This document shows positions 1-64,000 of a stretch of DNA of 64,000 nucleotides, one piece after another. The translations under genes and the position numbers were made by a program. Each line of letters opens with the position of its first letter. The first letter of the stretch is position 1. Under the pieces are notes generated by a model. That model did no database searches. It was not told the DNA's origin and saw nothing but the letters and a program-made list of their open reading frames with translations. This DNA is from Fluviicola chungangensis (lineage in GTDB: Bacteria; Bacteroidota; Bacteroidia; Flavobacteriales_D; Crocinitomicaceae), in contig NZ_VLPL01000001.1 of assembly GCF_007558725.1 (NCBI RefSeq), forward strand, positions 1,984 to 65,983, read 5' to 3'.

Positions 1-431
1 CCCCCTTAGTCCCCCTTCAAAGGGGGAGATAGAATAGACCGCCTATCATAACAATAAGAAGTACTGCTATTTAATATTAAGAGATATTCTCAAGTCCTCT
101 CCCCTTGAGGGGAGACCGAGAGGGGTGGCTGAGGATTGAGAGGTGGCCTGAGGAATCGAATAGGGCTGCAGCCGTTTGTGTGGAGGACGCCCACGCTATC
201 CATCCCCCTTAGTCCCCCTTCAAAGGGGGAGATAGAATAGACCGCCTATCATAACAATAAGAAGTACTGCTATTTAATATTAAGAGATATTCTCAAGTCC
301 TCTCCCCTTGAGGGGAGACCGAGAGGGGGGGCTGAGGATTGAGAGGTGGCGTGAAGACCGATTAGGGCATTAGCCGGTTGTGCGGAGGACGCCCGCGCTA
401 GCCATCCCCCTTAGTCCCCCTTCAAAGGGGG
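1..431. repeat. Tandem ~203-bp intergenic repeat, two full units and a partial third
   Basis: The block starting CCCCCTTAGTCCCCCTTCAA begins at 1, 204 and 406, so the periods are 203 and 202 bp. The third unit stops after the first hairpin. Each full unit holds two near-palindromes: CCCCCTTCAAAGGGGG, and TCTCCCCTTGAGGGGAGA further in. Units 1 and 2 differ by only a handful of substitutions, for example a T/G change near 127 and 330 and differences around 160-190 against 355-390. No gene fits in 1-469. The hairpins lie just downstream of the 470-1129 gene and could end its transcript. Similar G/C-run hairpins are common between genes in Bacteroidota (general knowledge, not checked here). Confidence 0.9.
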
Positions 432-469
432 AATTACTCTCTCTCCTGGAGATTCCCCTCTAAACACCT

Positions 470-1129
470 TCAACGCCACCCATTCGAATACCATCTTTTC
501 CAGAAAGATTTGAAGAGAATCAGTAGTCCGATACCGGCAAATAGGCACGCGATAATCAGATGATATGCGGGAGACTCCAGAAGCCCTGAAGCATCATCAA
601 TGAGTTGGGAACAGGCAATAAAACAAACCAGTCCCAGGAATGTTCCACAACCAATGCCAATTAAATACTTGTTTCGGGCATGGCGTTCAGAAAGAAGTCC
701 CTGCTCTTTCAATACGGTATTCCAGGCAATCCAAAACGGAAATTGACTCGGATTAAGTGCGCTTAAACTCAAACCCAGGAAGAATCGGGGAAATTTAGAA
801 GCCAATAGATCTGTTTTTTGAGCCAAAGGAGTTCCGATTTGCTGTATTTGCTGAATCGCCAGGAAAAAGATGAATCCGATCATTAGGTATTGAAGCATTT
901 CCCACAGACGCTTTTTTCGGAATAGGAATAGAAACCATTTTAAACAGCATGCAACGATTGCCACTTCGGCGATAATCACCCCGAAAGAAAATAGCAGGGC
1001 ATCCGCAACAGATTCTTTTGCCCCGATAGTAAATGCCAGTACATTCAGTACACCGAAAGGCAATGTTCCCATCAGACTGATGAATCCGCCGATGAATCCG
1101 ATGTGTTTCCAGTTTTTAAAAAATCTCAT
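470..1129 (-). CDS. LysE family translocator (small-molecule/amino-acid exporter)
   Basis: A 219-residue integral membrane protein with about six hydrophobic segments. The N-terminal half has the small-residue-rich first helix (GGFISLMGTLPFGVLNVL). The middle carries the LysE-type segment LSLSALNPSQFPFWIAW. LysE/RhtB-type carriers export amino acids or related small metabolites across the inner membrane. The ATG overlaps the end of the upstream ATP-grasp gene by 14 bp, so the two are probably translationally coupled and it is the last gene of the run starting at the redoxin gene. Substrate unknown; the context suggests it exports a product of the ATP-grasp enzyme, which is inference. Confidence 0.8.
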   Translation of the reverse strand: MRFFKNWKHIGFIGGFISLMGTLPFGVLNVLAFTIGAKESVADALLFSFGVIIAEVAIVACCLKWFLFLFRKKRLWEMLQYLMIGFIFFLAIQQIQQIGTPLAQKTDLLASKFPRFFLGLSLSALNPSQFPFWIAWNTVLKEQGLLSERHARNKYLIGIGCGTFLGLVCFIACSQLIDDASGLLESPAYHLIIACLFAGIGLLILFKSFWKRWYSNGWR

Positions 1130-2192
1130 GCTTTTTTAATTGAATTGAATTGGAAAAACGGTCCAGTTGTTTCATCACTTTTGCGTGGTTTTTAAATAGT
1201 TTAATTCCTTCGATGAATGAAATTTTATGTCTTTTTTGCCGGTTAACCGATTTGCTGATCAGGCTCATGGCTTTCCAGTGGCGTATGATTTCCGACCAGG
1301 CAAAAAAGAGGCTGTGAGAAGAATCATAGATATGCGTTGGTTCGCTACCGGCTCCGTTCAGTTCCACAATGGCAAATTGTTCGCCCCGGTTCAGTTCTTC
1401 CCATGAATTGAAGCGGATATCGAACCGGCCGAAATAAAAATCCGGTAGTTCGGAAGCAAGTTCATTGATGAGATCGGTTAAAGCAGGAGTAATTTGATTG
1501 GAACAATCCCGGAAAGCTGATCCCAGCGCATGATTTCCGATTTCACTCAGGATTTCCTGTTCTCCTTTGCCGGGAACTTGGGTGAGTTTTTCAGGGTATG
1601 CTTTCTTTAATCGGTTGAATTGGAGAAAATACCTCGGATTTGACCGCAGTAATTCTGCAATGGTACTCGTTCCGTCACCGGTGAGGCAGATGTATTCCTT
1701 CAACACAATCCCGGAAATAGTTCCGGATGAATCCAGCGGGTTTTTAATGAAGAAAACACCGATTTCAAGTGGATAAGGAATTTTCTCCTGCACCAGGAAA
1801 TCGATGGGACAGTGGGCGTGGTATTCGATTAGTTCATCCATCGACTGAATTTGTACCACACCGCGTCCTTTTCCACCGATATCCGGTTTTAAATAGCAAG
1901 GGAATTGGATGTCACGGATTTGTTCCCTGATTTGATCCGGAGCTGTCGATTTCAGAATCAAACGTGTTTCGGGGAACCATTTGTGTTGCATTTGATCCTG
2001 GATTTTCCATTTGGATTCCAGGGTAAATCCACCGTTCTCAATTCCGGGGTTTGCTGCGATGAAAAAAAACGGATCCCTGCGTTTAATCATTAAAAAGAGC
2101 AGGTAGGGAAAGACGGGAAGATAAATAATCCCCGAATTCCAATATTCCCAATGCTTTAAACGGATCAGTTGCTGTTTCAGGTAATCTCTCAT
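1116..2192 (-). CDS. ATP-grasp domain protein (D-Ala-D-Ala ligase-like)
   Basis: A 358-residue protein. An N-terminal hydrophobic region (about 20-50) ends in the motif ANPGIENGG. The ATP-grasp fold follows: an ATP-binding lysine in CYLKPDIGGKGRGV (about 99-112), then a central PYPLEIGVFF segment, and a metal-binding pair near the C-terminal third in VELNGAGSEP. ATP-grasp ligases activate a carboxylate as acyl phosphate and couple it to an amine or thiol. Substrates are not predictable from sequence. It overlaps the upstream NRDE gene by 4 bp (ATGA) and the downstream LysE gene by 14 bp. A role in making a small amide or peptide that LysE then exports is inference. Confidence 0.82.
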   Translation of the reverse strand: MRDYLKQQLIRLKHWEYWNSGIIYLPVFPYLLFLMIKRRDPFFFIAANPGIENGGFTLESKWKIQDQMQHKWFPETRLILKSTAPDQIREQIRDIQFPCYLKPDIGGKGRGVVQIQSMDELIEYHAHCPIDFLVQEKIPYPLEIGVFFIKNPLDSSGTISGIVLKEYICLTGDGTSTIAELLRSNPRYFLQFNRLKKAYPEKLTQVPGKGEQEILSEIGNHALGSAFRDCSNQITPALTDLINELASELPDFYFGRFDIRFNSWEELNRGEQFAIVELNGAGSEPTHIYDSSHSLFFAWSEIIRHWKAMSLISKSVNRQKRHKISFIEGIKLFKNHAKVMKQLDRFSNSIQLKKHEIF

Positions 2193-2902
2193 AGTGTTTT
2201 TTTCAATGAAATGGTGTTTGATTGATGCTTTTCAGAAAGCAAATCGTGGTAATAGATCTCAGCGGAAGATTTACGGATATCCAAGATGGATACGGATAAT
2301 GAGCGCAGGGTTTCCAGGCGATGCATGATAAATCCGTTAACCGGTTCGGCGTGTTTGAATAAAAACGGTTCAATTTCCAGTGCTTTGGAAACCGGGGTCT
2401 TCAGGAATTCGTAAAAAAGCAATTCGCGTTTTCTTCTTATTTCGAGTGGATAAAGCGTTGCAGACGACCAGATATGAGGCTGATCGATTGCTACTTCTTT
2501 CCAAAACTTGTTTGTTCCGTTCCACCGGCATTCGATCAGTTGACTGGTGCATTTATGAACCAAAGTAAAAGGTTCGATGTCGTTCAAATCCAGGTTTTCC
2601 CAGGCGTTTTTAAAGTTCACCTCCTGACTCAATTCAATAACGATCAATCCCCTGCTTTTCCGGTATGAACGTGTATTCGGTAAATGATTGTGAAAGGCAC
2701 CGTTTAATAAAATTGTCAGGTCTCCCGTTTCATTCATGGTCCACCAGGTCCCGCCGCCTTTCGGATCAATGGGTGCCCAGAAAGCAGCTTGTTTCTCCGT
2801 GATTTTTTTTGGAAAATGTGCACGTTCCCGCATGGGATTCTCATCCCGCACAGAACACATGTATGCTCCGGATTCAGAGGGGATATAGATTACTGTGCAC
2901 AT
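2189..2902 (-). CDS. NRDE/TANGO2 family protein
   Basis: A 237-residue protein starting MCTV, so Cys2 would be the N-terminal residue after Met removal. It carries the family signature SVRDENP at residues 17-23. TANGO2/NRDE proteins have an Ntn-hydrolase-like fold; eukaryotic relatives have been linked to haem and lipid handling, while bacterial members are mostly uncharacterised. The gene overlaps the upstream DinB gene by 13 bp and the downstream ATP-grasp gene by 4 bp, placing it firmly in the operon. No signal peptide is seen, so it is probably cytoplasmic. The family call is good, the activity unknown. Confidence 0.82.
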   Translation of the reverse strand: MCTVIYIPSESGAYMCSVRDENPMRERAHFPKKITEKQAAFWAPIDPKGGGTWWTMNETGDLTILLNGAFHNHLPNTRSYRKSRGLIVIELSQEVNFKNAWENLDLNDIEPFTLVHKCTSQLIECRWNGTNKFWKEVAIDQPHIWSSATLYPLEIRRKRELLFYEFLKTPVSKALEIEPFLFKHAEPVNGFIMHRLETLRSLSVSILDIRKSSAEIYYHDLLSEKHQSNTISLKKTL

Positions 2903-3390
2903 GACTTTATGCGGTGTTGAATCGTGGAATAGGCTACACCGAAATCCGGATCCGTGACATCTTTTTTCAGAATTTGGAGTCCCGTTTTTATGAGGGCCAT
3001 GTGGTGAATGGTATGTTCCAGGACAAAATGAAGTTCCCGGGCATAATTGCTGTTGATATGCGTGATTTCGCCTGCGTCATTCTGTTCCACAAGTACAAGC
3101 TGTTTGTCTGTTCTGGCAATTAAGGAAACCAGTTCGAAGCATAACTTGCCGGCATAATTCAGAGATGTTTCAATTTCCGGATCACGCTTCCTGTTTTCAT
3201 AATTAATTTCATTCGAAATGTATCCGTTGACCAGGCTTTGAGCAATTTCAATGGTATGGCGAACGTGTTGTCCAATCGTTGCATTTCCCATTTCCTGGAT
3301 CGGAAGTGTGTAATCGATGGAATCAATTCCTTGTAAAAGAGCAGCAATGGAATGGAGTTGAAAGGATAATTTGGAGATAATTGTTGTCAT
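2890..3390 (-). CDS. DinB family (four-helix bundle, putative metal-dependent) protein
   Basis: A 166-residue helical protein. The DinB/YfiT-like metal site is suggested by GQHVRHT (His42, His45) and the later helix ELHFVLEHTIHHMALIK (His121, His127, His130, His131). This superfamily includes bacillithiol and mycothiol S-transferases and mycothiol-dependent maleylpyruvate isomerase, which use a His-triad metal centre to activate a thiol. Which reaction this one performs is not visible. It starts 4 bp after the stop of the DoxX/barrel gene's upstream frame order would suggest no break: the DoxX gene ends at 3395 and this ATG is at 3390. It overlaps NRDE by 13 bp. Confidence 0.78.
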   Translation of the reverse strand: MTTIISKLSFQLHSIAALLQGIDSIDYTLPIQEMGNATIGQHVRHTIEIAQSLVNGYISNEINYENRKRDPEIETSLNYAGKLCFELVSLIARTDKQLVLVEQNDAGEITHINSNYARELHFVLEHTIHHMALIKTGLQILKKDVTDPDFGVAYSTIQHRIKSCAQ

Positions 3391-3394
3391 AGAT

Positions 3395-4726
3395 TTAAAA
3401 TTGATAACTGATTTCCGGACCTACTACAAACCGACGTGTTAATCCATCGGGGCGAACTTCTCTTACAATTACCGGAAAACCTGCTGTAATGGAAGCTCTT
3501 AAACTTTTAGTGATCTTATAAGCGGCCGTTGCAATGAGATTTAGCGTAAGCCCGTCTGAACCCGTGATCGGGATAGTGGAATGGCTTTGATCCAGGTAAC
3601 TGTCTTTGGCCAGATGGTAAATGGCAAGTGCGCCGGGTATGAGATTCAATCGTTTACCTGTTTTCCAGTTGTATTCCAATTTAAAAAGGAGGTCCGAAGC
3701 TCTTTTAAAACCATTGGTAGCCGGGTATCGATCTGCATATTCCGGATTTGATTTCTCCGGAAGATAGGTATTGGCACTCCGGGTTCCGGTGGATGAATAC
3801 AGATTTACAAGCGGCGCTTGCAGTCCAAAGGCTGCTTTAAACTCATAGAGTTTCAGACCAATTCCGGCTATGAGGTCCAGGGTCCCGAGACTGCTTTGAT
3901 AAGTCATAGGAAGCGCACTGCCGTTTTGAGTCAGGTTGCTGTTGCTCAATGGAATTTTTGCTCCCAGCGTAAAACTTACCCTGCATTTCTGCTGCGACGG
4001 AATGAGGTAAGAACAACTTTGAATGACATCACCAAGTCCAAAGGCTTTTCCTAAATTCCCGTTGGCGTAATTAACAGTGAATTTGGTCTGAATGCTCCAG
4101 GATTGATTGAACTGCCGGTCGTACTGAAGTGCGGGGGTTAGAATAAATGTATTGTCTTCCCCAATTCCGATAGAAGGGATCAGGCTGATTTTGTTTTTGT
4201 ACGGCGACACATTACTTGAATCTGTTGCTTCACTTTTCAAGGTCCCAACGGAACAAAAGCCGGCATCACTGCATCCTTGAGCAAAGCTTTTGGCGGAGGC
4301 AAGAGCAATCATTCCGATACCTGCCAGGATCAGTATATTCGTGCGCTTCCCCAGTATGGATTTGACTAGTTTCAAGGTAGGTTTGAAGCTTAAATAAAAA
4401 CAACAAAGCCAGGCAATCAACGCCAGAAAAAAAAGCATTCCACCATCCCCGTTGCTTTCAATTCCGATTATTGTGAGGTGAAAGAAAATGGCACCGCTCA
4501 TTAAACCGATTCCGATAAAGGCACCTATAAATCTCGTTTTTGGAATTACCAGCAAGAACGATGCAATGAGTTCCAGTATTCCAATGAGAATTCGGCCGTA
4601 TGGTTCCATGTTTAATTTTTCGAATAGGATCACGGATTCGCTTTGAGCGGTAAATTTGAAATAAAGCGTTTGCGCCATGATTGCAGCAGCTAACCAGGCA
4701 GCGATATATGGAAGATACTTTTTCAT
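3395..4726 (-). CDS. Fusion of DoxX-like membrane domain with an outer-membrane beta-barrel-like domain
   Basis: A 443-residue protein made of two parts. Residues 1-120 hold four hydrophobic helices of DoxX/MauE type (GRILIGILELIASFLL is typical). Residues about 121-135 are basic (TLKLVKSILGKRTN). A fifth hydrophobic stretch ends in ASAKSFAQ, which reads like a signal peptide with its cleavage site, followed at once by GCSDAGFCSVG and then about 290 residues of alternating aromatic/polar beta-strand sequence ending in YQF, as in outer-membrane proteins. One continuous frame joins them. An in-frame TTG near the start of the basic segment could allow separate synthesis of the barrel. The start codon overlaps the YHS gene by 4 bp. 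Confidence 0.75.
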   Translation of the reverse strand: MKKYLPYIAAWLAAAIMAQTLYFKFTAQSESVILFEKLNMEPYGRILIGILELIASFLLVIPKTRFIGAFIGIGLMSGAIFFHLTIIGIESNGDGGMLFFLALIAWLCCFYLSFKPTLKLVKSILGKRTNILILAGIGMIALASAKSFAQGCSDAGFCSVGTLKSEATDSSNVSPYKNKISLIPSIGIGEDNTFILTPALQYDRQFNQSWSIQTKFTVNYANGNLGKAFGLGDVIQSCSYLIPSQQKCRVSFTLGAKIPLSNSNLTQNGSALPMTYQSSLGTLDLIAGIGLKLYEFKAAFGLQAPLVNLYSSTGTRSANTYLPEKSNPEYADRYPATNGFKRASDLLFKLEYNWKTGKRLNLIPGALAIYHLAKDSYLDQSHSTIPITGSDGLTLNLIATAAYKITKSLRASITAGFPVIVREVRPDGLTRRFVVGPEISYQF

Positions 4727-5184
4727 GGTTTTTCCTTATAAAAAGTTGCCCAGTTGGCATCAGCTTTATTTTTCAGCATTTTTTCCTTCAGGTTCCAGTC
4801 TTCAAGGGTATTGGTAAAGTAGAAGTCGTAAAACAAATAGAGCTTATTGTCAGTGATTTTATAGGTTTTCGGATTCACTTCTACTTTGGTGCCATTGTTT
4901 CCCATTGCGTATGCGCACCAACCACCGTATTGCGGTTCGTATTTCTTTGGATTTTTTTCGAAAGCACGTTTGTTTTCAATGCTTGCAAACCGGTAGGTGA
5001 CTTCTTCGAAAATGAAACTGTATTCCTTTTTCCCGGGAAGTGGTTTTCCATTGAAATAACTTACCGGGTCATATCCCTGAATAGCCAGGCCATGTTCCAG
5101 GTTGAATTGTGATTTCCGATTGGAAGATTGAGCGATTGAATGATTTCCTAAAAGGATAAGTGCTGTAAAAAGAAGTGCTTTCAT
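4723..5184 (-). CDS. Secreted YHS domain protein
   Basis: The start is placed at 5184 because the protein from there begins MKALLFTALILLG...SIAQ, a clear signal peptide; a longer frame from 5256 would put 24 non-signal residues before it and overlap the redoxin gene. The mature 153-residue product has a YHS domain: GLAIQGYDPVSYF, then EVTYRFASIENKRAFEKNP, then YGGWCAYAMG. YHS domains are metal-associated modules found in copper-handling and other envelope proteins. It lies 4 bp after the redoxin stop and overlaps the DoxX fusion by 4 bp, so all three are co-expressed. A redox or metal role in the periplasm is inference. Confidence 0.85.
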   Translation of the reverse strand: MKALLFTALILLGNHSIAQSSNRKSQFNLEHGLAIQGYDPVSYFNGKPLPGKKEYSFIFEEVTYRFASIENKRAFEKNPKKYEPQYGGWCAYAMGNNGTKVEVNPKTYKITDNKLYLFYDFYFTNTLEDWNLKEKMLKNKADANWATFYKEKP

Positions 5185-5188
5185 GTTG

Positions 5189-5983
5189 TTATAATTGAAT
5201 TTTTTGAGAATAAAGAATGGTTGCTTGTTGATGGATTTGAAGGAAGTAAATTCCATGGTTAAGGGATTCAGTAGTGAAAGTTTCCATTTTTCCGGAGAAA
5301 GATTTCCGGAGGATTTGTTTTCCCTGAATATCTGTTAGCACGACAGTGGTATTGGAATCACTGAAATCAACCGAAGATTGAATGGTTATTTGCGTGTAAT
5401 GTTGATTTACAGTGAAGGTTTTGTTTGAATCCTGAATGCCCAAAGCGTTTTCGCATGTTTGTATATGCGCATATAATTGATCGGTTGTTTTTTTACCGAT
5501 TTCGGTAATGGTGCGATCGGGACAAATGGCATAGATCAAGGGATAATAATTCACCGCAAAGTCTGAGATAATGGCTGTTCTTGCTGTTCCTTCCGGATTG
5601 ATTTGCGGATAGTTGGTTCCGGCTACCCAATTTCCTTGCGTAACACCGCTGATTCCATAAAATTCATTGGTCCCGTTGTTGGGATCGAGTTCGATTGCAA
5701 ATACAAAAACGTCGTTTGTATTGGTATTGGGACCATAGGTAGTGTAAAGGTCCGCTAAAGCGTGTGTATTATGATAATTCCAGCAAGTCGGGCAATGACA
5801 GGCAAAAAAATCGAGATAAACAGTTTTTCCATCATCCAGGTAATCATACAAGGTATGCGTGGTTCCGTTGATATCGGTCAATGTGAAGTTTGGGGCCGTG
5901 CTTCCGTTTTGAAGTTGTCCGTAACTACCGGATGAAGCAACCAGTCCGAAGGAAAACAAGAGGTAATTCAGTGTTTTTTTCAT
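5189..5983 (-). CDS. Redoxin (TlpA/AhpC-like) domain protein with T9SS type A sorting domain
   Basis: A 264-residue protein with signal peptide 1-22 (ending SYGQ). A thioredoxin-fold domain follows: GSTAPNFTLTDINGTTHTL, then the active site FFACHCPTCWNYH with CPTC at residues 64-67 and an extra Cys62. The last ~75 residues are a T9SS type A domain, ending LNHGIYFLQIHQQ...KIQL, so the protein should cross the outer membrane. Cell-surface redoxins of this type are common in Flavobacteriales. It is the first gene of the tight run 5983 to 470 and starts 117 bp after the anti-sigma gene. Disulfide or peroxide handling is likely, the substrate unknown. Confidence 0.85.
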   Translation of the reverse strand: MKKTLNYLLFSFGLVASSGSYGQLQNGSTAPNFTLTDINGTTHTLYDYLDDGKTVYLDFFACHCPTCWNYHNTHALADLYTTYGPNTNTNDVFVFAIELDPNNGTNEFYGISGVTQGNWVAGTNYPQINPEGTARTAIISDFAVNYYPLIYAICPDRTITEIGKKTTDQLYAHIQTCENALGIQDSNKTFTVNQHYTQITIQSSVDFSDSNTTVVLTDIQGKQILRKSFSGKMETFTTESLNHGIYFLQIHQQATILYSQKIQL

Positions 5984-6100
5984 GTTCAGTCATTTAATAT
6001 GAAAGAACAGACGGGCTGGTTTTTGATTCCTTACAAGAAAAAGAAACTTTTTTAAAAAAAGAGAAGATTTAAAAGGTGAAAGGCTTTGTTTACGGTGAGA

Positions 6101-6391
6101 TTATCCTTTGTTCTTTTGTGCCAAAGCTTGTTGAATTTGCTCCTGAAGCTTCTTTTTTTCTGAATTCTCCAACGAATAATTTGAAAAGGTTCCAAGTTCT
6201 TTTAGCTTTTTAGCCATAAGCAGCGTTTGTTTTTTGAATCGTTTGCATGGCGGGCAAACACTCAGGTGATACCACAACCTGATCCGTAAGAGCATAGAAA
6301 GTTTCTTTTCCTTACTTAATTCAGTTAGGAAAGTAGCCTCCTTGCAGTTGAGGTTCCATTTTGACTTTGTTGTAATTTTATCTGCTTTCAT
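6101..6391 (-). CDS. Small zinc-finger-type anti-sigma factor candidate
   Basis: A 96-residue soluble protein with the pattern NCKEATFL ... HLSVCPPCKRFKKQ, which matches the HC2-type zinc-binding anti-sigma N-terminal domain (first Cys, then H-x3-C-x2-C). No transmembrane helix is visible, so it would be a cytoplasmic, possibly redox-sensitive regulator. It overlaps the preceding ECF sigma gene by 14 bp, the usual arrangement for a sigma/anti-sigma pair. The C-terminal part is Lys/Glu-rich helix. The call rests on motif plus position; Cys oxidation releasing the sigma factor is inference. Confidence 0.72.
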   Translation of the reverse strand: MKADKITTKSKWNLNCKEATFLTELSKEKKLSMLLRIRLWYHLSVCPPCKRFKKQTLLMAKKLKELGTFSNYSLENSEKKKLQEQIQQALAQKNKG

Positions 6392-6977
6392 TTAACCATT
6401 TATGTTCGAGACAAGCGCGCATGAGCAGTTTGGCCCGATGGATAATAATCCAATAATTAGACGGACTGATTTCAAATTCCTTACAAATAGTTTCAGAATC
6501 ATCTTCGTGAATAAACTTGGCTATAAAAACGGGTTTTAGTTTAGGTGATAACTGTTTCAAACAATATTCCAATGCCAATTGAAATTCACCGTTTGTAATG
6601 AGATAATCTGTGAATTGTTCGTTTTTAACAGGTGAAGTCTTTTCTTTCCAATGGTAATCAGAAAGATAAGAAGGTTCAAAAAATGCCTGGTAGAATTGTT
6701 CATCAGAAGATTCCAGGTAGTGCCTCAGGTTTTTTAAACGGGTACTGGATTTTCGGTAATGATCAATTATTTTATTGTTTAAAATGCGTGTAAGCCATGT
6801 TTTTTCGGAGCTTTCTCCCCGAAATTTTTCCAGGTTTTGGAGTGCGGACAAAAAAGTTTCACTTACCAGATCCTTTGCCAGTTCTTTATCATTCAGCTGA
6901 ATGCATGCGATAGAATAGAGGTAATCCGCAAAGCGCTCTACCCATAATGCAGGTTCTGTATTTTTATTGGAACTCAT
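6378..6977 (-). CDS. ECF-type sigma-70 family RNA polymerase sigma factor
   Basis: A 199-residue protein with both ECF regions. Region 2 holds ELAKDLVSETFLSALQNLEKFRG and TWLTRILNNKIIDHYRK. A longer linker follows (about 85-125). Region 4 holds LSPKLKPVFIAKFIHEDDSETICKEFEISPSNYWIIIHRAK, the helix-turn-helix that reads the -35-like element. It directs RNA polymerase to a stress or envelope regulon. It overlaps the downstream anti-sigma gene. The redoxin operon begins 117 bp further down, making it a plausible target or co-transcript, which the sequence alone does not prove. Confidence 0.88.
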   Translation of the reverse strand: MSSNKNTEPALWVERFADYLYSIACIQLNDKELAKDLVSETFLSALQNLEKFRGESSEKTWLTRILNNKIIDHYRKSSTRLKNLRHYLESSDEQFYQAFFEPSYLSDYHWKEKTSPVKNEQFTDYLITNGEFQLALEYCLKQLSPKLKPVFIAKFIHEDDSETICKEFEISPSNYWIIIHRAKLLMRACLEHKWLNESR

Positions 6978-7010
6978 CAGCCGGCTAATATAATGATTAA
7001 AGAAGATGAA

Positions 7011-9170
7011 TCATCCTCTGAATGCTTTCAGTGCCTCCAATTCAAATACAATCTTCTCCAAATCAACCTGGATGGCCTGGAACTGCTCGTTTTCTTCGAA
7101 AACCGGATTCTGAATCACGGTTTTTACCGGTTTGAAATCCATTTCTTTTTGTTGCTGAATGAACCGGTAAAAAATAATCTGGATGGCTTCCATATATTCG
7201 TTCAGTACTTGCTCCAGTTTACCGGATGTTTCCTTTTCCAAAGCAAAAGCCAGGCTGGTAATTTCCCTGGAAATGCGGATATTGGAACCTACTTTGGCAA
7301 AATGTATGTCGATCTGCCGCTGATGCGCCTGCGGCTCTTCATACATGCGCTGAATGCATGCAAAAAGATTGTTGTTTGCGGCCTCACTGAGTCTTCTGCT
7401 TTTGTGCCAGGTAATCCCGGGTGGAAGTTTTTTTTGGTAACTCAAAATCACTTGGTTTAGAAAGAACAGGTTTTGATTCAAAGAGCTATTCAACAAAGCC
7501 GGGAAGCGCTGTTTTTCCCAAATAGGCCAGAATGCGAAGCTGATAACTATGGCGAGGGCGGAACCGATCAGGGTGGAAAGGACTCTCCACCAGATTAGTT
7601 CCCACGAACCCTGTTTGGAAAGCTGCATCATTACCACCAGCATGATGGTTACGAAGAATACACCGACTTTGTAATTGTTCCGCAAGTAATAGGCTACGAA
7701 GAAGGAAATAAAGATGAGGATCACGACAAATGTTTCGTGTTTGATCGGTAGGAGCATAATGGTCCCGCCGACCAGGATTCCGGCAATGGTACCGATGATC
7801 CGTTCAAATCCTTTTTTGCGTGTCGCACCGTAATAAGGCTGAATCACAATAAGCAGGGTCAGGGCAATCCAGTGACCATGGTCAATTTTGAAGAATTTGA
7901 AAATGAAAACAGAAAGCGCCAATCCCAACCCGACTCGCAAGGCATATTTGAATTGCTGTGAATCAAAGTTGAAAATTTCGCGAACTACCTGGAATAACAC
8001 ACGCGGTTGCAATCCGGCAATAAAATGATTGAAGGACAGTTTGTAGTTCTCAAAATAATTACTGCGCTTGAAACTCAGTTTTTGGTCCATCAGCCGGATC
8101 GTATTTTCCATGAACTGCTGACATTGGTTCAGGCTCACAATGAATTGGTTCAGAATTAATTTGTGATCTTCCGATAATTCCTGGTGCTGCAAATTTTTCT
8201 TCAGAATTCCGGCCGCAATCTCAAAACGTTTGATACGCACTTTTGCCATGGTCAAATCTTCTCCCCTGAAAGTGAAAATGACAATGGATAACCGGGCAGA
8301 AGCTTGGGATAGCGCCGAAAGGGTTTTGTAGAAAATGGATTGGTTTTGCAATAAAACGGGTTCGTTTTTAATGGATTCCAATTCTTCGTGCAGTAATTTG
8401 ATACTTGCTCCGAAATAAGCAGCTGATTTTCGGATCTCGATCATTTGGTCGTAGTGTTCTGCCTGGAAACGGGAATCCTCGCTTCTCCGGTTGAATAATT
8501 CAATGGATTTATCAACCGCACTGCGGATTTCAATTTCTTTGGCCGTTATTTTTAGGAGATCTGCCTTTGCTGCGGGTTTTAAAAATTGTTCAATCAAAGC
8601 ATCCAGGTAATCGGTGTTCCGTTTCCAGATGGTTGCTACCGATCGTCTTAAGGGGTTGGACGCTGAAAACGGGAAAGAAAGAAAAATGATCGCGATTGCC
8701 CAGACAGCTCCAAACAGGATGTATTTTCCATAAACCAGTGATTCGGTGAAACTGGTAGGATTGGAAATTCCAAAGAGGTAAAAGAACCCGACTCCGACAC
8801 CGATGGTAGACCCGTAATCGCTCCAGTTCCGGATTAAAGCGGCAAAAACTCCAATTACCAGCATACCGATTACAGATAATGCGACAGAATTCCCAATGTT
8901 CATTCCCAGGATTGCGGCAATCAGGATCAGGAATGCTTCCACCATCTGGATCAGCATTTTTTTATAATGCGATCCTCTGTAATCAATTAGTGTGAGCATA
9001 TAAGCGGAGAAAGCGGCCCAAATGATGTGATAGGAAAAACCACTGAAAAGCGGGAAAACAATTAAGGGAACGTTTAAAGCCAGAACCACCCGGATGGACC
9101 AACTGATTGTGGGTTCCAAATATTCCTGCTGAAGAATGGTATTAAACTGCTTAATCGGTTGAAACCGCAT
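7011..9170 (-). CDS. FUSC family inner-membrane protein (YccS/YhfK-like)
   Basis: A 719-residue protein with the FUSC layout: an N-terminal block of about six membrane helices (residues 20-165), a soluble helical region (about 170-400), a second membrane block (about 400-520, including HGHWIALTLLIVIQPYYGATRKKGFERIIGTI written here in parts: HGHWIALTLLIVIQP then ATRKKGFERIIGT), and a helical C-terminus. FUSC proteins resemble aromatic-acid efflux components (AaeB) but their transport role is mostly unproven. The ATG at 9170 is preferred over a TTG at 9191 because a good -7 box (TATCTTTG, complement of 9189-9196) overlaps the latter. The gene appears monocistronic. Confidence 0.85.
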   Translation of the reverse strand: MRFQPIKQFNTILQQEYLEPTISWSIRVVLALNVPLIVFPLFSGFSYHIIWAAFSAYMLTLIDYRGSHYKKMLIQMVEAFLILIAAILGMNIGNSVALSVIGMLVIGVFAALIRNWSDYGSTIGVGVGFFYLFGISNPTSFTESLVYGKYILFGAVWAIAIIFLSFPFSASNPLRRSVATIWKRNTDYLDALIEQFLKPAAKADLLKITAKEIEIRSAVDKSIELFNRRSEDSRFQAEHYDQMIEIRKSAAYFGASIKLLHEELESIKNEPVLLQNQSIFYKTLSALSQASARLSIVIFTFRGEDLTMAKVRIKRFEIAAGILKKNLQHQELSEDHKLILNQFIVSLNQCQQFMENTIRLMDQKLSFKRSNYFENYKLSFNHFIAGLQPRVLFQVVREIFNFDSQQFKYALRVGLGLALSVFIFKFFKIDHGHWIALTLLIVIQPYYGATRKKGFERIIGTIAGILVGGTIMLLPIKHETFVVILIFISFFVAYYLRNNYKVGVFFVTIMLVVMMQLSKQGSWELIWWRVLSTLIGSALAIVISFAFWPIWEKQRFPALLNSSLNQNLFFLNQVILSYQKKLPPGITWHKSRRLSEAANNNLFACIQRMYEEPQAHQRQIDIHFAKVGSNIRISREITSLAFALEKETSGKLEQVLNEYMEAIQIIFYRFIQQQKEMDFKPVKTVIQNPVFEENEQFQAIQVDLEKIVFELEALKAFRG

Positions 9171-9333
9171 ACGGAGTGAATTTCCTAACAAAGATAGTCA
9201 CTCGGGATCGAAAGAACTAATCTTCGAAAGGAGGAGCGATCAAAGAATGTTAAAATGGTTTGATTTGGAAAAAGAGGTATCGGGTTCAAGGGGATTAAAA
9301 GTTGTTTCCCGATTGAAATCACCCGCTTATGAG

Positions 9334-10494
9334 TTACAATCTGGCAATTTTAATGATTTCGGAAGTGTTTTTACCCTCTACCAGGCAAACATACAAACCT
9401 ACCGGAAGCTGACGGATTTCCAAAAAGCCTGCATCGTTTGTCTTTAGAGCCTGAACGAGCAGACCGCCAACTGAAAAAACGGAAACTTTTGCATTGGGTT
9501 CTGATATCAGGTTGAAATAGTCTTTACTTGGATTGGGGAACAGTTGACTTTCCTGAATAGTTGATACCGGCACGTTCATTTTATAGAACTCGGAAGTCCT
9601 GGTGAGATTGTCTTTTAAACCGCTTCCGATGTAGAAATTCCCGTTCAAAGCGAATCCTTTGGCTCCTTTTATTCCACTTACAGGGAGTGGATCCACTGCT
9701 TTCCATGTTTTTGTGTGGTCGAGGATGTAGCAATCATTGTGGAATATACTGTTCTGGTCCATTCCGGCAGAGATCAAAGCGCTGAAGTCTGTGCTGATGG
9801 CCGTTCCATAAGAACGCAAACCCGCAGGAAGGGGAGAAATGGCACTCCAGGCATCTGTTCCGGGATTGTATGAAAACCAGGCGTTTGAATAGGTAATCGG
9901 GTTGATATCGAATCCTTCACCAAAAATTCCTTCATTCAATAATTGAAATCCCAAAACGCTGCGATTCGATCCTCCCGGGTAATCCGCAATCCGGGACCAG
10001 GAATCCAGACCGACGTTGTATTTCCAAAAATCTGCAAGTGTGGAATCAGCAGTCGTTCCCATTCCGAAATAGCCGGTTTCTTGTATTTGAAGTGCGGTTG
10101 CGTGCCAGCGTGCCAATCCGGGAAAATCATTCAACTGGGACCAGGAATCGGTAAATCCGTCGTATTGCCATACGTCCTTCAAAGCCTGCCCGGATTCCGA
10201 GTACCCGCCAACCAGGTATGCATTATGCTGTAATGTAAAAACGGCAGAATATTGCCTGGCGGTTCCGGGAAAACTTGCTTTTTCATTCCAGGAATTGGTA
10301 TTCGGGTCGTATTGGAATAATTTATTGCTTTCATTGAAGGAGCCGAGGTATCCTGTCACAATATAGCCGAACCCGTTGAGGGAAAAACAAATTCCATCAT
10401 CCCGTCCAGCTGTTGGAACAGAACTAACCGAAGTCCAGGTTTGAGCGTGGATAGTGGCGGTAAAGCATAAGAACAGGATAAATATTCCCTTCAT
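9334..10494 (-). CDS. Kelch-repeat beta-propeller protein with T9SS type A sorting domain
   Basis: A 386-residue protein with signal peptide 1-17 (ending HAQ). About five or six kelch-like blades follow, each with a pattern such as NKLFQYDPNTNSWNEKASFP, DVWQYDGFTDSWSQLNDFPG or DFWKYNVGLDSWSRIADYPG, preceded by glycine pairs such as AYLVGGYS. The C-terminal ~75 residues (SQLFPNPSKDYFNL ... LPVGLYVCLVEG) are a typical type A sorting domain, so the protein is secreted or surface-attached by T9SS. No catalytic residues are apparent; binding or adhesion is the likely role. It stands alone, 143 bp from the FUSC start side and convergent with nothing. Confidence 0.85.
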   Translation of the reverse strand: MKGIFILFLCFTATIHAQTWTSVSSVPTAGRDDGICFSLNGFGYIVTGYLGSFNESNKLFQYDPNTNSWNEKASFPGTARQYSAVFTLQHNAYLVGGYSESGQALKDVWQYDGFTDSWSQLNDFPGLARWHATALQIQETGYFGMGTTADSTLADFWKYNVGLDSWSRIADYPGGSNRSVLGFQLLNEGIFGEGFDINPITYSNAWFSYNPGTDAWSAISPLPAGLRSYGTAISTDFSALISAGMDQNSIFHNDCYILDHTKTWKAVDPLPVSGIKGAKGFALNGNFYIGSGLKDNLTRTSEFYKMNVPVSTIQESQLFPNPSKDYFNLISEPNAKVSVFSVGGLLVQALKTNDAGFLEIRQLPVGLYVCLVEGKNTSEIIKIARL

Positions 10495-10567
10495 GATAAC
10501 GTGTTTGTTTGACTAACGCAGAATTTGGGAAAATCGTTTGTGCTGACAGAAATAATTATAAATGATC

Positions 10568-10624
10568 AATTATGAATTATCAAGAAAGGAATCTCTCTTG
10601 ATAATTATTTTATTCATAATTGAT
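10568..10624. terminator. Nested hairpin at the end of the aminotransferase gene
   Basis: Perfect 11-bp arms AATTATCAAGA (10575-10585) and TCTTGATAATT (10596-10606) enclose a 10-nt loop. Outer arms CAATTATGAAT (10568-10578) and ATTCATAATTG (10612-10622) add a second pairing that overlaps the stop codon of the gene ending at 10614. There is no long U tract, so it could be a transcript-end or RNA-stability hairpin and not a classic intrinsic terminator. Confidence 0.5.
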
Positions 10625-11816
10625 AATTGGTTTCTGCAACTGCCCGTTGGATCAATTTTCCAACTTCATGGATTTGTTCTTCCGTGATATTTAGAGGAGG
10701 AGAAAGACGAAAGCTGTATGGATGGGAGAGGAACCAAAAACTGATGACTCCCAATTCAAGCAAACGATCCACTACTTTTGCCACACGTTCATCGCTTTCC
10801 ATGTCGCAGGCAAACATCATTCCCTCGCGTCGAATCTCGAAGATTTCGTCGATTTCCTCTAAATAGCTTTCCAGCAAAGCACCTAATCTTTCTACTTCAT
10901 TAAAGTCGATTTCTGTATCGAAAACTTCTAAAGTTCCCCAGGCTGCGGCATTGATGACAGGATTTCCGCCAAAAGTGGTAATGTGTCCGAGCATCGGCGA
11001 ATGGCTGAGTTGGTTCATGTATGCGTATTTCGAGATAAATGCCCCGATAGGCAAACCTCCGCCAAGTGCTTTTCCCAAAGTGAGTACATCCGGAACAACT
11101 CCACTGTGCTCGAAAGCAAACATTTTTCCGGTTCTTCCCATTCCGCATTGAATTTCATCGAAGATGAGCAAAGTCCCGACTTCATCACAGCGTTTGCGCA
11201 AGGCTTTCAAAAATTCATCTGATGCTTTTCTTACACCGGCATCGCCCTGAACGGTTTCCAGGATCACTCCGGCGGTTCGCTCTGTAATGCGCTGTAAATC
11301 CTCCATTATATTCAGTCGAATGAAATCGACATCAGGTAAGAGCGGACGAAAAGGAGTCTTTTTGATCTCATTGGCTGAAACACTCAAGGAACCATGCGTA
11401 TTCCCGTGATAAGAACCCTTAAAAGCGATTAGCTGTGAGCGGCCGGTTACCCGTTTTACCAGTTTGAGTGCTGCCTCATTGGCTTCTGTCCCGGAATTTA
11501 CCGGATAGACGCAATCCAATTCTTCCGGAAGGAATTTACGCAGTAAACGTGCCATTTCCAGGGAGGAATCCTGGATAAATTCTCCGTAAACCATCACATG
11601 CAGGTATTTGTCCAGCTGTTCGCGTATGCGTTTGATGACCTGTGGGTGGCGATTTCCGATATTGCTTACGGATACGCCTGAGATCATATCGGTATAACGT
11701 TTCCCGGATTTATCGTAAATGAAAATCCCTTCCGCCGATTTAACGTCAATTAAATAGGGGAAGGGATTTGTTTGTCCCAAATGGGTTAAAAAATCTTCTT
11801 TACGGCTTGTTTCCAT
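10614..11816 (-). CDS. Class III PLP-dependent aminotransferase (acetylornithine/ornithine aminotransferase-like)
   Basis: A 400-residue fold-type I aminotransferase. Visible landmarks are VNSGTEANEAALKLV (PLP phosphate loop), FKGSYHGNTHGSLS, LIFDEIQCGMGRTGKMFA (Asp binding the pyridine nitrogen) and LTLGKALGGGLPIGAF, whose Lys forms the Schiff base. The start at 11816 (METSRKEDFLTHLGQTNPFP) is preferred over 11888, which would overlap the Spy-like gene by 88 bp; the chosen start overlaps it by 17 bp. Substrate cannot be fixed from sequence; database names for relatives are usually aspartate aminotransferase family. It is the last gene of the run from the transketolase operon. Confidence 0.88.
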   Translation of the reverse strand: METSRKEDFLTHLGQTNPFPYLIDVKSAEGIFIYDKSGKRYTDMISGVSVSNIGNRHPQVIKRIREQLDKYLHVMVYGEFIQDSSLEMARLLRKFLPEELDCVYPVNSGTEANEAALKLVKRVTGRSQLIAFKGSYHGNTHGSLSVSANEIKKTPFRPLLPDVDFIRLNIMEDLQRITERTAGVILETVQGDAGVRKASDEFLKALRKRCDEVGTLLIFDEIQCGMGRTGKMFAFEHSGVVPDVLTLGKALGGGLPIGAFISKYAYMNQLSHSPMLGHITTFGGNPVINAAAWGTLEVFDTEIDFNEVERLGALLESYLEEIDEIFEIRREGMMFACDMESDERVAKVVDRLLELGVISFWFLSHPYSFRLSPPLNITEEQIHEVGKLIQRAVAETNYQL

Positions 11817-12303
11817 GCGGTCTTCTGTCGTTTGGAGGTCCCTCCCTGCGATCTTTGAGCCGCTCCAGGAGAACCCGTCTGAATTCATGTTCCAAACTTA
11901 AGAGTTTTAAGGTTCTTTTTTCGCCGATGAGCTTAATAAATTTTTCGCTGTATTCTTTTTTGAGATCCAATTCTTTTTGGTCGTTTTCAAAAAGCGTATT
12001 CAGCTTTTTTTTGGCATCGTCGTTGGAGATTTTATCTTCCGACTCCCTTAGTTCCTGGTTGATTTTGCGGACACTTTGGCGGATTTCTTTCATTTTTTCC
12101 TCCATTTCATTGTAAACGGGCCAGAATTTTTCCGCTTCACCGGCTGTCAGGCTCAGTTCTTTGGTAATAAAGCCCACTTTCAGTGCTTCAATTTTATCGT
12201 CCTTTTCTTTGTCATCACCAGGTCCCTGGGCAAAGGAATTTGCCGTAAGCAGGATCGGGAGGAGGATGAATGCGAGTTGTTGTATTGTTTTCATTTTTTT
12301 CAT
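11800..12303 (-). CDS. Spy/CpxP-like periplasmic protein, likely sensor of the ECF sigma module
   Basis: A 167-residue protein with signal peptide (ending NSFAQ) and then an almost fully helical, charged mature part: LSLTAGEAEKFWPVYNEME, which is the recurrent motif of Bacteroidota Spy-like proteins, and a basic tail rich in Arg/Pro. Such genes commonly follow an ECF sigma and anti-sigma gene, as here. The likely role is a periplasmic chaperone or stress sensor feeding the anti-sigma factor. Two in-frame ATGs lie three codons apart (12303, 12294); either may serve. It is 19 bp from the anti-sigma gene. Confidence 0.75.
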   Translation of the reverse strand: MKKMKTIQQLAFILLPILLTANSFAQGPGDDKEKDDKIEALKVGFITKELSLTAGEAEKFWPVYNEMEEKMKEIRQSVRKINQELRESEDKISNDDAKKKLNTLFENDQKELDLKKEYSEKFIKLIGEKRTLKLLSLEHEFRRVLLERLKDRREGPPNDRRPHGNKP

Positions 12304-12322
12304 TTTTAAATCTGCACTAATG

Positions 12323-12850
12323 TTAGCTTTCGATGAGCAGGTATTCGTCTAATTCACCGGATTCATTGTTCAGGTAATCCAGAATCTCCTCGTCTTCAAT
12401 ATGCTCCAATAAAGGCGATGTGTAAGAGTGGCTTCCGTTGTTTTCTTCGAGGAAAGCGTTTTTATCCTTTCCAGGATCCTCAGAAGCTGCAATAGCGTCA
12501 GTGCTTAAATGAACCGCAATCGTTTCTGCATCCAAATCCTCGATGTTTTCGTTGAGGTAATCATAGATTTCTTCATTGCTTACGGAAGACAAGTTGATGG
12601 GTTCCGATGACGACGTACCTGTATTGTTCCAGGGAAATAGAAGGATGAACACAAGAATTGCTGCAGCAGATCCCCAAACGTACCAGCGACGATACATGGA
12701 AATAATTCCCGGTGCACCTTTCTTTTTCAAACGATGTGTTCCGATTTCAGTCAACAGATTTTTTTTCAGTTCTTCAAAGTAAGCGTCTGAAGGTATTTGA
12801 ATAGGAATCCGTTCTAAATCATCTACTATATGTTTGTTTTCCTGAATCAT
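12323..12850 (-). CDS. Membrane-spanning anti-sigma factor candidate
   Basis: A 175-residue protein with a cytoplasmic N-terminus (1-55), a single transmembrane helix at WYVWGSAAAILVFILLFPW (about 56-75) and an acidic periplasmic part. That part has three or four copies of a motif like EEIYDYLNENIEDLDAETI, EEILDYLNNESGELDEYLL. It sits directly between an ECF sigma gene and a Spy-like gene, the standard place for a membrane anti-sigma. No HC2 zinc motif is present. The repeated EIxDYLNE motif could be a periplasmic interaction segment, which is inference. Confidence 0.7.
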   Translation of the reverse strand: MIQENKHIVDDLERIPIQIPSDAYFEELKKNLLTEIGTHRLKKKGAPGIISMYRRWYVWGSAAAILVFILLFPWNNTGTSSSEPINLSSVSNEEIYDYLNENIEDLDAETIAVHLSTDAIAASEDPGKDKNAFLEENNGSHSYTSPLLEHIEDEEILDYLNNESGELDEYLLIES

Positions 12851-12872
12851 AACTCTAAGATTATCACTTTGT

Positions 12873-13436
12873 TCAATGGTTTAATTTGTTTTTTAAAAAT
12901 TCCTCAACCTTTCCGACAGCATGGAAGTAATTGGCTTTCAATCCGCCAACCGAACCGCCCGTAAGTTTTGCTATTTCTTCATATTTTAAATCTTCAAAGT
13001 ATTTATATTCGAATACCATGCGTTGTTTTTCGGGCAATGTTTCAATTGCTTCAAAAAGGAACTGAGAAATTTCCTCGGAAGTGATTTTACCGTAATGTTC
13101 CGATTGGTGTGAGAAGGCTACAATGGGGTCGGTAATGTCTAGACTTTTGTGTTTGTTCTCTTTTTTCAGGAAATGGATGGTTTCATTGTAAGCAATCCGG
13201 TAGATCCAGGAAAATAAAGCGCTGCTGCCCTGAAATTGCTTCCGGTTATTCCATACTTTTATAAAAACTTCCTGAAGGATGTCGTTGGTTATTTCGTGGT
13301 TGTTTATCCACCTGCGAATAGTCGTGTAAAGTCGTTTACTGTGCAGATCTACGATCCAGGTAAACGCTTTGTAAGCGAAATCATCATCCCGATGAAAATA
13401 AGAAATGATAGTATTTTCATCGGGAATCTGAGTCAT
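12873..13436 (-). CDS. ECF-type RNA polymerase sigma factor
   Basis: A 187-residue protein. Region 2 holds ITNDILQEVFIKVWNNRKQF and FSWIYRIAYNETIHFLKKE. Region 4 holds IETLPEKQRMVFEYKYFEDLKYEEIAKLTGGSVGGLKANYFHAV (quoted landmarks: LPEKQRMVFEYKYF and GGSVGGLKANYFHA), typical of Bacteroidota ECF factors. It starts only 4 bp after the transketolase C-terminal subunit stop, so it is probably co-transcribed with carbon-metabolism genes. The anti-sigma candidate follows after 22 bp. Confidence 0.88.
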   Translation of the reverse strand: MTQIPDENTIISYFHRDDDFAYKAFTWIVDLHSKRLYTTIRRWINNHEITNDILQEVFIKVWNNRKQFQGSSALFSWIYRIAYNETIHFLKKENKHKSLDITDPIVAFSHQSEHYGKITSEEISQFLFEAIETLPEKQRMVFEYKYFEDLKYEEIAKLTGGSVGGLKANYFHAVGKVEEFLKNKLNH

Positions 13437-13440
13437 ATAT

Positions 13441-14394
13441 TTATTTGCGTTTGATCACTTTTTTAACTGCTTCAACAATGTTCGGAGTATCCAAACCGTA
13501 TTTCACCATTAACTCATCAGGTGTTCCTGATTCACCGAATGTATCGTTTACTCCGACATATTCCTGTGGTGTTGGTAAATGCCGCGCCAGTACTTGAGCG
13601 ACGGCATCACCTAAACCTCCATTCAACATGTGTTCTTCTGCAGTAACAACACATTTTGTCTTGTTAATTGAGTCTAGGATTGCTTTTTCGTCCAAAGGTT
13701 TAATGGTATGCATATTAATTACTTCGGCACTGATTCCCTGTTCAGCCAATTGCTGTGCAGCTTCGATTGATTTCCATACCAAATGACCGCAGGCAATGAT
13801 GGTTACATCCGTTCCTTCTATCAACACATCTGCTTTACCGATGGTGAATTTCGCATCCGGTTGAACAAAGATCGGAACAACAGGTCTTCCGAAACGTAGG
13901 TAAACAGGTCCTTTATGATCTGCAATGGCCATGGTAGCCTGTTTTGTTTGGTTGAAATCAGCAGGAACGATGACTGTCATATGCGGAAGCATGCGCATCA
14001 TTCCGATATCTTCCAGGATTTGGTGGGTTGCACCGTCTTCTCCCAGTGTCAGACCTGCATGAGAAGCACAGATTTTTACATTTTTTTGAGAATAAGCGAC
14101 AGACTGGCGAATCTGATCGTAGACACGCCCTGTAGAGAAATTAGCGAATGTTCCGGTATATGGAATTTTCCCGCCGATTGTCATACCAGCTGCCATTCCA
14201 ATCATATTCGCCTCTGCAATTCCAGCCTGGAAAAAGCGTTCAGGAAATTCTTTTAGGAATGCGTCCATTTTAAGAGATCCGGTCAGATCGGCGCACAATG
14301 CAACCACATCCGGGTTTTGGCGACCTATTTCTAATAACCCTTCACCGAAACCAGATCTGGTATCTTTCTTTCCTAAAATTTCAAATTGCTTCAT
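13441..14394 (-). CDS. Transketolase, C-terminal subunit (split form)
   Basis: A 317-residue protein covering the pyrimidine-binding and C-terminal transketolase domains. Landmarks are [30 protein letters not shown] (the Glu that activates the TPP cofactor), [16 protein letters not shown] and [18 protein letters not shown]. Together with the N-terminal subunit encoded at 15755-16597 it would form a complete enzyme that moves two-carbon units in the pentose phosphate pathway. The two halves are separated by a VWA gene in the same operon. It ends 4 bp before an ECF sigma gene. Confidence 0.92.
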
Positions 14395-14396
14395 TG

Positions 14397-15755
14397 TTAT
14401 AGATTAATCGAAGTTGTTTTATTGGATTGTATTTTAAATTCCTTTTCTACCGTGTAAGTAGTCGATCTCAATTGTTTTTGTCGGTACACCAGCCGGTATT
14501 TCCCCGGCTGAAGATAAATCAACCCTTTTAAATTGACCTGATCCAGGTTACAAACCCAGTCAATCGTGCCGTTATCATTTTCCACAAATATTTGGGCAGC
14601 TACCATCTTTGATGTACTATAAGTCAATTGTCCCGGTGCCGGCAGATCAATTGTTTCCGTGCTGCTTTGCGTCACGTTGATGCTGTGATAAATGCGTGGA
14701 AGGGTGAGTATTTCCACTTCATAGGTTCCTACAATGTATTTGTCCGTTGATCCGACTAATTGGGTGTTCAGAGTTTGCTGATCCGTTTTTTTGTAAATCC
14801 GTGAAATAACCTGGTAAGGACTGGTGGCATTTGTAAAGCGGAGTTTAATAAACCCTTGCGGACAATCAACCGGTATGACATTGTGTGTATTCTTAATAAT
14901 GGAAATATTGTTTTTGTGAACTTTTGGAATGGTATTGACAACCAGGTCGTATTTGTAGGCAGGATCAATTGTCAGTGTATCCGGATTTCCCTGGCGATCC
15001 AATGTGTGAACGAAGGTATACATCAATTCCTTTGTGCCTGCTTTATACAGGAACATGGTTACGTCGGTTTCGTTGGGTACTTTGTGAATGTTATTGAGAT
15101 TTATTTGCACAGTGGTATTAATCACTGCTTTTGCGACAACAGTTTTAAGAACATTTTTGAAAGACTCCTTTGTTTCCGCTTCCATATAACTTCCGATACA
15201 TTTGAATTGATCCAGGTAGGAGATGTCCAATCCCAAACCAATTACGAACGGTGTCACTTTAACTCCTTTGTCGTGCAGCTTTTTTGCAATAACGCAGGGG
15301 TCATTGTCACAGGCTTCCAATCCGTCGGTGATCAAAATAATAATATTCCGGGCATTGGTGTCGGGAAAATCTGCAGCTGCAGCCTCAAGAGACCGGGCAA
15401 TCGGAGTGGTGCCTTTGGCAAGAATGGTTTTAATTTTATTGCGGACTTTTGTGAAATTGTCCGGCCCGAAGGGAACCTCCAATTTCGTATCGTTACAATC
15501 CTGGTAAGTTGCAGTAATCGGTGACTGATGTCCGTAAACCCGCAAACCAATCTGGAGGTTTGCAGCTCCATTCAAACTGTCGACGGTTTTGATCAGTAGC
15601 TCTTTAGCTGCATCTATTCGCGTTTGTGACCCATCCCATTTCGAATTCATTGAATTGGAAGCATCAAGGATAAACAAAATACGGGTCAGTTGTTGTCCAT
15701 GAACTTTCGAAAAGCTCAAAACAAACAAACAACAAATTACCGCGCAATACCTCAT
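14397..15755 (-). CDS. Secreted von Willebrand factor A domain protein
   Basis: The start at 15755 gives [21 protein letters not shown], a signal peptide, and forms a TAATG overlap with the upstream transketolase stop. The 452-residue protein has a VWA domain at about 24-220 with a full MIDAS: DASNS at 31-35, the GTTPI threonine and ITDGLEACD. After it come about 230 residues of beta-rich sequence of unknown type. VWA domains bind metal and protein ligands; this one would act in the periplasm or at the surface. It lies between the two transketolase subunit genes and 2 bp before the second, which is unusual for a secreted protein. Confidence 0.85.
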
Positions 15756-16597
15756 TAATAGTCTCCTAACGTTTCTTCCAATTGAATTAAAGCTTGTTGC
15801 AGTTGCTCCACATTCGGAGCTACACCATGCCATTTATGGGATCCAACCATGTAATCAACACCCTGTCCCATTTCAGTTTTCATTATAATAACAATCGGTT
15901 TTCCATTCCCGGTCATACTTTTTGCTTTTGAGAGTGTTTCAATCAAATCCGGATAACTGTGCCCATCCATTTCGAGTACTTCCCATCCAAAAGCTTGCCA
16001 TTTTCCGTTAAGGTCTCCCAAAGAAAGCACATCTTCTACATCGCCGTCGATTTGGCGTCCGTTATAATCGATGGTTGCAATCAAGTTATCAACTTTGTTT
16101 GCCGCAGCATACATCGCTGCTTCCCAGATTTGGCCTTCCTGTAATTCACCGTCACCATGCAACGTGTAAACCGTTCTGTTATCGTGATTCAATTTTTTGG
16201 TCAGCGCTGCTCCGATCGCATTGGAAAGGCCTTGTCCCAGCGAACCGGAAGCCATACGAACACCCGGGATTTTTTTATCCGTACTCGGATGACCCTGAAG
16301 ACGTGCATTCAGTTTACGGAAAGTTGCCAATTCTTCAATCGGGAAATAACCTGATCTTGCTAAAACGGAGTACCAAACAGGAGAAATGTGACCGTTCGAA
16401 AGGAAGAACAAATCTTCTTCTTTCCCGTCCATCGAAAAGTGGTTTGGATTGTGTTTCATCATTTCGAAGTAGAGAACGGTTAAGAAATCGGCACATCCCA
16501 AAGACCCTCCCGGGTGGCCTGAATTTGCACCCGAAACCATTCGAACGATGTCTCTTCGCACTTGAGTTGCAATTGCTTGTAATTGTTGAATTTCCAT
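15755..16597 (-). CDS. Transketolase, N-terminal subunit (split form)
   Basis: A 280-residue TPP-binding half: SGHPGGSLGCADFLTVLYF, FFLSNGHISPVWYSVLA, ASGSLGQGLSNAIGAAL and the TPP/Mg motif HGDGELQEGQIWEAAMYAA ... DYNGRQIDG. The start at 16597 (MEIQQLQAIATQ) is chosen over one eight codons upstream because it matches the usual N-terminus. A candidate -7 box (TAGATTTG) lies at the complement of 16619-16626. It heads a seven-gene minus-strand run reaching 10614. The stop shares a base with the VWA start. Confidence 0.92.
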   Translation of the reverse strand: MEIQQLQAIATQVRRDIVRMVSGANSGHPGGSLGCADFLTVLYFEMMKHNPNHFSMDGKEEDLFFLSNGHISPVWYSVLARSGYFPIEELATFRKLNARLQGHPSTDKKIPGVRMASGSLGQGLSNAIGAALTKKLNHDNRTVYTLHGDGELQEGQIWEAAMYAAANKVDNLIATIDYNGRQIDGDVEDVLSLGDLNGKWQAFGWEVLEMDGHSYPDLIETLSKAKSMTGNGKPIVIIMKTEMGQGVDYMVGSHKWHGVAPNVEQLQQALIQLEETLGDY

Positions 16598-16640
16598 TAT
16601 TATTCCTGTTTGGCAATGCAAATCTAAGGTTTATATTGGC

Positions 16641-16670
16641 TTGCCCTTCGTTTTTTTTTAACTACTTTTA
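16641..16670 (+). promoter_or_regulatory. Candidate Bacteroidota-type promoter for the 16732 operon
   Basis: TTG at 16641-16643 and TACTTTTA at 16663-16670 are 19 bp apart, close to the TTG-N19-TAnnTTTG form with a mismatch in the last base. It lies about 60 bp before the ATG at 16732, in the divergent gap with the transketolase operon. Confidence 0.4.
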
Positions 16671-16731
16671 AACCCTCATGCAACTATTTTTTAATATAAC
16701 AGTCTAGAATTATAAATTGCAAACTATAAAC

Positions 16732-17085
16732 ATGAAAAAAATAATGTTTTCCGCAGTTGTTTTTCTTGGTGCAAGTTTGTCTTACGGACAAAACCTGAAC
16801 AAGGATGCAACGAAGTCCGCCACCACGCAAGGTCCTGTTGTTTCTAAGGAAATGCAAGCTTATGCTGCCAAAAAAGGAACTTATATCATTGCTAAACCGC
16901 AAGGGAAAGATTTAACTCCGAATGGGGAAATCAGTCTTGAAAAAGCAAAATTGGTGGATCCTGCGGCTATGGGAATTAAAATTACCGACAGAACACAGTA
17001 TTATGGAATTACGGGTACGACTGATCTACTAGTGGTTAAATCCACCTGGGTTCTTGATAACGAAATGAAAACGGCGAATAAATGA
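16732..17085 (+). CDS. Small secreted protein of unknown function
   Basis: A 117-residue protein whose ATG at 16732 gives the signal peptide MKKIMFSAVVFLGASLSYGQ; a TTG 15 bp upstream is less likely. The mature part has no recognised domain. Its features are a Lys-rich start (NLNKDATKSATTQ), a central segment PNGEISLEKAKLVDPAAMGI and a strand-like end TTDLLVVKSTWVLD. Its stop overlaps the ATG of the CUB/P-domain surface protein by 4 bp, so the two are translated as a pair and may work together at the surface. Confidence 0.72.
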   Translation: MKKIMFSAVVFLGASLSYGQNLNKDATKSATTQGPVVSKEMQAYAAKKGTYIIAKPQGKDLTPNGEISLEKAKLVDPAAMGIKITDRTQYYGITGTTDLLVVKSTWVLDNEMKTANK

Positions 17086-19949
17086 GAAGAAAATTATTAA
17101 TAGCGATAGGATCTCTCTTTTTGGGATCGGTTTCATACGGACAAATGACTATGTCTGATCCGGATTACGTTGGAGCAAACCAATTGGATTGTTCGGCATT
17201 GGGAGCAGGAGGTGTAAACTTTATTGATATGGCGGGTAACTACTCTGCCAATTTTGATGATACCATTACGTTTTGTCCGGATTTAACTCAAGGAACAAAA
17301 GTTTCGATTGCTTTTGCAACCAATATTGGGTATGAATTTGATATTCACCCGACAGATACATTATACATCTATGACGGACCGAATACTTCAGCACCCTTAT
17401 TGACGGCTGCAAATAGCGGAACGAACCCAACGGGCGGTAACTGGCAAGCGAGTTTTGAGAATAACCCTAGTGGTTGTTTGACAGTGCGATTTAAAACCGA
17501 TGGGGCTGGTGACGGAACAGGATGGATCGCGAAAGTTGCATGTGGTAACCTGGCTCAGCCATATTATCCGCATTTGGAGGCTTATGTTAACGGAAACCCT
17601 CAAAACGTGCTTAACCCGATTGATACCGGTTACGTAAACGTATGTTTGGGTGACAGTATTTTATTTGTTGCAAAACCATTATTTCCGTATTCTTTAGAGT
17701 CTACAGGATATGGTTATTCACAAACTTTGACGAATCTCAATTATAACTGGAGTATTTCTACAATCGGACCTTTGGGTGTCAATAATGATTCCGTCTGGTT
17801 TGTACCTACAGCACGTCAGGGATATTTTATTGATTTGAAAATGACAGATCAGTTTCCTCAACTAAAGGGAATCACTGCTAAAGTCCGCGTTTCAATCCTT
17901 CCTTCGTTTGCTACTGCCGGACCACTGGAGGATACTATTTGTATCGGTACACCGACGATATTGGTTGGTGGTGTGACGGCACAGGATACTGCTGGTGTTG
18001 ATGTGCCAGGAGGAGAGTTTACTATCGGTGGAAGTTTTGCCGGCTTGACCTTCTTACCTGATGGAACCGGTCAGCTGTATCAAACAACTATTCCTATTTC
18101 CGGACTAGGAAACGGAACAGTAACACAACCTTCTGATATTGCTTCTATTTGTTTGGATATTGAGCACTCTTACATCGGCGATATTGAAATTACATTGACT
18201 TGTCCGAATGGAACAGAAGTTTCATTGATGAATACATACGGTGGAAACGGTCTGGTTCCAGGAGGATGTTTTGGTGGTGGTATCGGTTTAGGAAGCGATA
18301 CGGATACAGATGGTGGCGCACCAGGTTCTCCGATTGAGACATACTGTTTTAGCTTTGTGAATCCTGATTTTGGTACAGTTTGTAACAATTTAGGAAATAC
18401 TTATACGAATCCTTCCGGATACCAGTCCATGATTCCGGGAACATATACCCCGGATGGAGACTTCAATGATTTTATCGGTTGTCCTTTGGATGGAAACTGG
18501 ACTATTTCTGTTCAGGATAATCAAGGGATTGATGACGGATATATTTTCCAATGGGGAATTGTTTTTGATGCATCTTTATATCCAAACTTTGAAACTTATC
18601 AAAATTATTATACGGATGGTTTCTGGAGTCCTTCTCCGAATATTATTTCCGGACAAAACGACACGTTGGTTGTTATTCAAACCAATGCAGCCGGACACAG
18701 TTTCTATACCTATAATGTAGTTGATGACTTCGGATGTGAATACGATACAACGTTTGATGTATTCAGCTTGTCGTTACCAAACATTTTCAATGATACGCTT
18801 GGATGTGATATGACTTTCCAGGTTGCCGGTACTCAAGCTTATGCAGGCGGAGTATGGAGCGCTGTTCCGAATGGATTGAACTTTAATACTTCTGCGAGTA
18901 ATAATCCATTAATTACGGCCAACTCAGCGGGAACGTATACCGTCTCGTTTATTGATAACGCGTGTAATGATACCGTCACTTCGACGATCATATTCCCGCC
19001 ATATCCTCAGATATTCAATGATACACTGCTTTGTGGGGATGAATTCCAGGTAGCCGGTACTCTGGTCTATCCTACGGGAGGAAGCTGGTCGGCGATCTCA
19101 CCCGAAGTTATTTTCCTTCCGAATAATACAACAACCAACCCGATTATTACAGCAACGACAAGCGGCCAGTATACTGTAACGTTTACGGATAATGTATGTA
19201 ATAATTCAACATCTTCCCAAGTGACTTTGTTCCTGCTGCCTGAGATCTTCCCTGATACATCGGCATGTAATTTTATTTACAATGTTTCAGGAACAGTTGC
19301 TGCCAATGGCGGTGTGTGGTCAAGTGCAGATACGAACATTCACTTTATGCCGAATGCGAATGCAATGAATCCGATCATTACATCCAGTATCCCTGGAACG
19401 TTCGAGGTGACTTTTACGGATAACCAGTGTAATACTTCGGTAACATCTCAGATTGAATTCATAAATTATGCATTCGTAAATACGGTTGATACCGTAATTT
19501 GTATGGGATCGACTGTTTTAACTTCTTGCGGGGTTTACCCACAAAATGACTCGTATGTCTGGAGTGATGGTACGGTTGGACATGATATTCTTGCCGGACC
19601 TGGTGTTTATACCGTTACAGCCACCAACGAATGTAATTCACATTCTGCAACCATGACCATCGGTGGTAAGGTATGTTACATTACTGCTCCGAACATTATT
19701 GTTCTTTCGTCTACTTCAGGAAATAATAAATTCTTCCTTTCTTATGACGGAGTACAAGAGTTCCATATCTCTATTGTAAACAGATGGGGTAACCTGATCA
19801 CCGAATACGATGATCCGGGCGCTGCATGGGACGGAAGAAACTTAAACGGCGAAGTTGTTTCCGAAGGAACTTACTTCTACAACTTTACTGCAAAACTGCA
19901 AACAGGCGAAGAAATACAACAACAAGGATTTGTTCAAGTCTTCCACTAA
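17082..19949 (+). CDS. Large CUB/P-domain surface protein with gliding-motility (T9SS type B) C-terminus
   Basis: A 955-residue protein with signal peptide 1-20 (ending VSYGQ). Residues about 35-155 look like a CUB domain (DTLYIYDGPNTSAPLL ... CLTVRFKTDG). Residues about 325-490 look like a proprotein-convertase P-domain (ICLDIEHSYIGDIEITLTCP ... GCPLDGNWTISVQDN). Three tandem ~78-residue repeats follow at about 566-796, each with a pattern such as FNDTLGCDMTFQVAGT and GGVWSA. The C-terminal ~85 residues (FHISIVNRWGNLITEYDDP ... WDGRNLNGEVVSEGTYFY) are the gliding-motility-associated domain used by T9SS type B cargo. Likely a cell-surface adhesin or scaffold. An intrinsic terminator follows. 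Confidence 0.88.
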   Translation: MRRKLLIAIGSLFLGSVSYGQMTMSDPDYVGANQLDCSALGAGGVNFIDMAGNYSANFDDTITFCPDLTQGTKVSIAFATNIGYEFDIHPTDTLYIYDGPNTSAPLLTAANSGTNPTGGNWQASFENNPSGCLTVRFKTDGAGDGTGWIAKVACGNLAQPYYPHLEAYVNGNPQNVLNPIDTGYVNVCLGDSILFVAKPLFPYSLESTGYGYSQTLTNLNYNWSISTIGPLGVNNDSVWFVPTARQGYFIDLKMTDQFPQLKGITAKVRVSILPSFATAGPLEDTICIGTPTILVGGVTAQDTAGVDVPGGEFTIGGSFAGLTFLPDGTGQLYQTTIPISGLGNGTVTQPSDIASICLDIEHSYIGDIEITLTCPNGTEVSLMNTYGGNGLVPGGCFGGGIGLGSDTDTDGGAPGSPIETYCFSFVNPDFGTVCNNLGNTYTNPSGYQSMIPGTYTPDGDFNDFIGCPLDGNWTISVQDNQGIDDGYIFQWGIVFDASLYPNFETYQNYYTDGFWSPSPNIISGQNDTLVVIQTNAAGHSFYTYNVVDDFGCEYDTTFDVFSLSLPNIFNDTLGCDMTFQVAGTQAYAGGVWSAVPNGLNFNTSASNNPLITANSAGTYTVSFIDNACNDTVTSTIIFPPYPQIFNDTLLCGDEFQVAGTLVYPTGGSWSAISPEVIFLPNNTTTNPIITATTSGQYTVTFTDNVCNNSTSSQVTLFLLPEIFPDTSACNFIYNVSGTVAANGGVWSSADTNIHFMPNANAMNPIITSSIPGTFEVTFTDNQCNTSVTSQIEFINYAFVNTVDTVICMGSTVLTSCGVYPQNDSYVWSDGTVGHDILAGPGVYTVTATNECNSHSATMTIGGKVCYITAPNIIVLSSTSGNNKFFLSYDGVQEFHISIVNRWGNLITEYDDPGAAWDGRNLNGEVVSEGTYFYNFTAKLQTGEEIQQQGFVQVFH

Positions 19950-19960
19950 TAAATGATGTT

Positions 19961-19990
19961 AAAAGGCTCTGTGAAAACAGAGCCTTTTTT
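19961..19990 (+). terminator. Intrinsic terminator after the CUB/P-domain gene
   Basis: Perfect 12-bp arms AAAAGGCTCTGT (19961-19972) and ACAGAGCCTTTT (19977-19988) with a GAAA loop, followed by a T run. TATTTTTG at 19990-19997 overlaps the T run and could be the -7 box of the GAPDH gene, though no matching -33 TTG is at the usual distance. Confidence 0.92.
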
Positions 19991-20049
19991 ATTTTTGTAC
20001 CAATCAAACATTCATTGCACACTGATTTTTTAATTTCATACTAAAACAG

Positions 20050-21054
20050 ATGGAACAACGCATAAGAGTAGGAGTGAACGGTTTTGGACGAATCGGACGT
20101 TATTTTAGCAGATTGGCACTAATGAATCCCCGGATTGACTTAGTCGCTGTCAACGATCTGGCCCCAATCGAAACACTTGTTCATTTATTAAAATATGATT
20201 CGGTTCACGGAAGAATGCATGACGCATTCGAAATAAAAGGCAACCAATTTATTTTTAACGGTGACCAGCAAGTCACTTTTTTGCAGCATAAGAACCCGGA
20301 GGAAATTCCATGGGGCGATTTGGGTGTTGATATTGTCATCGAATCTACCGGATTATTCCTAAGTTCTGAGAAGGCAGGGGTTCATTTAAAGTCGGGAGCG
20401 AAACGCGTTATTTTAAGTGCTCCTTCTGTTGGGGACGATATTTTTAACGTGGTGATCGGCGTCAATGATCAGTTGATCACGGATGAGCATAAAATCATCA
20501 GTAATGCTTCCTGTACAACAAATTCTGCTGCTCCGTTGGTTGCTGTTCTAAAAGAGTTTTGTGATATTGAAGAAGCGTATATTACTACGATCCATAGTTA
20601 CACCTCTGATCAACGTTTGCACGACAGTCCACACAAAGATTTGAGAAGAGCACGGGCTGCAGCTCAGAGTATTGTACCGACTTCCACCGGTGCTGCAAAA
20701 GCAATTACCCGGATTTTTCCGGAGTTGGAAGGGAAAATGGGAGGTTGTGGAATGCGTGTTCCTGTTCCGGATGGTTCATTGACGGATTTGACAGTGATCG
20801 TGAAACAGGATCCGCCTACTGTAGAGAAAATCAATACTGCATTTAAGCAGGCGTCAGAATCTCATTTGAAAGGAATTCTTCGTTATACGGAAGACCCGAT
20901 CGTTTCAGTAGATATTTTGGGAGATCCCAATTCCTGCATCTTCGATAGTGAATTGACTTCGGTGATTGGAAATATGATCAAAGTAGTAGGTTGGTACGAT
21001 AACGAAGCCGGTTTCTCCAATCGTTTGATCGATCTGGTGCTGAAAATAGGATGA
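20050..21054 (+). CDS. gap: Glyceraldehyde-3-phosphate dehydrogenase, type I
   Basis: A 334-residue enzyme of normal length. The NAD-binding start is RVGVNGFGRIGR (residues 6-17). The catalytic Cys is Cys155 in SNASCTTNSAAP and the paired His is His182 in TTIHSYTSDQ. Phosphate-binding and S-loop landmarks include RRARAAAQSIVPTSTGAAKA and the C-terminal GWYDNEAGFSNR. It oxidises glyceraldehyde 3-phosphate to 1,3-bisphosphoglycerate in glycolysis/gluconeogenesis in the cytoplasm. It stands alone between an intrinsic terminator and the inverted-repeat block at 21060. The Asp in VAVNDL favours NAD over NADP. Confidence 0.96.
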   Translation: MEQRIRVGVNGFGRIGRYFSRLALMNPRIDLVAVNDLAPIETLVHLLKYDSVHGRMHDAFEIKGNQFIFNGDQQVTFLQHKNPEEIPWGDLGVDIVIESTGLFLSSEKAGVHLKSGAKRVILSAPSVGDDIFNVVIGVNDQLITDEHKIISNASCTTNSAAPLVAVLKEFCDIEEAYITTIHSYTSDQRLHDSPHKDLRRARAAAQSIVPTSTGAAKAITRIFPELEGKMGGCGMRVPVPDGSLTDLTVIVKQDPPTVEKINTAFKQASESHLKGILRYTEDPIVSVDILGDPNSCIFDSELTSVIGNMIKVVGWYDNEAGFSNRLIDLVLKIG

Positions 21055-21059
21055 CAAAA

Positions 21060-21594
21060 AACAAGTAGGCGCACGATTAATCGGGAATTAATCACAATTG
21101 ACACCCAGACTTAATTTTTACCGCAAATGCGCAAATTTTAGCTCGGCTACCGCACTCGCTTTTGAATCGTGTAAACACATAGTTTTATTAGTCATTGCAA
21201 GACGAAGAGGCGACTGGTAAGGGGAGTTGTGTACTTAACACAGGTAACTTATGAAATAGGTTCTTTTTGAAAAATCTTCTCCAAGAATCTAAGTGATAAT
21301 TTCCCACAGATGCGCTGATTATTTGTGGCGCTTACCAGTCGCCACTTAGGCGAGTGCGGTAGCCGAGCAGTTAATCTGTGCATCTGTGGGAAAGATAAAG
21401 AGTGCCTGCCAGCAGGCACTGAAATGATGAAACACCTAGGATATTTTGGCACTACCTGTTTAAAGTATATAATTCCCACTGGTAAGCGCCTCCAATATTT
21501 GTGCATTTGTGGTAAAATATAACACAGTTTGTATTATAAAATAGTTTGGGTGCGAATAATACGTATACCCTGATTAATCGCGCGCCTACTTGTT
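21060..21594. repeat. MITE-like block with 25-bp terminal inverted repeats and internal inverted pairs
   Basis: The gap 21055-21609 has no gene. It is bounded by arms at 21060-21084 and 21570-21594 (start AACAAGTAGGCGC, 23 of 25 matching after reverse complement). Inside are more inverted pairs: about 21116-21137 with 21496-21517; 21141-21159 with 21350-21368 (19 of 19, GCTCGGCTACCGCACTCGC); 21210-21221 with 21331-21342 (12 of 12); 21300-21313 with 21380-21393 (14 of 14); plus a 9-bp hairpin at 21401-21420. There is no transposase and no clear target duplication. It sits between two converging gene ends and may act as a transcript barrier. Confidence 0.75.
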
Positions 21595-21609
21595 ACGCAG
21601 TATTATTTT

Positions 21610-22914
21610 TTACATTTTCAATACCCAAGCTCCCGGAACGGAACTTTGGATACTCGCTGCTTCGGCGGTTGCTTCATTCAGAGTTGCAAACCTTTTTACA
21701 CTTACACGATACATTCCACCGTTCATTGTGACCGAGGCTTCTGCAAATCCTTTGGATTGAAGTTTTCCTGCCAGCCTGTTGGCATTTGCCTCCGATCCGA
21801 AGGAACCTGCAATCACGTGGAAATGTTTTGAACCGTCAAAAGTTGCTGTCGAATGGCTGCTTTGTGTTTTTGTTACCGGTTTCTTATTAACAGTCACCGT
21901 TGTTTTGGGTTTTGGAGCCGGAGCAGTTGTTTTATTTGATTCGTTTACAGTCTCTTCAGGAAGTTTATCTTCCACCACTTGTACTTCATCTTCCGGGACC
22001 GGCTCCGATGCTGTTTCGGAATTGATGTTAACATCCGGCTCGTCTTCCAGTTGCTTTACATCTTCACTGCCTTTCGCCGCATCGTCATTTTCTCCTGCCA
22101 GATCAGCCAAAATAGGGAAGTCTTTTTTCAGGGTATCAAATTTGATGGCAATGAAAGTCCCTGAGCCTAAGATAAGTACCAGGAATCCCCACAAAATATA
22201 GGATAGGACCGAGCTCTTTTTCTTTTCCTTCGGAGCTTTCGGTTCTTTGACCGGTTTTTCTTTCTTTACCGGCTCTTTTTGCTGTGCAGCCGGTTTTGGT
22301 TGTGCTTTCGGTACTTCTGCAGGTTTGGATTCTTTTTTGGGTTCTTCCATTACCGGAGGAACTTCTGCTTTTTTCTTTGTCTCTTCTTTTATAGGTACAG
22401 GCTCGGTTTTCGGTGTTTTCTGTTCTTCAACGATCGCAGGAACTGCTTTTTCCTCCTTTGGTTCTTCCTTTTTAGGAGGTTCAGCCGCTTTTGGAGTTTC
22501 TGCTACCGGAGGTGTTTCTACCTTGGGTGTCTCTGCTATTTTCTCTTGGGGAGGTGCGGTTTCTGACTTTGAAAGCGGCGCTTTTCCCTGTTCACCGGAG
22601 TTCGGTGTCCATGCTTCAAAAGCAATTTCCCCGTCGACTTTTACAAAGCGACCGAACTGGTACATATCGTATGAATTCCCTTTGTCCAATTCAATAGTTA
22701 CTTCACGAACAAATTTGGAAATCAGGTTCGACGCATCGTTCAAGTCCATGTTTTCCTTACTTGCAATGTGTTTGGCTAATGTGCCATCATCAAATTTTAA
22801 ATAAGGCATAAACAGAATTTCCCCGGTCGATTCATTGGTAACGGTTAACGCTCCAAGACCCGGAATAATCAATGTTTTGACTTCTTTTAATAGTTGCAGT
22901 AAGTAATTGTTCAT
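21610..22914 (-). CDS. HU/CCDC81-like and SPOR domain membrane protein
   Basis: A 434-residue protein. Residues 1-110 resemble the bacterial HU-CCDC81 domain (LLKEVKTLIIPGLGALTV ... YDMYQFGRFVKVDGEIAFE). Residues about 115-235 are a Pro/Lys/Glu-rich low-complexity linker. A transmembrane helix follows (VLSYILWGFLVLILGSGTFI, about 237-256). An acidic/Thr-rich stalk leads to a SPOR domain at about 365-434 (HFHVIAGSFGSEANANRLAG). SPOR domains bind denuded peptidoglycan at division sites, so the protein probably links cytoplasm and cell wall during division. No neighbour is in clear operon with it. Confidence 0.85.
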   Translation of the reverse strand: MNNYLLQLLKEVKTLIIPGLGALTVTNESTGEILFMPYLKFDDGTLAKHIASKENMDLNDASNLISKFVREVTIELDKGNSYDMYQFGRFVKVDGEIAFEAWTPNSGEQGKAPLSKSETAPPQEKIAETPKVETPPVAETPKAAEPPKKEEPKEEKAVPAIVEEQKTPKTEPVPIKEETKKKAEVPPVMEEPKKESKPAEVPKAQPKPAAQQKEPVKKEKPVKEPKAPKEKKKSSVLSYILWGFLVLILGSGTFIAIKFDTLKKDFPILADLAGENDDAAKGSEDVKQLEDEPDVNINSETASEPVPEDEVQVVEDKLPEETVNESNKTTAPAPKPKTTVTVNKKPVTKTQSSHSTATFDGSKHFHVIAGSFGSEANANRLAGKLQSKGFAEASVTMNGGMYRVSVKRFATLNEATAEAASIQSSVPGAWVLKM

Positions 22915-22943
22915 GATGTGAAGTTTTGTTCTAATTTACAATT

Positions 22944-23801
22944 TTATCCAAATATGGATGAAAAAGTCATGCGATCTTTTAAGCGCACGCCCTTTTCCGT
23001 TTGTTCTACCGTGCAGCACTCATTGATGCAGTCGTGCTCTAAAAATAACACAAACTCCTGATTCGCTGCCTTTTCCAGGAATGTTCCTTTTTCGTTCAGG
23101 GTAATCAAAGGTCTTGTATCGTATCCCATCACATAGGGAAGAGGAACATGTCCGGTACTTGGCAACAAATCGGCCATGAATACCAAGGTTTTATCCTGGT
23201 AATGAATATGCGGAATCATCATACTTTCTGTGTGGCCGTCTACGAACAAGACATCAAAATTGTTAAATACCGATTCCGCGTAATTTCCGGTTCGTTCGAT
23301 GAACTTCAATTGACCACTTTCCTGTAATGGAAGGATATTTTCACTTAAAAAAGATGCTTTTTCACGGGCATTGGGTTCCGTTGCCCATTTCCAGTGGTTT
23401 TCGGTGCTCCAATAAATGGCGTTTTTGAAAACAGTTTCCAGTTTTGTCTTGTCCGAATTCCATTTAACGGCGCCACCACAATGGTCGAAATGCAAATGGG
23501 AAAGGAAAACATCCGTGATCTGGTCCAGTCCGAATCCCAGCTTGTTCAGGCTTTGCTCCAATGTTTTGGTATCGGCTAAATAGTAATGGGAAAAGAATTT
23601 TTCAGATTGTTTGTCTCCGATACCGGTATCAATCAAGATCAGTCGATTTCCATCTTCGATCAATAAACAACGCATTGACCAGGTACATAAGTTATTTTCG
23701 TCTGCGGGATTTGTTTTGGACCAAAGGGTTTTAGGAACAACTCCGAACATTGCGCCGCCATCTAATTTAAATGTGCCGGTTTCAATTGGGTAAATTTTCA
23801 T
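22944..23801 (-). CDS. MBL-fold metallo-hydrolase
   Basis: A 285-residue metallo-beta-lactamase-fold protein. The metal motif is SHLHFDHCGG (His102, His104, Asp106, His107). Later ligands are in LFVDGHTESMMIPH and the C-terminal FLEHDC. The N-terminal strand-turn RLILIDTGIGDKQ is typical. No signal peptide, so cytoplasmic. Members hydrolyse esters, thioesters or lactones; this one resembles the quorum-quenching-lactonase-like branch only in outline, and the substrate is unknown. It ends 29 bp from the SPOR gene start. Confidence 0.88.
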   Translation of the reverse strand: MKIYPIETGTFKLDGGAMFGVVPKTLWSKTNPADENNLCTWSMRCLLIEDGNRLILIDTGIGDKQSEKFFSHYYLADTKTLEQSLNKLGFGLDQITDVFLSHLHFDHCGGAVKWNSDKTKLETVFKNAIYWSTENHWKWATEPNAREKASFLSENILPLQESGQLKFIERTGNYAESVFNNFDVLFVDGHTESMMIPHIHYQDKTLVFMADLLPSTGHVPLPYVMGYDTRPLITLNEKGTFLEKAANQEFVLFLEHDCINECCTVEQTEKGVRLKDRMTFSSIFG

Positions 23802-23894
23802 CTTTTTGTATTTCAGTGCATGCGATCTACGTCTTACAGCGAACTAAAAATAGAAAATTCAAAGGGTTTGGCAATAGTTTATCGATTTTTAGCA

Positions 23895-24932
23895 TCAGAA
23901 ATTCCGAAAATACAAGAGGCTGTCTTTCCCGAATGGAATACTTTTCACCGGTATTTTTGAAAGTGCAGGAGCTTTAAGTCCCTCTTTGAATTCCTGGTTT
24001 CCGGTAATAATCAATGCCTCGTCCCAAAGATCAGATTTAATGAAGCGGGTGAGTGTATTGGCACCACCTTCAATTAGTACAGAGTTGATACCGAGCTGAA
24101 ACAAGGTGTTAAGAATGGATTCCGGAGTCAGGTCATTTAAGCGGATAAACCGAAGATTGTTGACTTCTTTGTCTTCCAGTGAGTTGATTACGAGGGTTTT
24201 TCTGCCATCCGTGAATACGGAAGCTTCTTTTGGCGCCTGCAACTGCGGATCGATGATGATGCGAAGAGGATCCGGACCTTTGAATGCACGGGTTGTCAGG
24301 GAAGGATTGTCATTTTGGATGGTTCTCCAGCCTACCAGGATTGCTTGTTCCGTACTTCGGATCCGGTGCGTAACAACTTGTGTTTCTGGTTGTGAAATCC
24401 AGTTGATTCCGGCTTGATTTTCGGAGAACCTGTCACGGTCGATAAAACCGTCCTTTGTCTGCGCCCATTTTAAGGTGATGTAAGGCCTTTTCTTGGTATG
24501 GAAAGTGATGAAACGCTTATTCAATTCCCGAGCTTCTTTTTCAAGTATTCCGCAATCGACCTGTATTCCGGCATTTTTGAGTTTTTCAATTCCCCGTCCC
24601 GAAACTTCCGAAAAAGGATCAATTTGAGCAATCACCACACGTTTGAATTCCGAGCGGATCAATAAATCGGCGCAAGGTGGAGTTTTTCCGAAATGGGAGC
24701 AGGGTTCCAGCGTGACATAAATCGTAGCTTCTTTCAACAATGATTTGTCCTCTACGGAATTGACGGCATTGACTTCGGCATGTGCTTCACCGTATTTTTG
24801 ATGGTATCCTTCGCCGATAATGGTGTCATTGAGAACGATAACCGCTCCAACCATCGGATTGGATTCGGTTGCAACACCTCCTAGTTTCGCCAATTGCAAA
24901 GCACGAAGCATGTATTTTTCATCGGAACTCAT
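23895..24932 (-). CDS. ribD: Bifunctional riboflavin biosynthesis deaminase/reductase RibD
   Basis: A 345-residue two-domain enzyme of the riboflavin pathway. The deaminase domain (1-145) has the zinc motif HAEVNAV (51-57) and PCSHFGKTPPC (77-87). The reductase domain (about 150-345) has ITLKWAQTKDGFID, a Rossmann-like NADPH part and INSVLIEGGANTLTRF. It deaminates the pyrimidine ring of the GTP-derived precursor and then reduces the ribosyl side chain. It is divergent from the MFS gene at 25078, with 145 bp between them. Confidence 0.95.
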   Translation of the reverse strand: MSSDEKYMLRALQLAKLGGVATESNPMVGAVIVLNDTIIGEGYHQKYGEAHAEVNAVNSVEDKSLLKEATIYVTLEPCSHFGKTPPCADLLIRSEFKRVVIAQIDPFSEVSGRGIEKLKNAGIQVDCGILEKEARELNKRFITFHTKKRPYITLKWAQTKDGFIDRDRFSENQAGINWISQPETQVVTHRIRSTEQAILVGWRTIQNDNPSLTTRAFKGPDPLRIIIDPQLQAPKEASVFTDGRKTLVINSLEDKEVNNLRFIRLNDLTPESILNTLFQLGINSVLIEGGANTLTRFIKSDLWDEALIITGNQEFKEGLKAPALSKIPVKSIPFGKDSLLYFRNF

Positions 24933-25077
24933 GGTATAAAATTACAAATTCCGGATTGATTGTAAAATGGATAAGGAAACTGTGCTGCCGCTTGTTTTAT
25001 CAAAAGCTTGGCTTTTTCTTCTTTTCAATTGACTATTTTACATTTTCAATGACTACTTTCGGATCAAACAAACTGCT

Positions 25078-26367
25078 TTGGAAAAAATAACCTCTTACAA
25101 ACCTTTGTGGTCGCTGCCTGTCATTGTTGCAGCATTGGGCTACTTCGTAGATATTTACGATCTGCTTCTATTTGGAATCGTTCGGGTTCCCAGTTTGCAA
25201 GGTCTTGGATTTACAGAGAGCGAAGTCACACAAGTCGGCACATGGATTGTCAACTGGCAGATGGGCGGTTTATTATTGGGAGGAATCCTGTGGGGAATCC
25301 TGGGAGATAAAAAAGGGAGGTTGTCGGTTCTTTTCGGTTCGATTGTGCTGTATTCTTTGGCCAATATCATGTGCGGATTCCTGCCTTATTTTCCGAATGA
25401 CAAAGAGAACCTGACTTATACCTATGTTGCATTGCGTTTCATTGCCGGAATTGGATTGGCTGGGGAACTTGGAGCGGGAATTACACTTGTTTCAGAGGTT
25501 TTACCAAAAGAACTGCGGGCATTGGGAACTTCGCTGGTAGCCGGAATCGGTCTTTCCGGAGCTGTGGTTGCCAATTTGACTGTAAAGCTTACTCCCGATT
25601 GGAATATAGCCTATTTTATCGGTGGAGGAATGGGGATCGGATTGCTTTTGCTCCGGATCGGAGTCCTGGAATCCGGGATTTTTAATGAAACCAGGAAACG
25701 GGAGGTCAGCAGGGGAAATTTCGGGATGTTCTTTACCAACTGGAACCGTTTTTGGAGGTATTTGCGTTGTATCGGTATCGGTCTTCCCACCTGGTTTTGC
25801 ATCGGGATCCTGGCTATGTTCGGAAATGTTTTCGGAAAAGAGTTGGGAATCAAAGGAGGGATTAGTCCCGGCGATGCGATCATGTGGGGATATATCGGGA
25901 TTTCAGCGGGAGATATTTTCAGTGGAATTTTGAGCCATTGGCTGAAATCGCGCAGGAAATCCATTTTATGGATGATGGCATTCACCCTGATCAGTGTTAT
26001 CTGGATCCTTTCAGGTACGATTCATACTGCAGATATGTATTATGTGATGTGTTGCTGGTTCGGTTTCGGAACCGGTTATTGGGCGATGTTCGTAACCATC
26101 GGAGCAGAACAGTTCGGGACCAATATCCGTTCTACGGCAGCTACGACTATTCCGAATATGGTGCGGGGAACGGTTATTTTGATGACCATCGGATTTGAAT
26201 CCCTCATGGAATCCGGGTTCACTGTTTTGGTTTCTGCGGGAATTGTCGGGTTTATTTCCTTTGCTATCGGGATATACAGTACGTGGAGTATTTCCGAAAC
26301 ACACGGAAGAGACCTGGATTTTGTTGAGACAGATTCCTATAAGAACGAAGACCTAATTGACCAATAA
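25078..26367 (+). CDS. MFS transporter (metabolite:H+ symporter-like), TTG start
   Basis: A 429-residue protein with about twelve membrane helices. The MFS signature after helix 2 is GILGDKKGRLSVLFG, and a second landmark is RFIAGIGLAGELGAGITLVSE. The upper end of helix 1 has YFVDIYDLLLFG, as in the MHS/sugar or organic-acid branch. The frame has no usable ATG near the start; TTG at 25078 is followed by EKITSYKPLWSLP, the expected N-terminus. Candidate promoter TTG-N22-TACTTTCG lies just upstream. It is followed 44 bp later by the dicarboxylate/amino acid symporter, a likely operon partner. Substrate unknown. Confidence 0.85.
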   Translation: MEKITSYKPLWSLPVIVAALGYFVDIYDLLLFGIVRVPSLQGLGFTESEVTQVGTWIVNWQMGGLLLGGILWGILGDKKGRLSVLFGSIVLYSLANIMCGFLPYFPNDKENLTYTYVALRFIAGIGLAGELGAGITLVSEVLPKELRALGTSLVAGIGLSGAVVANLTVKLTPDWNIAYFIGGGMGIGLLLLRIGVLESGIFNETRKREVSRGNFGMFFTNWNRFWRYLRCIGIGLPTWFCIGILAMFGNVFGKELGIKGGISPGDAIMWGYIGISAGDIFSGILSHWLKSRRKSILWMMAFTLISVIWILSGTIHTADMYYVMCCWFGFGTGYWAMFVTIGAEQFGTNIRSTAATTIPNMVRGTVILMTIGFESLMESGFTVLVSAGIVGFISFAIGIYSTWSISETHGRDLDFVETDSYKNEDLIDQ

Positions 26368-26411
26368 TTAATATATTCAACGAATTATTCTTTTAAAAAA
26401 GAAAATCCCTG

Positions 26412-27809
26412 ATGGAAATAGATCTGCACGCAAAACCTTCCAAACCGAAACCGTGGTATAAAGCTTTATATTTTCAAGTTATTGTTGCAATTGTTGCAGG
26501 AGTCTTACTTGGATATTTTAACAGGGATTGGGGAATTGACATGAAGCCTCTCGGAGACGGGTTCATCAATCTGGTGAAAATGATGATCGCACCGTTGATT
26601 TTCCTGACGGTAAGTTTGGGAATTGCCGGAATGAATGATATGAAGAAAGTTGGTAAAGTAGCAGGAAAGGCGCTGTTGTATTTTATCAGTTTTTCGACCC
26701 TAGCACTCATTATCGGACTTGTCTCCAGTCATTTGATCCAACCCGGTGCCGGAATGAATATTGACCCGAAACAGCTGGATACGAGTAAAATAGATACCTA
26801 TATCAGTTCGTACAAGCATGAAGGAGAAACAACTGCTGATTCGCATCCGGCAGAAACTGTTACAGTCAGTACGAAAGATTCACTGAAGCGAGCTGTCAAA
26901 ACACCAGTAACGACCAAACCGGTTGAAAAGAAGGAAGAACACTCGTTCTCCAAATTTATCCTGGATATTATCCCCAAGACGTTCCTTGGGGCATTGACGG
27001 GAGAGAGCATCCTCCAGGTGTTGTTTGTAGCAATTCTTTTCGGGCTTGGATTGGCTTTCACTGCAGATAAGAGTCAGCCGGTTATTGATTTTCTGAAGCT
27101 GCTTACTCATCCGATCTTCAAGATCATGGCTATCCTGATGAAATTAGCTCCGTTGGGAGCCTTCGGAGCGATGGCGTTTACCGTTGGTAATTTTGGGATC
27201 CAGGTTTTATGGGATTTGGGTAAACTGGTCGGCACCTTCTATTTGACATCTGCATTCTTTGTGGTCGTGGTGCTTGGCCTGGTCGGACGATACAACGGGT
27301 TCAATATTTTAAAATTACTCCGCTATCTGAAAGATGAATTGTTCCTTGTTTTCGGAACCAGTTCTTCCGAGCCTGCCATGCCCGGATTAATGACCAAAAT
27401 GGAAAATGCAGGATGCTCCAGTCAGGTGGTAGGTTTGGTTGTACCAACAGGATATTCTTTCAACCTGGATGGAACCAATATTTACATGACACTGGCAGCG
27501 TTGTTTATTGCACAGGCGTGTAATGTGGAATTGACCTGGACGCAGCAAATCACCCTTTTGCTGGTTGCGATGCTCAGTTCCAAAGGAGCAGCGGGAGTCA
27601 CAGGAGCAGGTTTTATAACACTTGCAGCAACATTGGCTGTCGTTCCCGATATCCCGGTCGAAGGGATTGCGATTATTTACGGAGTAGATAAATTTATGTC
27701 CGAATGCCGCGCCTTGACGAACCTAATCGGAAATGCCGTTGCGACGATTGTTGTGGCCCGCTGGGAAAAGCAATTGGATCCGGAGGCATTGAAGAAAGCC
27801 CTTAAGTAA
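26412..27809 (+). CDS. Dicarboxylate/amino acid:cation symporter (DAACS family)
   Basis: A 465-residue secondary transporter. Landmarks are [20 protein letters not shown] near helix 2, the serine-rich re-entrant loop [13 protein letters not shown] (about 316-328), the SLC1-type [18 protein letters not shown] and [13 protein letters not shown]. It imports dicarboxylates or acidic amino acids with Na+ or H+. Unusual is an insert of about 50 hydrophilic residues (about 122-175, Thr/Lys/Glu-rich) between helices 3 and 4, where family members are shorter. It follows the MFS gene on the same strand, which suggests a shared carboxylate or amino-acid uptake theme (inference). Confidence 0.9.
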
Positions 27810-27891
27810 TTCCGAATTATTTTTTAGATTTACAGTATTCTAATGGTCTTGTAAATAGGATTTAAAGTCCGTTTCGGCGGATAATCGGTTT

Positions 27892-28041
27892 CTATATGAA
27901 AACCGATCCTGCAATCTTTTCCCACTTAGTAGGTTCCGGAGTAACGGGTGTTGGTGTCTTTTCCTTCGTACAGGCAAAAAACATACTAACCCCAACAATC
28001 AATGTTGGGATTAGTAAATGATATTTTTGAATGAAACTCAT
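27892..28041 (-). pseudogene. Truncated fourth copy of the tandem lipoprotein
   Basis: Reading the minus strand from ATG 28041 gives 49 codons that match the first ~45 residues of the three intact neighbours: MSFIQKYHLLIPT, then the lipobox ending FFACTKEK, then TPTPVTPEPTKWEKIAG. After that the sequence leaves the family and ends SVFI-stop at 27892. The distance to the previous copy's stop is 9 bp, identical to the spacing inside the array, so this is the broken last repeat of a tandem duplication. It could still give a short lipopeptide. Confidence 0.85.
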
Positions 28042-28050
28042 TTTCTCAAA

Positions 28051-28551
28051 TCAATGCTGTTTCACCGCTATCTGTTTACAATCACAAGCGTAATAAGGTG
28101 TTACATCCGAGATATAATAATTTATATTAGTCTTGTTAAAACGAAGTTTAATTGTATCGTTATTCCAATTATTATAATAATCAGATATCCCAGCACTCAA
28201 TTTCCATCTTTTATTATTTGAATCATACAAAGGATCCCCCCCCCCAATTCTTATATACATAGGGATTGAACTAAAATCTACTTGAAGAGCTATAAACGTA
28301 AAATTGTTATCAAAATTTTCAAATCGAATAGAGTCTTCATTAGTAGCATCATTATGAATATGTACTAAATCCATATCATATAAATAAACACCTGTGGTGT
28401 CATAAACTTTGTAATGTCCTGCGATTTTTTCCCATTTCGTTGGCTCCGGTGTAACCGGTGTCGGTGTTTTTTCCTTCGAACAGGCAAAAAACATACTAAC
28501 CCCGACAATGAATGTCGGGATTAGTAAATGATATTTTTGAATGAAACTCAT
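28051..28551 (-). CDS. Tandem surface lipoprotein, copy 3, with an in-frame run of ten G
   Basis: A 166-residue SPII lipoprotein (signal ending VGVSMFFA-C). No known domain. The N-terminal ~62 residues (TPTPVTPEPTKWEKIAGHYK ... GVYLYDMDL) and the C-terminal ~25 (TNINYYISD ... CDCKQIAVKQH) are almost identical to the two upstream copies. The middle (about 63-135) differs strongly. Codons for IGGGD contain ten consecutive G on the coding strand (28236-28245); copies 1 and 2 lack this run. Loss or gain of one G would shift the frame. The last residues include a conserved CxC pair. It follows copy 2 by 9 bp. Confidence 0.8.
   Translation of the reverse strand: MSFIQKYHLLIPTFIVGVSMFFACSKEKTPTPVTPEPTKWEKIAGHYKVYDTTGVYLYDMDLVHIHNDATNEDSIRFENFDNNFTFIALQVDFSSIPMYIRIGGGDPLYDSNNKRWKLSAGISDYYNNWNNDTIKLRFNKTNINYYISDVTPYYACDCKQIAVKQH
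28236..28245 (-). repeat. Homopolymer of ten G inside a lipoprotein reading frame
   Basis: The plus strand shows ten C in a row at 28236-28245, which read as three GGG glycine codons plus the first base of the GAT (Asp) codon in the 28051-28551 gene. Such tracts are known slippage sites for phase variation in other bacteria. The frame is ON in this sequence. Confidence 0.9.
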
Positions 28552-28560
28552 TTTCTCAAA

Positions 28561-29064
28561 TCAATGCTGTTTTACCGCTATCTGCTTGCAATTACACGCA
28601 TAATAAGCAGTTAAATCAGAAATATAATAATTGATGTTTGTTTTCTGAAAATTTAAATGAATGGTGTCATTTCTGAAATTATTGTATTCTTCAGATATAC
28701 CTGCACTCAATTTCCACCTCTTAGAATTCGAATCATAAAGGGTATCATGTCCACCAATTGATACACACATTGGGAAATTCATAGGACTAGGATATAATTG
28801 CTTAACAGTAAAAGTAAATTCGGAATCAAAATTTTCAAATCTCAAAGAATCAATTTGCTCACTTACATGAATATGTATTAAATCCATGTCGTATAAATAC
28901 ACCCCCGTTGTGTCATACACCTTATAATGTCCTGCAATTTTTTCCCACTTAGTAGGTTCAGGGGTAACGGGCGTTGGTGTCTTTTCCTTGGTACAGGAAA
29001 AAAATAGACTAACCCCGACAATGAATGCCGGGATTAGTAATTGGTATCTTTTAATGAAACCCAT
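28561..29064 (-). CDS. Tandem surface lipoprotein, copy 2
   Basis: A 167-residue lipoprotein (signal ending SLFFS-C). It shares the TPTPVTPEPTKWEKIAGHYK block and the GVYLYDMDLIHIH segment with its neighbours, then a divergent core (VSEQIDSLRFENFDSEFTF ... LYPSPMNFPMCVSIGGHDTL), then the shared LYDSNSKRWKLSAGIS and TNINYYISDLTAYYAC blocks. The final CxC pair is in CNCKQIAVKQH. No domain recognised. It lies 9 bp from both neighbouring copies. Beta-rich; likely anchored in the outer membrane facing outside, since Lys/Glu follow the lipid Cys (inference). Confidence 0.78.
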   Translation of the reverse strand: MGFIKRYQLLIPAFIVGVSLFFSCTKEKTPTPVTPEPTKWEKIAGHYKVYDTTGVYLYDMDLIHIHVSEQIDSLRFENFDSEFTFTVKQLYPSPMNFPMCVSIGGHDTLYDSNSKRWKLSAGISEEYNNFRNDTIHLNFQKTNINYYISDLTAYYACNCKQIAVKQH

Positions 29065-29073
29065 CTTTCAGAA

Positions 29074-29574
29074 TTAATGCTGTTTCACAGCAATCTGCTT
29101 ACAATCACATGCATAATAAGGCGTAAGATCCGAAATGTAGTAATTGATGTTGGTTTTATCAAAACGGAGATTTATGGTGTCATTACTATAATTATTATAA
29201 TCTAAATAACTTGGGCCAAATATTCTCCACCTCTTAGAATTCGAATCATAAAGAAGATTATGTACTCCAATTGCAATATTCATTGGTGCGTTGGAAGTCT
29301 CTTCTTGTTGAGTAGTAAAAGTAAATTCTCCATCAAAATTTTCGAATCGGATCGAATCTCTATTTGTTGCATTATTATGACTATGAATCAAATCCATGTC
29401 GTACAAATACACCCCCGTTGTGTCGTACACCTTGTAATGTCCTGCAATTTTTTCCCACTTAGTTGGTTCCGGTGTGACGGGAGTCGGCGTTTTTTCCTTT
29501 GTACAGGCAAAAAACATACTAACCCCGACAATGAATGCCGGGATTAGTAATTGGTATCTTTTAATGAAACCCAT
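29074..29574 (-). CDS. Tandem surface lipoprotein, copy 1
   Basis: A 166-residue lipoprotein (signal ending SMFFA-C, then TKEKTPTPVTPEPTKWEK). It starts 2 bp after the stop of the T9SS surface protein at 29577, so it is the third gene of the operon begun at 33190. Conserved outer blocks as in copies 2 and 3; the core reads HNNATNRDSIRFENFDGEF then QQEETSNAPMNIAIGVHNLL, and the block after it (KRWRIFGPSYLDYNNY) departs from the KLSAGIS of the others. No known domain. Confidence 0.8.
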   Translation of the reverse strand: MGFIKRYQLLIPAFIVGVSMFFACTKEKTPTPVTPEPTKWEKIAGHYKVYDTTGVYLYDMDLIHSHNNATNRDSIRFENFDGEFTFTTQQEETSNAPMNIAIGVHNLLYDSNSKRWRIFGPSYLDYNNYSNDTINLRFDKTNINYYISDLTPYYACDCKQIAVKQH

Positions 29575-29576
29575 CT

Positions 29577-32024
29577 TTACATTTTTACTACCTTCCGAAC
29601 AGCATAAGTTGTTCCGGAATATATACGAATATAATACGTTCCCTTGGAATAATTTGTTAAAGAAAAGCTTAAATTCTCCGCTTTCTCTTTGTGTGAGAGC
29701 ATAACGCCTTTATCGTCGAATATCTGATAATACACGTCATCTGATCCAGTACCTGAAATCTTTACTAAATCAGTTGTCGGATTTGGGGATAAACTTAGCT
29801 CTTTATCAAAACGTTCATGTTCGGCAATAGACTCCTCCAACTGCCTTTGCTGTTCAGGTCCTAGAGGTGAATCTGAAAGTGTTGCTTCGGCTTGTTGTGT
29901 TCCTCCGGGTGCTTGCACCATTCCATTACTTCCAAATACCTCAATAAATCCATGCATAGTTACTTCCTGACCGTTACAGCCGTAGAGGGTAAGAACGTAG
30001 GTATAAACTCCTGAATTTGGTCTAACATTGTTGCCCCACATGTTTTCAGTGTAGCCATCCCACCATATCGAAGAATGAGCAATCGGGTTTTCCGGTGCTG
30101 GGGATTCAAAAGAACAACAAGCACTTCCTATTTGTCCCGTAGACCCAATATTATTCATTAAATTTTGATGATTATCGACGATTTCAAAACTATATCCTTT
30201 TGCATTAAAGGCACAAAAAGGATGATAAGTATCTGTTACCTGAATGAAATCATTTGTTGGGTCTTCATCGCCAAAATTCATAAAAAACGGGTTGGGTAAT
30301 TCATCATAGGTAAATCCAGCCCAATCGGAACAACAGTCTTCGCAATCGGTTATACACGTTGTCGGTTCAATAATACCTTCATAACCTGGTCCAGCATCCC
30401 AAAAAGTACCGTAATCAAGAGTTTTTCCTGCAATGAAGGTTACATTCGCATCTCCGGTAGAAACAACCTGAGTGAAACCTGATTGTATGCATTTCCCGGC
30501 TTTTGTTTCTGCCGGAAGTGGCGTTCCGCTTGGGGTTCTGTTCTCATAACTGATACAAACAGGACATTGATCACAAACCACGATAATTCGAAACTTGAAA
30601 ATACTGGTATCAGGATCGCAAGCATTGTTATCAAATGCCGTAATTTGATAGTAATATTCACCAACGGAGGTCCCTAATGAAGTCATCCAACTAAAAGAAA
30701 ATACTCCTCCAGATGAACCAGGGGGAATAGTAATAAATCCCGGTGGAATATTGGTGTTTGGTATAAGATCAATCTCTTCATTTGGATGATCATTAGACAA
30801 CAATGAATTAAAAAAAACAGCGTCTCCCTGGCTTACATAATAGGTATATTCTCCTGTCCCATTAATTCCATCCATCCATGGTGCTATATTATTTTGTGAA
30901 TTGACATTCAAAGTCAACGTTTCCGTATGCGTGCATCCTTCCGGAGTGGTCACTGTAACTGAATAAGTTGCATTTCCTACGGTTGGCGTTACTGTGAGTG
31001 TTTTCAATCCAACACCGGAACTTAATGTATCATTCGTCTGAGTCCAAGTGTAAACCCATCCATTGTCTCCTGTGACTTGCAGATCAACTGGAAAATTCTC
31101 ACAGACGGGGTTGCCGTCAAAGATGAAATCTATGTCAGGGTCTGCAATACAAAACTCTACCGTAGCGACATCCTTACAGACACCATAGACTGTTAGTTCT
31201 GCCCTGTAACAACTCCCCGGAATTGGAAATTGTAACGTGGGAGTTAAAGTGCCTGCCGTGCCTTGGATTATTCCAGAACTATAAAAAAGTTGGTTTCCAG
31301 TAGTTGTATTATAAATGTTCCATTCGTAAGAAGTTTCATTTGCTGAAGCCGTTCCGTCCAAAGTCACTTGTTCACCGAAACAAAGTACTGGTTCGGAAGC
31401 ACTTAGACTCGCTTGAGCAAGTGGAGTGGTTGGAGGAATAGTCATAACGCTAACACTATCTACCAAATAAACAATAGTTTCGGGAGCTGCTCCTCCAAAC
31501 GGACCAATTGTCACATAATGTGTTACACTGTTCTGAGCGGTAAAACAGGCTTTTAGCTTTACACATTGTGTACTGGTTATAACTTCTGAAATTAATGGTG
31601 TAGTTGAAGTTATAGCAGGAGTTGGAACCGTTTCAGTAATTGCTAAACCTACTCTCCTCAACGATTCTGTTGTGTAATCTTTTTTGATCCAAAAAGATAC
31701 TTCATAAATCTGTCCGGCAGTTAAAGGCAGCGTTGTACCGTACAAATACTCTATGTAACCAGTACTATTAAGACCGAACCGACCACATCCCGCACCAAAA
31801 CAAGAGCTTCCGGTAACCGAATTCGGAACGCAAGGGTTAATCAAATCGCATGTGCCAATAAGATTGTGCCAGTATGCTCCATATTCGATATTATAAGCAT
31901 CAACGGTTCCCGACGGTGCAACTCCATCGCATTCTTCAAAGCTCCCGTTCAGCATCATATCCTGTGCGTTTGCATTTGCTGTTATCCCTAACAACAAAAG
32001 GACTAAGAATAAATACTTACTCAT
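29577..32024 (-). CDS. Large secreted protein with Ig/PKD-like repeats and T9SS type A sorting domain
   Basis: An 815-residue protein with signal peptide 1-20 (ending NANAQ). Residues about 22-195 resemble a carbohydrate-binding-like jelly roll starting with MMLNGSFEECDG and containing LPLTAGQIYEVSFWIKKDY. Ig/PKD-like segments follow (ASLSASEPVLCFGEQVTLDG; YSVTVTTPEGCTHTETLTL), then a Cys-rich section (DQCPVC, TDCEDCCSDWAG). An acidic/Gln-rich linker leads to the sorting domain (LSLSPNPTTDLVKISGTG ... YSKGTYYIRIYSG). Start and upstream stop share one base (TAATG). A surface-exposed binding protein is likely. The DNA is visibly more A+T-rich than the flanks. Confidence 0.85.
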   Translation of the reverse strand: MSKYLFLVLLLLGITANANAQDMMLNGSFEECDGVAPSGTVDAYNIEYGAYWHNLIGTCDLINPCVPNSVTGSSCFGAGCGRFGLNSTGYIEYLYGTTLPLTAGQIYEVSFWIKKDYTTESLRRVGLAITETVPTPAITSTTPLISEVITSTQCVKLKACFTAQNSVTHYVTIGPFGGAAPETIVYLVDSVSVMTIPPTTPLAQASLSASEPVLCFGEQVTLDGTASANETSYEWNIYNTTTGNQLFYSSGIIQGTAGTLTPTLQFPIPGSCYRAELTVYGVCKDVATVEFCIADPDIDFIFDGNPVCENFPVDLQVTGDNGWVYTWTQTNDTLSSGVGLKTLTVTPTVGNATYSVTVTTPEGCTHTETLTLNVNSQNNIAPWMDGINGTGEYTYYVSQGDAVFFNSLLSNDHPNEEIDLIPNTNIPPGFITIPPGSSGGVFSFSWMTSLGTSVGEYYYQITAFDNNACDPDTSIFKFRIIVVCDQCPVCISYENRTPSGTPLPAETKAGKCIQSGFTQVVSTGDANVTFIAGKTLDYGTFWDAGPGYEGIIEPTTCITDCEDCCSDWAGFTYDELPNPFFMNFGDEDPTNDFIQVTDTYHPFCAFNAKGYSFEIVDNHQNLMNNIGSTGQIGSACCSFESPAPENPIAHSSIWWDGYTENMWGNNVRPNSGVYTYVLTLYGCNGQEVTMHGFIEVFGSNGMVQAPGGTQQAEATLSDSPLGPEQQRQLEESIAEHERFDKELSLSPNPTTDLVKISGTGSDDVYYQIFDDKGVMLSHKEKAENLSFSLTNYSKGTYYIRIYSGTTYAVRKVVKM

Positions 32025-33190
32025 TAGTTCTGTGTTTTTTCCAATTCAGCCAATTTCGCCTGCAATACTTCTACCTGCTGCTTCAATACTTCGGTATTCT
32101 TGTTTTGCTGGATCAGGTACAAAGTCAGTTCTTCTACTTTTTCCATTAGAATCTTGTTCATTTCCATAACGTCTGCACCGTCAACTTTCAATTCTTGTTC
32201 AGATGGTACGTTAGGCAAGTGTTTTTCTTTCTTTACAAACGATTCTACTTCGCTTAAAGGCATCAAGTGATAAGTCGGTTCAAACACATAATCCGCCCAC
32301 GTATCCAAATCCAGTTTCATTCTGCGTCCGCGAATCAATCCGGTTGTTTCAACTTTGAAAGTTTGCAATGAACCACTTCTAAGTTCCAATGAACCTTCTG
32401 TACCCAAATGGAAAATCGTTGTTGTTCCGTTGTCTATATCCATTGCTCCATTAGCTTGTAATAGAAATGGAGTTCTACTAGTCGCAGTATTGACAACTTC
32501 CATAATTTTAGTATCGGCATTATCGTATTCAAAATACATCAAACGCTGGTAAGGCTTGGTATTTCCCACTGTATTTGACTGAATTGCAGCAGTTCTGTTT
32601 GTATTGACAATACTCAATTTGGAAAAGGTATTCAGATCAGAACCGATGGAAATGGAACCTTGAGCCCATAAATTGGAACTTACCTTCGCTTCACCTACAA
32701 CATCAAGCTGCCTGGTTGGTGTGGAAGTCCCGATTCCGACAAGGACTTGCGGGCATTCACTGAACAATTTGTTCGGTCCGTTTGCCCAAGTCGGACTTGT
32801 AACGGTACCTCCGGCCAAATCACAATTCCGGGAATAGATTATGTCTCTTAAAGTTCCGACAGCAAGTTTTTTAGTGATTCCATTTTCACCACTAGCGAGA
32901 ATTGTTTCGCCGTTAAGCCCATCCAATTGAGCAATATTAGGTAGGTATAAGTCTCCTTCGACTTTTAAATCTTCTCCAACAAGTGCGTTGGATGCCATGA
33001 CTACCGAATCATTCACAGTAAGTGTAGAATCAATACGTGTTGAACCCGCGACAGTCAAACGTGCAGTTGGTGCAGTTGAACCTGTTCCTAATCCAACATT
33101 TCCATTTTCTGAAATGGTGTTTTCTTGCGCAAAGAATTGTCCTGAAATAAATAAAGCTGATACTGACAGCAAATAAGTGATTTTTTTCAT
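32024..33190 (-). CDS. Secreted tail-fibre-like protein with C-terminal coiled coil
   Basis: A 388-residue protein with signal peptide 1-21 (ending GQFFAQ). Two copies of the motif VGLGTGSTAPTARLTVAG / VGIGTSTPTRQLDVVGEA, typical of trimeric fibre-like secreted proteins of Bacteroidota, flank a beta-rich middle. Near the end comes WADYVFEPTYHLMPLSEVE ... KEKHLPNVPSEQEL, a conserved segment resembling the pre-cleavage region of intramolecular chaperone (S74-type) tails, then a heptad-like helix (VLKQQVEVLQAKLAELEK). It heads the surface operon that includes the tandem lipoproteins. No phage genes surround it, so it is a cellular surface fibre. Confidence 0.8.
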   Translation of the reverse strand: MKKITYLLSVSALFISGQFFAQENTISENGNVGLGTGSTAPTARLTVAGSTRIDSTLTVNDSVVMASNALVGEDLKVEGDLYLPNIAQLDGLNGETILASGENGITKKLAVGTLRDIIYSRNCDLAGGTVTSPTWANGPNKLFSECPQVLVGIGTSTPTRQLDVVGEAKVSSNLWAQGSISIGSDLNTFSKLSIVNTNRTAAIQSNTVGNTKPYQRLMYFEYDNADTKIMEVVNTATSRTPFLLQANGAMDIDNGTTTIFHLGTEGSLELRSGSLQTFKVETTGLIRGRRMKLDLDTWADYVFEPTYHLMPLSEVESFVKKEKHLPNVPSEQELKVDGADVMEMNKILMEKVEELTLYLIQQNKNTEVLKQQVEVLQAKLAELEKTQN

Positions 33191-33488
33191 AAGTTTTTGT
33201 TTTTTAGAATGCCGATATTAGTATAATACAAAGACATTTTCGGCTTGAATGTCAACGCATGATTTAAGTTTTTAAAAAATGGGAAAAAGATTCTAGGTGC
33301 TGTTCAATGTTGAATTTCGAAGCATATCAGTGAATAATTTGTTTTGTGGATATTAAATGACTTATTTCAGATTCGTTACAAAAGTAGTCTGCACGATAGT
33401 AATCTATTTACGTTCTGTCTGTAAGCGAAAAAATAATATAGAAGGCATTTTAAATCGTGTTAAGCAGTTAAGTTCTTTGCGGTTATTA

Positions 33489-33797
33489 TTATCCCAGGTT
33501 TCCTTTTGTACCAACCGAATGAAGGATTTCTACTTTATGTGAACCGTCTAATCCGCTGGCATCACGCATTTCCTGGAAAGCTTTGAAAGAAGGCACATTT
33601 AAAAGCTCGTTCTGCATATTTTCATCTGCATACTGCGAGTAATGGACAAATGAAACGCCGTCTTCTTTTACAAACACGCTGTATTTGAATTTCGAGGTAT
33701 CCAATTGTTCGAAGTCTTTTAAAAAGATTTGAATGTTTTCCTTATTCTTTTCAATGAATTCCGGTTTTATCCGGTAGCTTACAATTACTGAGATCAT
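33489..33797 (-). CDS. Antibiotic biosynthesis monooxygenase-like (ABM, ferredoxin-fold) protein
   Basis: A 102-residue cytoplasmic protein: MISVIVSYRIKPEFIEKNKE then a helix, then FKYSVFVKEDGVSFVHYSQY and VPSFKAFQEMRD. The beta-alpha-beta order and length fit the dimeric ferredoxin-like ABM fold. Members include small monooxygenases and haem-degrading or signal proteins, so function is open. It stands apart: 47 bp to the barrel gene upstream. The 298-bp gap 33191-33488 on its other side shows no gene. Confidence 0.65.
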   Translation of the reverse strand: MISVIVSYRIKPEFIEKNKENIQIFLKDFEQLDTSKFKYSVFVKEDGVSFVHYSQYADENMQNELLNVPSFKAFQEMRDASGLDGSHKVEILHSVGTKGNLG

Positions 33798-33844
33798 AGT
33801 GTGAAGTTACGAATTACGAATTACGAATGGTGCATTTGATTTGT

Positions 33845-34492
33845 TTAGAACAGGTAATAACCCAAACGAAGGCCGAAATTCAGATTGAACCAGGTTTTTT
33901 GACCGGGAATGAGAACGAGATACAAGGATTGAGAATCACCGCCATTGACGAGCCTATCGAAATCGTGTTTTGTTTCAAAAGAGGATTTTACGTCCCTGAG
34001 TCGCATTCCAAATCCTGCAAAAACGTCGATGTATCCTTTCCTGAAAAGCTGTCCAACGCGGTGTTCGTAATTCAAATTGAAACAGCTGACCGTTTTTCGG
34101 GTATAAACTGTGATCGGAACATCGGGTTCTTCTTCATATGCATCGTGGTATTCAAAAGACTGCTTTTTATAGAAGTAGCTAATTGAAACAGCTGAATTTG
34201 AATGGGGGAATCGGTATTTGATCCGGAAATCAAGATTACCGCCTTTCATATTTTTCAGGGCATTGAAATTCGGAAAATAACCTCCACCGTTTATTGAGAA
34301 ATAAAAAGTCCGGAATATTCTTACTTCTGTTCCCAGTTTGTAGCTGGATCCGTTGAAGAAATCCAGGAATGAGAGCGGGGAGATTTGCAGGGACATTCTT
34401 TCCCGTTTTGGAATAATAGTATCCGCCAGGGTGGTTTTGGAAAATCCAACCAGGAAAACGGTAACAACCAGTATGGACCGGATCTGCTTCAT
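33845..34492 (-). CDS. Outer-membrane beta-barrel-like protein of unknown function
   Basis: A 215-residue protein with signal peptide (ending TTLAD). The mature part alternates polar and aromatic residues in strands such as TFYFSINGGGYFPNF, DFRIKYRFPHSNSAVSISYFY and NLNFGLRLGYYLF, with a terminal Phe as barrels need for BAM recognition. About eight to ten strands fit. It follows the cupin gene by 3 bp and is the last gene of the run 35997-33845. Confidence 0.7.
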   Translation of the reverse strand: MKQIRSILVVTVFLVGFSKTTLADTIIPKRERMSLQISPLSFLDFFNGSSYKLGTEVRIFRTFYFSINGGGYFPNFNALKNMKGGNLDFRIKYRFPHSNSAVSISYFYKKQSFEYHDAYEEEPDVPITVYTRKTVSCFNLNYEHRVGQLFRKGYIDVFAGFGMRLRDVKSSFETKHDFDRLVNGGDSQSLYLVLIPGQKTWFNLNFGLRLGYYLF

Positions 34493-34495
34493 GAT

Positions 34496-34993
34496 TTAAT
34501 CCAAATAATCTTTCGGATATAACTTTTGTCCGTATTTTTCTGCCGTTTGGTTGGCAAAAGCAATTTGTTCAGGAGTTGGAGGAGCAGGATCCGGCAGTGT
34601 TCCGGAAGGAATTTTCCTGCCAGCCTCTTCAAAGAACCGGTCTAATCCGGCAGGGGCAACAATGCACAATAACCGTGCGTTTACAGAAGCTGTATTCTTA
34701 AAACAATGAATGGGCCCATCTAAGGGAATATGCACCAAATCTCCTTGTTTCGCAGGAATCCGGGTTTCTTTCGTGATCATTTCCACTTCCCCCTCCAATA
34801 CATAAAAACACTCCTGGAATCCTTTGTGTTCGTGTGGGATTGGCCCGCCATTGGAAGGAACAAGCATTTCAATGATGGTCAATTGACCTTCCGAATGATT
34901 ACTGCCTAATAAAATAGTATAAGCAGAAGCCCCGATTGCAATGGTTTCCGAGGAGGCGCTATTTGAAATTTGTATGGTCTTATTCATGAGCAT
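34496..34993 (-). CDS. Cupin domain protein
   Basis: A 165-residue protein with a single cupin barrel. Motif 1 is GPIPHEHKGFQECFYVLEGE (two His and a Glu as metal ligands), motif 2 is around GDLVHIPLDGPIHCFKN. A C-terminal Pro-rich segment (PSGTLPDPAPPTPEQIAF) extends beyond the barrel. No signal peptide. Substrate unknown; cupins range from dioxygenases to small-molecule sensors. A second in-frame ATG lies two codons downstream (34987). It sits 2 bp from the lipoprotein gene upstream. Confidence 0.82.
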   Translation of the reverse strand: MLMNKTIQISNSASSETIAIGASAYTILLGSNHSEGQLTIIEMLVPSNGGPIPHEHKGFQECFYVLEGEVEMITKETRIPAKQGDLVHIPLDGPIHCFKNTASVNARLLCIVAPAGLDRFFEEAGRKIPSGTLPDPAPPTPEQIAFANQTAEKYGQKLYPKDYLD

Positions 34994-34995
34994 TT

Positions 34996-35766
34996 TTAAG
35001 GTAAAGTAATACTTCCTGAAAGAATGAGTTGATCGTTTGATAAGGGATTGTCAAATTCAGCATCGCAAAAAGCCAAGTGCAGTTTGCCGTTTACGCGCGT
35101 TACATACACCTCAAAGCCTGCTTTCATAACAAATTCATAGAATCCGGAATTGATAGTAACGGATAATTCTTCCTGGTCCTCACCATCCGGACTTGATTGC
35201 CCGTTTGATTTGTAAACCCCTAATTTAGGTTGCACACCGCCGTTTCTGAAGGTAAATGTCAATGCAGTACTGGGCCCGCTTGTGGCTTCGATAAAGTAAA
35301 CCGGTGGAAACTGGGTGTATTCCTGAATAGAAGTATATGTAACTCCACCAACTCCCAGAACGATTGTAGGAGTGGCATAATTATTCTGAACTGTGCAGGG
35401 TTCTGAAGGCGGGTCAATAACTGTAATTTGCACGGTTCCTCTTTTTTTTATGCATTTTCCGTCTATTACTTCTACAGAATAAGTTCCGGCATCGCTGAAA
35501 TCCGCACTTTCTTTAACATACACATTGGGTTGATTATCAGTTTCCGGTTTCAGGAGGTCAACATGCGGTCCCTTCCAATGATAATCGTATTGATCGTAGT
35601 CGTCTGCTGGGGTCGATAACTTGATCGGCCAGCCAACTACGACTGTTTTTTTCTCTGCATAAAGAGGAATTTCTTCGCTGTTTTTAGAACATTTCTTTTC
35701 CTTGTTACAGGAAGGTATTGCCCATATGAATGCAAACAGGCAGTAAAAAATGTGGTGTATTTTCAT
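34996..35766 (-). CDS. Lipoprotein with Ig-like domain, function unknown
   Basis: A 256-residue SPII lipoprotein with lipobox IPS-C followed by NKEKKCSKNSEE. Residues about 35-120 form an Ig/PKD-like module (VVVGWPIKLSTPADDYDQYD ... DAGTYSVEVIDGKCIKKRGT). A second beta-rich part after 125 ends in QLILSGSITLP. No enzyme motif seen. It is 12 bp after the DUF4287 gene and 2 bp before the cupin gene, so all are probably one transcript. Confidence 0.75.
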   Translation of the reverse strand: MKIHHIFYCLFAFIWAIPSCNKEKKCSKNSEEIPLYAEKKTVVVGWPIKLSTPADDYDQYDYHWKGPHVDLLKPETDNQPNVYVKESADFSDAGTYSVEVIDGKCIKKRGTVQITVIDPPSEPCTVQNNYATPTIVLGVGGVTYTSIQEYTQFPPVYFIEATSGPSTALTFTFRNGGVQPKLGVYKSNGQSSPDGEDQEELSVTINSGFYEFVMKAGFEVYVTRVNGKLHLAFCDAEFDNPLSNDQLILSGSITLP

Positions 35767-35778
35767 CGGTTTCGGGTA

Positions 35779-35997
35779 TTAGGATCTTTTTCCTTTGAAA
35801 TAAGCATAAATTGCCATGGCGTGACCGTGTCCCAGGTTGTATTCTTCTTTCAGCCAGGCCACAATTTGTCCGGCTTTGGTTTCCGCGAGCAACTTTCCAT
35901 CTTTCAGAAATCCTTTTTCATGAGCCAGTTTTTGAAATTCTTCCGCAGTTTTGCCGGTTTTCGCTTTGATGTTGTCTATGTATGCTTGAAAGGACAT
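35779..35997 (-). CDS. DUF4287 domain small protein
   Basis: A 72-residue cytoplasmic protein MSFQAYIDNIKAKTGKTAEE ... GQIVAWLKEEYNLGHGHAMA, which matches the small DUF4287 family found widely in bacteria (helical, function unknown). The conserved GHGHAMAIYAY end is present. It begins the run leading to the lipoprotein, cupin and barrel genes; with such different products the shared transcript may be loose. Confidence 0.8.
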   Translation of the reverse strand: MSFQAYIDNIKAKTGKTAEEFQKLAHEKGFLKDGKLLAETKAGQIVAWLKEEYNLGHGHAMAIYAYFKGKRS

Positions 35998-36068
35998 GTG
36001 ATCGAATTAAAAGATTTGGATTAAAGGTAGGATTAATCTGAAAGATGAGAGCTTGGAGTACTGAAAAA

Positions 36069-36102
36069 TTGAATGGATATTCTTCTGAAAATGGTATTTT
36101 TG
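36069..36102 (+). promoter_or_regulatory. Candidate promoter for the 36127 gene
   Basis: TTG at 36069-36071 and TATTTTTG at 36095-36102, separated by 23 bp, a little longer than the usual 19. The -7 box matches TAnnTTTG exactly and lies about 25 bp before the ATG. Confidence 0.4.
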
Positions 36103-36126
36103 CCATGATTTTCATAAACATTCAGA

Positions 36127-37662
36127 ATGCGCCTAAATCAATTGATCATAGCTTTATTTCTTATTTTTCTTACATCCCGGAGTTATTCGCAGGATCTCAC
36201 TATTTTCAGGGAAATGCCTGAATCAGGAGGGAAAATTATTGGTTTTTGGGGAAGTAAACTGATTTCGTGTAATACTGCTTTCGGCCTGGAACTGAAAATG
36301 CTGGATACAGCTGATGTGCAACCGAAAATCAAAACATTCAAAATCGGTCCGGAGGTTGAACATTCCAAAAATACCGCTGCAATAACGTGTTTTATTCACG
36401 ATAATTTCATTTATGAAACGTATTATGTTTTTACCAATACCGTTATGCCCGGACACGCCGGAAATGCAAAAGGGTACACGGTGATCGTGAAGCGCGACTT
36501 GAGAACGATGCGGATTGTCAATCAGTGCATGATCAACCGCCTGAATACACAAGTCAAGTTTGTCAAAACCCTGAACGAAGGTTTTTATGTGTGTTTCGGT
36601 TATTCGTACATGTCTCATGGAAGAGGACTGAATTACCTGACTGCTGGTAATCCGTCTGAAATTATCCCGACGCTCATCAAAGGATTTGACTACGATCTGG
36701 AACCTTTGGTCTCGTTGGAACTGAGTGCGTACGAATCCCGTCTGAATCCTTATCTGAACGAGATTTCGGTGGACGAAAATTCTGCGTTGTGTGTTCCGAT
36801 TGTTCAAAAAACACTAACAAAGGAGCAGGGAAAACTGCAAAAAGGAACCATCACTTTTTTGAGGGCCGATTTTTCAGGAGATTCGCTGAATACGACTCTG
36901 GAATATGAGTTGGAAGAAGGATTTCACATTCGTTCCGTGAAAGTTCGTTTTGATCAGGAATCAGCTGTTTATAAGGGGATTTTTATGATAAAAGGATTTT
37001 CCGGTGAAGCAACTGAATCCGATTCGAAATACGGGTATGTCTACCAGGAATGGGACGAATCAGGGAAATCTGTGCTCACGAAGTTGGCACCGCTGAAGAA
37101 AACTGAATTGGTCACTCGGGAGGTAATGAACCAATCGGACTTTGATGAGTCAAAAGCTTCCCGCTTGAATTTAGATGCCAATGTCTCGCTTTTTGAATTT
37201 TTGCGCGACGGAAGCGCTTTGTATGTTGTGAATACGATTGCTTCTCCTAATTTCATGAGAATCACGAATAGTAAATTCATCCTGTGTATTTCGGCAGACG
37301 GTGAGTTGAAATGGACCAAAATCCTTCCGTATTCTTCGAATGAATTGTATACCAATGCCTTTTTCTTTTTGCAAAACGATGAATTACACGTTTACACCAA
37401 AGAATTCGCGAAGAATTTCTCCACGGGAACTTATCTATACGATGATTCAAGGGAAATTGCAGACGGCTTGTCGGTTGTTTTGACGGAACGGATCATTGAT
37501 TTGGAAGAAGGAAAGATCGTTTCTCATAAGCCGATCGTTAATCTGCAGTCCAGGAAATATGACTTCTTTTGGCCGGTTACGGAACTTGGCACGAACGATT
37601 ATTTGCTCCGCTACCAGTTTACGAAAACCAATAAAAATAAATGGGTGAGGATCACTTATTAA
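36127..37662 (+). CDS. Secreted protein of unknown function, possibly beta-propeller
   Basis: A 511-residue protein with signal peptide 1-21 (ending RSYSQ). No family recognised. The mature part is rich in beta strands with several evenly spaced segments such as GFWGSKLISCNTAFGLELK, DNFIYETYYVFTN, EGFYVCFGYSYMSHG and GSALYVVNTIASPNFM, which would suit a six- or seven-bladed propeller, but no blade signature is certain. No T9SS C-terminal domain is visible. It stands alone and is convergent with nth, with 89 bp between the stops. Confidence 0.65.
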   Translation: MRLNQLIIALFLIFLTSRSYSQDLTIFREMPESGGKIIGFWGSKLISCNTAFGLELKMLDTADVQPKIKTFKIGPEVEHSKNTAAITCFIHDNFIYETYYVFTNTVMPGHAGNAKGYTVIVKRDLRTMRIVNQCMINRLNTQVKFVKTLNEGFYVCFGYSYMSHGRGLNYLTAGNPSEIIPTLIKGFDYDLEPLVSLELSAYESRLNPYLNEISVDENSALCVPIVQKTLTKEQGKLQKGTITFLRADFSGDSLNTTLEYELEEGFHIRSVKVRFDQESAVYKGIFMIKGFSGEATESDSKYGYVYQEWDESGKSVLTKLAPLKKTELVTREVMNQSDFDESKASRLNLDANVSLFEFLRDGSALYVVNTIASPNFMRITNSKFILCISADGELKWTKILPYSSNELYTNAFFFLQNDELHVYTKEFAKNFSTGTYLYDDSREIADGLSVVLTERIIDLEEGKIVSHKPIVNLQSRKYDFFWPVTELGTNDYLLRYQFTKTNKNKWVRITY

Positions 37663-37751
37663 CTGAAGAGCAACTTATTCAGGTATTCAGCTTTCCATAA
37701 AATTAATTTCAGACTACTTATTGGAATTTTATCGAAGAAGGATAAAAAATC

Positions 37752-38396
37752 CTACTTCAACTCCTCCAAAGCTTTCTTCGTTCCGATGGCTGCTGTGATG
37801 TAATCGATTTCCCGTTTCGGTGAACGGGCAGGTGAGTGGCTTCTTCCGTAGAAAATGATCTGCAAATGCAGTTTGTTCCACAATTCGCGCGGGAAGAGCT
37901 TCTTGGCATCACGTTCGGTTTCTTCTACATTTTTACCGCTTGTCAGTCCCCAACGTGTCATAAGCCGATGAATGTGTGTATCAACAGGAAAAGCCGGAAC
38001 TCCGAATGCCTGTGACATCACAACAGATGCTGTTTTATGTCCGACTCCGGGCAATGCTTCCAGTTCTTCAAAGGTTTGCGGAACTTCACCGTTGTGTTTA
38101 TCAATGATGAGATGAGACAAATCGTAAATTGCCTGAGATTTTCGTGGAGAAAGGCCGCATGGTTTAATGATGTCGCGGATTTCTTCCACCGACAACTTGA
38201 TCATGTCCTGTGGACGGGAAGCACGCTTGAAGAGAATCGGAGTGATCTTGTTGACACGTTCATCCGTACATTGTGCTGAAAGCAAAACGGCAATCAGTAA
38301 GGTGTAAGCATCCCAGTGGTCTAACGGAACGGGAGTTTCCGGATAACATTTCTCCAATTCATCAATTACATATTGCGCTTTTTCTTTTTTTGTCAT
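37752..38396 (-). CDS. nth: Endonuclease III (DNA glycosylase/AP lyase) lacking the Fe-S cysteines
   Basis: A 214-residue enzyme; the ATG at 38396 (MTKKEKAQYV) is used because the frame only extends to a TTG upstream. The helix-hairpin-helix LPGVGHKTASVV holds catalytic Lys121 and VDTHIHR holds Asp139. It excises oxidised pyrimidines in base-excision repair. In E. coli the C-terminus carries a Cys-x6-Cys-x2-Cys-x5-Cys [4Fe-4S] site; here the matching part reads FYGRSHSPARSPKREID with no cysteine. I believe some Flavobacteriia homologues also lack it, but that is from memory. Confidence 0.92.
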   Translation of the reverse strand: MTKKEKAQYVIDELEKCYPETPVPLDHWDAYTLLIAVLLSAQCTDERVNKITPILFKRASRPQDMIKLSVEEIRDIIKPCGLSPRKSQAIYDLSHLIIDKHNGEVPQTFEELEALPGVGHKTASVVMSQAFGVPAFPVDTHIHRLMTRWGLTSGKNVEETERDAKKLFPRELWNKLHLQIIFYGRSHSPARSPKREIDYITAAIGTKKALEELK

Positions 38397-38442
38397 GGTG
38401 AACAAAAGTAAACAATTTTGAGTGGGAAAATATGGGTGATTG

Positions 38443-38474
38443 ATGTGGGCAGGCGATTAATCGCCTGCCCACAT
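38443..38474. repeat. Perfect 32-bp palindrome
   Basis: From 38443 to 38474 the sequence equals its own reverse complement: left half ATGTGGGCAGGCGATT, right half AATCGCCTGCCCACAT. It lies between nth and the 38493 gene. The core GGCGATTAATCGCC resembles the ends of the repeat block at 21060 (GGCGC, CGATTAATC), so they may be one repeat family. As RNA it would be a strong hairpin. Confidence 0.9.
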
Positions 38475-38492
38475 TTTCAAGTTTTAAATTAA

Positions 38493-38897
38493 TTAATGTA
38501 CTACGAAATGAACGGTTTTAGTTTCCGTATGCCCTTCGTGGTCCAATGCAGCCACAACTACCAGTTTTAATGGAGCGTAAACACTGTATGGGTTGGTTAC
38601 CGCCTGATTGATCGTGAAGTTAGCAACGTGATCATCTATATCATTTTGATAAATGATCGAATCATTCGATGTGTTTGTAACGGTTACCTGGTATCCATGC
38701 AGATTTCCGGTCCCTACAATGTTTCCGGTAACGGAAAAATTCCCCTGGATCGTATCATTTTCATTCGGAGAGGTAATGGTAATCACCGCGGTCGGGTGAT
38801 CTTCTTCTGTGTGATCATCATCCGTTGTTTTATCCTTTTTGCAGGCGGTTAAACTGATGCAGCTTACTAAAATTGTTGTTATAAAAAATGGTTTCAT
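38493..38897 (-). CDS. Small lipoprotein, function unknown
   Basis: A 134-residue SPII lipoprotein with lipobox LTA-C then KKDKTTDDDHTEEDHP, a His/Asp/Glu-rich linker that may bind metal (inference). The rest is a single Ig-like beta module (AVITITSPNENDTIQGNFSV ... KLVVVAALDHEGHTETKTVH). It follows the CDVCGCG barrel gene by 2 bp and is probably co-transcribed with it. Confidence 0.72.
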   Translation of the reverse strand: MKPFFITTILVSCISLTACKKDKTTDDDHTEEDHPTAVITITSPNENDTIQGNFSVTGNIVGTGNLHGYQVTVTNTSNDSIIYQNDIDDHVANFTINQAVTNPYSVYAPLKLVVVAALDHEGHTETKTVHFVVH

Positions 38898-38899
38898 AT

Positions 38900-39796
38900 C
38901 TAATTGAAAAAATAATTAAGTGAAATACTAAAAGCGGTTTTTTGACGGGAGTTTCCATCTCCCAGGTTTTGAGCGATCGGAATGTGGTAATTCCCTTGGA
39001 TCACCCAGGAATTAAATTGTACCGAAGCTCCGACAATTCCCGTAAGCACTTGTCCCTGAGTAGGAGAACTGGAAATTGCTTTCCTGTTCAGGTAATCAAC
39101 ACCGCTCCAGGAATATTGTGTTCCGGCATACATTCCCCAGGTCCGGAACTTGTATTGCCCGAACAAACTGGCGCTAAACAAGGATCCCGGGATGTATTTG
39201 TATTTATTTTCACCCCGGAGAATGTATTGGGATGTCTGCAATAAACTCCATTTCTTTTTTTGAAAAAAGAAGGAATTCTGAAACACCGCGTCAAAAGTTC
39301 CTGTTCCGGGATAGAGGTACAAATCGATATCATTGGGATTCGTAAATTTCCCGATCGGGCTTTTTACCCCGGCTCCCACAATCCAGCGAAATAATTGTGC
39401 TTTTGCGCTGTCTTGTTTGTTGAACAGGAAGAAGTTAACCATTAAGGTAGGATCTCCCAAGCCATTCTTCTGAGAAACGGTATCCCGGGTTACATGCTTA
39501 TTGAATCCAATCGGCAGGGAAAGCTGGATCTGCCATTTTTTTGAAAGGCGCAGTTGTCCCAATACATCCAACCGCTGGAAATAATCAGTGCTGTGTTCTA
39601 TACCATTTCCGAAAACTTCCGGATGCTCGCTCTTATAGAGGCGGTATTGATAATTCAGTCCGATACTCGTTCGATTGCCTTGTGCCAATGTTCCCAACCC
39701 ATGGGTGGAGTTAAAAGCCCCACACCCGCAGACGTCACAAGACAGTGCATTTTGGTACACGACAAAACACACGAAAAAGGATAAGATTTTTTTCAT
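38900..39796 (-). CDS. Outer-membrane transporter-like beta-barrel with N-terminal CDVCGCG
   Basis: A 298-residue protein with signal peptide (ending NALS) and a mature start CDVCGCGAFNSTHGLG. The three clustered Cys could hold a metal. The remainder is a beta-barrel pattern (RLSKKWQIQLSLPIGF, LFGQYKFRTWGMYAGTQYS) ending in SISLNYFFN. Proteins of this shape in Bacteroidota are often annotated as transporters or found near heavy-metal genes; that is general knowledge. A Cys-containing small protein lies upstream at 40029. Confidence 0.72.
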   Translation of the reverse strand: MKKILSFFVCFVVYQNALSCDVCGCGAFNSTHGLGTLAQGNRTSIGLNYQYRLYKSEHPEVFGNGIEHSTDYFQRLDVLGQLRLSKKWQIQLSLPIGFNKHVTRDTVSQKNGLGDPTLMVNFFLFNKQDSAKAQLFRWIVGAGVKSPIGKFTNPNDIDLYLYPGTGTFDAVFQNSFFFQKKKWSLLQTSQYILRGENKYKYIPGSLFSASLFGQYKFRTWGMYAGTQYSWSGVDYLNRKAISSSPTQGQVLTGIVGASVQFNSWVIQGNYHIPIAQNLGDGNSRQKTAFSISLNYFFN

Positions 39797-39861
39797 GTTG
39801 CTGTATTAATAAATTCTGAGAAATAGTTATACGAAAAGGAGCATGTAGCATTTTAGCCCGC

Positions 39862-39995
39862 GGATTACGCAGATTTCTCAGAAACTTGATGAGCTAAACT
39901 ACATTTATTTCGTATGTGAGTGATATTTAATGAATATGCATACTACTAGCAGTAACGAATTCATTTAAAGAGTAACCAATAAAATCAGCGTAATC
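39862..39995. repeat. Inverted GATTACGCAGATTT-type dispersed repeat
   Basis: GATTACGCAGATTT near 39863-39876 and AAATCAGCGTAATC at 39982-39995 are inverted copies with one mismatch (13 of 14). Sequences of this kind occur between genes in many Bacteroidota genomes. The gap 39797-40028 has no gene. The repeats could pair in the transcript that leaves the 40029 gene. Confidence 0.6.
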
Positions 39996-40028
39996 AGTGC
40001 TATTAGCGGGAAATATTCAAAAAATAGT

Positions 40029-40430
40029 TTACCCTACGATAGCAGGTGGGTGGAATACGGAGCCTGAAAAGGAGATCAGTTTCTGGTTTTGATAAAAGAA
40101 AACAGCCGTTTCTTTTAAAGATGAAATAAAGAGGTTTTCGAAAGGAACCGGTTTTTGAGAATCTGCATTCCAAACATTTTCTTTCAGTTTCAAAGGCATT
40201 TTCGGAACAGGCTGATTTTTCTTTTCCTCCTGTTCCAATTTTTTTAACTGTTTGGCCAAATAACATTTACCGTCGCAATGAAGCATTGGTTTTTTCTTAT
40301 TGACACAGTATTTTGCTGCGAGTTCGACCTGGTTGTTGTAAAACCAGACGTTCCATGAGAATGCCGCAATATCCTTCCATAGTAAGGCAATTACAAAAAC
40401 AATACTCAATATGCCCGCGGTTCTTTTCAA
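40029..40430 (-). CDS. Small membrane-anchored Cys-motif protein, TTG start
   Basis: A 133-residue protein with an N-terminal hydrophobic helix (GILSIVFVIALLWKDIAAF) and a short motif YCVNKKKPMLHCDGKCYLAK, in which three Cys and a His could bind metal. I recall similar small proteins beside copper or iron genes in Bacteroidota, but cannot check it. No ATG fits; TTG at 40430 is 7 bp after the E1 dehydrogenase stop and is the most likely start. Read-through from the E1 gene is possible. Confidence 0.6.
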   Translation of the reverse strand: MKRTAGILSIVFVIALLWKDIAAFSWNVWFYNNQVELAAKYCVNKKKPMLHCDGKCYLAKQLKKLEQEEKKNQPVPKMPLKLKENVWNADSQKPVPFENLFISSLKETAVFFYQNQKLISFSGSVFHPPAIVG

Positions 40431-40437
40431 ATCATTA

Positions 40438-42882
40438 TCAGTAAATTGATGGGAAAGTTGCCGGGTCCGCTTCGTTCATAATAGAATAAGCTGTTTCCAC
40501 AATGTCATCAATACTTGGTTTGGAAAAATAATCCCCGTCTGTTCCGTAAGCAGGTCTGTGATCCTTTGCGCTTAATGTTACCGGAGCTGAATCCAAATGA
40601 ACGTATCCGCCTTGTTTTACCAGAATTTGGTCTAACAAGAAGGCTGTTGCACCTGAACTTACATCTTCGTCGACAATCATCAAACGGTTTGTTTTTTTCA
40701 ACGATTCCGCAACCATTCCATGGATGTCAAACGGAAGTAAGGTTTGTGCATCAATCAATTCAACCGAAATTCCCATTTCAGTCAGTGATTTTACGGCAAC
40801 TTCACACAGATTGAAAGTCGAACCGTAAGAAACCAGCGTTAAATCTGTTCCTTCTGCTACAACTTCCGGGATTCCGAGTGGAGTAGTGAAGCTTCCGATA
40901 TTGGAAGGCATTTCTTCTTTGATCCGGTATCCGTTGAGCGGCTCAATTACCAAAGCAGGTTCGTCGGCCTGCATCAGGGTATTGTAGAAACCTGCCGCTT
41001 TTGTCATATTTCTTGGGACACAAACATGCACTCCCCGAATGGAATTGATAATCATTCCCATTGGAGATCCGCTGTGCCAGATTCCTTCCAAACGGTGTCC
41101 GCGGGTTGAAACGATTAACGGTGCTTTTTGTCCGCCTTTTGTTCTGTATTGTACTGTTGCCAAATCGTCAGACATGATCTGAATTCCATACAATAGGTAA
41201 TCCAGGTATTGAATTTCCGCGATCGGGCGCAATCCGCGCATCGCCATTCCGATTCCTTGTCCGATAATGGTGCATTCACGGATTCCGACATCCGAAACAC
41301 GCAATGTTCCGAATTGTTCCTGCAGCCCTTCCAGTGATTGGTTTACTCCTCCGATTTTTCCTGCATCTTCACCGAAAATCAATGCTTCCGGGTGCTTTTC
41401 AAAGATTGCTTTGAAGTTATCACGCAGGATAATCCGACCATCTTCCATGTGCCCGCTTCCATCGTAAGCAGGAGCAACAGCTTTTACTTTTAAGGCACTG
41501 TTTTCGGAATTGGAGTATAAATAGCTGCTGTAACGATCTGCGTTGTTTTCAGTTTCCTGTTTCAGCCAGGCAATGAGAGCAGTTCTTGAGGGAATATTTT
41601 CATCCCGAACGAGGCGCAATACTTTTCGAACAGTATTGAATACGTCTTTGCGAATCGGGTTCATTGTTTTTTGAAGCAGTTCGATTTCACGTTTAATAAA
41701 GACGCTGTTTGAGCTTTCATTTGCAAGAGTTTCCAGCACTGCAACCGCACGGTCCATATCCTGCTTCAGATCCTGGGTAAACATGGTCCATGCCTCTTTC
41801 TTTTGCTCATTTACATATTCTTTCGCTTCTTTCGCGATTTGTGCCAATTCTTCTTCCGTAGCTAATTTTTGACCGTCCGCATCAAAGTTCAGGATCCATT
41901 CCTTGAATTTGTTAATACAATCAAAGTCGGATTCCCACTGCAAACGCGCAGCATCTTTGTAGCGTTCGTGTGACCCGGAAGTAGAGTGACCTTGCGGCTG
42001 ATTCACCTCTTTGACGTGAACCAATACCGGAATGTGTTCGTTTCGAGCTAATTCTACTGCTTTTTCGTATGTTTCGCATAAGTGGGCGTAATCCCAACCT
42101 TTGGTTACGAAGATCTCATAGCCTTTGGAATCCGCAGAGCGCTGCATTCCGCTCAATGCTTCTGAAATACTTCCTTTGGTTGTTTGATGCTCACGAGGAA
42201 CTGAGATTCCATATCCGTCGTCCCAAACCGACATAACCATCGGAACCTGTAACACTCCGGCAGCATTGATGGTTTCCCAGAAAGGGCCTTCAGAGGTAGA
42301 TGCATCACCGATGGTACCGAAAGCAACTTCGTTTCCACCGTTGGAGAATTTTTTGAATGCTTCGAGGTCTTTTAAAGTAGGATGTTCCCGGTATACTTTT
42401 GAAGCTTGAGCCAATCCTAATAAACGCGGCATTTGTCCGGCAGTAGGAGAGATGTCTGCTGATGAGTTTTTTTGTTTGGTCAGGTCTTTCCAGTCACCGT
42501 TCTCATCCAGGTTACGGGTGGAAAAATGTCCTCCCATTTGGCGTCCTGCAGATTGCGGTTCGATGATTTCGTTTGTATGACCGAAAAGTCCGGAGAAATA
42601 TTCGCGCACGTTTAATTGGTCTATAGCCATCATCAGGGTTTGGTCGCGGTAATATCCCGAGCGGAAGTCCCCGTCTTTGAATTGTTTTGCCAATGCAATT
42701 TGTGCCAATTCCTTTCCGTCGCCGAAGATTCCAAACTTTGCTTTACCAGTAAGCACTTCTTTTCGTCCTAGAAGCGAGGTTTCTCTTGAAATAGTTGCCA
42801 AACGAAAGTCTTTCAAAACTTCCGATTTGAATGTATTAAAATCAACTGCGATCAGTTCTTCCTGGGGTGTTTGTGCTGCCAT
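40438..42882 (-). CDS. 2-oxoacid dehydrogenase E1, fused alpha and beta subunits
   Basis: An 814-residue enzyme; ATG 42882 (MAAQTPQEEL) is preferred over a GTG 7 codons upstream. The alpha part (1-~420) has DFRSGYYRDQTLMMAIDQL and a TPP site in which GDASTSEGPFWETINAAG is followed by VWDDGYGISVP, giving Asp-Asp-Gly where many E1 proteins have Asn. The beta part (~475-814) has VFGEDAGKIGGVNQSLEGL, ECTIIGQGIGMAMRGLRPI and a transketolase C-terminal domain. It decarboxylates branched-chain or related 2-oxoacids for acyl-CoA synthesis; partner E2/E3 are not here. Confidence 0.9.
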   Translation of the reverse strand: MAAQTPQEELIAVDFNTFKSEVLKDFRLATISRETSLLGRKEVLTGKAKFGIFGDGKELAQIALAKQFKDGDFRSGYYRDQTLMMAIDQLNVREYFSGLFGHTNEIIEPQSAGRQMGGHFSTRNLDENGDWKDLTKQKNSSADISPTAGQMPRLLGLAQASKVYREHPTLKDLEAFKKFSNGGNEVAFGTIGDASTSEGPFWETINAAGVLQVPMVMSVWDDGYGISVPREHQTTKGSISEALSGMQRSADSKGYEIFVTKGWDYAHLCETYEKAVELARNEHIPVLVHVKEVNQPQGHSTSGSHERYKDAARLQWESDFDCINKFKEWILNFDADGQKLATEEELAQIAKEAKEYVNEQKKEAWTMFTQDLKQDMDRAVAVLETLANESSNSVFIKREIELLQKTMNPIRKDVFNTVRKVLRLVRDENIPSRTALIAWLKQETENNADRYSSYLYSNSENSALKVKAVAPAYDGSGHMEDGRIILRDNFKAIFEKHPEALIFGEDAGKIGGVNQSLEGLQEQFGTLRVSDVGIRECTIIGQGIGMAMRGLRPIAEIQYLDYLLYGIQIMSDDLATVQYRTKGGQKAPLIVSTRGHRLEGIWHSGSPMGMIINSIRGVHVCVPRNMTKAAGFYNTLMQADEPALVIEPLNGYRIKEEMPSNIGSFTTPLGIPEVVAEGTDLTLVSYGSTFNLCEVAVKSLTEMGISVELIDAQTLLPFDIHGMVAESLKKTNRLMIVDEDVSSGATAFLLDQILVKQGGYVHLDSAPVTLSAKDHRPAYGTDGDYFSKPSIDDIVETAYSIMNEADPATFPSIY

Positions 42883-42991
42883 AGCTTTATTATAAAGTTG
42901 CACAAATATAATGAATCTTCGGCAAGATTCAGAGGATGGTGGGGGATTTGGGGAGGAAGTTTTTGATAAACTGTGATTTTGAAAAGCGGTA

Positions 42992-43089
42992 TTTGTGAGT
43001 AAGTTAGTAAACTTACTAACTGCTTTCGGGTAATTATATGATATACAATTTGTTGCTTGTTTTTGTAAGTGAGTTAGTAAACTTGCTAA
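42992..43089. repeat. Two direct copies of a palindromic GTTAGTAA-AC-TTACTAAC motif
   Basis: The 28-bp units at 42992-43019 and 43062-43089 are exactly 70 bp apart and match at 25 of 28 positions. The first contains the palindrome GTTAGTAA-AC-TTACTAAC. This looks like a paired operator in the 599-bp gene-free gap 42883-43481 upstream of the E1 gene. The gap also holds a CAAAGATA -7-type box at 43271-43278 inside an inverted repeat TGTTCG/CGAACA. I see nothing coding in this gap. Confidence 0.55.
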
Positions 43090-43332
43090 TAGCGGGGACG
43101 AGTGCTTTTACGGTGATTAACGCATCTTTCCAAATCATTTTGTGTCTGGGTCGCTATAAAATCAATTCTGTTTTTACATTCCCGGTTTAATCCTCATACC
43201 CCCGGTCTTCTTTGAGAACTTGATCCAATCAAAGGAGTAAAATTCTAAAATTCGTGAATTCGGGTGTTCGCAAAGATACGAACAGATTTCAAATCAACTA
43301 TTTGATTATCATAACTTTATCTTTATTTGGAA

Positions 43333-43379
43333 AAGCAAAAGCGGCATTCAGTTTTACCCGAATACCGCCTACTTTGCTT
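43333..43379 (-). terminator. Candidate intrinsic terminator for the PspC gene
   Basis: Arms GCGGCATTC (43341-43349) and GAATACCGC (43360-43368), 8 of 9 paired, are extended by AAGCAAA/TTTGCTT outside. On the minus strand the hairpin is followed by TTTTGCTTTTCC. It lies about 100 bp after the PspC stop. Confidence 0.45.
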
Positions 43380-43481
43380 ACTTTACTTATGTTGGGTTGG
43401 TATTGATTCTAAGCTAGTTCCGGATTTCAAAACCAAAAGTATATGAAGATTCATTCTTTTGATCGTCCGGGACTGTTTTAT

Positions 43482-44975
43482 TTAGTCTTCGTATGCTTCA
43501 AATTCCTCGTCTGCATACATAACTCCTACGTATTCTTTTTCATCTATTTTAACTTCCCGATCATTGATGAACAATTTTTTTCCTTGCGGCACTTCAATGA
43601 CCACCTCAATTTCCTGGTTTCTCAATCCATCCGTTAAAGGAAAGGAATAGTAGGGGTCGATCAGCAATTTGTTTCCTTCCACACGTAATTGGTGCTTAAT
43701 GTGCATGCTTCTTTTCTGGGCGGCTGTGCGGTCAATTCCGTGTGCACTGAATACCTGTGAAACATGAAACAAACTATCGTTTGACTCTTTGTATTTTACA
43801 TGAACACCGTGTTCCATGATTTGCCCCTTGTTAACTGAGATGAAATCAATTCCACCATTACTTACAATTCTTCTGTTATTGACGATTATCGGAAGCTCTT
43901 CCAGTTGTAGTTCATCAATATTGATTGTCAGATGCTGGTTCTCAACTTCAGAATATACTTCATAATCCCTTGCAGAATTGATAGCGCCCATAAATCCGAG
44001 TACAACTCCAATACAGATGATTGTAGGAAGAAGAATGTAATTTAGTTTATAGTACTTATTTACTTTCCCGATAATTAACCTGATTCCGAAAACAATAGAA
44101 AGTAACGGTCCGGCAAACCCAACCAGCAGAATTCCCATCCAGATCAGAGAAAACGATTTATTTACCGGCGACACTAATTGCAGAAATTCATATAAGGAAG
44201 CAAAGTTTTGATCTCCGGTCATCGGTACCACATCAATTACACCGCTTACAATTAATGAGAATACGATTAGCCAGATTAGTGCACCGGCAATTAAAATGAC
44301 TCCCAAAATCTTTCCCATGAAGCGTAAAACATTCGCGGCCTGATTTGTAAGGTGTTTGTTTTGATTTTTGAACCGGTTAGCGGCATGGATTGTATCGTCC
44401 TTTATGCGACCGGCTGTTTTTTCAAACTCTTCCTTTAACGTGTCGATATTGACAGGTTTCCCTTTCATTTGCAAGCGTTCTGAAGGAGTTTTTGCACTGG
44501 GGATAATGATCCAAAGAATCACATACACCGGGAAACCGAATCCCATGAATAAGAAGATCACGAAAATAATGCGAATGATTACCGGGTCAATGCCTAAGTA
44601 AGCTGCAAATCCGGAGGCAAGCCCGCCCAGCATCGCATTATCCATATCGCGGTACATGCGTTTTTGACCACTTGATTCGGAAGTTGCTTGAGTTTGTTTC
44701 GGCTGTTCGGTTTCTTCCGTGATTTCCTCCGGTTCACCTAAAGAAGCAATGGCCTTTTCGACATCGGTTATTGTTACCACTTGGCGTGTTTCACCCAGGT
44801 ATTGCATCAATAATTCGGCGAAGCGCATTTCGATATCTTCAACGATTTCTGTAATTCCGGATTCATTTGCCAGGGAGGCTTCCAGTTTTTTCAGGTAAGC
44901 CTGTAAACGGTCGTATGCATCTTCTTCGATAACAAATAATTGACGACCTAAATGTATTGAAAGTGTTTTTTTCAT
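43482..44975 (-). CDS. PspC domain-containing membrane protein
   Basis: A 497-residue protein. Residues 1-85 are a soluble N-terminal part (KTLSIHLGRQLFVIEEDAYD ... IEMRFAELL). The PspC domain at about 105-170 reads MYRDMDNAMLGGLASGFAAY ... VYVILWIIIP, with the first helix GIDPVIIRIIFVIFLFMGFG. Three more membrane helices follow (about 218-345). The C-terminal ~140 residues are extracytoplasmic beta-rich sequence. PspC senses or responds to membrane stress; this one is paired with a PadR regulator 2 bp upstream. Confidence 0.88.
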   Translation of the reverse strand: MKKTLSIHLGRQLFVIEEDAYDRLQAYLKKLEASLANESGITEIVEDIEMRFAELLMQYLGETRQVVTITDVEKAIASLGEPEEITEETEQPKQTQATSESSGQKRMYRDMDNAMLGGLASGFAAYLGIDPVIIRIIFVIFLFMGFGFPVYVILWIIIPSAKTPSERLQMKGKPVNIDTLKEEFEKTAGRIKDDTIHAANRFKNQNKHLTNQAANVLRFMGKILGVILIAGALIWLIVFSLIVSGVIDVVPMTGDQNFASLYEFLQLVSPVNKSFSLIWMGILLVGFAGPLLSIVFGIRLIIGKVNKYYKLNYILLPTIICIGVVLGFMGAINSARDYEVYSEVENQHLTINIDELQLEELPIIVNNRRIVSNGGIDFISVNKGQIMEHGVHVKYKESNDSLFHVSQVFSAHGIDRTAAQKRSMHIKHQLRVEGNKLLIDPYYSFPLTDGLRNQEIEVVIEVPQGKKLFINDREVKIDEKEYVGVMYADEEFEAYED

Positions 44976-44977
44976 GA

Positions 44978-45310
44978 TCAGTTCTTTTTAGCAGTTAATG
45001 TTTCTACAGCATGCTGGAGTTCGTTCCAGGTAATTTGAAGAGCTTCCAGCGTACTTTTTCCACCTTCTGTGATGGAGTAATATTTTCTGGGAGGGCCGGA
45101 AGTGGATTCTTCCCAGCGATAGGTGAGGAGTTCGATATTCTTCAAGCGTGTTAAAAGTGGGTAAAGCGTCCCTTCCACCACAATTAGCTTTGCTTGTTTC
45201 AGTTGGTCCAGGATTTCGGAAGGATATGCTTCTTTCGAATTCAGGATGCTGAGAATACAGAATTCCAGGATTCCTTTCCGCATTTGGGCCTGAGTATTTT
45301 CTACATTCAT
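44978..45310 (-). CDS. PadR family transcriptional regulator
   Basis: A 110-residue winged-helix repressor: GILEFCILSILNSKEAYPSE (first helices), VEGTLYPLLTRLKNIELLTY (recognition helix and wing start) and the wing SGPPRKYYSITEGGKSTLEA. PadR proteins bind a palindromic operator and often repress their own operon. Here the PspC gene follows after 2 bp, the usual Bacteroidota pair. Three AGTACTAT/GGTACTAT copies surround its promoter and are a likely operator. Confidence 0.92.
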   Translation of the reverse strand: MNVENTQAQMRKGILEFCILSILNSKEAYPSEILDQLKQAKLIVVEGTLYPLLTRLKNIELLTYRWEESTSGPPRKYYSITEGGKSTLEALQITWNELQHAVETLTAKKN

Positions 45311-45314
45311 AACA

Positions 45315-45373
45315 AGTACTATTTATGACACAAATATATGTATAATTTGGTACTATGCAATACAAAGTACTAT
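45315..45373. promoter_or_regulatory. Candidate PadR operator: three (A/G)GTACTAT repeats
   Basis: AGTACTAT at 45315-45322, GGTACTAT at 45349-45356 and AGTACTAT at 45366-45373. AGTACT is itself palindromic. The set spans and flanks the promoter at 45331-45360, where repressor binding would block RNA polymerase. Confidence 0.5.
45331..45360 (-). promoter_or_regulatory. Bacteroidota-type promoter of the padR-pspC operon
   Basis: On the minus strand TTG (complement of 45358-45360), 19 bp, then TATATTTG (complement of 45331-45338). Both elements and the spacing match TTG-N19-TAnnTTTG. The -7 box ends about 20 bp before the ATG. Confidence 0.7.
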
Positions 45374-45512
45374 AAAAATGGAAAATATTTTTTTTGAAGC
45401 TTCTTAAAACTCAGCGGGAGTAAGGGATTTGTGATTTGAAAAAAAATGAAAGAATAATTTACTTTTTACATCTTTAACAATGAATTGATCTGAATTGCGT
45501 TAATAGTTGATC

Positions 45513-45977
45513 ATGTTTAAGTACATTTTTTTTCTTGTATGGATTTTTACGTTTAACGCGGATGCGCAAAATGTGGTGTCTGTTCATTTGGAAGATGTGT
45601 TTTGTCAACTGGATTCGTACAATTTATTAATATGTACGTATGACTCAGTTGAAAATCGGATTCGACTCTATGACGATTCGATTTATGATCATTTTCCTCG
45701 CGGTTGTACATTAGGGTGGGATGAAGCAAGGTGCGAAAAATGGAATTCGGATCATGAGCGATTGGTCCGGGAACAGGAATTGGTTTGGGCTAATGCTTCC
45801 CTTATGATTGATTCATTGAACAATGAAGTAAAGAATGAATTAAAAAGTATTTCGGAACAATATTGTTTGCTTAACAAAATCGACCTTTTCCTGACCAGTG
45901 ACGAACCGCCTTTATTCGGAATCACACCAAAGGATGTATCGGAGGAGTTTGCTGCTTATATTCTTTCATTGAAATAG
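45513..45977 (+). CDS. Small secreted protein, function unknown
   Basis: A 154-residue protein; ATG 45513 gives MFKYIFFLVWIFTFNADAQ, a signal peptide, and is preferred to a TTG two codons upstream. The mature part is helical and charged (WNSDHERLVREQELVWANAS ... DSLNNEVKNELKSISEQYCL) with two Cys pairs that could form disulfides. No domain recognised. It converges with the lipoprotein gene at 45984, only 6 bp away. Confidence 0.65.
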   Translation: MFKYIFFLVWIFTFNADAQNVVSVHLEDVFCQLDSYNLLICTYDSVENRIRLYDDSIYDHFPRGCTLGWDEARCEKWNSDHERLVREQELVWANASLMIDSLNNEVKNELKSISEQYCLLNKIDLFLTSDEPPLFGITPKDVSEEFAAYILSLK

Positions 45978-45983
45978 TTGTTT

Positions 45984-46535
45984 TTATTTGATAAGAATAT
46001 GTGTCAGTGAATTTGAGATAACGGTTCCGTCTCTTAATACACATCTGAAATAGAAATCATACGTGCCCGATTCAATTTGAACGGTTGGTTGCAGGAATGA
46101 AACTTTGCGTAGGGGTTCGTCAAATGAATTGAACATTGAAAAGTAAATCAATCCTCCGTTTTCCGTCAAAGGTTTTGCAGCTACGTTGAAAGAATAGTAT
46201 TGTGTAAATAAGGTGTTTAAAGAACTGCCGGGACTTCTTCCTGCGATGCTCTGGTCGGACCAGATCTTGATAGAATCGACGGGGTTTTCATTGATGACTG
46301 CTGTTTCGACCGGATCGTAATCCGCATCATTGGTTCGTTCGATATCCCAATTCACGTTCAGGATGAAATGGGGTGCGGAAATAGAATCTGTTGTTGGAAT
46401 AGCTGCATGAAATTCATTTTCGGTGCTTGCCGTTTGAAAAGATACGTTTCGAACTTGAATGATTAAATCATCATTTTTCTGACAGGATGAGAAGAATACC
46501 AAAAGCAATGTAGCAGGCAGGAAGGATATTTTCAT
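45984..46535 (-). CDS. Lipoprotein, function unknown
   Basis: A 183-residue SPII lipoprotein with lipobox FFSS-C then QKNDDLIIQVRNVSF. The rest is beta-rich (HFILNVNWDIERTNDADYDP ... VQIESGTYDFYFRCVLRDGT), perhaps two Ig-like modules. No partner in operon: rpsA lies upstream but is separated by an intrinsic terminator. Confidence 0.7.
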   Translation of the reverse strand: MKISFLPATLLLVFFSSCQKNDDLIIQVRNVSFQTASTENEFHAAIPTTDSISAPHFILNVNWDIERTNDADYDPVETAVINENPVDSIKIWSDQSIAGRSPGSSLNTLFTQYYSFNVAAKPLTENGGLIYFSMFNSFDEPLRKVSFLQPTVQIESGTYDFYFRCVLRDGTVISNSLTHILIK

Positions 46536-46563
46536 AAAATAAATCTACGAAAATTGCTGAAAT

Positions 46564-46600
46564 AAAAAAATCCTTCCGGCCAAGCCGAAAGGATTTTTTA
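46564..46600 (-). terminator. Intrinsic terminator after rpsA
   Basis: Arms AAAAATCCTTCCGGC (46566-46580) and GCCGAAAGGATTTTT (46584-46598), 14 of 15 paired, with a 3-nt loop. On the minus strand it ends in a T run, right after the rpsA stop region. Confidence 0.9.
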
Positions 46601-46617
46601 TCTTAAGAAGGAGGTGA

Positions 46618-48417
46618 TTACTCGTTTCCTTCCATTTTTTCTTTCAATGCAGCTAAAGCATCCAAGTCACCCAAAGTTGATTTCTCGTTACTTGAGTTGT
46701 TAGCTTTAACAGCTTGAGATGTAGAAGAACCAGCTCCTGCTGCTCCTTTTTTACCACCTGCTGCCGGCTTGGATACTTTCTCATCTGTTCCGTCTTCAAA
46801 CGTACGTGTATGAGAAACTACGATTTTCTTAGATTCCTTATTGAATTCAATAACTTTAAAGTCAAGCGTTTCTTCCACTTTCGCGTTAGAACCGTCTTCT
46901 TTACGTAAATGCTTGGAAGGACAAATTCCTTCAACTCCATAAGGAAGTGCTACGATACCTGCTTTATCTTTTGTTTCGATAATAGTACCCTGGTGAACAG
47001 AACCTTCCCCGAAGATTGTTTCAAACACATCCCATGGATTTTCTTCCAATTGTTTGTGTCCTAGAGAAATACGACGGTTTTCACGATCGATTTCCAATAC
47101 AACTACTTCCATTTCATCACCTACCTTACAGAATTCAGAAGGATGTTTGATTTTCTTCTGCCATGAAAGGTCGGAAATGTGGATCAATCCGTCAACACCC
47201 TCTTCCAATTCTACGAATACACCGAAGTTAGTGAAGTTGCGAACTTTCGCGTGGTGCTTCGTTCCAACAGCATATTTTGCTTCGATTGCAGACCATGGAT
47301 CCGGCATTAATTGCTTAATACCTAAAGACATTTTACGCTCTTCACGGTCCAAAGTCAGGATAACAGCCTCAACGGTATCACCAACCTGCATGAAGTCTTG
47401 AGCAGAACGCAAATGCTGAGACCAGCTCATTTCAGAAACGTGGATCAATCCTTCTACTCCCGGAGCAATTTCAACGAATGCACCGTAATCAGCTAAAACA
47501 ACAACTTTACCTGAAACTTTATCACCAACAGCTAAGTTAGCATCTAAAGCATCCCATGGATGTGGTTGTAATTGTTTTAAACCTAAAGCGATACGTTTCT
47601 TGTCATCATCGAAGTCTAAGATTACAACGTTCAATTTTTGGTCTAACTCAACGATTTCTTCCGGGTGGTTAACACGCCCCCAAGACAAATCTGTAATGTG
47701 AATCAATCCATCTACACCACCCAAATCGATGAACACACCATAAGAAGTAATGTTTTTCACAGTTCCTTCCAATACTTGTCCTTTTTCCAGGCCAGAGATA
47801 ATTTGTTTCTTTTGTTCTTCCAATTCTGCTTCGATCAACGCTTTGTGAGAAACAACTACGTTTCTGAACTCCTGGTTAATCTTAACAACTTTGAATTCCA
47901 TGTTTTTACCAACATATACATCGTAGTCACGGATTGGCTTCACGTCGATTTGTGAACCTGGCAAGAATGCTTCGATTCCGAATACGTCAACAATTAAACC
48001 ACCTTTCGTACGACATTTTACGTATCCTGTGATTACCTCACCTGAACGCAATACTTCGTTTACGCGAATCCATGCTTTGTGCATACGAGCTGTACGGTGA
48101 GAAATGATCAACTGACCACTTTTGTCTTCCTGACACTCAACAAATACATCTACTTTGTCACCAGCTTTCAATTCAGCATTGTAACGAAATTCTGAAGCAG
48201 GAACAACTCCTTCAGATTTGTAACCAACATTGATGATTACTTCTTTTTTGGAAACTGCAATAACAGTACCTTCAATTACTTCTTTTTCGTTAATTGAAGT
48301 AAGGGTCTTTTCGTAAACGTCAGAAAGCTCTGCGCGTTTTGCTAAAGTGTACCCGTCCAACGCTAATGCGTCCCAATCAAAATCCGCAGATCCCTGCGCG
48401 CTAATTTGTTTTGCCAT
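46618..48417 (-). CDS. rpsA: 30S ribosomal protein S1
   Basis: A 599-residue protein with six S1 (OB-fold) domains, for instance EGTVIAVSKKEVIINVGYKS, EGTVKNITSYGVFIDLGGVD, KVVVLADYGAFVEIAPGVEG and AKVRNFTNFGVFVELEEGVD. The 15-20-residue KIDs between domains and the low-complexity tail (AAGGKKGAAGAGSSTSQA) are as in Bacteroidota S1. It binds mRNA on the 30S subunit and helps start translation. A strong promoter lies about 105 bp upstream and an intrinsic terminator follows. Just after its stop the minus strand reads ATCACCTCCTT, the anti-Shine-Dalgarno sequence. Confidence 0.96.
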   Translation of the reverse strand: MAKQISAQGSADFDWDALALDGYTLAKRAELSDVYEKTLTSINEKEVIEGTVIAVSKKEVIINVGYKSEGVVPASEFRYNAELKAGDKVDVFVECQEDKSGQLIISHRTARMHKAWIRVNEVLRSGEVITGYVKCRTKGGLIVDVFGIEAFLPGSQIDVKPIRDYDVYVGKNMEFKVVKINQEFRNVVVSHKALIEAELEEQKKQIISGLEKGQVLEGTVKNITSYGVFIDLGGVDGLIHITDLSWGRVNHPEEIVELDQKLNVVILDFDDDKKRIALGLKQLQPHPWDALDANLAVGDKVSGKVVVLADYGAFVEIAPGVEGLIHVSEMSWSQHLRSAQDFMQVGDTVEAVILTLDREERKMSLGIKQLMPDPWSAIEAKYAVGTKHHAKVRNFTNFGVFVELEEGVDGLIHISDLSWQKKIKHPSEFCKVGDEMEVVVLEIDRENRRISLGHKQLEENPWDVFETIFGEGSVHQGTIIETKDKAGIVALPYGVEGICPSKHLRKEDGSNAKVEETLDFKVIEFNKESKKIVVSHTRTFEDGTDEKVSKPAAGGKKGAAGAGSSTSQAVKANNSSNEKSTLGDLDALAALKEKMEGNE

Positions 48418-49173
48418 TTGGCTTTTTCTACTTGTATTTCAGGATGTTTCGCTTATTCCTGAAAGAAATTAAACATAAACTGCAAACGAAACTTACAGTG
48501 TTTCCCAATGAAAACGGGTGCAAAGATACAACTATTACTTTTATTTACAAAGGGTTGCGAAAGTATTTCGATAAATAATTTAATCAACTTTAACAGGGAG
48601 ATGGAGGGTTTAATTGCTTGGATTTTAAATTATTGGAATCTCAATATTAAATTTTGCTTATTTAATCGGTTTAGTTGAGAAGTGAAAATAAAGCTGTGAA
48701 ATTAGTTTTAGATCGTTATTTTTTGCTTGTTTATTGTCTTTCAGTATTGTTTTTATGGGAGTGTCAGGATGAAGGGAATGTGAAGTGGATGAGTTGTTTA
48801 ACCCCGACTTGTTCTATAAAATAAATATTGAAATCCTAATTGTTAATTAAGTAGATTTAATTGATTACTTTTGTGAAGAAAAATGTAAAATAAAATCTAG
48901 GAATGTTAAAATAACCATGCAAGCATAACTTTTTTAATTGATATATCACATAATTTAATTTAATATGTTGATTTTCAATGATTTAACTAGATGTCAATTA
49001 TTGAAACTAGCTTATTAATTCAATTGTAATGACGAATTTTGCATTGAAAAATGGGAATCTTAAATGTTAATATTCGATTGATATTGTAAAATGATAGATT
49101 AAAACCACTAAATATTCATGGAAACACTCATATTAAAACATTATAGCGTCTTTAAAGTAACTAATACACTGCG
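48418..49173. other. Long A+T-rich gene-free gap between rpsA and the giant adhesin
   Basis: About 755 bp with no believable reading frame. The left 130 bp hold the rpsA promoter. The rest is very A+T-rich with many short TAAT/AATT runs and no obvious repeat longer than a few bases; it is the upstream region of the adhesin gene at 49174 and probably holds its promoter and long leader, but I found no clear TTG-N19-TAnnTTTG there. Confidence 0.6.
48521..48551 (-). promoter_or_regulatory. Bacteroidota-type promoter of rpsA
   Basis: On the minus strand TTTG (complement of 48548-48551), a 19-bp spacer, then TATCTTTG (complement of 48521-48528). It fits TTTG-N19-TAnnTTTG exactly and leaves a leader of about 100 nt before the ATG at 48417. 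Confidence 0.8.
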
Positions 49174-52100
49174 ATGAAAATGAAAATTCAACCAGCAAAA
49201 CAGGATATGGGATATATTCGAATTGCGCTCTCCGTCATTCTCTTTTTGTCCGCATCTCTGGTGTTTGGACAGCCAGGAAAGAATGGAGCGGTAACGATTA
49301 CTGCTCTGAATACTGTAGTGAACTGTTACAGTCCCGTCACAAATAATGTGACGGCAGGATCAAATCAGGTTACTGTAAATAACTCCGGGGGAAATAATTG
49401 CAACTGGGAATGTGGTGATATGGTTATGATCTATCAGGCCCAGGGAGCATCGATTAATACTTCGGATTCTCCTTCGTATGGTGATATTACTGCTTATAAT
49501 AGTTCAGGATTGTATGAGTTTAATTATGTTTCCGCGTATAACGGAAATACAGTAACTCTTCAGAATCCGCTGGCAAACAATTACACCGCTTCCGGTAGAA
49601 TTCAGTTAATCAAAGTACCTTCATATACAACACTAACGGTCAATGCAGGAGCATCTATTGTTCCAATGATCTGGCAGGATGGAGGAAATTTCAGACGAGG
49701 TGGAGTGGTTGCAATCCATTGTGTAGGAACAATTACTGTAAATGGAATGATCCAGGCAAACGGCTCCGGTTTCAGACCGGGAGCAACCGAACAAAATACG
49801 AGTTCCGCAGGTGCCACTTTTGTTGCTTCCTATGTCTCAGCAAGTTCAAACGATGGGGCTGAAAAAGGAGAAAGTATCGCTGGTTTCGGTACCGAGTATG
49901 CCACCGGAGCTTATAATAGAGGTGCACCGGCCAACGGTGGTGGTGGTGGAAATGGTCACAACGCCGGTGGTGGCGGTGGTGCCAACGGATTGAACGGGAC
50001 TCCATGGAACGGGCAGGGAATTATGTGTTCCTCATGTCCTGGTGCTGCGGCATGGTTACTGGACCCGTATGTTGTTGCCAATGGCAATGTACTGACAACT
50101 TCATCCGGAGGCGGACGAGGAGGTTATTCGTATGGTTCAAGCAACCAAAATGCATTGTCAACTGCTCCAAGCAATACAAACTGGGGCGGGGATTACCGCG
50201 ACCCGAACGGTGGATTGGGGGGAAGGCCTTTGGTAATTTCTCCTCAAACACGTATTTTCTTTGGGGGTGGCGGTGGTGCCGGTGATTCGAATAATGGTTC
50301 AAATGCACCGGGGGGAACCGGAGGAGGAATCGTTTATATCATTGCTCCGAATATTGCCGGTTCGGGTAGTATTCGCGCTCAGGGAGGTGCAGCGGTTAAC
50401 CAAATTTCAACTTCCAACGGTGCATGGAATGATGCGCCTGCTGGCGGTGGCGGCGGTGGAACAGTGATTATTAAGGGAACCGTTGCCAACTCACTTACAC
50501 TGGATGTTACCGGTGGAAAAGGTGGTGATCAGGGAGCTTTGGGTAACGAAAGCGAAGGACCCGGCGGCGGCGGCGGCGGTGGATATATTGCAATCACAGC
50601 GGGTTCTCCTACTCAAATTATTGCAGGCGGACAAAGTGGGATGACCTTATCCAGTTCGTTGACCGAGTTCGTTCAGAACGGAGCAACTGATGGAGGGACC
50701 GGTCAGACGGGAACCATCCCAAGTACCTTTATTACGTATACTGTAACAGATATTTCAGCAACTGTCAATACTCCGGTTTGTGTCGGGAATGCAATCAATT
50801 TTACTTCAGTTGTTTCAACTCCGGGAGGAACGTATGCCTGGACAGGACCAAACGGTTATACTTCAACTGCTGCCAATCCGACGATTGCCAGCGCTGCATT
50901 AACTCATTCCGGGAATTACCAGGTGATTTACACAACTCCCGGTGGATGTAAGGATACTTTTTTATTAGCTGTTGTTGTCAATCCGAATCCAGTAATTGCT
51001 CTGACAGGTACCAATTTATCCTGTGCAACGCCTTGTAATGGAAGTGTTGCGTTGAATATTACAACTCCAACGACTCCGGCCTATACTTTTGCCTGGAGTA
51101 ATGGAGCAACAACCCAAAATATTTCCGGTTTATGTGCAGGGAATTACTCTGTTGTGATGACGGATGCAAATACATGCAACACGACTGCAAATGTCACTAT
51201 TACTGCGCCGACAGCTGTTACAGCAACTTTGGCTACAGTCAATGCGACCTGTAATAACACGTGTAACGGGAGTATTGCGGTAACTGCTTCGGGAGGAACT
51301 CCGGGTTATCAATACAGTTTGAATGGTGCGCCGAATCAAGGATCTAACAGTTATACGGCTTTGTGTGACGGGGCATATACCGTTCTGGTAACGGATGCGA
51401 ACGGTTGTTCCATCACTGTCAATACAACGGTAACGGAACCACCGGTGTTAACTCTCAGCCTGGTTTCAACAGTTCCGTCAACCTGTGCAACCAACAATGG
51501 ATCGTTAACGGTCAGTGCTTCCGGTGGTACACCTGCTTATCAATTTACAGTTGGAGCTGTGACACAGCCTTCAGGTACTTTTTCAGGACTTGCTCCGGGA
51601 ACTTACACTGTTATTGTAACAGATGCGAATGGTTGTACCAAGACTCTTTCGGTTACGGTCAATTCGACCGTTTCACCGACTGCTTCTATTTTAAGTCAGC
51701 AGCCGGTAAGCTGTTTCGGTGGATTTAACGGCTCTGCGGTTATTGGAGTATCAGGAGGAAATCCGGGATATACTTTTTCGTTATCTCCCGGGCCGACAAA
51801 TCAGTCTTCCAACGTATTTAACAACCTGTCGGCCGGTTCTTATACGGCAACCGTTACAGATATAAACGGGTGTACGGCAACGGTCCCATTGACAATCACT
51901 CAACCGACTCAGTTGACTTATACGACAAGCATAACGAATGCAACCTGTAACGGTTTGTGTAACGGGCAAATTCAAATTACTCCATCAGGCGGAACAGCCC
52001 CATACGATTATTCACATGATAACGGGTTGACATTTACACCGGCGAATCCAATTACAAACCTGTGTGCAGGAAATGTGGAATTGGTGGTCCGTGATTCGAA

Positions 52101-55100
52101 AGGATGTTTGACCAATTCAACGGTTAACATTACGCAACCTACACCACTCTCAGCAACATTTACGTCGATTGATCCGGTTTGTAATGGAAGTTGTGATGGT
52201 TCGATTACGGTAACACCTTCGGGCGGTGTTCCAACCTATAATTACAGCCTGAACGGTGGTGCGTCACAACCATCGAATACGATCTTAAATGTGTGCAGCG
52301 GTACTCAGGATGTGGTTATCACGGACGCGAACGGGTGTACTTTTGAAGTAAATCCGGTACTGGTTGATCCTCCAGCTATCCAGATTGACCTGGTAGATAT
52401 GATCGAATCAAATTGCGGATTCAATAACGGTGAATTGATTGTTTCGGCAACCGGTCCGAACCCGGGATTCATTTATTCCATGAACGGAGGTCCGGGCCAA
52501 CCTTCGGGAACTTTCTCGAACTTGTATGCGGGAGCTTACGACATGGTTGCAACGGATGTTTTGGGTTGTGAAGTCCATGAGTTTTTCGGGGTGAACGATA
52601 TTGAAATGGATGGTATTTTGATTACCCAAACCGACCCGCTTTGTTATGGATCAACGGATGGAACAGTTGAAGTAACTAATGTAAATGGTGCAGCACCTAT
52701 CAGCTACGAATTGGATAATTCAGGGATGACACAGTTCTCAGGATTCTTCCCAAGTTTGGGTGCAGGAAGTCACATTGTGGTCATTTCGGATGCAGGGAAC
52801 TGTGTCTTTACCATTCCGTTTACGATGAACCAACCGGATCCTCTGGTTTTTGACCCGCTTGTAACAAATGTTGCCTGTTACGGGGCTTCTACCGGCGAAA
52901 TTCAATTTACGGATACAACAGGAGGAACCCCTTCATACATGTTCAGTATTGACGGTGGTTCAAACTTCTCCTCCGGAGGTTTCTTTGATAATCTTCCGGT
53001 AGGAAACTATGACCTGGCAATGACAGATGTGAATGGCTGTATGGAGTTTGGTTCAGTTGTGATTACCCAAACACTTCCGATCGAGATTTCAAACAACAAA
53101 GTGGACCTGACCTGTTTCAATAACAGTACCGGATTCATTCAACTGGGGGCAACGGGTGGAAATTCCGGGTATCAGTATTCAATAGATAATGGAGCAAACT
53201 TTACGGCAACAAGTTCATTCACGAGTCTGACTGCACAAACCTATAATGTGGTTGTCATGGACCAAGAAGGCTGTCTCCAGGATACGACTATTACTTTGAC
53301 AGAACCAGCTCCATTAGTAGCTGCGGCAACTCCAACGGATGTTTTGTGTAACAATGCCTGTGACGGGTTAATTAGCGGATCAGCAAGCGGTGGAACGGTT
53401 AATTACCTGTTCAGCGTAGACGGCGGAATTATTTTCAATGCAAACGGTTCATTCAGCAATTTGTGTGCCGGACCATATGATTTGATTGTCAATGATTTTA
53501 ACAATTGTGCTGATACGGTAACAACGATTATCGGTTCGCCGGCAGGAGTAAGCTTAACAGTTACTCTGACTCCCTCAACCTGTGAAAACTCCAACGGAGA
53601 AATCACGATGAGTTTAACCGGGGGAACAATGCCTTATAATTACAGTATTGACAACGGGGCGAATTTTACGACAACTAACGTGTTTAGCTCGTTAATGGCG
53701 GATGATTATCCTTTGCTGGCAGCTGATGCAAACGGTTGCAGCGTTGATTCGCTTGTAACGGTTGTGAATATGGCTTCACCGGTTATTTCCGGAGTGTATG
53801 TTACCGAACCAACCTGTTACAGTGTGTGTGATGGAATTGCACAGGTAAGCGCTGCGGGAGGAACGGGAGCTTTATCTTTTATGATCAATGGTGTCTCTCA
53901 AACAGACAGTCTTTTCAACGGTTTGTGTGCAGGAACTTATGATGTCGTGATCACCGATGTGAATGCATGTACGGATACATTGAATATTGTGATTGATCAA
54001 CCGGATACCTTAACATTTACCACCATGGCAACCAACCTGACTTGTTTCCAAAACCAAACGGGTGCGATTGCTGTTACGGTTACGGGTGGTACAGCTCCAT
54101 ACAATTATTCCTACGATGGAGGGGTTACTTTCGGATTGGTAAATAATGCGCAAGTCCTTTCGGCAGGTAATTATACCGTCGTGGTTCGGGATGACAACAA
54201 TTGCCAGGCTACCGGAACGGAAACACTGACTCAACCGGCTTTGTTAACAGCAACATTGAATCTTACTGATCCGACTTGCTTTGCGTTCTGCAATGGTTCT
54301 GCCGTAGCAAATGCAAGCGGTGGAACATTGAATTATACGTATCACTGGAATGGGGTAGCGGGAGCTTCCAATACAAACCCGAACCTGTGTTCCGGAAATT
54401 ACACCCTGGAAATTACGGATGCAAATAACTGTTCTTTCGATACAACGTATGTGATTTCCGATCCTGCGGAGTTTGTGATTGATTCAGTTGGTCATACAAA
54501 TGCGACTTGTAATACTTTCTGTGATGGTACTGCAACCATTTATGCTGTTGGAGCAGTTTCGTACAGTTTCGACAACGGAGGAACATTCGGGCCTTCGAAT
54601 ACATTAAGTTCTCTATGTGCCCAGGCTTACCAGGTTCAGGCAACAAATGCTGCGGGTTGTATAGCTGTCGGCTCGGTTGGTATTGAAGAACCTCTTCCGG
54701 TTCAATTGTTCGCTACGGCAGACAGTTTGATGTGTACAGGCGATACCATTCCGTTGTATGCGATTGCATTCGGAGGAACTGCACCTTATACCTATACCTG
54801 GAGTAACGGGTTTGTGGGACAAACACAAGACGTAATACAATCTGTACCGGGAACGTACACGGTTTCGGTAACAGACCAAAATGGGTGTACAACAGCCGCA
54901 CCGAGTTCTGTTAACCTGACCATGCTGCCAATCCTTGCTTTCACCATCACAGGAGATACTTCTATCTGTAGTGGAAATAACCTTGTTCTTCAGGTCAATG
55001 TGACGGATGGAGCTCCTGCATATGTTTATCAATGGAGTACATCAGCGAATGATACGCTGGACCAGATTACAGTGAATCCGGTTGTGCCGACACTTTACAG

Positions 55101-55959
55101 TGTAAGCATTTCGGATGTATGTGTTACAGCAGATACGAACGTACAGGTGAATATGTATGCGGTTCCGACGGCTCAGTTTGTTACAAGTGCGGCATCGGGG
55201 TGCAGTCCGTTGAATATTACCTTCTCAAATGATTTGGCAATTACGAATCTTCAGAATTGTACCTGGACATTCTCTGACGGACAAACGTTCAGCGGTTGCG
55301 GAAGTATCAATGCTCAGTTTACCAGTCCCGGATGTTATGATGCAGCATTCACGGCAACAACAACTGATGGTTGTCCGGTTTCAGGAGCGTTCACTTCTGC
55401 AGTATGTGTGTACGATAATCCGACTGCAAACTTTACATACGCTCCTCAGTTACCGAGCGAACTGGAAAATCACGTGGAATTTACCAATTTGTCCTATGGG
55501 GCAACTGCCTTTGACTGGACTTTCGGAACTTCTTATGGAACCTCGACTCTTGAAAATCCATCGCATACGTTCTATGGGGTTTCCCCGGATGAAACCGTGA
55601 ATGTTTGTCTGCTGGCTATATCGGAATACGGATGTATGGATTCTATTTGCAGACCGATCAAGTTCTATGGTGACTTCCTGGTGTGGGTTCCAAATACATT
55701 TACACCTGACGGTGATGAGTTTAATAACCAGTTTAAACCGATTTTCTCCAAAGACCGTTTGATTGAGGATTATAACCTAATGATCTTTAACCGCTGGGGA
55801 GAATTGATCTTTGAATCACACGATCCTGATTTCGGATGGGACGGAACGTACCACAATGAGTTTGTTAAAGACGGTACGTATACCTGGAAGATCGATGTGA
55901 AAGACGGGTTGAAGAATAAGAGTGAGAGCTATATCGGGCATGTGAATAAACTGCAATAA
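49174..55959 (+). CDS. Giant SprB-repeat adhesin with gliding-motility (T9SS type B) C-terminus
   Basis: A 2261-residue protein with signal peptide (about 1-33, ending VFGQ). Residues ~34-525 form an N-terminal region with Gly-rich stretches (PANGGGGGNGHNAGGGGG; GGGGGGGYIAI). About sixteen SprB-like repeats of ~75 residues run from ~610 to ~1845, each starting with Cys and having NGSC-DGS, SGG-TPY and a VVxTDxNGC motif, as in CNGSCDGSITVTPSGGVPTY. PKD-like modules follow (to ~2150). The last ~95 residues (WVPNTFTPDGDEFNNQF ... NRWGELIFESHDP) are the type B domain. Likely a mobile surface adhesin used for gliding or attachment. A terminator follows. Confidence 0.93.
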   Translation: MKMKIQPAKQDMGYIRIALSVILFLSASLVFGQPGKNGAVTITALNTVVNCYSPVTNNVTAGSNQVTVNNSGGNNCNWECGDMVMIYQAQGASINTSDSPSYGDITAYNSSGLYEFNYVSAYNGNTVTLQNPLANNYTASGRIQLIKVPSYTTLTVNAGASIVPMIWQDGGNFRRGGVVAIHCVGTITVNGMIQANGSGFRPGATEQNTSSAGATFVASYVSASSNDGAEKGESIAGFGTEYATGAYNRGAPANGGGGGNGHNAGGGGGANGLNGTPWNGQGIMCSSCPGAAAWLLDPYVVANGNVLTTSSGGGRGGYSYGSSNQNALSTAPSNTNWGGDYRDPNGGLGGRPLVISPQTRIFFGGGGGAGDSNNGSNAPGGTGGGIVYIIAPNIAGSGSIRAQGGAAVNQISTSNGAWNDAPAGGGGGGTVIIKGTVANSLTLDVTGGKGGDQGALGNESEGPGGGGGGGYIAITAGSPTQIIAGGQSGMTLSSSLTEFVQNGATDGGTGQTGTIPSTFITYTVTDISATVNTPVCVGNAINFTSVVSTPGGTYAWTGPNGYTSTAANPTIASAALTHSGNYQVIYTTPGGCKDTFLLAVVVNPNPVIALTGTNLSCATPCNGSVALNITTPTTPAYTFAWSNGATTQNISGLCAGNYSVVMTDANTCNTTANVTITAPTAVTATLATVNATCNNTCNGSIAVTASGGTPGYQYSLNGAPNQGSNSYTALCDGAYTVLVTDANGCSITVNTTVTEPPVLTLSLVSTVPSTCATNNGSLTVSASGGTPAYQFTVGAVTQPSGTFSGLAPGTYTVIVTDANGCTKTLSVTVNSTVSPTASILSQQPVSCFGGFNGSAVIGVSGGNPGYTFSLSPGPTNQSSNVFNNLSAGSYTATVTDINGCTATVPLTITQPTQLTYTTSITNATCNGLCNGQIQITPSGGTAPYDYSHDNGLTFTPANPITNLCAGNVELVVRDSKGCLTNSTVNITQPTPLSATFTSIDPVCNGSCDGSITVTPSGGVPTYNYSLNGGASQPSNTILNVCSGTQDVVITDANGCTFEVNPVLVDPPAIQIDLVDMIESNCGFNNGELIVSATGPNPGFIYSMNGGPGQPSGTFSNLYAGAYDMVATDVLGCEVHEFFGVNDIEMDGILITQTDPLCYGSTDGTVEVTNVNGAAPISYELDNSGMTQFSGFFPSLGAGSHIVVISDAGNCVFTIPFTMNQPDPLVFDPLVTNVACYGASTGEIQFTDTTGGTPSYMFSIDGGSNFSSGGFFDNLPVGNYDLAMTDVNGCMEFGSVVITQTLPIEISNNKVDLTCFNNSTGFIQLGATGGNSGYQYSIDNGANFTATSSFTSLTAQTYNVVVMDQEGCLQDTTITLTEPAPLVAAATPTDVLCNNACDGLISGSASGGTVNYLFSVDGGIIFNANGSFSNLCAGPYDLIVNDFNNCADTVTTIIGSPAGVSLTVTLTPSTCENSNGEITMSLTGGTMPYNYSIDNGANFTTTNVFSSLMADDYPLLAADANGCSVDSLVTVVNMASPVISGVYVTEPTCYSVCDGIAQVSAAGGTGALSFMINGVSQTDSLFNGLCAGTYDVVITDVNACTDTLNIVIDQPDTLTFTTMATNLTCFQNQTGAIAVTVTGGTAPYNYSYDGGVTFGLVNNAQVLSAGNYTVVVRDDNNCQATGTETLTQPALLTATLNLTDPTCFAFCNGSAVANASGGTLNYTYHWNGVAGASNTNPNLCSGNYTLEITDANNCSFDTTYVISDPAEFVIDSVGHTNATCNTFCDGTATIYAVGAVSYSFDNGGTFGPSNTLSSLCAQAYQVQATNAAGCIAVGSVGIEEPLPVQLFATADSLMCTGDTIPLYAIAFGGTAPYTYTWSNGFVGQTQDVIQSVPGTYTVSVTDQNGCTTAAPSSVNLTMLPILAFTITGDTSICSGNNLVLQVNVTDGAPAYVYQWSTSANDTLDQITVNPVVPTLYSVSISDVCVTADTNVQVNMYAVPTAQFVTSAASGCSPLNITFSNDLAITNLQNCTWTFSDGQTFSGCGSINAQFTSPGCYDAAFTATTTDGCPVSGAFTSAVCVYDNPTANFTYAPQLPSELENHVEFTNLSYGATAFDWTFGTSYGTSTLENPSHTFYGVSPDETVNVCLLAISEYGCMDSICRPIKFYGDFLVWVPNTFTPDGDEFNNQFKPIFSKDRLIEDYNLMIFNRWGELIFESHDPDFGWDGTYHNEFVKDGTYTWKIDVKDGLKNKSESYIGHVNKLQ

Positions 55960-55980
55960 AGTAAAGACTGATAACGATAC

Positions 55981-56018
55981 AAACCGCCTGTTTTCTTTGA
56001 GACAGGCGGTTTTTTTTG
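55981..56018 (+). terminator. Intrinsic terminator after the giant adhesin gene
   Basis: Perfect 10-bp arms AACCGCCTGT (55981-55990) and ACAGGCGGTT (56001-56010), a 10-nt loop and eight further T. It ends the adhesin transcript. Confidence 0.93.
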
Positions 56019-56096
56019 ATATCGTGATTTCTTTGCACCGTGATTTCGTTATATAACGAAGGGATTTGCAAAAACCGGATCTTTAAAAAGCTTAGA

Positions 56097-57446
56097 TTAC
56101 TTTTTGTTCATCAGGAAAGTCCTGTATTTTTCTGCTGCGTGCTTCCCTGAAATAATGGCACTATTTTGTGTTTCCAGGCCTTCGGACCAACCTCCGGATA
56201 AATAAAGTGAGGGAACTTTTGCAATTTGTTTGTGCAAGATTTCTAATTGTGAAATGAAATCTGTTGTGATCAACGGATGCCAAAATGAAGTGACATGCAG
56301 TAATTTACCTGATTTCCTCAAGTCTTCGATCGCATCTTTACTTAACCAGCTTTTATAAATACCATTCAACCGTTTGGAGATCATGCTTAAATTCATGGTA
56401 TTGGATATCAGTTGATTGGAACTGTCTGTTACGATATTCAGGAAAGCAGGTTTATCTTTGTTTACGAATGTGGAATCCGTATGTAAAGCAATTCGGGCTT
56501 CAAAATAGGTTAGGTGTTTCAGGCTTTGGATTGCTTCTGTCAAACTGGCTTCTGTTTTTAAGATTTTTGCTGCCTGGTCTGCATGTGTTGCCAAAACTAC
56601 GAAATCGAATAATTCTGTTTGTTCTTCTCCATTGTATGAATATGTCACTAACCATTTTTCTTTCGAACGCACAACTTTACTCACCGGTGAACTGCATTTA
56701 ATTGTTACTTGATTGGAATTCATTTTTTCGCCGATACGTTGGATCAAAGTTCCCATTCCATCCGTCATGACTTTGAATTGGTTATTCGCTTTGGGTTTTC
56801 TGAAAGCAAAAAGCTTTACAATATCAACGGCTGAAGTAGTTTTGATCTCAGGAACAGTTGTGCCTAGAGATGCGGCCAGGAAAGGGTAGATGATTTCATT
56901 TTTGTAGCTTTCTTCAAAATCCAGGCCTTTTACCCATGTTTCAACCGTAATTCCGTCCCAAGCACCAGGATATTTAAAGATCGCGTATGCTTCTTTGTTA
57001 AATCGTTTGAATTGGACTAGCTTGCTTAGTTTTTCACCACGCAGTTTCAGTCCCAAAGGAGAAACCAGTAAGGGGTTTGGCTCTTTTTCCCGTTGGATGA
57101 GCAAACTGGCTCGCAACGTTTCATATTCGTAAGGATTTTTGCCAAGCGTTTTGGTTAGGAAAGCAATGTAATCGTCCCAGGGGCCTTCTATGAAATATTG
57201 TGGGCCTGCATCCACATTAACCAGCTTCCCTTCCTTGTTTTTTACAGTAACGGTCTGTGCATTTCCACCTAACTTTTCTTCTTTTTCAAATAAAATAATT
57301 TGCGCCGAAGAATCCATTTCGAAGATAAAATATGCCCCGGAAACTCCGGCCATTCCACCGCCGATTATTGCGATTTTGGTTTGCGAAAATGAATGAAGAG
57401 AAAGTAAAATAAATCCCAGGATAAGGAAACGTTTGAAAAATTGCAT
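56097..57446 (-). CDS. Exported FAD-dependent (amine-oxidase-like) oxidoreductase
   Basis: A 449-residue protein with a hydrophobic, signal-like N-terminus (RFLILGFILLSLHSFSQ) and at once the FAD dinucleotide motif KIAIIGGGMAGVSGAYF (about 24-40). A second landmark is FEKEEKLGGNAQTV. The C-terminal part repeats the FAD fold (ATHADQAAKILKTE ... SLYLSGGWSEGLETQNS). This is the amine-oxidase/prenylcysteine-oxidase-like branch. A FAD enzyme with Sec signal would have to take up its cofactor outside the cytoplasm, so a start downstream of the signal or an N-terminal anchor is possible. No operon partner. Confidence 0.82.
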   Translation of the reverse strand: MQFFKRFLILGFILLSLHSFSQTKIAIIGGGMAGVSGAYFIFEMDSSAQIILFEKEEKLGGNAQTVTVKNKEGKLVNVDAGPQYFIEGPWDDYIAFLTKTLGKNPYEYETLRASLLIQREKEPNPLLVSPLGLKLRGEKLSKLVQFKRFNKEAYAIFKYPGAWDGITVETWVKGLDFEESYKNEIIYPFLAASLGTTVPEIKTTSAVDIVKLFAFRKPKANNQFKVMTDGMGTLIQRIGEKMNSNQVTIKCSSPVSKVVRSKEKWLVTYSYNGEEQTELFDFVVLATHADQAAKILKTEASLTEAIQSLKHLTYFEARIALHTDSTFVNKDKPAFLNIVTDSSNQLISNTMNLSMISKRLNGIYKSWLSKDAIEDLRKSGKLLHVTSFWHPLITTDFISQLEILHKQIAKVPSLYLSGGWSEGLETQNSAIISGKHAAEKYRTFLMNKK

Positions 57447-57551
57447 GCAGCAGTTGTTTTTCTGTAGATTAAAACGACTAAGATAGGAAGATTTTAACGA
57501 GTTCTTGCAGTAAATAACAAGGAGAGGTAACGGGTGATTTTTGATTAGGAA

Positions 57552-58256
57552 CTACTCTCTTACAGGAGTGTAATAGGTAAACAGGGAATTAAAAGTCCAG
57601 TAGAAATTGACCCGGATATTCGGAAGCAGTTTTTGGCTGTATTGCTTCGGGAAATAAGTATAATGATGGTTATCATCTGATTTCCAATAAGAACTGCGTT
57701 CGAAACGTTCGCATATGCCCAGGTTGATGTCAATTCCAAAATTTTCAGTGGCATTGATATTAATTCCAAAGGAAAGTCCTGCGTCTGCAAAGTTCCCGTT
57801 CAGGAAAAAACGCTCATTCGGTTGAATCGGGTAAGCTGCTTCTTTCCGGATTTTATGTTCCCCGGTCTTGGAGTAAAGATTCACATACAAACTGGTGTTC
57901 GTTTCTTTAAAACGGAGGTAATGGTATTTGAATTCAAAAGCGAGGTAATTCCGCTGATCCCGTAATGCATATTCGTCGTAGTCTTCATAATCGTCCGGGT
58001 TGTTATGTACTTCTTCTTCGTCTTTTTGACTGTAATGAACAGCGTCCAAAACAACCGAAAAGCGTTTACTGAACCGGTATTCAGTGCCAAGCGAAATGCT
58101 GCTGAACCAGTTATCTTCAATAAATACCATGGTCATCGCTTTTCCTCTCAGTGTCCATTTGGCCACGGGTGGAATTGATTGAGAATTTACCTGAAAACTT
58201 AACACTAACAAGCAACAGGTAATTCGCAGGCTTCCAACTAGCAGGTGATGATTCAT
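57552..58256 (-). CDS. Outer-membrane beta-barrel-like protein of unknown function
   Basis: A 234-residue protein with signal peptide (ending VNSQ). Barrel-like strands include WFSSISLGTEYRFSKRFSVV, YLAFEFKYHYLRFKETNTSL, FGININATENFGIDINLGI and a final segment NIRVNFYWTFNSLFTYYTP. An acidic loop QKDEEEVHNNPDDYEDYDEY may be extracellular. It follows the 58324 gene by 67 bp. Confidence 0.7.
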   Translation of the reverse strand: MNHHLLVGSLRITCCLLVLSFQVNSQSIPPVAKWTLRGKAMTMVFIEDNWFSSISLGTEYRFSKRFSVVLDAVHYSQKDEEEVHNNPDDYEDYDEYALRDQRNYLAFEFKYHYLRFKETNTSLYVNLYSKTGEHKIRKEAAYPIQPNERFFLNGNFADAGLSFGININATENFGIDINLGICERFERSSYWKSDDNHHYTYFPKQYSQKLLPNIRVNFYWTFNSLFTYYTPVRE

Positions 58257-58323
58257 AGAGGGTGGGATTAAATGTTGTGTTCCAATTCGACTTTCTGCAA
58301 GGTTAGCACTAAAGAAACCAGAC

Positions 58324-59256
58324 TTATTTCAACTCTATTTCTTTTTGAGTAGAGATCTTCCCGATTTTGCATTTGAAGCTAAAAGAAGAAAGGTTTGCTT
58401 TTGCTTCTTTTTGTTCGTACACAACCCCGTCCTTCATATTGGATGTATCGAAACGCCAGCTTGCGATCGGGTCATGGAATGCATCGTCTGTATCAGTGAG
58501 GAAAATAGTTACTTCATCGTTCTCAGATACCAGGAACCGGAATACACGTGGCTTCTCAGGGAAAGAAATGCGGTAACTGTTCCCCTTGTGAATGTTCCCG
58601 ACTTCCAGGTCGCCCATTTTGATGGAAAAATCCAGGTCGGGGGCGTCTGTTCCGAATAATTCGTGGTCCCAGGCCTGACCGTTCGTGTCAAATGATTTTA
58701 CAATCAATGAATCCAATGAACATTCAAAGATTTTGGACGGTGGTTTGTAAAAGGTGAAAATGGAAGATTGTGTGTGCTGCTTGTGTGTGGTGTTGAACCC
58801 GTCTTTTCCGCTCAGATCTGCAGAAACGAAGAGGTTTTGTTTACCTTCTTTCAGTTTGAGTGCTGCATAGGGGATGAAGACTGTGTTGTTCACCGGAGCG
58901 GGTTTTGAATCCGAGTAAAGCGGGTTGCACGGGAGTTTGAATTCGATCCATTCGCTTCTTCCGAATGCTTTCTGATATCCGAATGCCGGTTTTACCAGGT
59001 TGCTGTCCTGATAGACACTTAGTTTGAGAGAGAACCGGGCATTGGTTAAAGCCCTGGCAAGTAAGCTGTCTGTCGGATATTTTGTCCGAAGCACGTTGTA
59101 GTCGCACGTTGCTGCGACCCGAAAACCTTTGACTCCGTTTTCTACATAATCTGTCTGAATCGTGATTTCAGAGATGATATTTTCTTTGTTTTGAGCGAAT
59201 AATAAGGTTTTGCTTGAAGTAACAATCAGCAAGATTAAAAATTTGATAGGATTCAT
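58324..59256 (-). CDS. Secreted protein with possible C2-like module, function unknown
   Basis: A 310-residue protein with signal peptide (ending TLLFAQ). The N-terminal half is beta-rich (NIISEITIQTDYVENGVKGF ... TVFIPYAALKLKEGKQNLFV). Near the C-terminus DAPDLDFSIKMGDLEVGN and TIFLTDTDDAFHDPIASW look like the strand and Asp-rich calcium loop of a C2 domain, which is my reading and not a database hit. No sorting domain. It starts 24 bp after the aminopeptidase stop, likely one transcript. Confidence 0.65.
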   Translation of the reverse strand: MNPIKFLILLIVTSSKTLLFAQNKENIISEITIQTDYVENGVKGFRVAATCDYNVLRTKYPTDSLLARALTNARFSLKLSVYQDSNLVKPAFGYQKAFGRSEWIEFKLPCNPLYSDSKPAPVNNTVFIPYAALKLKEGKQNLFVSADLSGKDGFNTTHKQHTQSSIFTFYKPPSKIFECSLDSLIVKSFDTNGQAWDHELFGTDAPDLDFSIKMGDLEVGNIHKGNSYRISFPEKPRVFRFLVSENDEVTIFLTDTDDAFHDPIASWRFDTSNMKDGVVYEQKEAKANLSSFSFKCKIGKISTQKEIELK

Positions 59257-59280
59257 GTGTTGAGTGAAATGAATTTATGA

Positions 59281-61647
59281 CTACTGCACCACCAATAACT
59301 TCCGGAACACAGATTTGTCGCGGCTGTAGCCGGTAACCCAATACGTTCCTTTTTTCCAGGAAGCCGTTACAAAATCTGCTTTTGCACCCGGATTTAAACG
59401 CTGTTCCACTAATCTGCCCATGGCATCGCTGATTACGATCCGGTCTGCTGTTACATTGCTTTCCACGGATACAAAACCGTTTGCAGGGTTCGGGTAAAGC
59501 GTCGCGTTGGATTCCTCATTCCATTCGTTCAGTCCCAAGTGCCAGCCTTTGAGCGCAATCGCATATTCTCCTTTTTGCACGTTTATCGCATTCAAGGTTC
59601 CTGTTTTATCCGTTACATTTCCGAAGTTCTTGGTGTAAGTAGGGAATTCTACCCAATCCACCGAGCGGTCCGGGCGATAGAGCAGGATCAGACTGTCTTC
59701 GGTTCCGGTGATCAGCAAATGGTCGAGGAATGCGTTTCCACCACTAATTTGTCCGCTATACCGGAAGGTGGCATTGGCATTGAATCCCGAATTCCAGATC
59801 CCGTCGATACGCCAGTAGCGCTGCGGAGAAATTAATTTTCCGGATTCCCAATCGATTACCGGATCGGGAGCAGCCCAATTGTGTTCTACCAGGACGAAAA
59901 CAGAATCGCTTACGTTTTGAACTTGTAAGAGCATATTGGAATGCGATAAATTTTTTGTTCCTGTTGTTGTAACAGTCGTGTAGGTTGCGGTTACCGCATG
60001 GGAGATCAATTCGTCCCGGTTCAGGTACCCGAAAGTAGGAATAAACGGAACGGAAACCGTCACGGAATTGTTCATTCCGGATGAATGGATCGTTGTTTCA
60101 TACGTATTCCAATTGTCGTCGCGCAGGGTCAGGGTCAGCGGAATCTGATTGCTGTAATTCGTTCTTCCTACCAGTTTTTGCTTCAAATGCACCGTTACGT
60201 CGTGCTGAACTCCATTTTGAACGATGGTTAGGGAATCAATGGAAACATGTGGCCAGCCTCCCTGGAAGATCCAGTCAGCGAAGAAATTGGTGAGGTTGAA
60301 TCCGGTGATTGCACTTAAATCATCGCGGTATTCGATGGCATCCATATCGGAAAATTGGTTCTGTTCCAGCAAAGTCTTTAAGCCGTTGAAGAAAAGGGAA
60401 TCTCCCAGGTATCCGCGAAGGGTATGAATCATATCGGCACCTTTCAGATAAGTCGTGTTTCCATAGGTGTGTGCTTGCGGCACTCCGGAAAGTGGCCAGT
60501 AACCTCCGTCATCCATGTGACAAGTACGCAAGAGTTCTTTGTGTTCATTTCTGACCTGGGATTCGTAAGCAGCGCGGCCACTCAATCCTTCTTTAAAGAC
60601 ATATTCGCAGTATGCGGCACTTCCTTCGTTGATCCACATGTCCTCCGCAGTGCGGCATGTTACCAGGTCGCCCCACCAATGATGAGATAATTCATGTGCC
60701 ATGATGGACTGGTAAGTCAGGCTGCCATCTGCGATAATTTCCGGGTATGCAATGTTCATAGCGTGTTCCATGGCTCCCGCAGTCATTGGTACGAGTACAT
60801 AACCCACGCGGTCCCAGCGGTATGGTCCGAATCTGCTTTCAAAGATATCGAATGCATTTTCCAGGTTCACAAACGAGTTTTTCATTGGTGTGGTATCGGA
60901 AGCATGTGCGGCCAGTTTCACCGGAACGGGGTTGTTCTGATAATCCGTGAAGCTGCTATTGACAAAGACATAATTGGATACAGCCACTGAGATCAGATAG
61001 GATGGAATCGGTTGAAAGACTTTCCAATGATGTGTTTCGGACAAATCGGGATTCATGACCGTTCCCTGGAAAACACCGCCGCAGGCTGCATCATGAGTCG
61101 GAAGGGTGGTTACAAATAAGTCGTAAGCAGACCGGGTAATGAAATTATCGAAGCAGGGAAACCAGGTTTTACCGTAGTTGTGCGGAATATCATCCAGGGA
61201 AACCCCCACGTTAAACGCATACGCGGAATTGAAGTAAAAACCACCGAAAGTAGGATCCTGAACGGTTGTACCGTGATAGAATATTTCAACGGAAGTGGAG
61301 TCCCCGGTATTGAAGGTTCCGCCAAGGCTGACTTTAAATCCCAGTGGAGCAGGAGTGAAGGAAAGTAGGTTTCCGTTGGCATCGTGTACACTGTCTACCG
61401 TTGGTCCCATCAAATCCAATGTGATTTCCGTGATGTTGTTGACTTTCGGTTTAAAGATGACTTGTGTGTGTCCTTTCAGAACGAAAGTACTGAAGTCCTG
61501 CAGGTCGAGGTGAATGTTGTAATGTACGATCGAAATACTGTCGCTGCGGGTATCGTATGGGAACGGTGTTTGAGCGTGTGTTGTATTGAATATGCCCGCA
61601 ACCGGGATCAGTAAACAGAAAAAAAATCGTGCAGCAGCATGTTTCAT
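59281..61647 (-). CDS. M1-family aminopeptidase with T9SS type A sorting domain
   Basis: A 788-residue protein with signal peptide (ending NTTHAQ). The substrate motif is the GAMEN variant GAMEHAMNI. The gluzincin motif HELSHHWWGD gives His318, Glu319 and His322, with the third zinc ligand Glu341 in WINEGSAAY. The catalytic and propeptide-like beta domains precede a T9SS type A domain at about 715-788 (LYPNPANGFVSVESNVTADR ... KGTYWVTGYSR). It trims N-terminal residues from peptides outside the cell. It heads a run with 58324 and 57552. Confidence 0.92.
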   Translation of the reverse strand: MKHAAARFFFCLLIPVAGIFNTTHAQTPFPYDTRSDSISIVHYNIHLDLQDFSTFVLKGHTQVIFKPKVNNITEITLDLMGPTVDSVHDANGNLLSFTPAPLGFKVSLGGTFNTGDSTSVEIFYHGTTVQDPTFGGFYFNSAYAFNVGVSLDDIPHNYGKTWFPCFDNFITRSAYDLFVTTLPTHDAACGGVFQGTVMNPDLSETHHWKVFQPIPSYLISVAVSNYVFVNSSFTDYQNNPVPVKLAAHASDTTPMKNSFVNLENAFDIFESRFGPYRWDRVGYVLVPMTAGAMEHAMNIAYPEIIADGSLTYQSIMAHELSHHWWGDLVTCRTAEDMWINEGSAAYCEYVFKEGLSGRAAYESQVRNEHKELLRTCHMDDGGYWPLSGVPQAHTYGNTTYLKGADMIHTLRGYLGDSLFFNGLKTLLEQNQFSDMDAIEYRDDLSAITGFNLTNFFADWIFQGGWPHVSIDSLTIVQNGVQHDVTVHLKQKLVGRTNYSNQIPLTLTLRDDNWNTYETTIHSSGMNNSVTVSVPFIPTFGYLNRDELISHAVTATYTTVTTTGTKNLSHSNMLLQVQNVSDSVFVLVEHNWAAPDPVIDWESGKLISPQRYWRIDGIWNSGFNANATFRYSGQISGGNAFLDHLLITGTEDSLILLYRPDRSVDWVEFPTYTKNFGNVTDKTGTLNAINVQKGEYAIALKGWHLGLNEWNEESNATLYPNPANGFVSVESNVTADRIVISDAMGRLVEQRLNPGAKADFVTASWKKGTYWVTGYSRDKSVFRKLLVVQ

Positions 61648-62132
61648 GGTTTCAGAAATAAATGACGGTGGATTTCCTGCCTCCGTGTTTGTACAGGAAG
61701 TAAAGATAAGGAATTGTAAATTACAATTGTCAAATTGTTTTTATACACTTTTGAGAAATAAACAGGATTCAGGTTGTTCCGCAAGCGAGGTTTCAGGGTA
61801 TTCCATTTTCGGGGTCCGGGGTGTCAATAAGTACTCAAATCCAGTGAAACCGGGTGTTAAATTCATAACATTTTCATACTCTATCCATACTCTACCCATA
61901 CTCTATCCGTACAGTACTCATACAGCACTCGTATTTGACTTCAAAAAGGCCCGGGATTTTTTTTTGCGGGTTTTGAATTGTGTTACAATTGTGTGAAGTG
62001 TTTTGAATCGTTCCAGGGATAAGCTTTATTTACGCCTCCGCAGTTTGTAAAGAATCCGTTAAGGAATGGAAGGTCTTGACCGAATTCAAAAAAAGATATT
62101 ATTTTAGCCCTTCAAACTACAAATTGATTACT
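61648..62132. other. Gene-free gap between the aminopeptidase and the 62133 gene
   Basis: 485 bp with no believable gene. It is the divergent upstream region of the M1 aminopeptidase (minus) and the small membrane protein (plus), so it should hold both promoters; TAAAGATA near 61697 may be a weak -7 box for the former, and TTG-N21-TATTTTAG near 62076 for the latter. The 11-bp tandem repeat at 61875-61929 lies in it. Confidence 0.55.
61875..61929. repeat. Five 11-bp tandem units (CATACTCTATC type)
   Basis: CATACTCTATC at 61875-61885, CATACTCTACC at 61886-61896, CATACTCTATC at 61897-61907, then the weaker CGTACAGTACT and CATACAGCACT. The 11-bp period is close to one DNA turn, so a bound protein would meet each unit on the same face. 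Confidence 0.7.
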
Positions 62133-62522
62133 ATGAAAGTAAAAGTCGATCAACCGTATACACTGGCTGAGCTAAAGCCGAAACTGGAAGCTGCATTTCC
62201 GGAATACACGGTGAAATTCAGAGGTCCGAAAGTCTTGATTATCGGGGAAGGTAAAATTGCCGGTGCTCAGATATTCGGTGAAAAAAAAGGATTCGTTCGT
62301 CTGAATGAGACATTTCCTACTATGGGGGGGCAAATGCTTTTTGCTTTATCGATTCTTCTTTTGGGAGTTTTGATCCCGTTTATCGTGTTTTTAACGGCTT
62401 TCAAGCCTAAACAGGTGAAATTGCGCGATAACGTTGCAGATTTCTTGCGTAAAGAATACAGTTCAGCAATCGTCCAGTCTAAAAAGGCAGAAGCAGCTGA
62501 TTTATTGGATGCAACAGTTTAA
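62133..62522 (+). CDS. Small membrane protein of unknown function
   Basis: A 129-residue protein. ATG 62133 (MKVKVDQPYTLAELKPKLEA) is preferred to a TTG 19 codons upstream. A soluble N-terminal part (FPEYTVKFRGPKVLIIGEGK ... IFGEKKGFVRLNETFP) is followed by one hydrophobic helix (LFALSILLLGVLIPFIVFLT, about 68-87) and a charged tail (KLRDNVADFLRKEYSSAIVQ). No family recognised. It is convergent with the radical SAM gene across a shared terminator. Confidence 0.7.
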   Translation: MKVKVDQPYTLAELKPKLEAAFPEYTVKFRGPKVLIIGEGKIAGAQIFGEKKGFVRLNETFPTMGGQMLFALSILLLGVLIPFIVFLTAFKPKQVKLRDNVADFLRKEYSSAIVQSKKAEAADLLDATV

Positions 62523-62542
62523 ATAGCTTAAGGAATAAGTTG

Positions 62543-62577
62543 AAAAAGGAATTTGCTGCGGTGGATTCCTTTTTTTG
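62543..62577. terminator. Bidirectional intrinsic terminator between converging genes
   Basis: Arms AAAAAGGAAT (62543-62552) and ATTCCTTTTT (62565-62574) are perfect and enclose a 12-nt loop. A T run follows on the plus strand and an A run precedes it, so it can stop both the 62133 gene and the radical SAM gene. Confidence 0.85.
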
Positions 62578-62585
62578 TTTTCGGC

Positions 62586-63650
62586 CTAAAACAATTTCAT
62601 TTGTCCGCTGGTGTCGGGTATGGAGAATAAGTCGGTCCGCAGGCGTGGGAATGGAGTAGCAGGAAGGAACTTCTTTCGGGCTAATTGCACCTGTCGCTGG
62701 ATATTCAATGCATACACACCTTCTCCTTTCATCCGTGTTCCGAAACGGCTGTCGCTGAGTTTTCCTCCGTGCATGTCGCGCAGCTGGTTCAATACTTTTT
62801 CTGCACGATCGGGATAGTTTTTCGTTACCCAATCGGTAAAAATTTCCCCATTCGGACCATTGAGCCGAACGATCTGGTGATACATGCTCAAGGCTCCGCG
62901 TTTTCCAACGGCTTCTGCGATTGCAAATATTTCATCGTCGTTCAGGGCGGGAATAATGGGAGCCATCAGGACATTGACCGGAATTCCGTGCTGGGAAAGC
63001 AGTTCGATTGCAGCTAATTTCTTGAGACTGGAAGCTGTACGAGGTTCCAGTTTCCGACGCAGTTCCTCTTTTAAGCTGGTTAAACTGATGTTTACGGCAA
63101 CCAGGTTTAATTTGGCCAATTCTTCGAGGATATCGAGGTCCCTGGTGATTAGGGTGTTTTTGGTGATAATCCCAACCGGATGGCGGTATTTCAGCATGAT
63201 TTCGAGCAATTTTCGCGTGATCCCGTATTCGCGTTCACAGGGCTGGTAACAATCCGTATTTCCGGAAATAGAAATGCTTTGCACTTTCCAGGACTTTTTG
63301 TTCAGGGTTTCTTCCAGCAGTTCCGGTGCGTTTTTCTTGACAAGGATGACCCGTTCGAAATCCGTTCCTGCGCTGTAACCCCAATATTCATGCGTGGGAC
63401 GGGCATAACAATATGTGCATCCGTGCTCGCATCCCTGGTAGGGGTTGAGCGAATAGTACATGCCGACATCCGGACTGGACAACTTATTGACAATGGTTTT
63501 CGGGTGAACGTCGATGAATTTGGTCTTCAGTTCGGGTTCTTCCGACGGATCGATGTCGTCAAAATCTTCTCCTTTTTCTTGTGAGAAGAAGCGATTATGC
63601 GGATTGATCTGGGCACCGCGGCCGTTTTTATAGAGAAATTGATCTGACAT
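62586..63650 (-). CDS. PA0069-type radical SAM protein (SplB-related)
   Basis: A 354-residue protein. The [4Fe-4S]/SAM cluster motif is NPYQGCEHGCTYCYARPTHE with Cys74, Cys78 and Cys81. Later landmarks are ISISGNTDCYQPCEREYGIT, GIITKNTLITRDLDILEELA and VNVLMAPIIPALNDDEIFAI. This matches the PA0069/COG1533 family, related to spore photoproduct lyase; members are found widely but their substrate is unknown. The N-terminal ~60 residues carry RGAQINPHNRF, conserved in the family. A good promoter lies upstream. Confidence 0.92.
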   Translation of the reverse strand: MSDQFLYKNGRGAQINPHNRFFSQEKGEDFDDIDPSEEPELKTKFIDVHPKTIVNKLSSPDVGMYYSLNPYQGCEHGCTYCYARPTHEYWGYSAGTDFERVILVKKNAPELLEETLNKKSWKVQSISISGNTDCYQPCEREYGITRKLLEIMLKYRHPVGIITKNTLITRDLDILEELAKLNLVAVNISLTSLKEELRRKLEPRTASSLKKLAAIELLSQHGIPVNVLMAPIIPALNDDEIFAIAEAVGKRGALSMYHQIVRLNGPNGEIFTDWVTKNYPDRAEKVLNQLRDMHGGKLSDSRFGTRMKGEGVYALNIQRQVQLARKKFLPATPFPRLRTDLFSIPDTSGQMKLF

Positions 63651-63672
63651 TGCTTACAGGATGAGGTAGAAG

Positions 63673-63702
63673 CAAAGATACTGATTATTATTTAACTACA
63701 AA
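63673..63702 (-). promoter_or_regulatory. Bacteroidota-type promoter of the radical SAM gene
   Basis: On the minus strand TTTG (complement of 63699-63702), an 18-bp spacer, then TATCTTTG (complement of 63673-63680). The -7 box ends 22 bp before the ATG at 63650. Confidence 0.75.
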
Positions 63703-63817
63703 AAGATTAATTATTAATCATTTTGGTATATGGTGAAAAATATGAAGCAATCGAGCCTTATCCGTTTCGGGAGACTGAATGAAATCGGTAATCCAAAAAA
63801 ACGTTTTCCGGGAATCT

Positions 63818-64000
63818 TTACTTCACCACACGAACGTAGTTTACCTTCCTTTTCTCCCCGTTGGAACTGCAAACGCTTCCTCCGCCAACATGACTTGTCC
63901 GGAGGATGAGTTCGACGGTAAAAACGCCTACGGTACGGAATTTAACTTTTGCAGATGGGGTACCGGGACTCGTTGGTGTTGCTCCCCAAATTGTCCAGAG
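63818..64000 (-). CDS. C-terminal end of a PKD-like protein, cut by the window edge
   Basis: The minus-strand frame from 64000 runs 60 codons to TAA at 63818-63820 and stays open at the edge. It contains WTIWGATPTSPGTPSAKVKF, FRTVGVFTVELILRT and KVNYVRVVK, which resembles the end of a PKD-type module (strand, turn, then NYV-type last strand). It lacks a type A or B sorting domain at this end. The 167-bp gap 63651-63817 holds the radical SAM promoter. Confidence 0.6.
   Translation of the reverse strand, partial: LWTIWGATPTSPGTPSAKVKFRTVGVFTVELILRTSHVGGGSVCSSNGEKRKVNYVRVVK

Follow-up and report, generated by a model that had tools for sequence, protein, structure and literature searches.

The locus at positions 27892-33190 of the window (the whole 64,000-nt stretch of Fluviicola chungangensis DNA analyzed here) raises the question of why a lipoprotein gene is repeated in diverged tandem copies directly behind the gene for a T9SS-exported protein. 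The reading we favor, at a probability of roughly 0.42, is that the lipoproteins are cognate partners of the T9SS protein, held in an array where each gene start would act as the terminator of the gene upstream, a function that we infer from gene order and sequence pattern. All module genes lie on the minus strand, and the coordinates bear out the layout given in a preliminary description, i.e. a fibre-like protein, a T9SS protein, three lipoproteins of 166-167 residues and a broken fourth, separated by gaps of -1, 2, 9, 9 and 9 bp. The features are as follows:

33191..33488, minus strand: module upstream region, with about 290 nt beside the fibre gene in common with a paralogous operon of the same genome
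32024..33190, minus strand: fibre-like secreted protein, 388 aa, first module gene, with a C-terminal coiled-coil-like motif recognized by eye
29577..32024, minus strand: T9SS type A protein, 815 aa, with a C-terminal sorting domain at residues 747-813
29074..29574, minus strand: lipoprotein copy 1, 166 aa
29152..29388, minus strand: variable core of copy 1 (residues 63-141)
28561..29064, minus strand: lipoprotein copy 2, 167 aa
28051..28551, minus strand: lipoprotein copy 3, 166 aa, with closest relatives in other species (G002_2 and G009_3)
27892..28041, minus strand: 5' fragment of a fourth lipoprotein copy, about 46 matching codons, hairpin retained

In the fourth copy the match to the others is lost after about 46 codons and the frame runs to a stop at 27892; blastn and tblastn against the compared loci found no origin for the tail after the break.

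Module composition and occurrence across genomes

The 815-aa protein resembles T9SS type A substrates of Bacteroidota in its C-terminal sorting domain, which scored above cut-off with both TIGR04183 (32.9 bits, cut-off 23) and Pfam PF18962 (35.2 bits, cut-off 27). It differs from them in having no other domain above cut-off, a PKD-like domain scoring below it, and in being coupled to fibre and lipoprotein genes; searches of Pfam, NCBIfam and PDB sequences gave no toxin or enzyme domain. The fibre-like protein gave only a PHROG tail-fibre match (E 1.4e-5), and fibre homologues were present in 13 of the 14 genus genomes. Members of the same fibre family occur in paralogous operons in which the T9SS protein and the small lipoproteins are different ones; one of these lipoprotein families is present in 1-7 copies in 6/14 genus genomes. 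A phage or defence origin was considered and discarded: PADLOC matched none of the five proteins, and a search of viral contigs gave no lipoprotein relative. Two AlphaFold2 models were poor (mean pLDDT 48.7 and 42.2).

A lipoprotein search retrieved 32 genomes at E <= 0.01, of which 18 with weak matches (E 2e-4 to 0.01) were excluded; the 14 strong genomes and six new ones from a further search made up a set of 20, G033, whose match (E 3e-12) contained internal stops, being left out as well. The order fibre-like protein, secreted protein, lipoprotein was found in nine of these 20 (G000, G007, G002, G009 on two contigs, G073, G358, G755, G534 and G779), and in six (G005, G328, G398, G296, G329 and G408) the lipoprotein had no T9SS gene directly upstream. 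In G005, the 16 nt preceding the single lipoprotein gene resemble, by eye, the 3' end of the T9SS gene. The secreted proteins of nine other genomes all matched that of the window in one-pass blastp (weakest E 1e-32); among the fibre-like proteins of other genera five matched, four only over about 90-140 C-terminal residues. Diverged tandem copies of the lipoprotein were confined to Fluviicola among the genomes examined, and no description of a module of this composition was found among the titles listed by literature searches.

The conserved order across families, the lack of a toxin domain in the T9SS protein and the pairing of the same fibre family with other T9SS proteins and small lipoproteins in the paralogous operons would also suit lipoproteins that keep the T9SS protein and the fibre in place at the outer membrane, help them fold or escort them, the extra copies giving dose or serving several T9SS clients with no toxin protection involved. 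This anchor or adaptor role is somewhat unlikely overall; the six genomes in which the lipoprotein lacks a T9SS gene directly upstream speak against it, as does the distal copy of older type discussed below, which such a role would not need to retain after a replacement.

Divergence and exchange among the lipoprotein copies

Bacterial lipoproteins carry a signal peptide followed by a lipobox cysteine, and by pattern a cysteine follows the hydrophobic stretch in all 14 full Fluviicola copies. The window copies share 77% (copies 1 and 2) and 75% (copies 1 and 3) identity, beyond chance, and the fixed ends and changing core noted in the preliminary description were recovered as identical columns along the three copies in 54/62 positions for residues 1-62, 38/81 for residues 63-141 and 22/25 for residues 142-166. 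No known Pfam domain was found across 21 family members; DUF4369 was matched in three of them, at best with E 0.039, the single match inspected being below cut-off, and a PDB sequence search with the lipoprotein gave nothing credible. A DUF576/Lpl identity was rejected, no such Pfam match being obtained at E <= 1 across the 21 members.

At the conserved ends, synonymous differences among the window copies are near saturation (pS 0.53-0.86 for residues 25-62 and 0.72-0.86 for residues 142-166) with pN <= 0.05 at both, which argues that the ends are held by purifying selection and not by recent recombination; near-uniform DNA is restricted to the signal-peptide part. The core has a pS like that of the ends (0.50-0.71) and only its pN is higher (0.28-0.30), with a rough omega of 0.16-0.46, so that on average no positive selection is seen. 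A different pattern is given by copies 1 and 3 of G007, where pS is 0.73 in the core, against 0.00 over residues 25-62 on one side of it and 0.15 at the 3' end on the other. Trees of the 5' and 3' segments clustered by genome, to a degree reached in 3 and 4 of 200 shuffles, respectively, although many forks in these short trees were unsupported and the three window copies were not grouped there. In the core tree, clustering by genome did not go beyond shuffles (185/200), and core types were common to several species. A run-length test pointed to exchanged or homogenized segments in G007, G006 and the window, as did pS and the trees; since several between-genome pairs also gave low p values among its 91 uncorrected pairs, more weight is given to pS and the trees. 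Judged from these sequence comparisons, exchange between lipoprotein copies takes place.

The preliminary description had proposed recombination-driven diversification of an exposed surface, for phage-receptor escape, predator avoidance or kin recognition. Exchange between copies (G007 and the trees) upholds part of this proposal, and copy number does vary between species, from none to three plus fragments in a comparison of one genome per species; the ends of the window copies are instead old and fixed by selection, with no positive selection. The exchanged segments, the variable core and the differing copy number favor surface diversification, whereas core types common to several species and a rough omega below 1 do not. 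Nor were silent cassettes found elsewhere in the genome: in a family search at E <= 1, four of the five own-genome matches were this locus and the fifth (E 0.6) had internal stops. Surface exposure itself is not predicted. The surface-export signal described for Bacteroidota lipoproteins (LES), C-X-K-(D/E)2 after the cysteine in the account of PMC5080379, is absent from all 14 full copies, which have at most one acidic residue there, although Fluviicola may use another signal. We consider surface diversification quite improbable, and the present analysis found no support for any of the three roles proposed for it.

Terminator-like hairpins in the signal-peptide codons

An inverted repeat, overlooked in the preliminary description, lies within the signal-peptide codons of all four window copies, including the fragment, at the following positions:

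29517..29549, minus strand: terminator-like hairpin of 14 pairs, copy 1, 27 nt past the T9SS stop
29008..29038, minus strand: terminator-like hairpin of 13 pairs, copy 2, 35 nt past the copy 1 stop
28494..28526, minus strand: terminator-like hairpin of 14 pairs, copy 3, 34 nt past the copy 2 stop
27984..28016, minus strand: terminator-like hairpin of 14 pairs, fourth-copy fragment, 34 nt past the copy 3 stop

All four show the intrinsic-terminator pattern of a G+C-rich stem (13-14 pairs) followed by a T run; by eye, the T run is weaker in the G009 and G006 copies. Hairpins of 10-14 bp were found in the signal-peptide codons at 12 of 19 Fluviicola copy starts. For 11 of the 18 copies tested (G002_3 was skipped for unread bases), no more than 11 in 1000 synonymous versions reached the hairpin score; by MFE the hairpin of G009_1 is not unusual (162/1000). 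When 193 ORF starts were ranked by hairpin, the top nine were all array lipoproteins. Chance codon choice does not explain the hairpin. Among the 12 hairpin-bearing copies, the seven Fluviicola starts with no hairpin being excluded, 97.5% of cells were paired compared to 30-50% in slid controls, and 7/14 stem pairs had changes on both sides. Within the window, the stems of copy 3 and the fragment differ at a pair in which both bases have changed and pairing is preserved.

The hairpin was absent from seven of the 19 Fluviicola starts, from all seven single-copy homologues of other genera and from all 11 lipoproteins of the paralogous arrays, so the module itself does not require it. In number, the terminator-like sites of the region were not in excess over shuffles (12 vs 8.3, sd 3.1); they exceeded them in stem length only. 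Of 25 sites with similar palindromes elsewhere, a selection from a larger set, 22 were intergenic and 18 lay 8-71 nt past a stop.

Starts where the hairpin is absent or decayed (7/19), the rough core omega of 0.16-0.46 and the multiplied small lipoproteins of the paralogous operons would fit plain tandem duplication in which constraint on the core was relaxed and a new start codon captured a terminator, now seen as the hairpin, by chance. Such an origin appears as improbable as surface diversification, given that the stem has persisted across species while both of its sides changed, that it has been maintained against synonymous drift, and that cores are kept by type among species. The hairpin might instead mark a recombination boundary at the DNA level and not an RNA terminator, which would be compatible with the other readings: in four of the five within-genome pairs with p < 0.001, the longest shared tract has one of its edges at nt 57-72, immediately past the hairpin, and similarity between G002 and G009 resumes just past the signal peptide of the last copy. 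This is very improbable: the similar palindromes elsewhere are mostly single and follow stop codons, no recombinase was seen among the ORFs examined, and the run-length test flags between-genome pairs too, so that the tract edges may be those of conserved segments.

Ribosomes have been described to prevent intrinsic termination in E. coli (PMC5021804). A terminator-like hairpin at each start would lead to a stepwise drop in transcription along the lipoprotein genes, unless ribosomes entering the next gene block its folding; dependence on translation is suggested by hairpin position only. A comparable arrangement is the leader-peptide attenuation outlined for the pil1 pilus operon (PMC3894217), where translation of a coding region would likewise decide whether a terminator stem-loop forms; here the hairpin differs in lying within the signal-peptide codons of several tandem genes and not in one leader, with a mechanism that is presumptive.

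Replacement at the locus and the proposed partner array

The G002 and G009 loci share 94-95% DNA identity in the outer flanks, about 90% in the fibre gene and 78% in the directly downstream gene. Between these, the T9SS gene and proximal lipoproteins are strongly different (distance 0.59 for the T9SS protein, using the longer G009 piece only, and 0.56 for the first lipoprotein) and the last full-length lipoprotein is similar (0.28), similarity resuming inside this last copy. G009 is a metagenome bin with the locus split over two contigs, and an additional distal copy of G002 contains unread bases. The pattern is likely to reflect one cassette replacement, as a single case, and resembles the displacement seen in effector-immunity loci. 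Distances of the T9SS protein and the first lipoprotein were correlated (r = 0.87, 45 genome pairs, phylogeny not removed); the comparison of G007 with G002, with nearly alike first lipoproteins (0.08) and T9SS proteins differing by 0.29, argues against simple co-divergence of the two.

Under the partner reading, the module would have three parts, the fibre-like and the T9SS-exported protein being joined by a cognate partner lipoprotein. The partner gene would have multiplied in tandem in Fluviicola through duplication and through exchange of the T9SS gene along with its proximal partners, which would leave older partners distally. Fold and common contacts may be provided by the conserved ends and specificity by the core, with each lipoprotein gene beginning inside a putative intrinsic-terminator hairpin of the preceding one. 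The likeliest role would be that of a protective, immunity-like partner binding its own and related T9SS proteins, closely followed by that of anchor or adaptor. The T9SS protein with no recognized toxin or enzyme domain, and the six genomes in which no T9SS gene directly precedes the lipoprotein, count against the partner reading too. A more elaborate form, which we regard as rather unlikely, would be a self-terminating array in which the signal peptide is written in the palindrome and position ranks expression, the T9SS gene and newest partners entering promoter-proximally and older ones moving down to distal positions of weak expression, where they would serve as a memory of earlier T9SS proteins; in such an array the truncated last copy could persist because its start would still be the terminator of the operon.

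Two known systems come close to the proposed partner array. In staphylococci, the T7SS lipase TslA is encoded with tandem TilA/DUF576 lipoproteins, which bind and inhibit the adjacent secreted protein according to PMC10730906. Like that system, the present locus has diverged lipoprotein genes in tandem next to the gene of a secreted protein, a copy number that varies and recombination among copies; it differs in the lack of a DUF576 match, its occurrence in Bacteroidota with a T9SS, the hairpin at gene starts and a secreted protein with no recognized toxin domain. In Vibrio T6SS effector-immunity arrays, for which sequential effector displacement is described in PMC5361080, secreted protein and adjacent partner are both replaced and the old partner is left downstream, as in the one likely case here; unlike in those arrays, no effector domain is recognized, the secretion system is another and protection is only presumed. 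Of the traits of such arrays, an adjacent partner was found in nine of 20 genomes and replacement probably once (G002/G009), with G007 and G002 counting against co-divergence. If the partner reading is right, a T9SS-linked example would be added to the T7SS and T6SS arrays of secreted proteins with partner lipoproteins, and the locus would allow a clean test of whether a coding sequence can also serve as a terminator ranking expression in an array.

Operon layout and distribution of the module

The operon outlined in the preliminary description (a fibre-like protein, a T9SS type A secreted protein, three lipoproteins and a broken fourth) is present in the window, entirely on the minus strand:

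32024-33190, minus, fibre-like protein
29577-32024, minus, T9SS type A protein (sorting domain over the cut-off)
29074-29574, minus, lipoprotein copy 1
28561-29064, minus, lipoprotein copy 2
28051-28551, minus, lipoprotein copy 3
27892-28041, minus, fourth lipoprotein copy, 5' fragment only

Near-constant ends and a differing core had also been claimed, and identical columns among the three copies indeed numbered 54/62, 38/81 and 22/25 for residues 1-62, 63-141 (core) and 142-166, respectively. Domain searches returned no named domain for the lipoproteins, domain and sequence searches returned no toxin domain in the T9SS protein, and the predicted structure models were poor. Within the genome, the lipoprotein family is confined to this locus, save for one further match of E 0.6.

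At E <= 0.01, the lipoprotein was matched in 11/119 relatives and, order-wide, in 32/399 genomes (own genome counted in both), with 14 of the 32 giving strong matches (E below 1e-30); 8/395 genomes of the class matched at 1e-6, contributing 6 more. In the resulting set of 20 (14 strong order-level and 6 class-level genomes), the order fibre-like protein, secreted protein, lipoprotein was found in nine: G000 (the window's own genome), G007, G002, G009 (order pieced from two contigs), G073, G358, G755, G534 and G779. The secreted protein and lipoprotein were present in G243 and G467, where the fibre's position fell outside the view, and an additional gene separated the parts in G013 and G546, which have a T9SS-like gene. 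Six genomes (G005, G328, G398, G296, G329 and G408) had no T9SS gene directly upstream of the lipoprotein; by eye, a T9SS-like gene lies downstream on the opposite strand in G408 and about 3 kb downstream in G296. The remaining locus, in G006, is interrupted by contig ends. Four of five fibre-like proteins from other genera aligned to that of the window solely across about 90-140 C-terminal residues.

Within the genus, 7/14 genomes carry the lipoprotein, with three copies and a fragment each in G000 and G007, two in G002 besides a third containing unread bases, three in G009, at least two plus partial pieces in G006, one in G005 and one broken copy in G013. The non-Fluviicola genomes seen have one gene each, except G779 with two near-identical copies. 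In three species the array closes with an extra copy truncated to its 5' part (loci L036 985-1077 and L033 4278-4604, and window 27892-28041); one of these fragments has an intact version of the hairpin described below, whereas in the other two it has decayed.

Hairpins in the signal-peptide codons

All window copies and the fragment carry, in their signal-peptide codons, a stem of 13-14 pairs with a 5-nt loop followed by a T-rich stretch, the stem starting 27-35 nt after the upstream stop. These four hairpins have the longest stems among 12 terminator-like sites in 10.2 kb, a number not clearly above that in shuffles (8.3, sd 3.1). The hairpin was present at 12/19 Fluviicola copy starts and absent from other-genus homologues (0/7) and paralogous arrays (0/11). 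Its score was matched by at most 11/1000 synonymous versions in 11/18 copies tested; no unusual hairpin was detected by this test in the other seven. Among 193 ORF starts from 16 stretches, the top nine scores belonged exclusively to array lipoproteins, and the next (25, 22 and 21) to T9SS genes of the same operon. A weaker hairpin also lies in the signal-peptide codons of operon T9SS genes (start of window 29577-32024; L033, L034). In the 12 copies with a hairpin, pairing held in 97.5% of cells, against 30-50% in slid controls, and both sides had changed in 7/14 pairs. Among 25 selected sites with similar palindromes in the genus, 22 were intergenic and 18 lay within 8-71 nt past a stop. The array hairpins are read as putative terminators, with the next gene beginning inside each. 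PMC5021804 describes ribosomes keeping such hairpins from forming in E. coli, as might apply in Fluviicola if transcription and translation are coupled there; PMC3894217 describes a pilus operon under the control of a leader-peptide terminator.

Genomic position and a probable cassette replacement

With gene identities judged by eye, the genes bordering the window operon adjoin each other, 13-79 bp apart, in G001, G002 and G009, are separated by a single other gene in G013, G008 and G003, and include a different right-hand neighbour in G007 and G006; in carriers besides the window's genome the operon sits at other loci. At loci L149, L152, L154 and L155, a different gene (NAD(P)-binding-like, by eye) adjoins the symporter-like gene at the operon's place. 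In the window's genome, identity to a paralogous operon on contig C14 is 86% (79-96% by 100-nt window) over the ~290 nt preceding the fibre gene together with its initial ~250 nt, and 43-75% over the remainder of that gene; the upstream part corresponds to 33191-33480 (L070, L144). This upstream region was not common to three other within-genome pairs or to 3/4 between-genome pairs compared; G002 and G009, at the same locus, do share it. In paralogous operons, members of the same fibre family are accompanied by different T9SS proteins and different small lipoproteins, one family of the latter having 1-7 copies in 6/14 genus genomes (L144, L146, L147). A third fibre-T9SS-lipoprotein operon (L145, G000:C15:330000-348436) lies at a contig end, with stops interrupting the fibre frame.

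At the locus common to G002 and G009, the outer flanks share 94-95%, the fibre about 90% and the directly downstream gene 78% DNA identity, whereas the T9SS proteins are at distance 0.59 across the part available and the lipoproteins differ by 0.56 (first) and 0.28 (last full-length), G002 having an additional distal copy with unread bases. Short weak matches disregarded, DNA likeness ends at the T9SS start and restarts within the last G009 lipoprotein, right after the signal peptide. Such a pattern is described in PMC5361080 for effector-immunity displacement, which this locus would resemble in a single case involving a metagenome bin (G009) with the locus split across two contigs. However, the first lipoproteins of G007 and G002 are near-identical (0.08) with T9SS proteins 0.29 apart, which counts against simple pairing.

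Lipoprotein role and evolution

The described export signal was missing in 14/14 lipoprotein copies, so that the lipoproteins may face the periplasm, contrary to the exposed surface first proposed. The closest precedent is TslA/TilA, for which PMC10730906 describes tandem lipoproteins next to a secreted protein; the window lipoproteins lack DUF576 homology and the likeness is thus a resemblance rather than membership. A putative protective partner is slightly favoured over an anchor as their role.

Between window copies, pS and pN were 0.03-0.10 and 0.04-0.13 for the signal peptide, 0.53-0.86 and 0.00-0.01 for residues 25-62, 0.50-0.71 and 0.28-0.30 for the core (rough omega 0.16-0.46), and 0.72-0.86 and 0.02-0.05 for residues 142-166, indicating great age and strong constraint for the constant parts and weaker constraint for the core. 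Near-uniform DNA was limited to the signal-peptide part, perhaps partly due to the hairpin. Exchange was clear between G007 copies 1 and 3 (residues 25-62 and the 3' end). In trees, cores paired across species (G007_1/G002_1, 96/88; G000_3/G009_3, 96/93; G000_1/G007_2, 97/96; suffixes give the copy), while 5' and 3' segments grouped by genome, with many unsupported forks and the three window copies not grouped. The suggested recombination-driven diversification is supported in part, by some exchange of ends. The picture from these comparisons is of long-lived core types that would be assorted, with ends sometimes exchanged, rather than of fast diversification.
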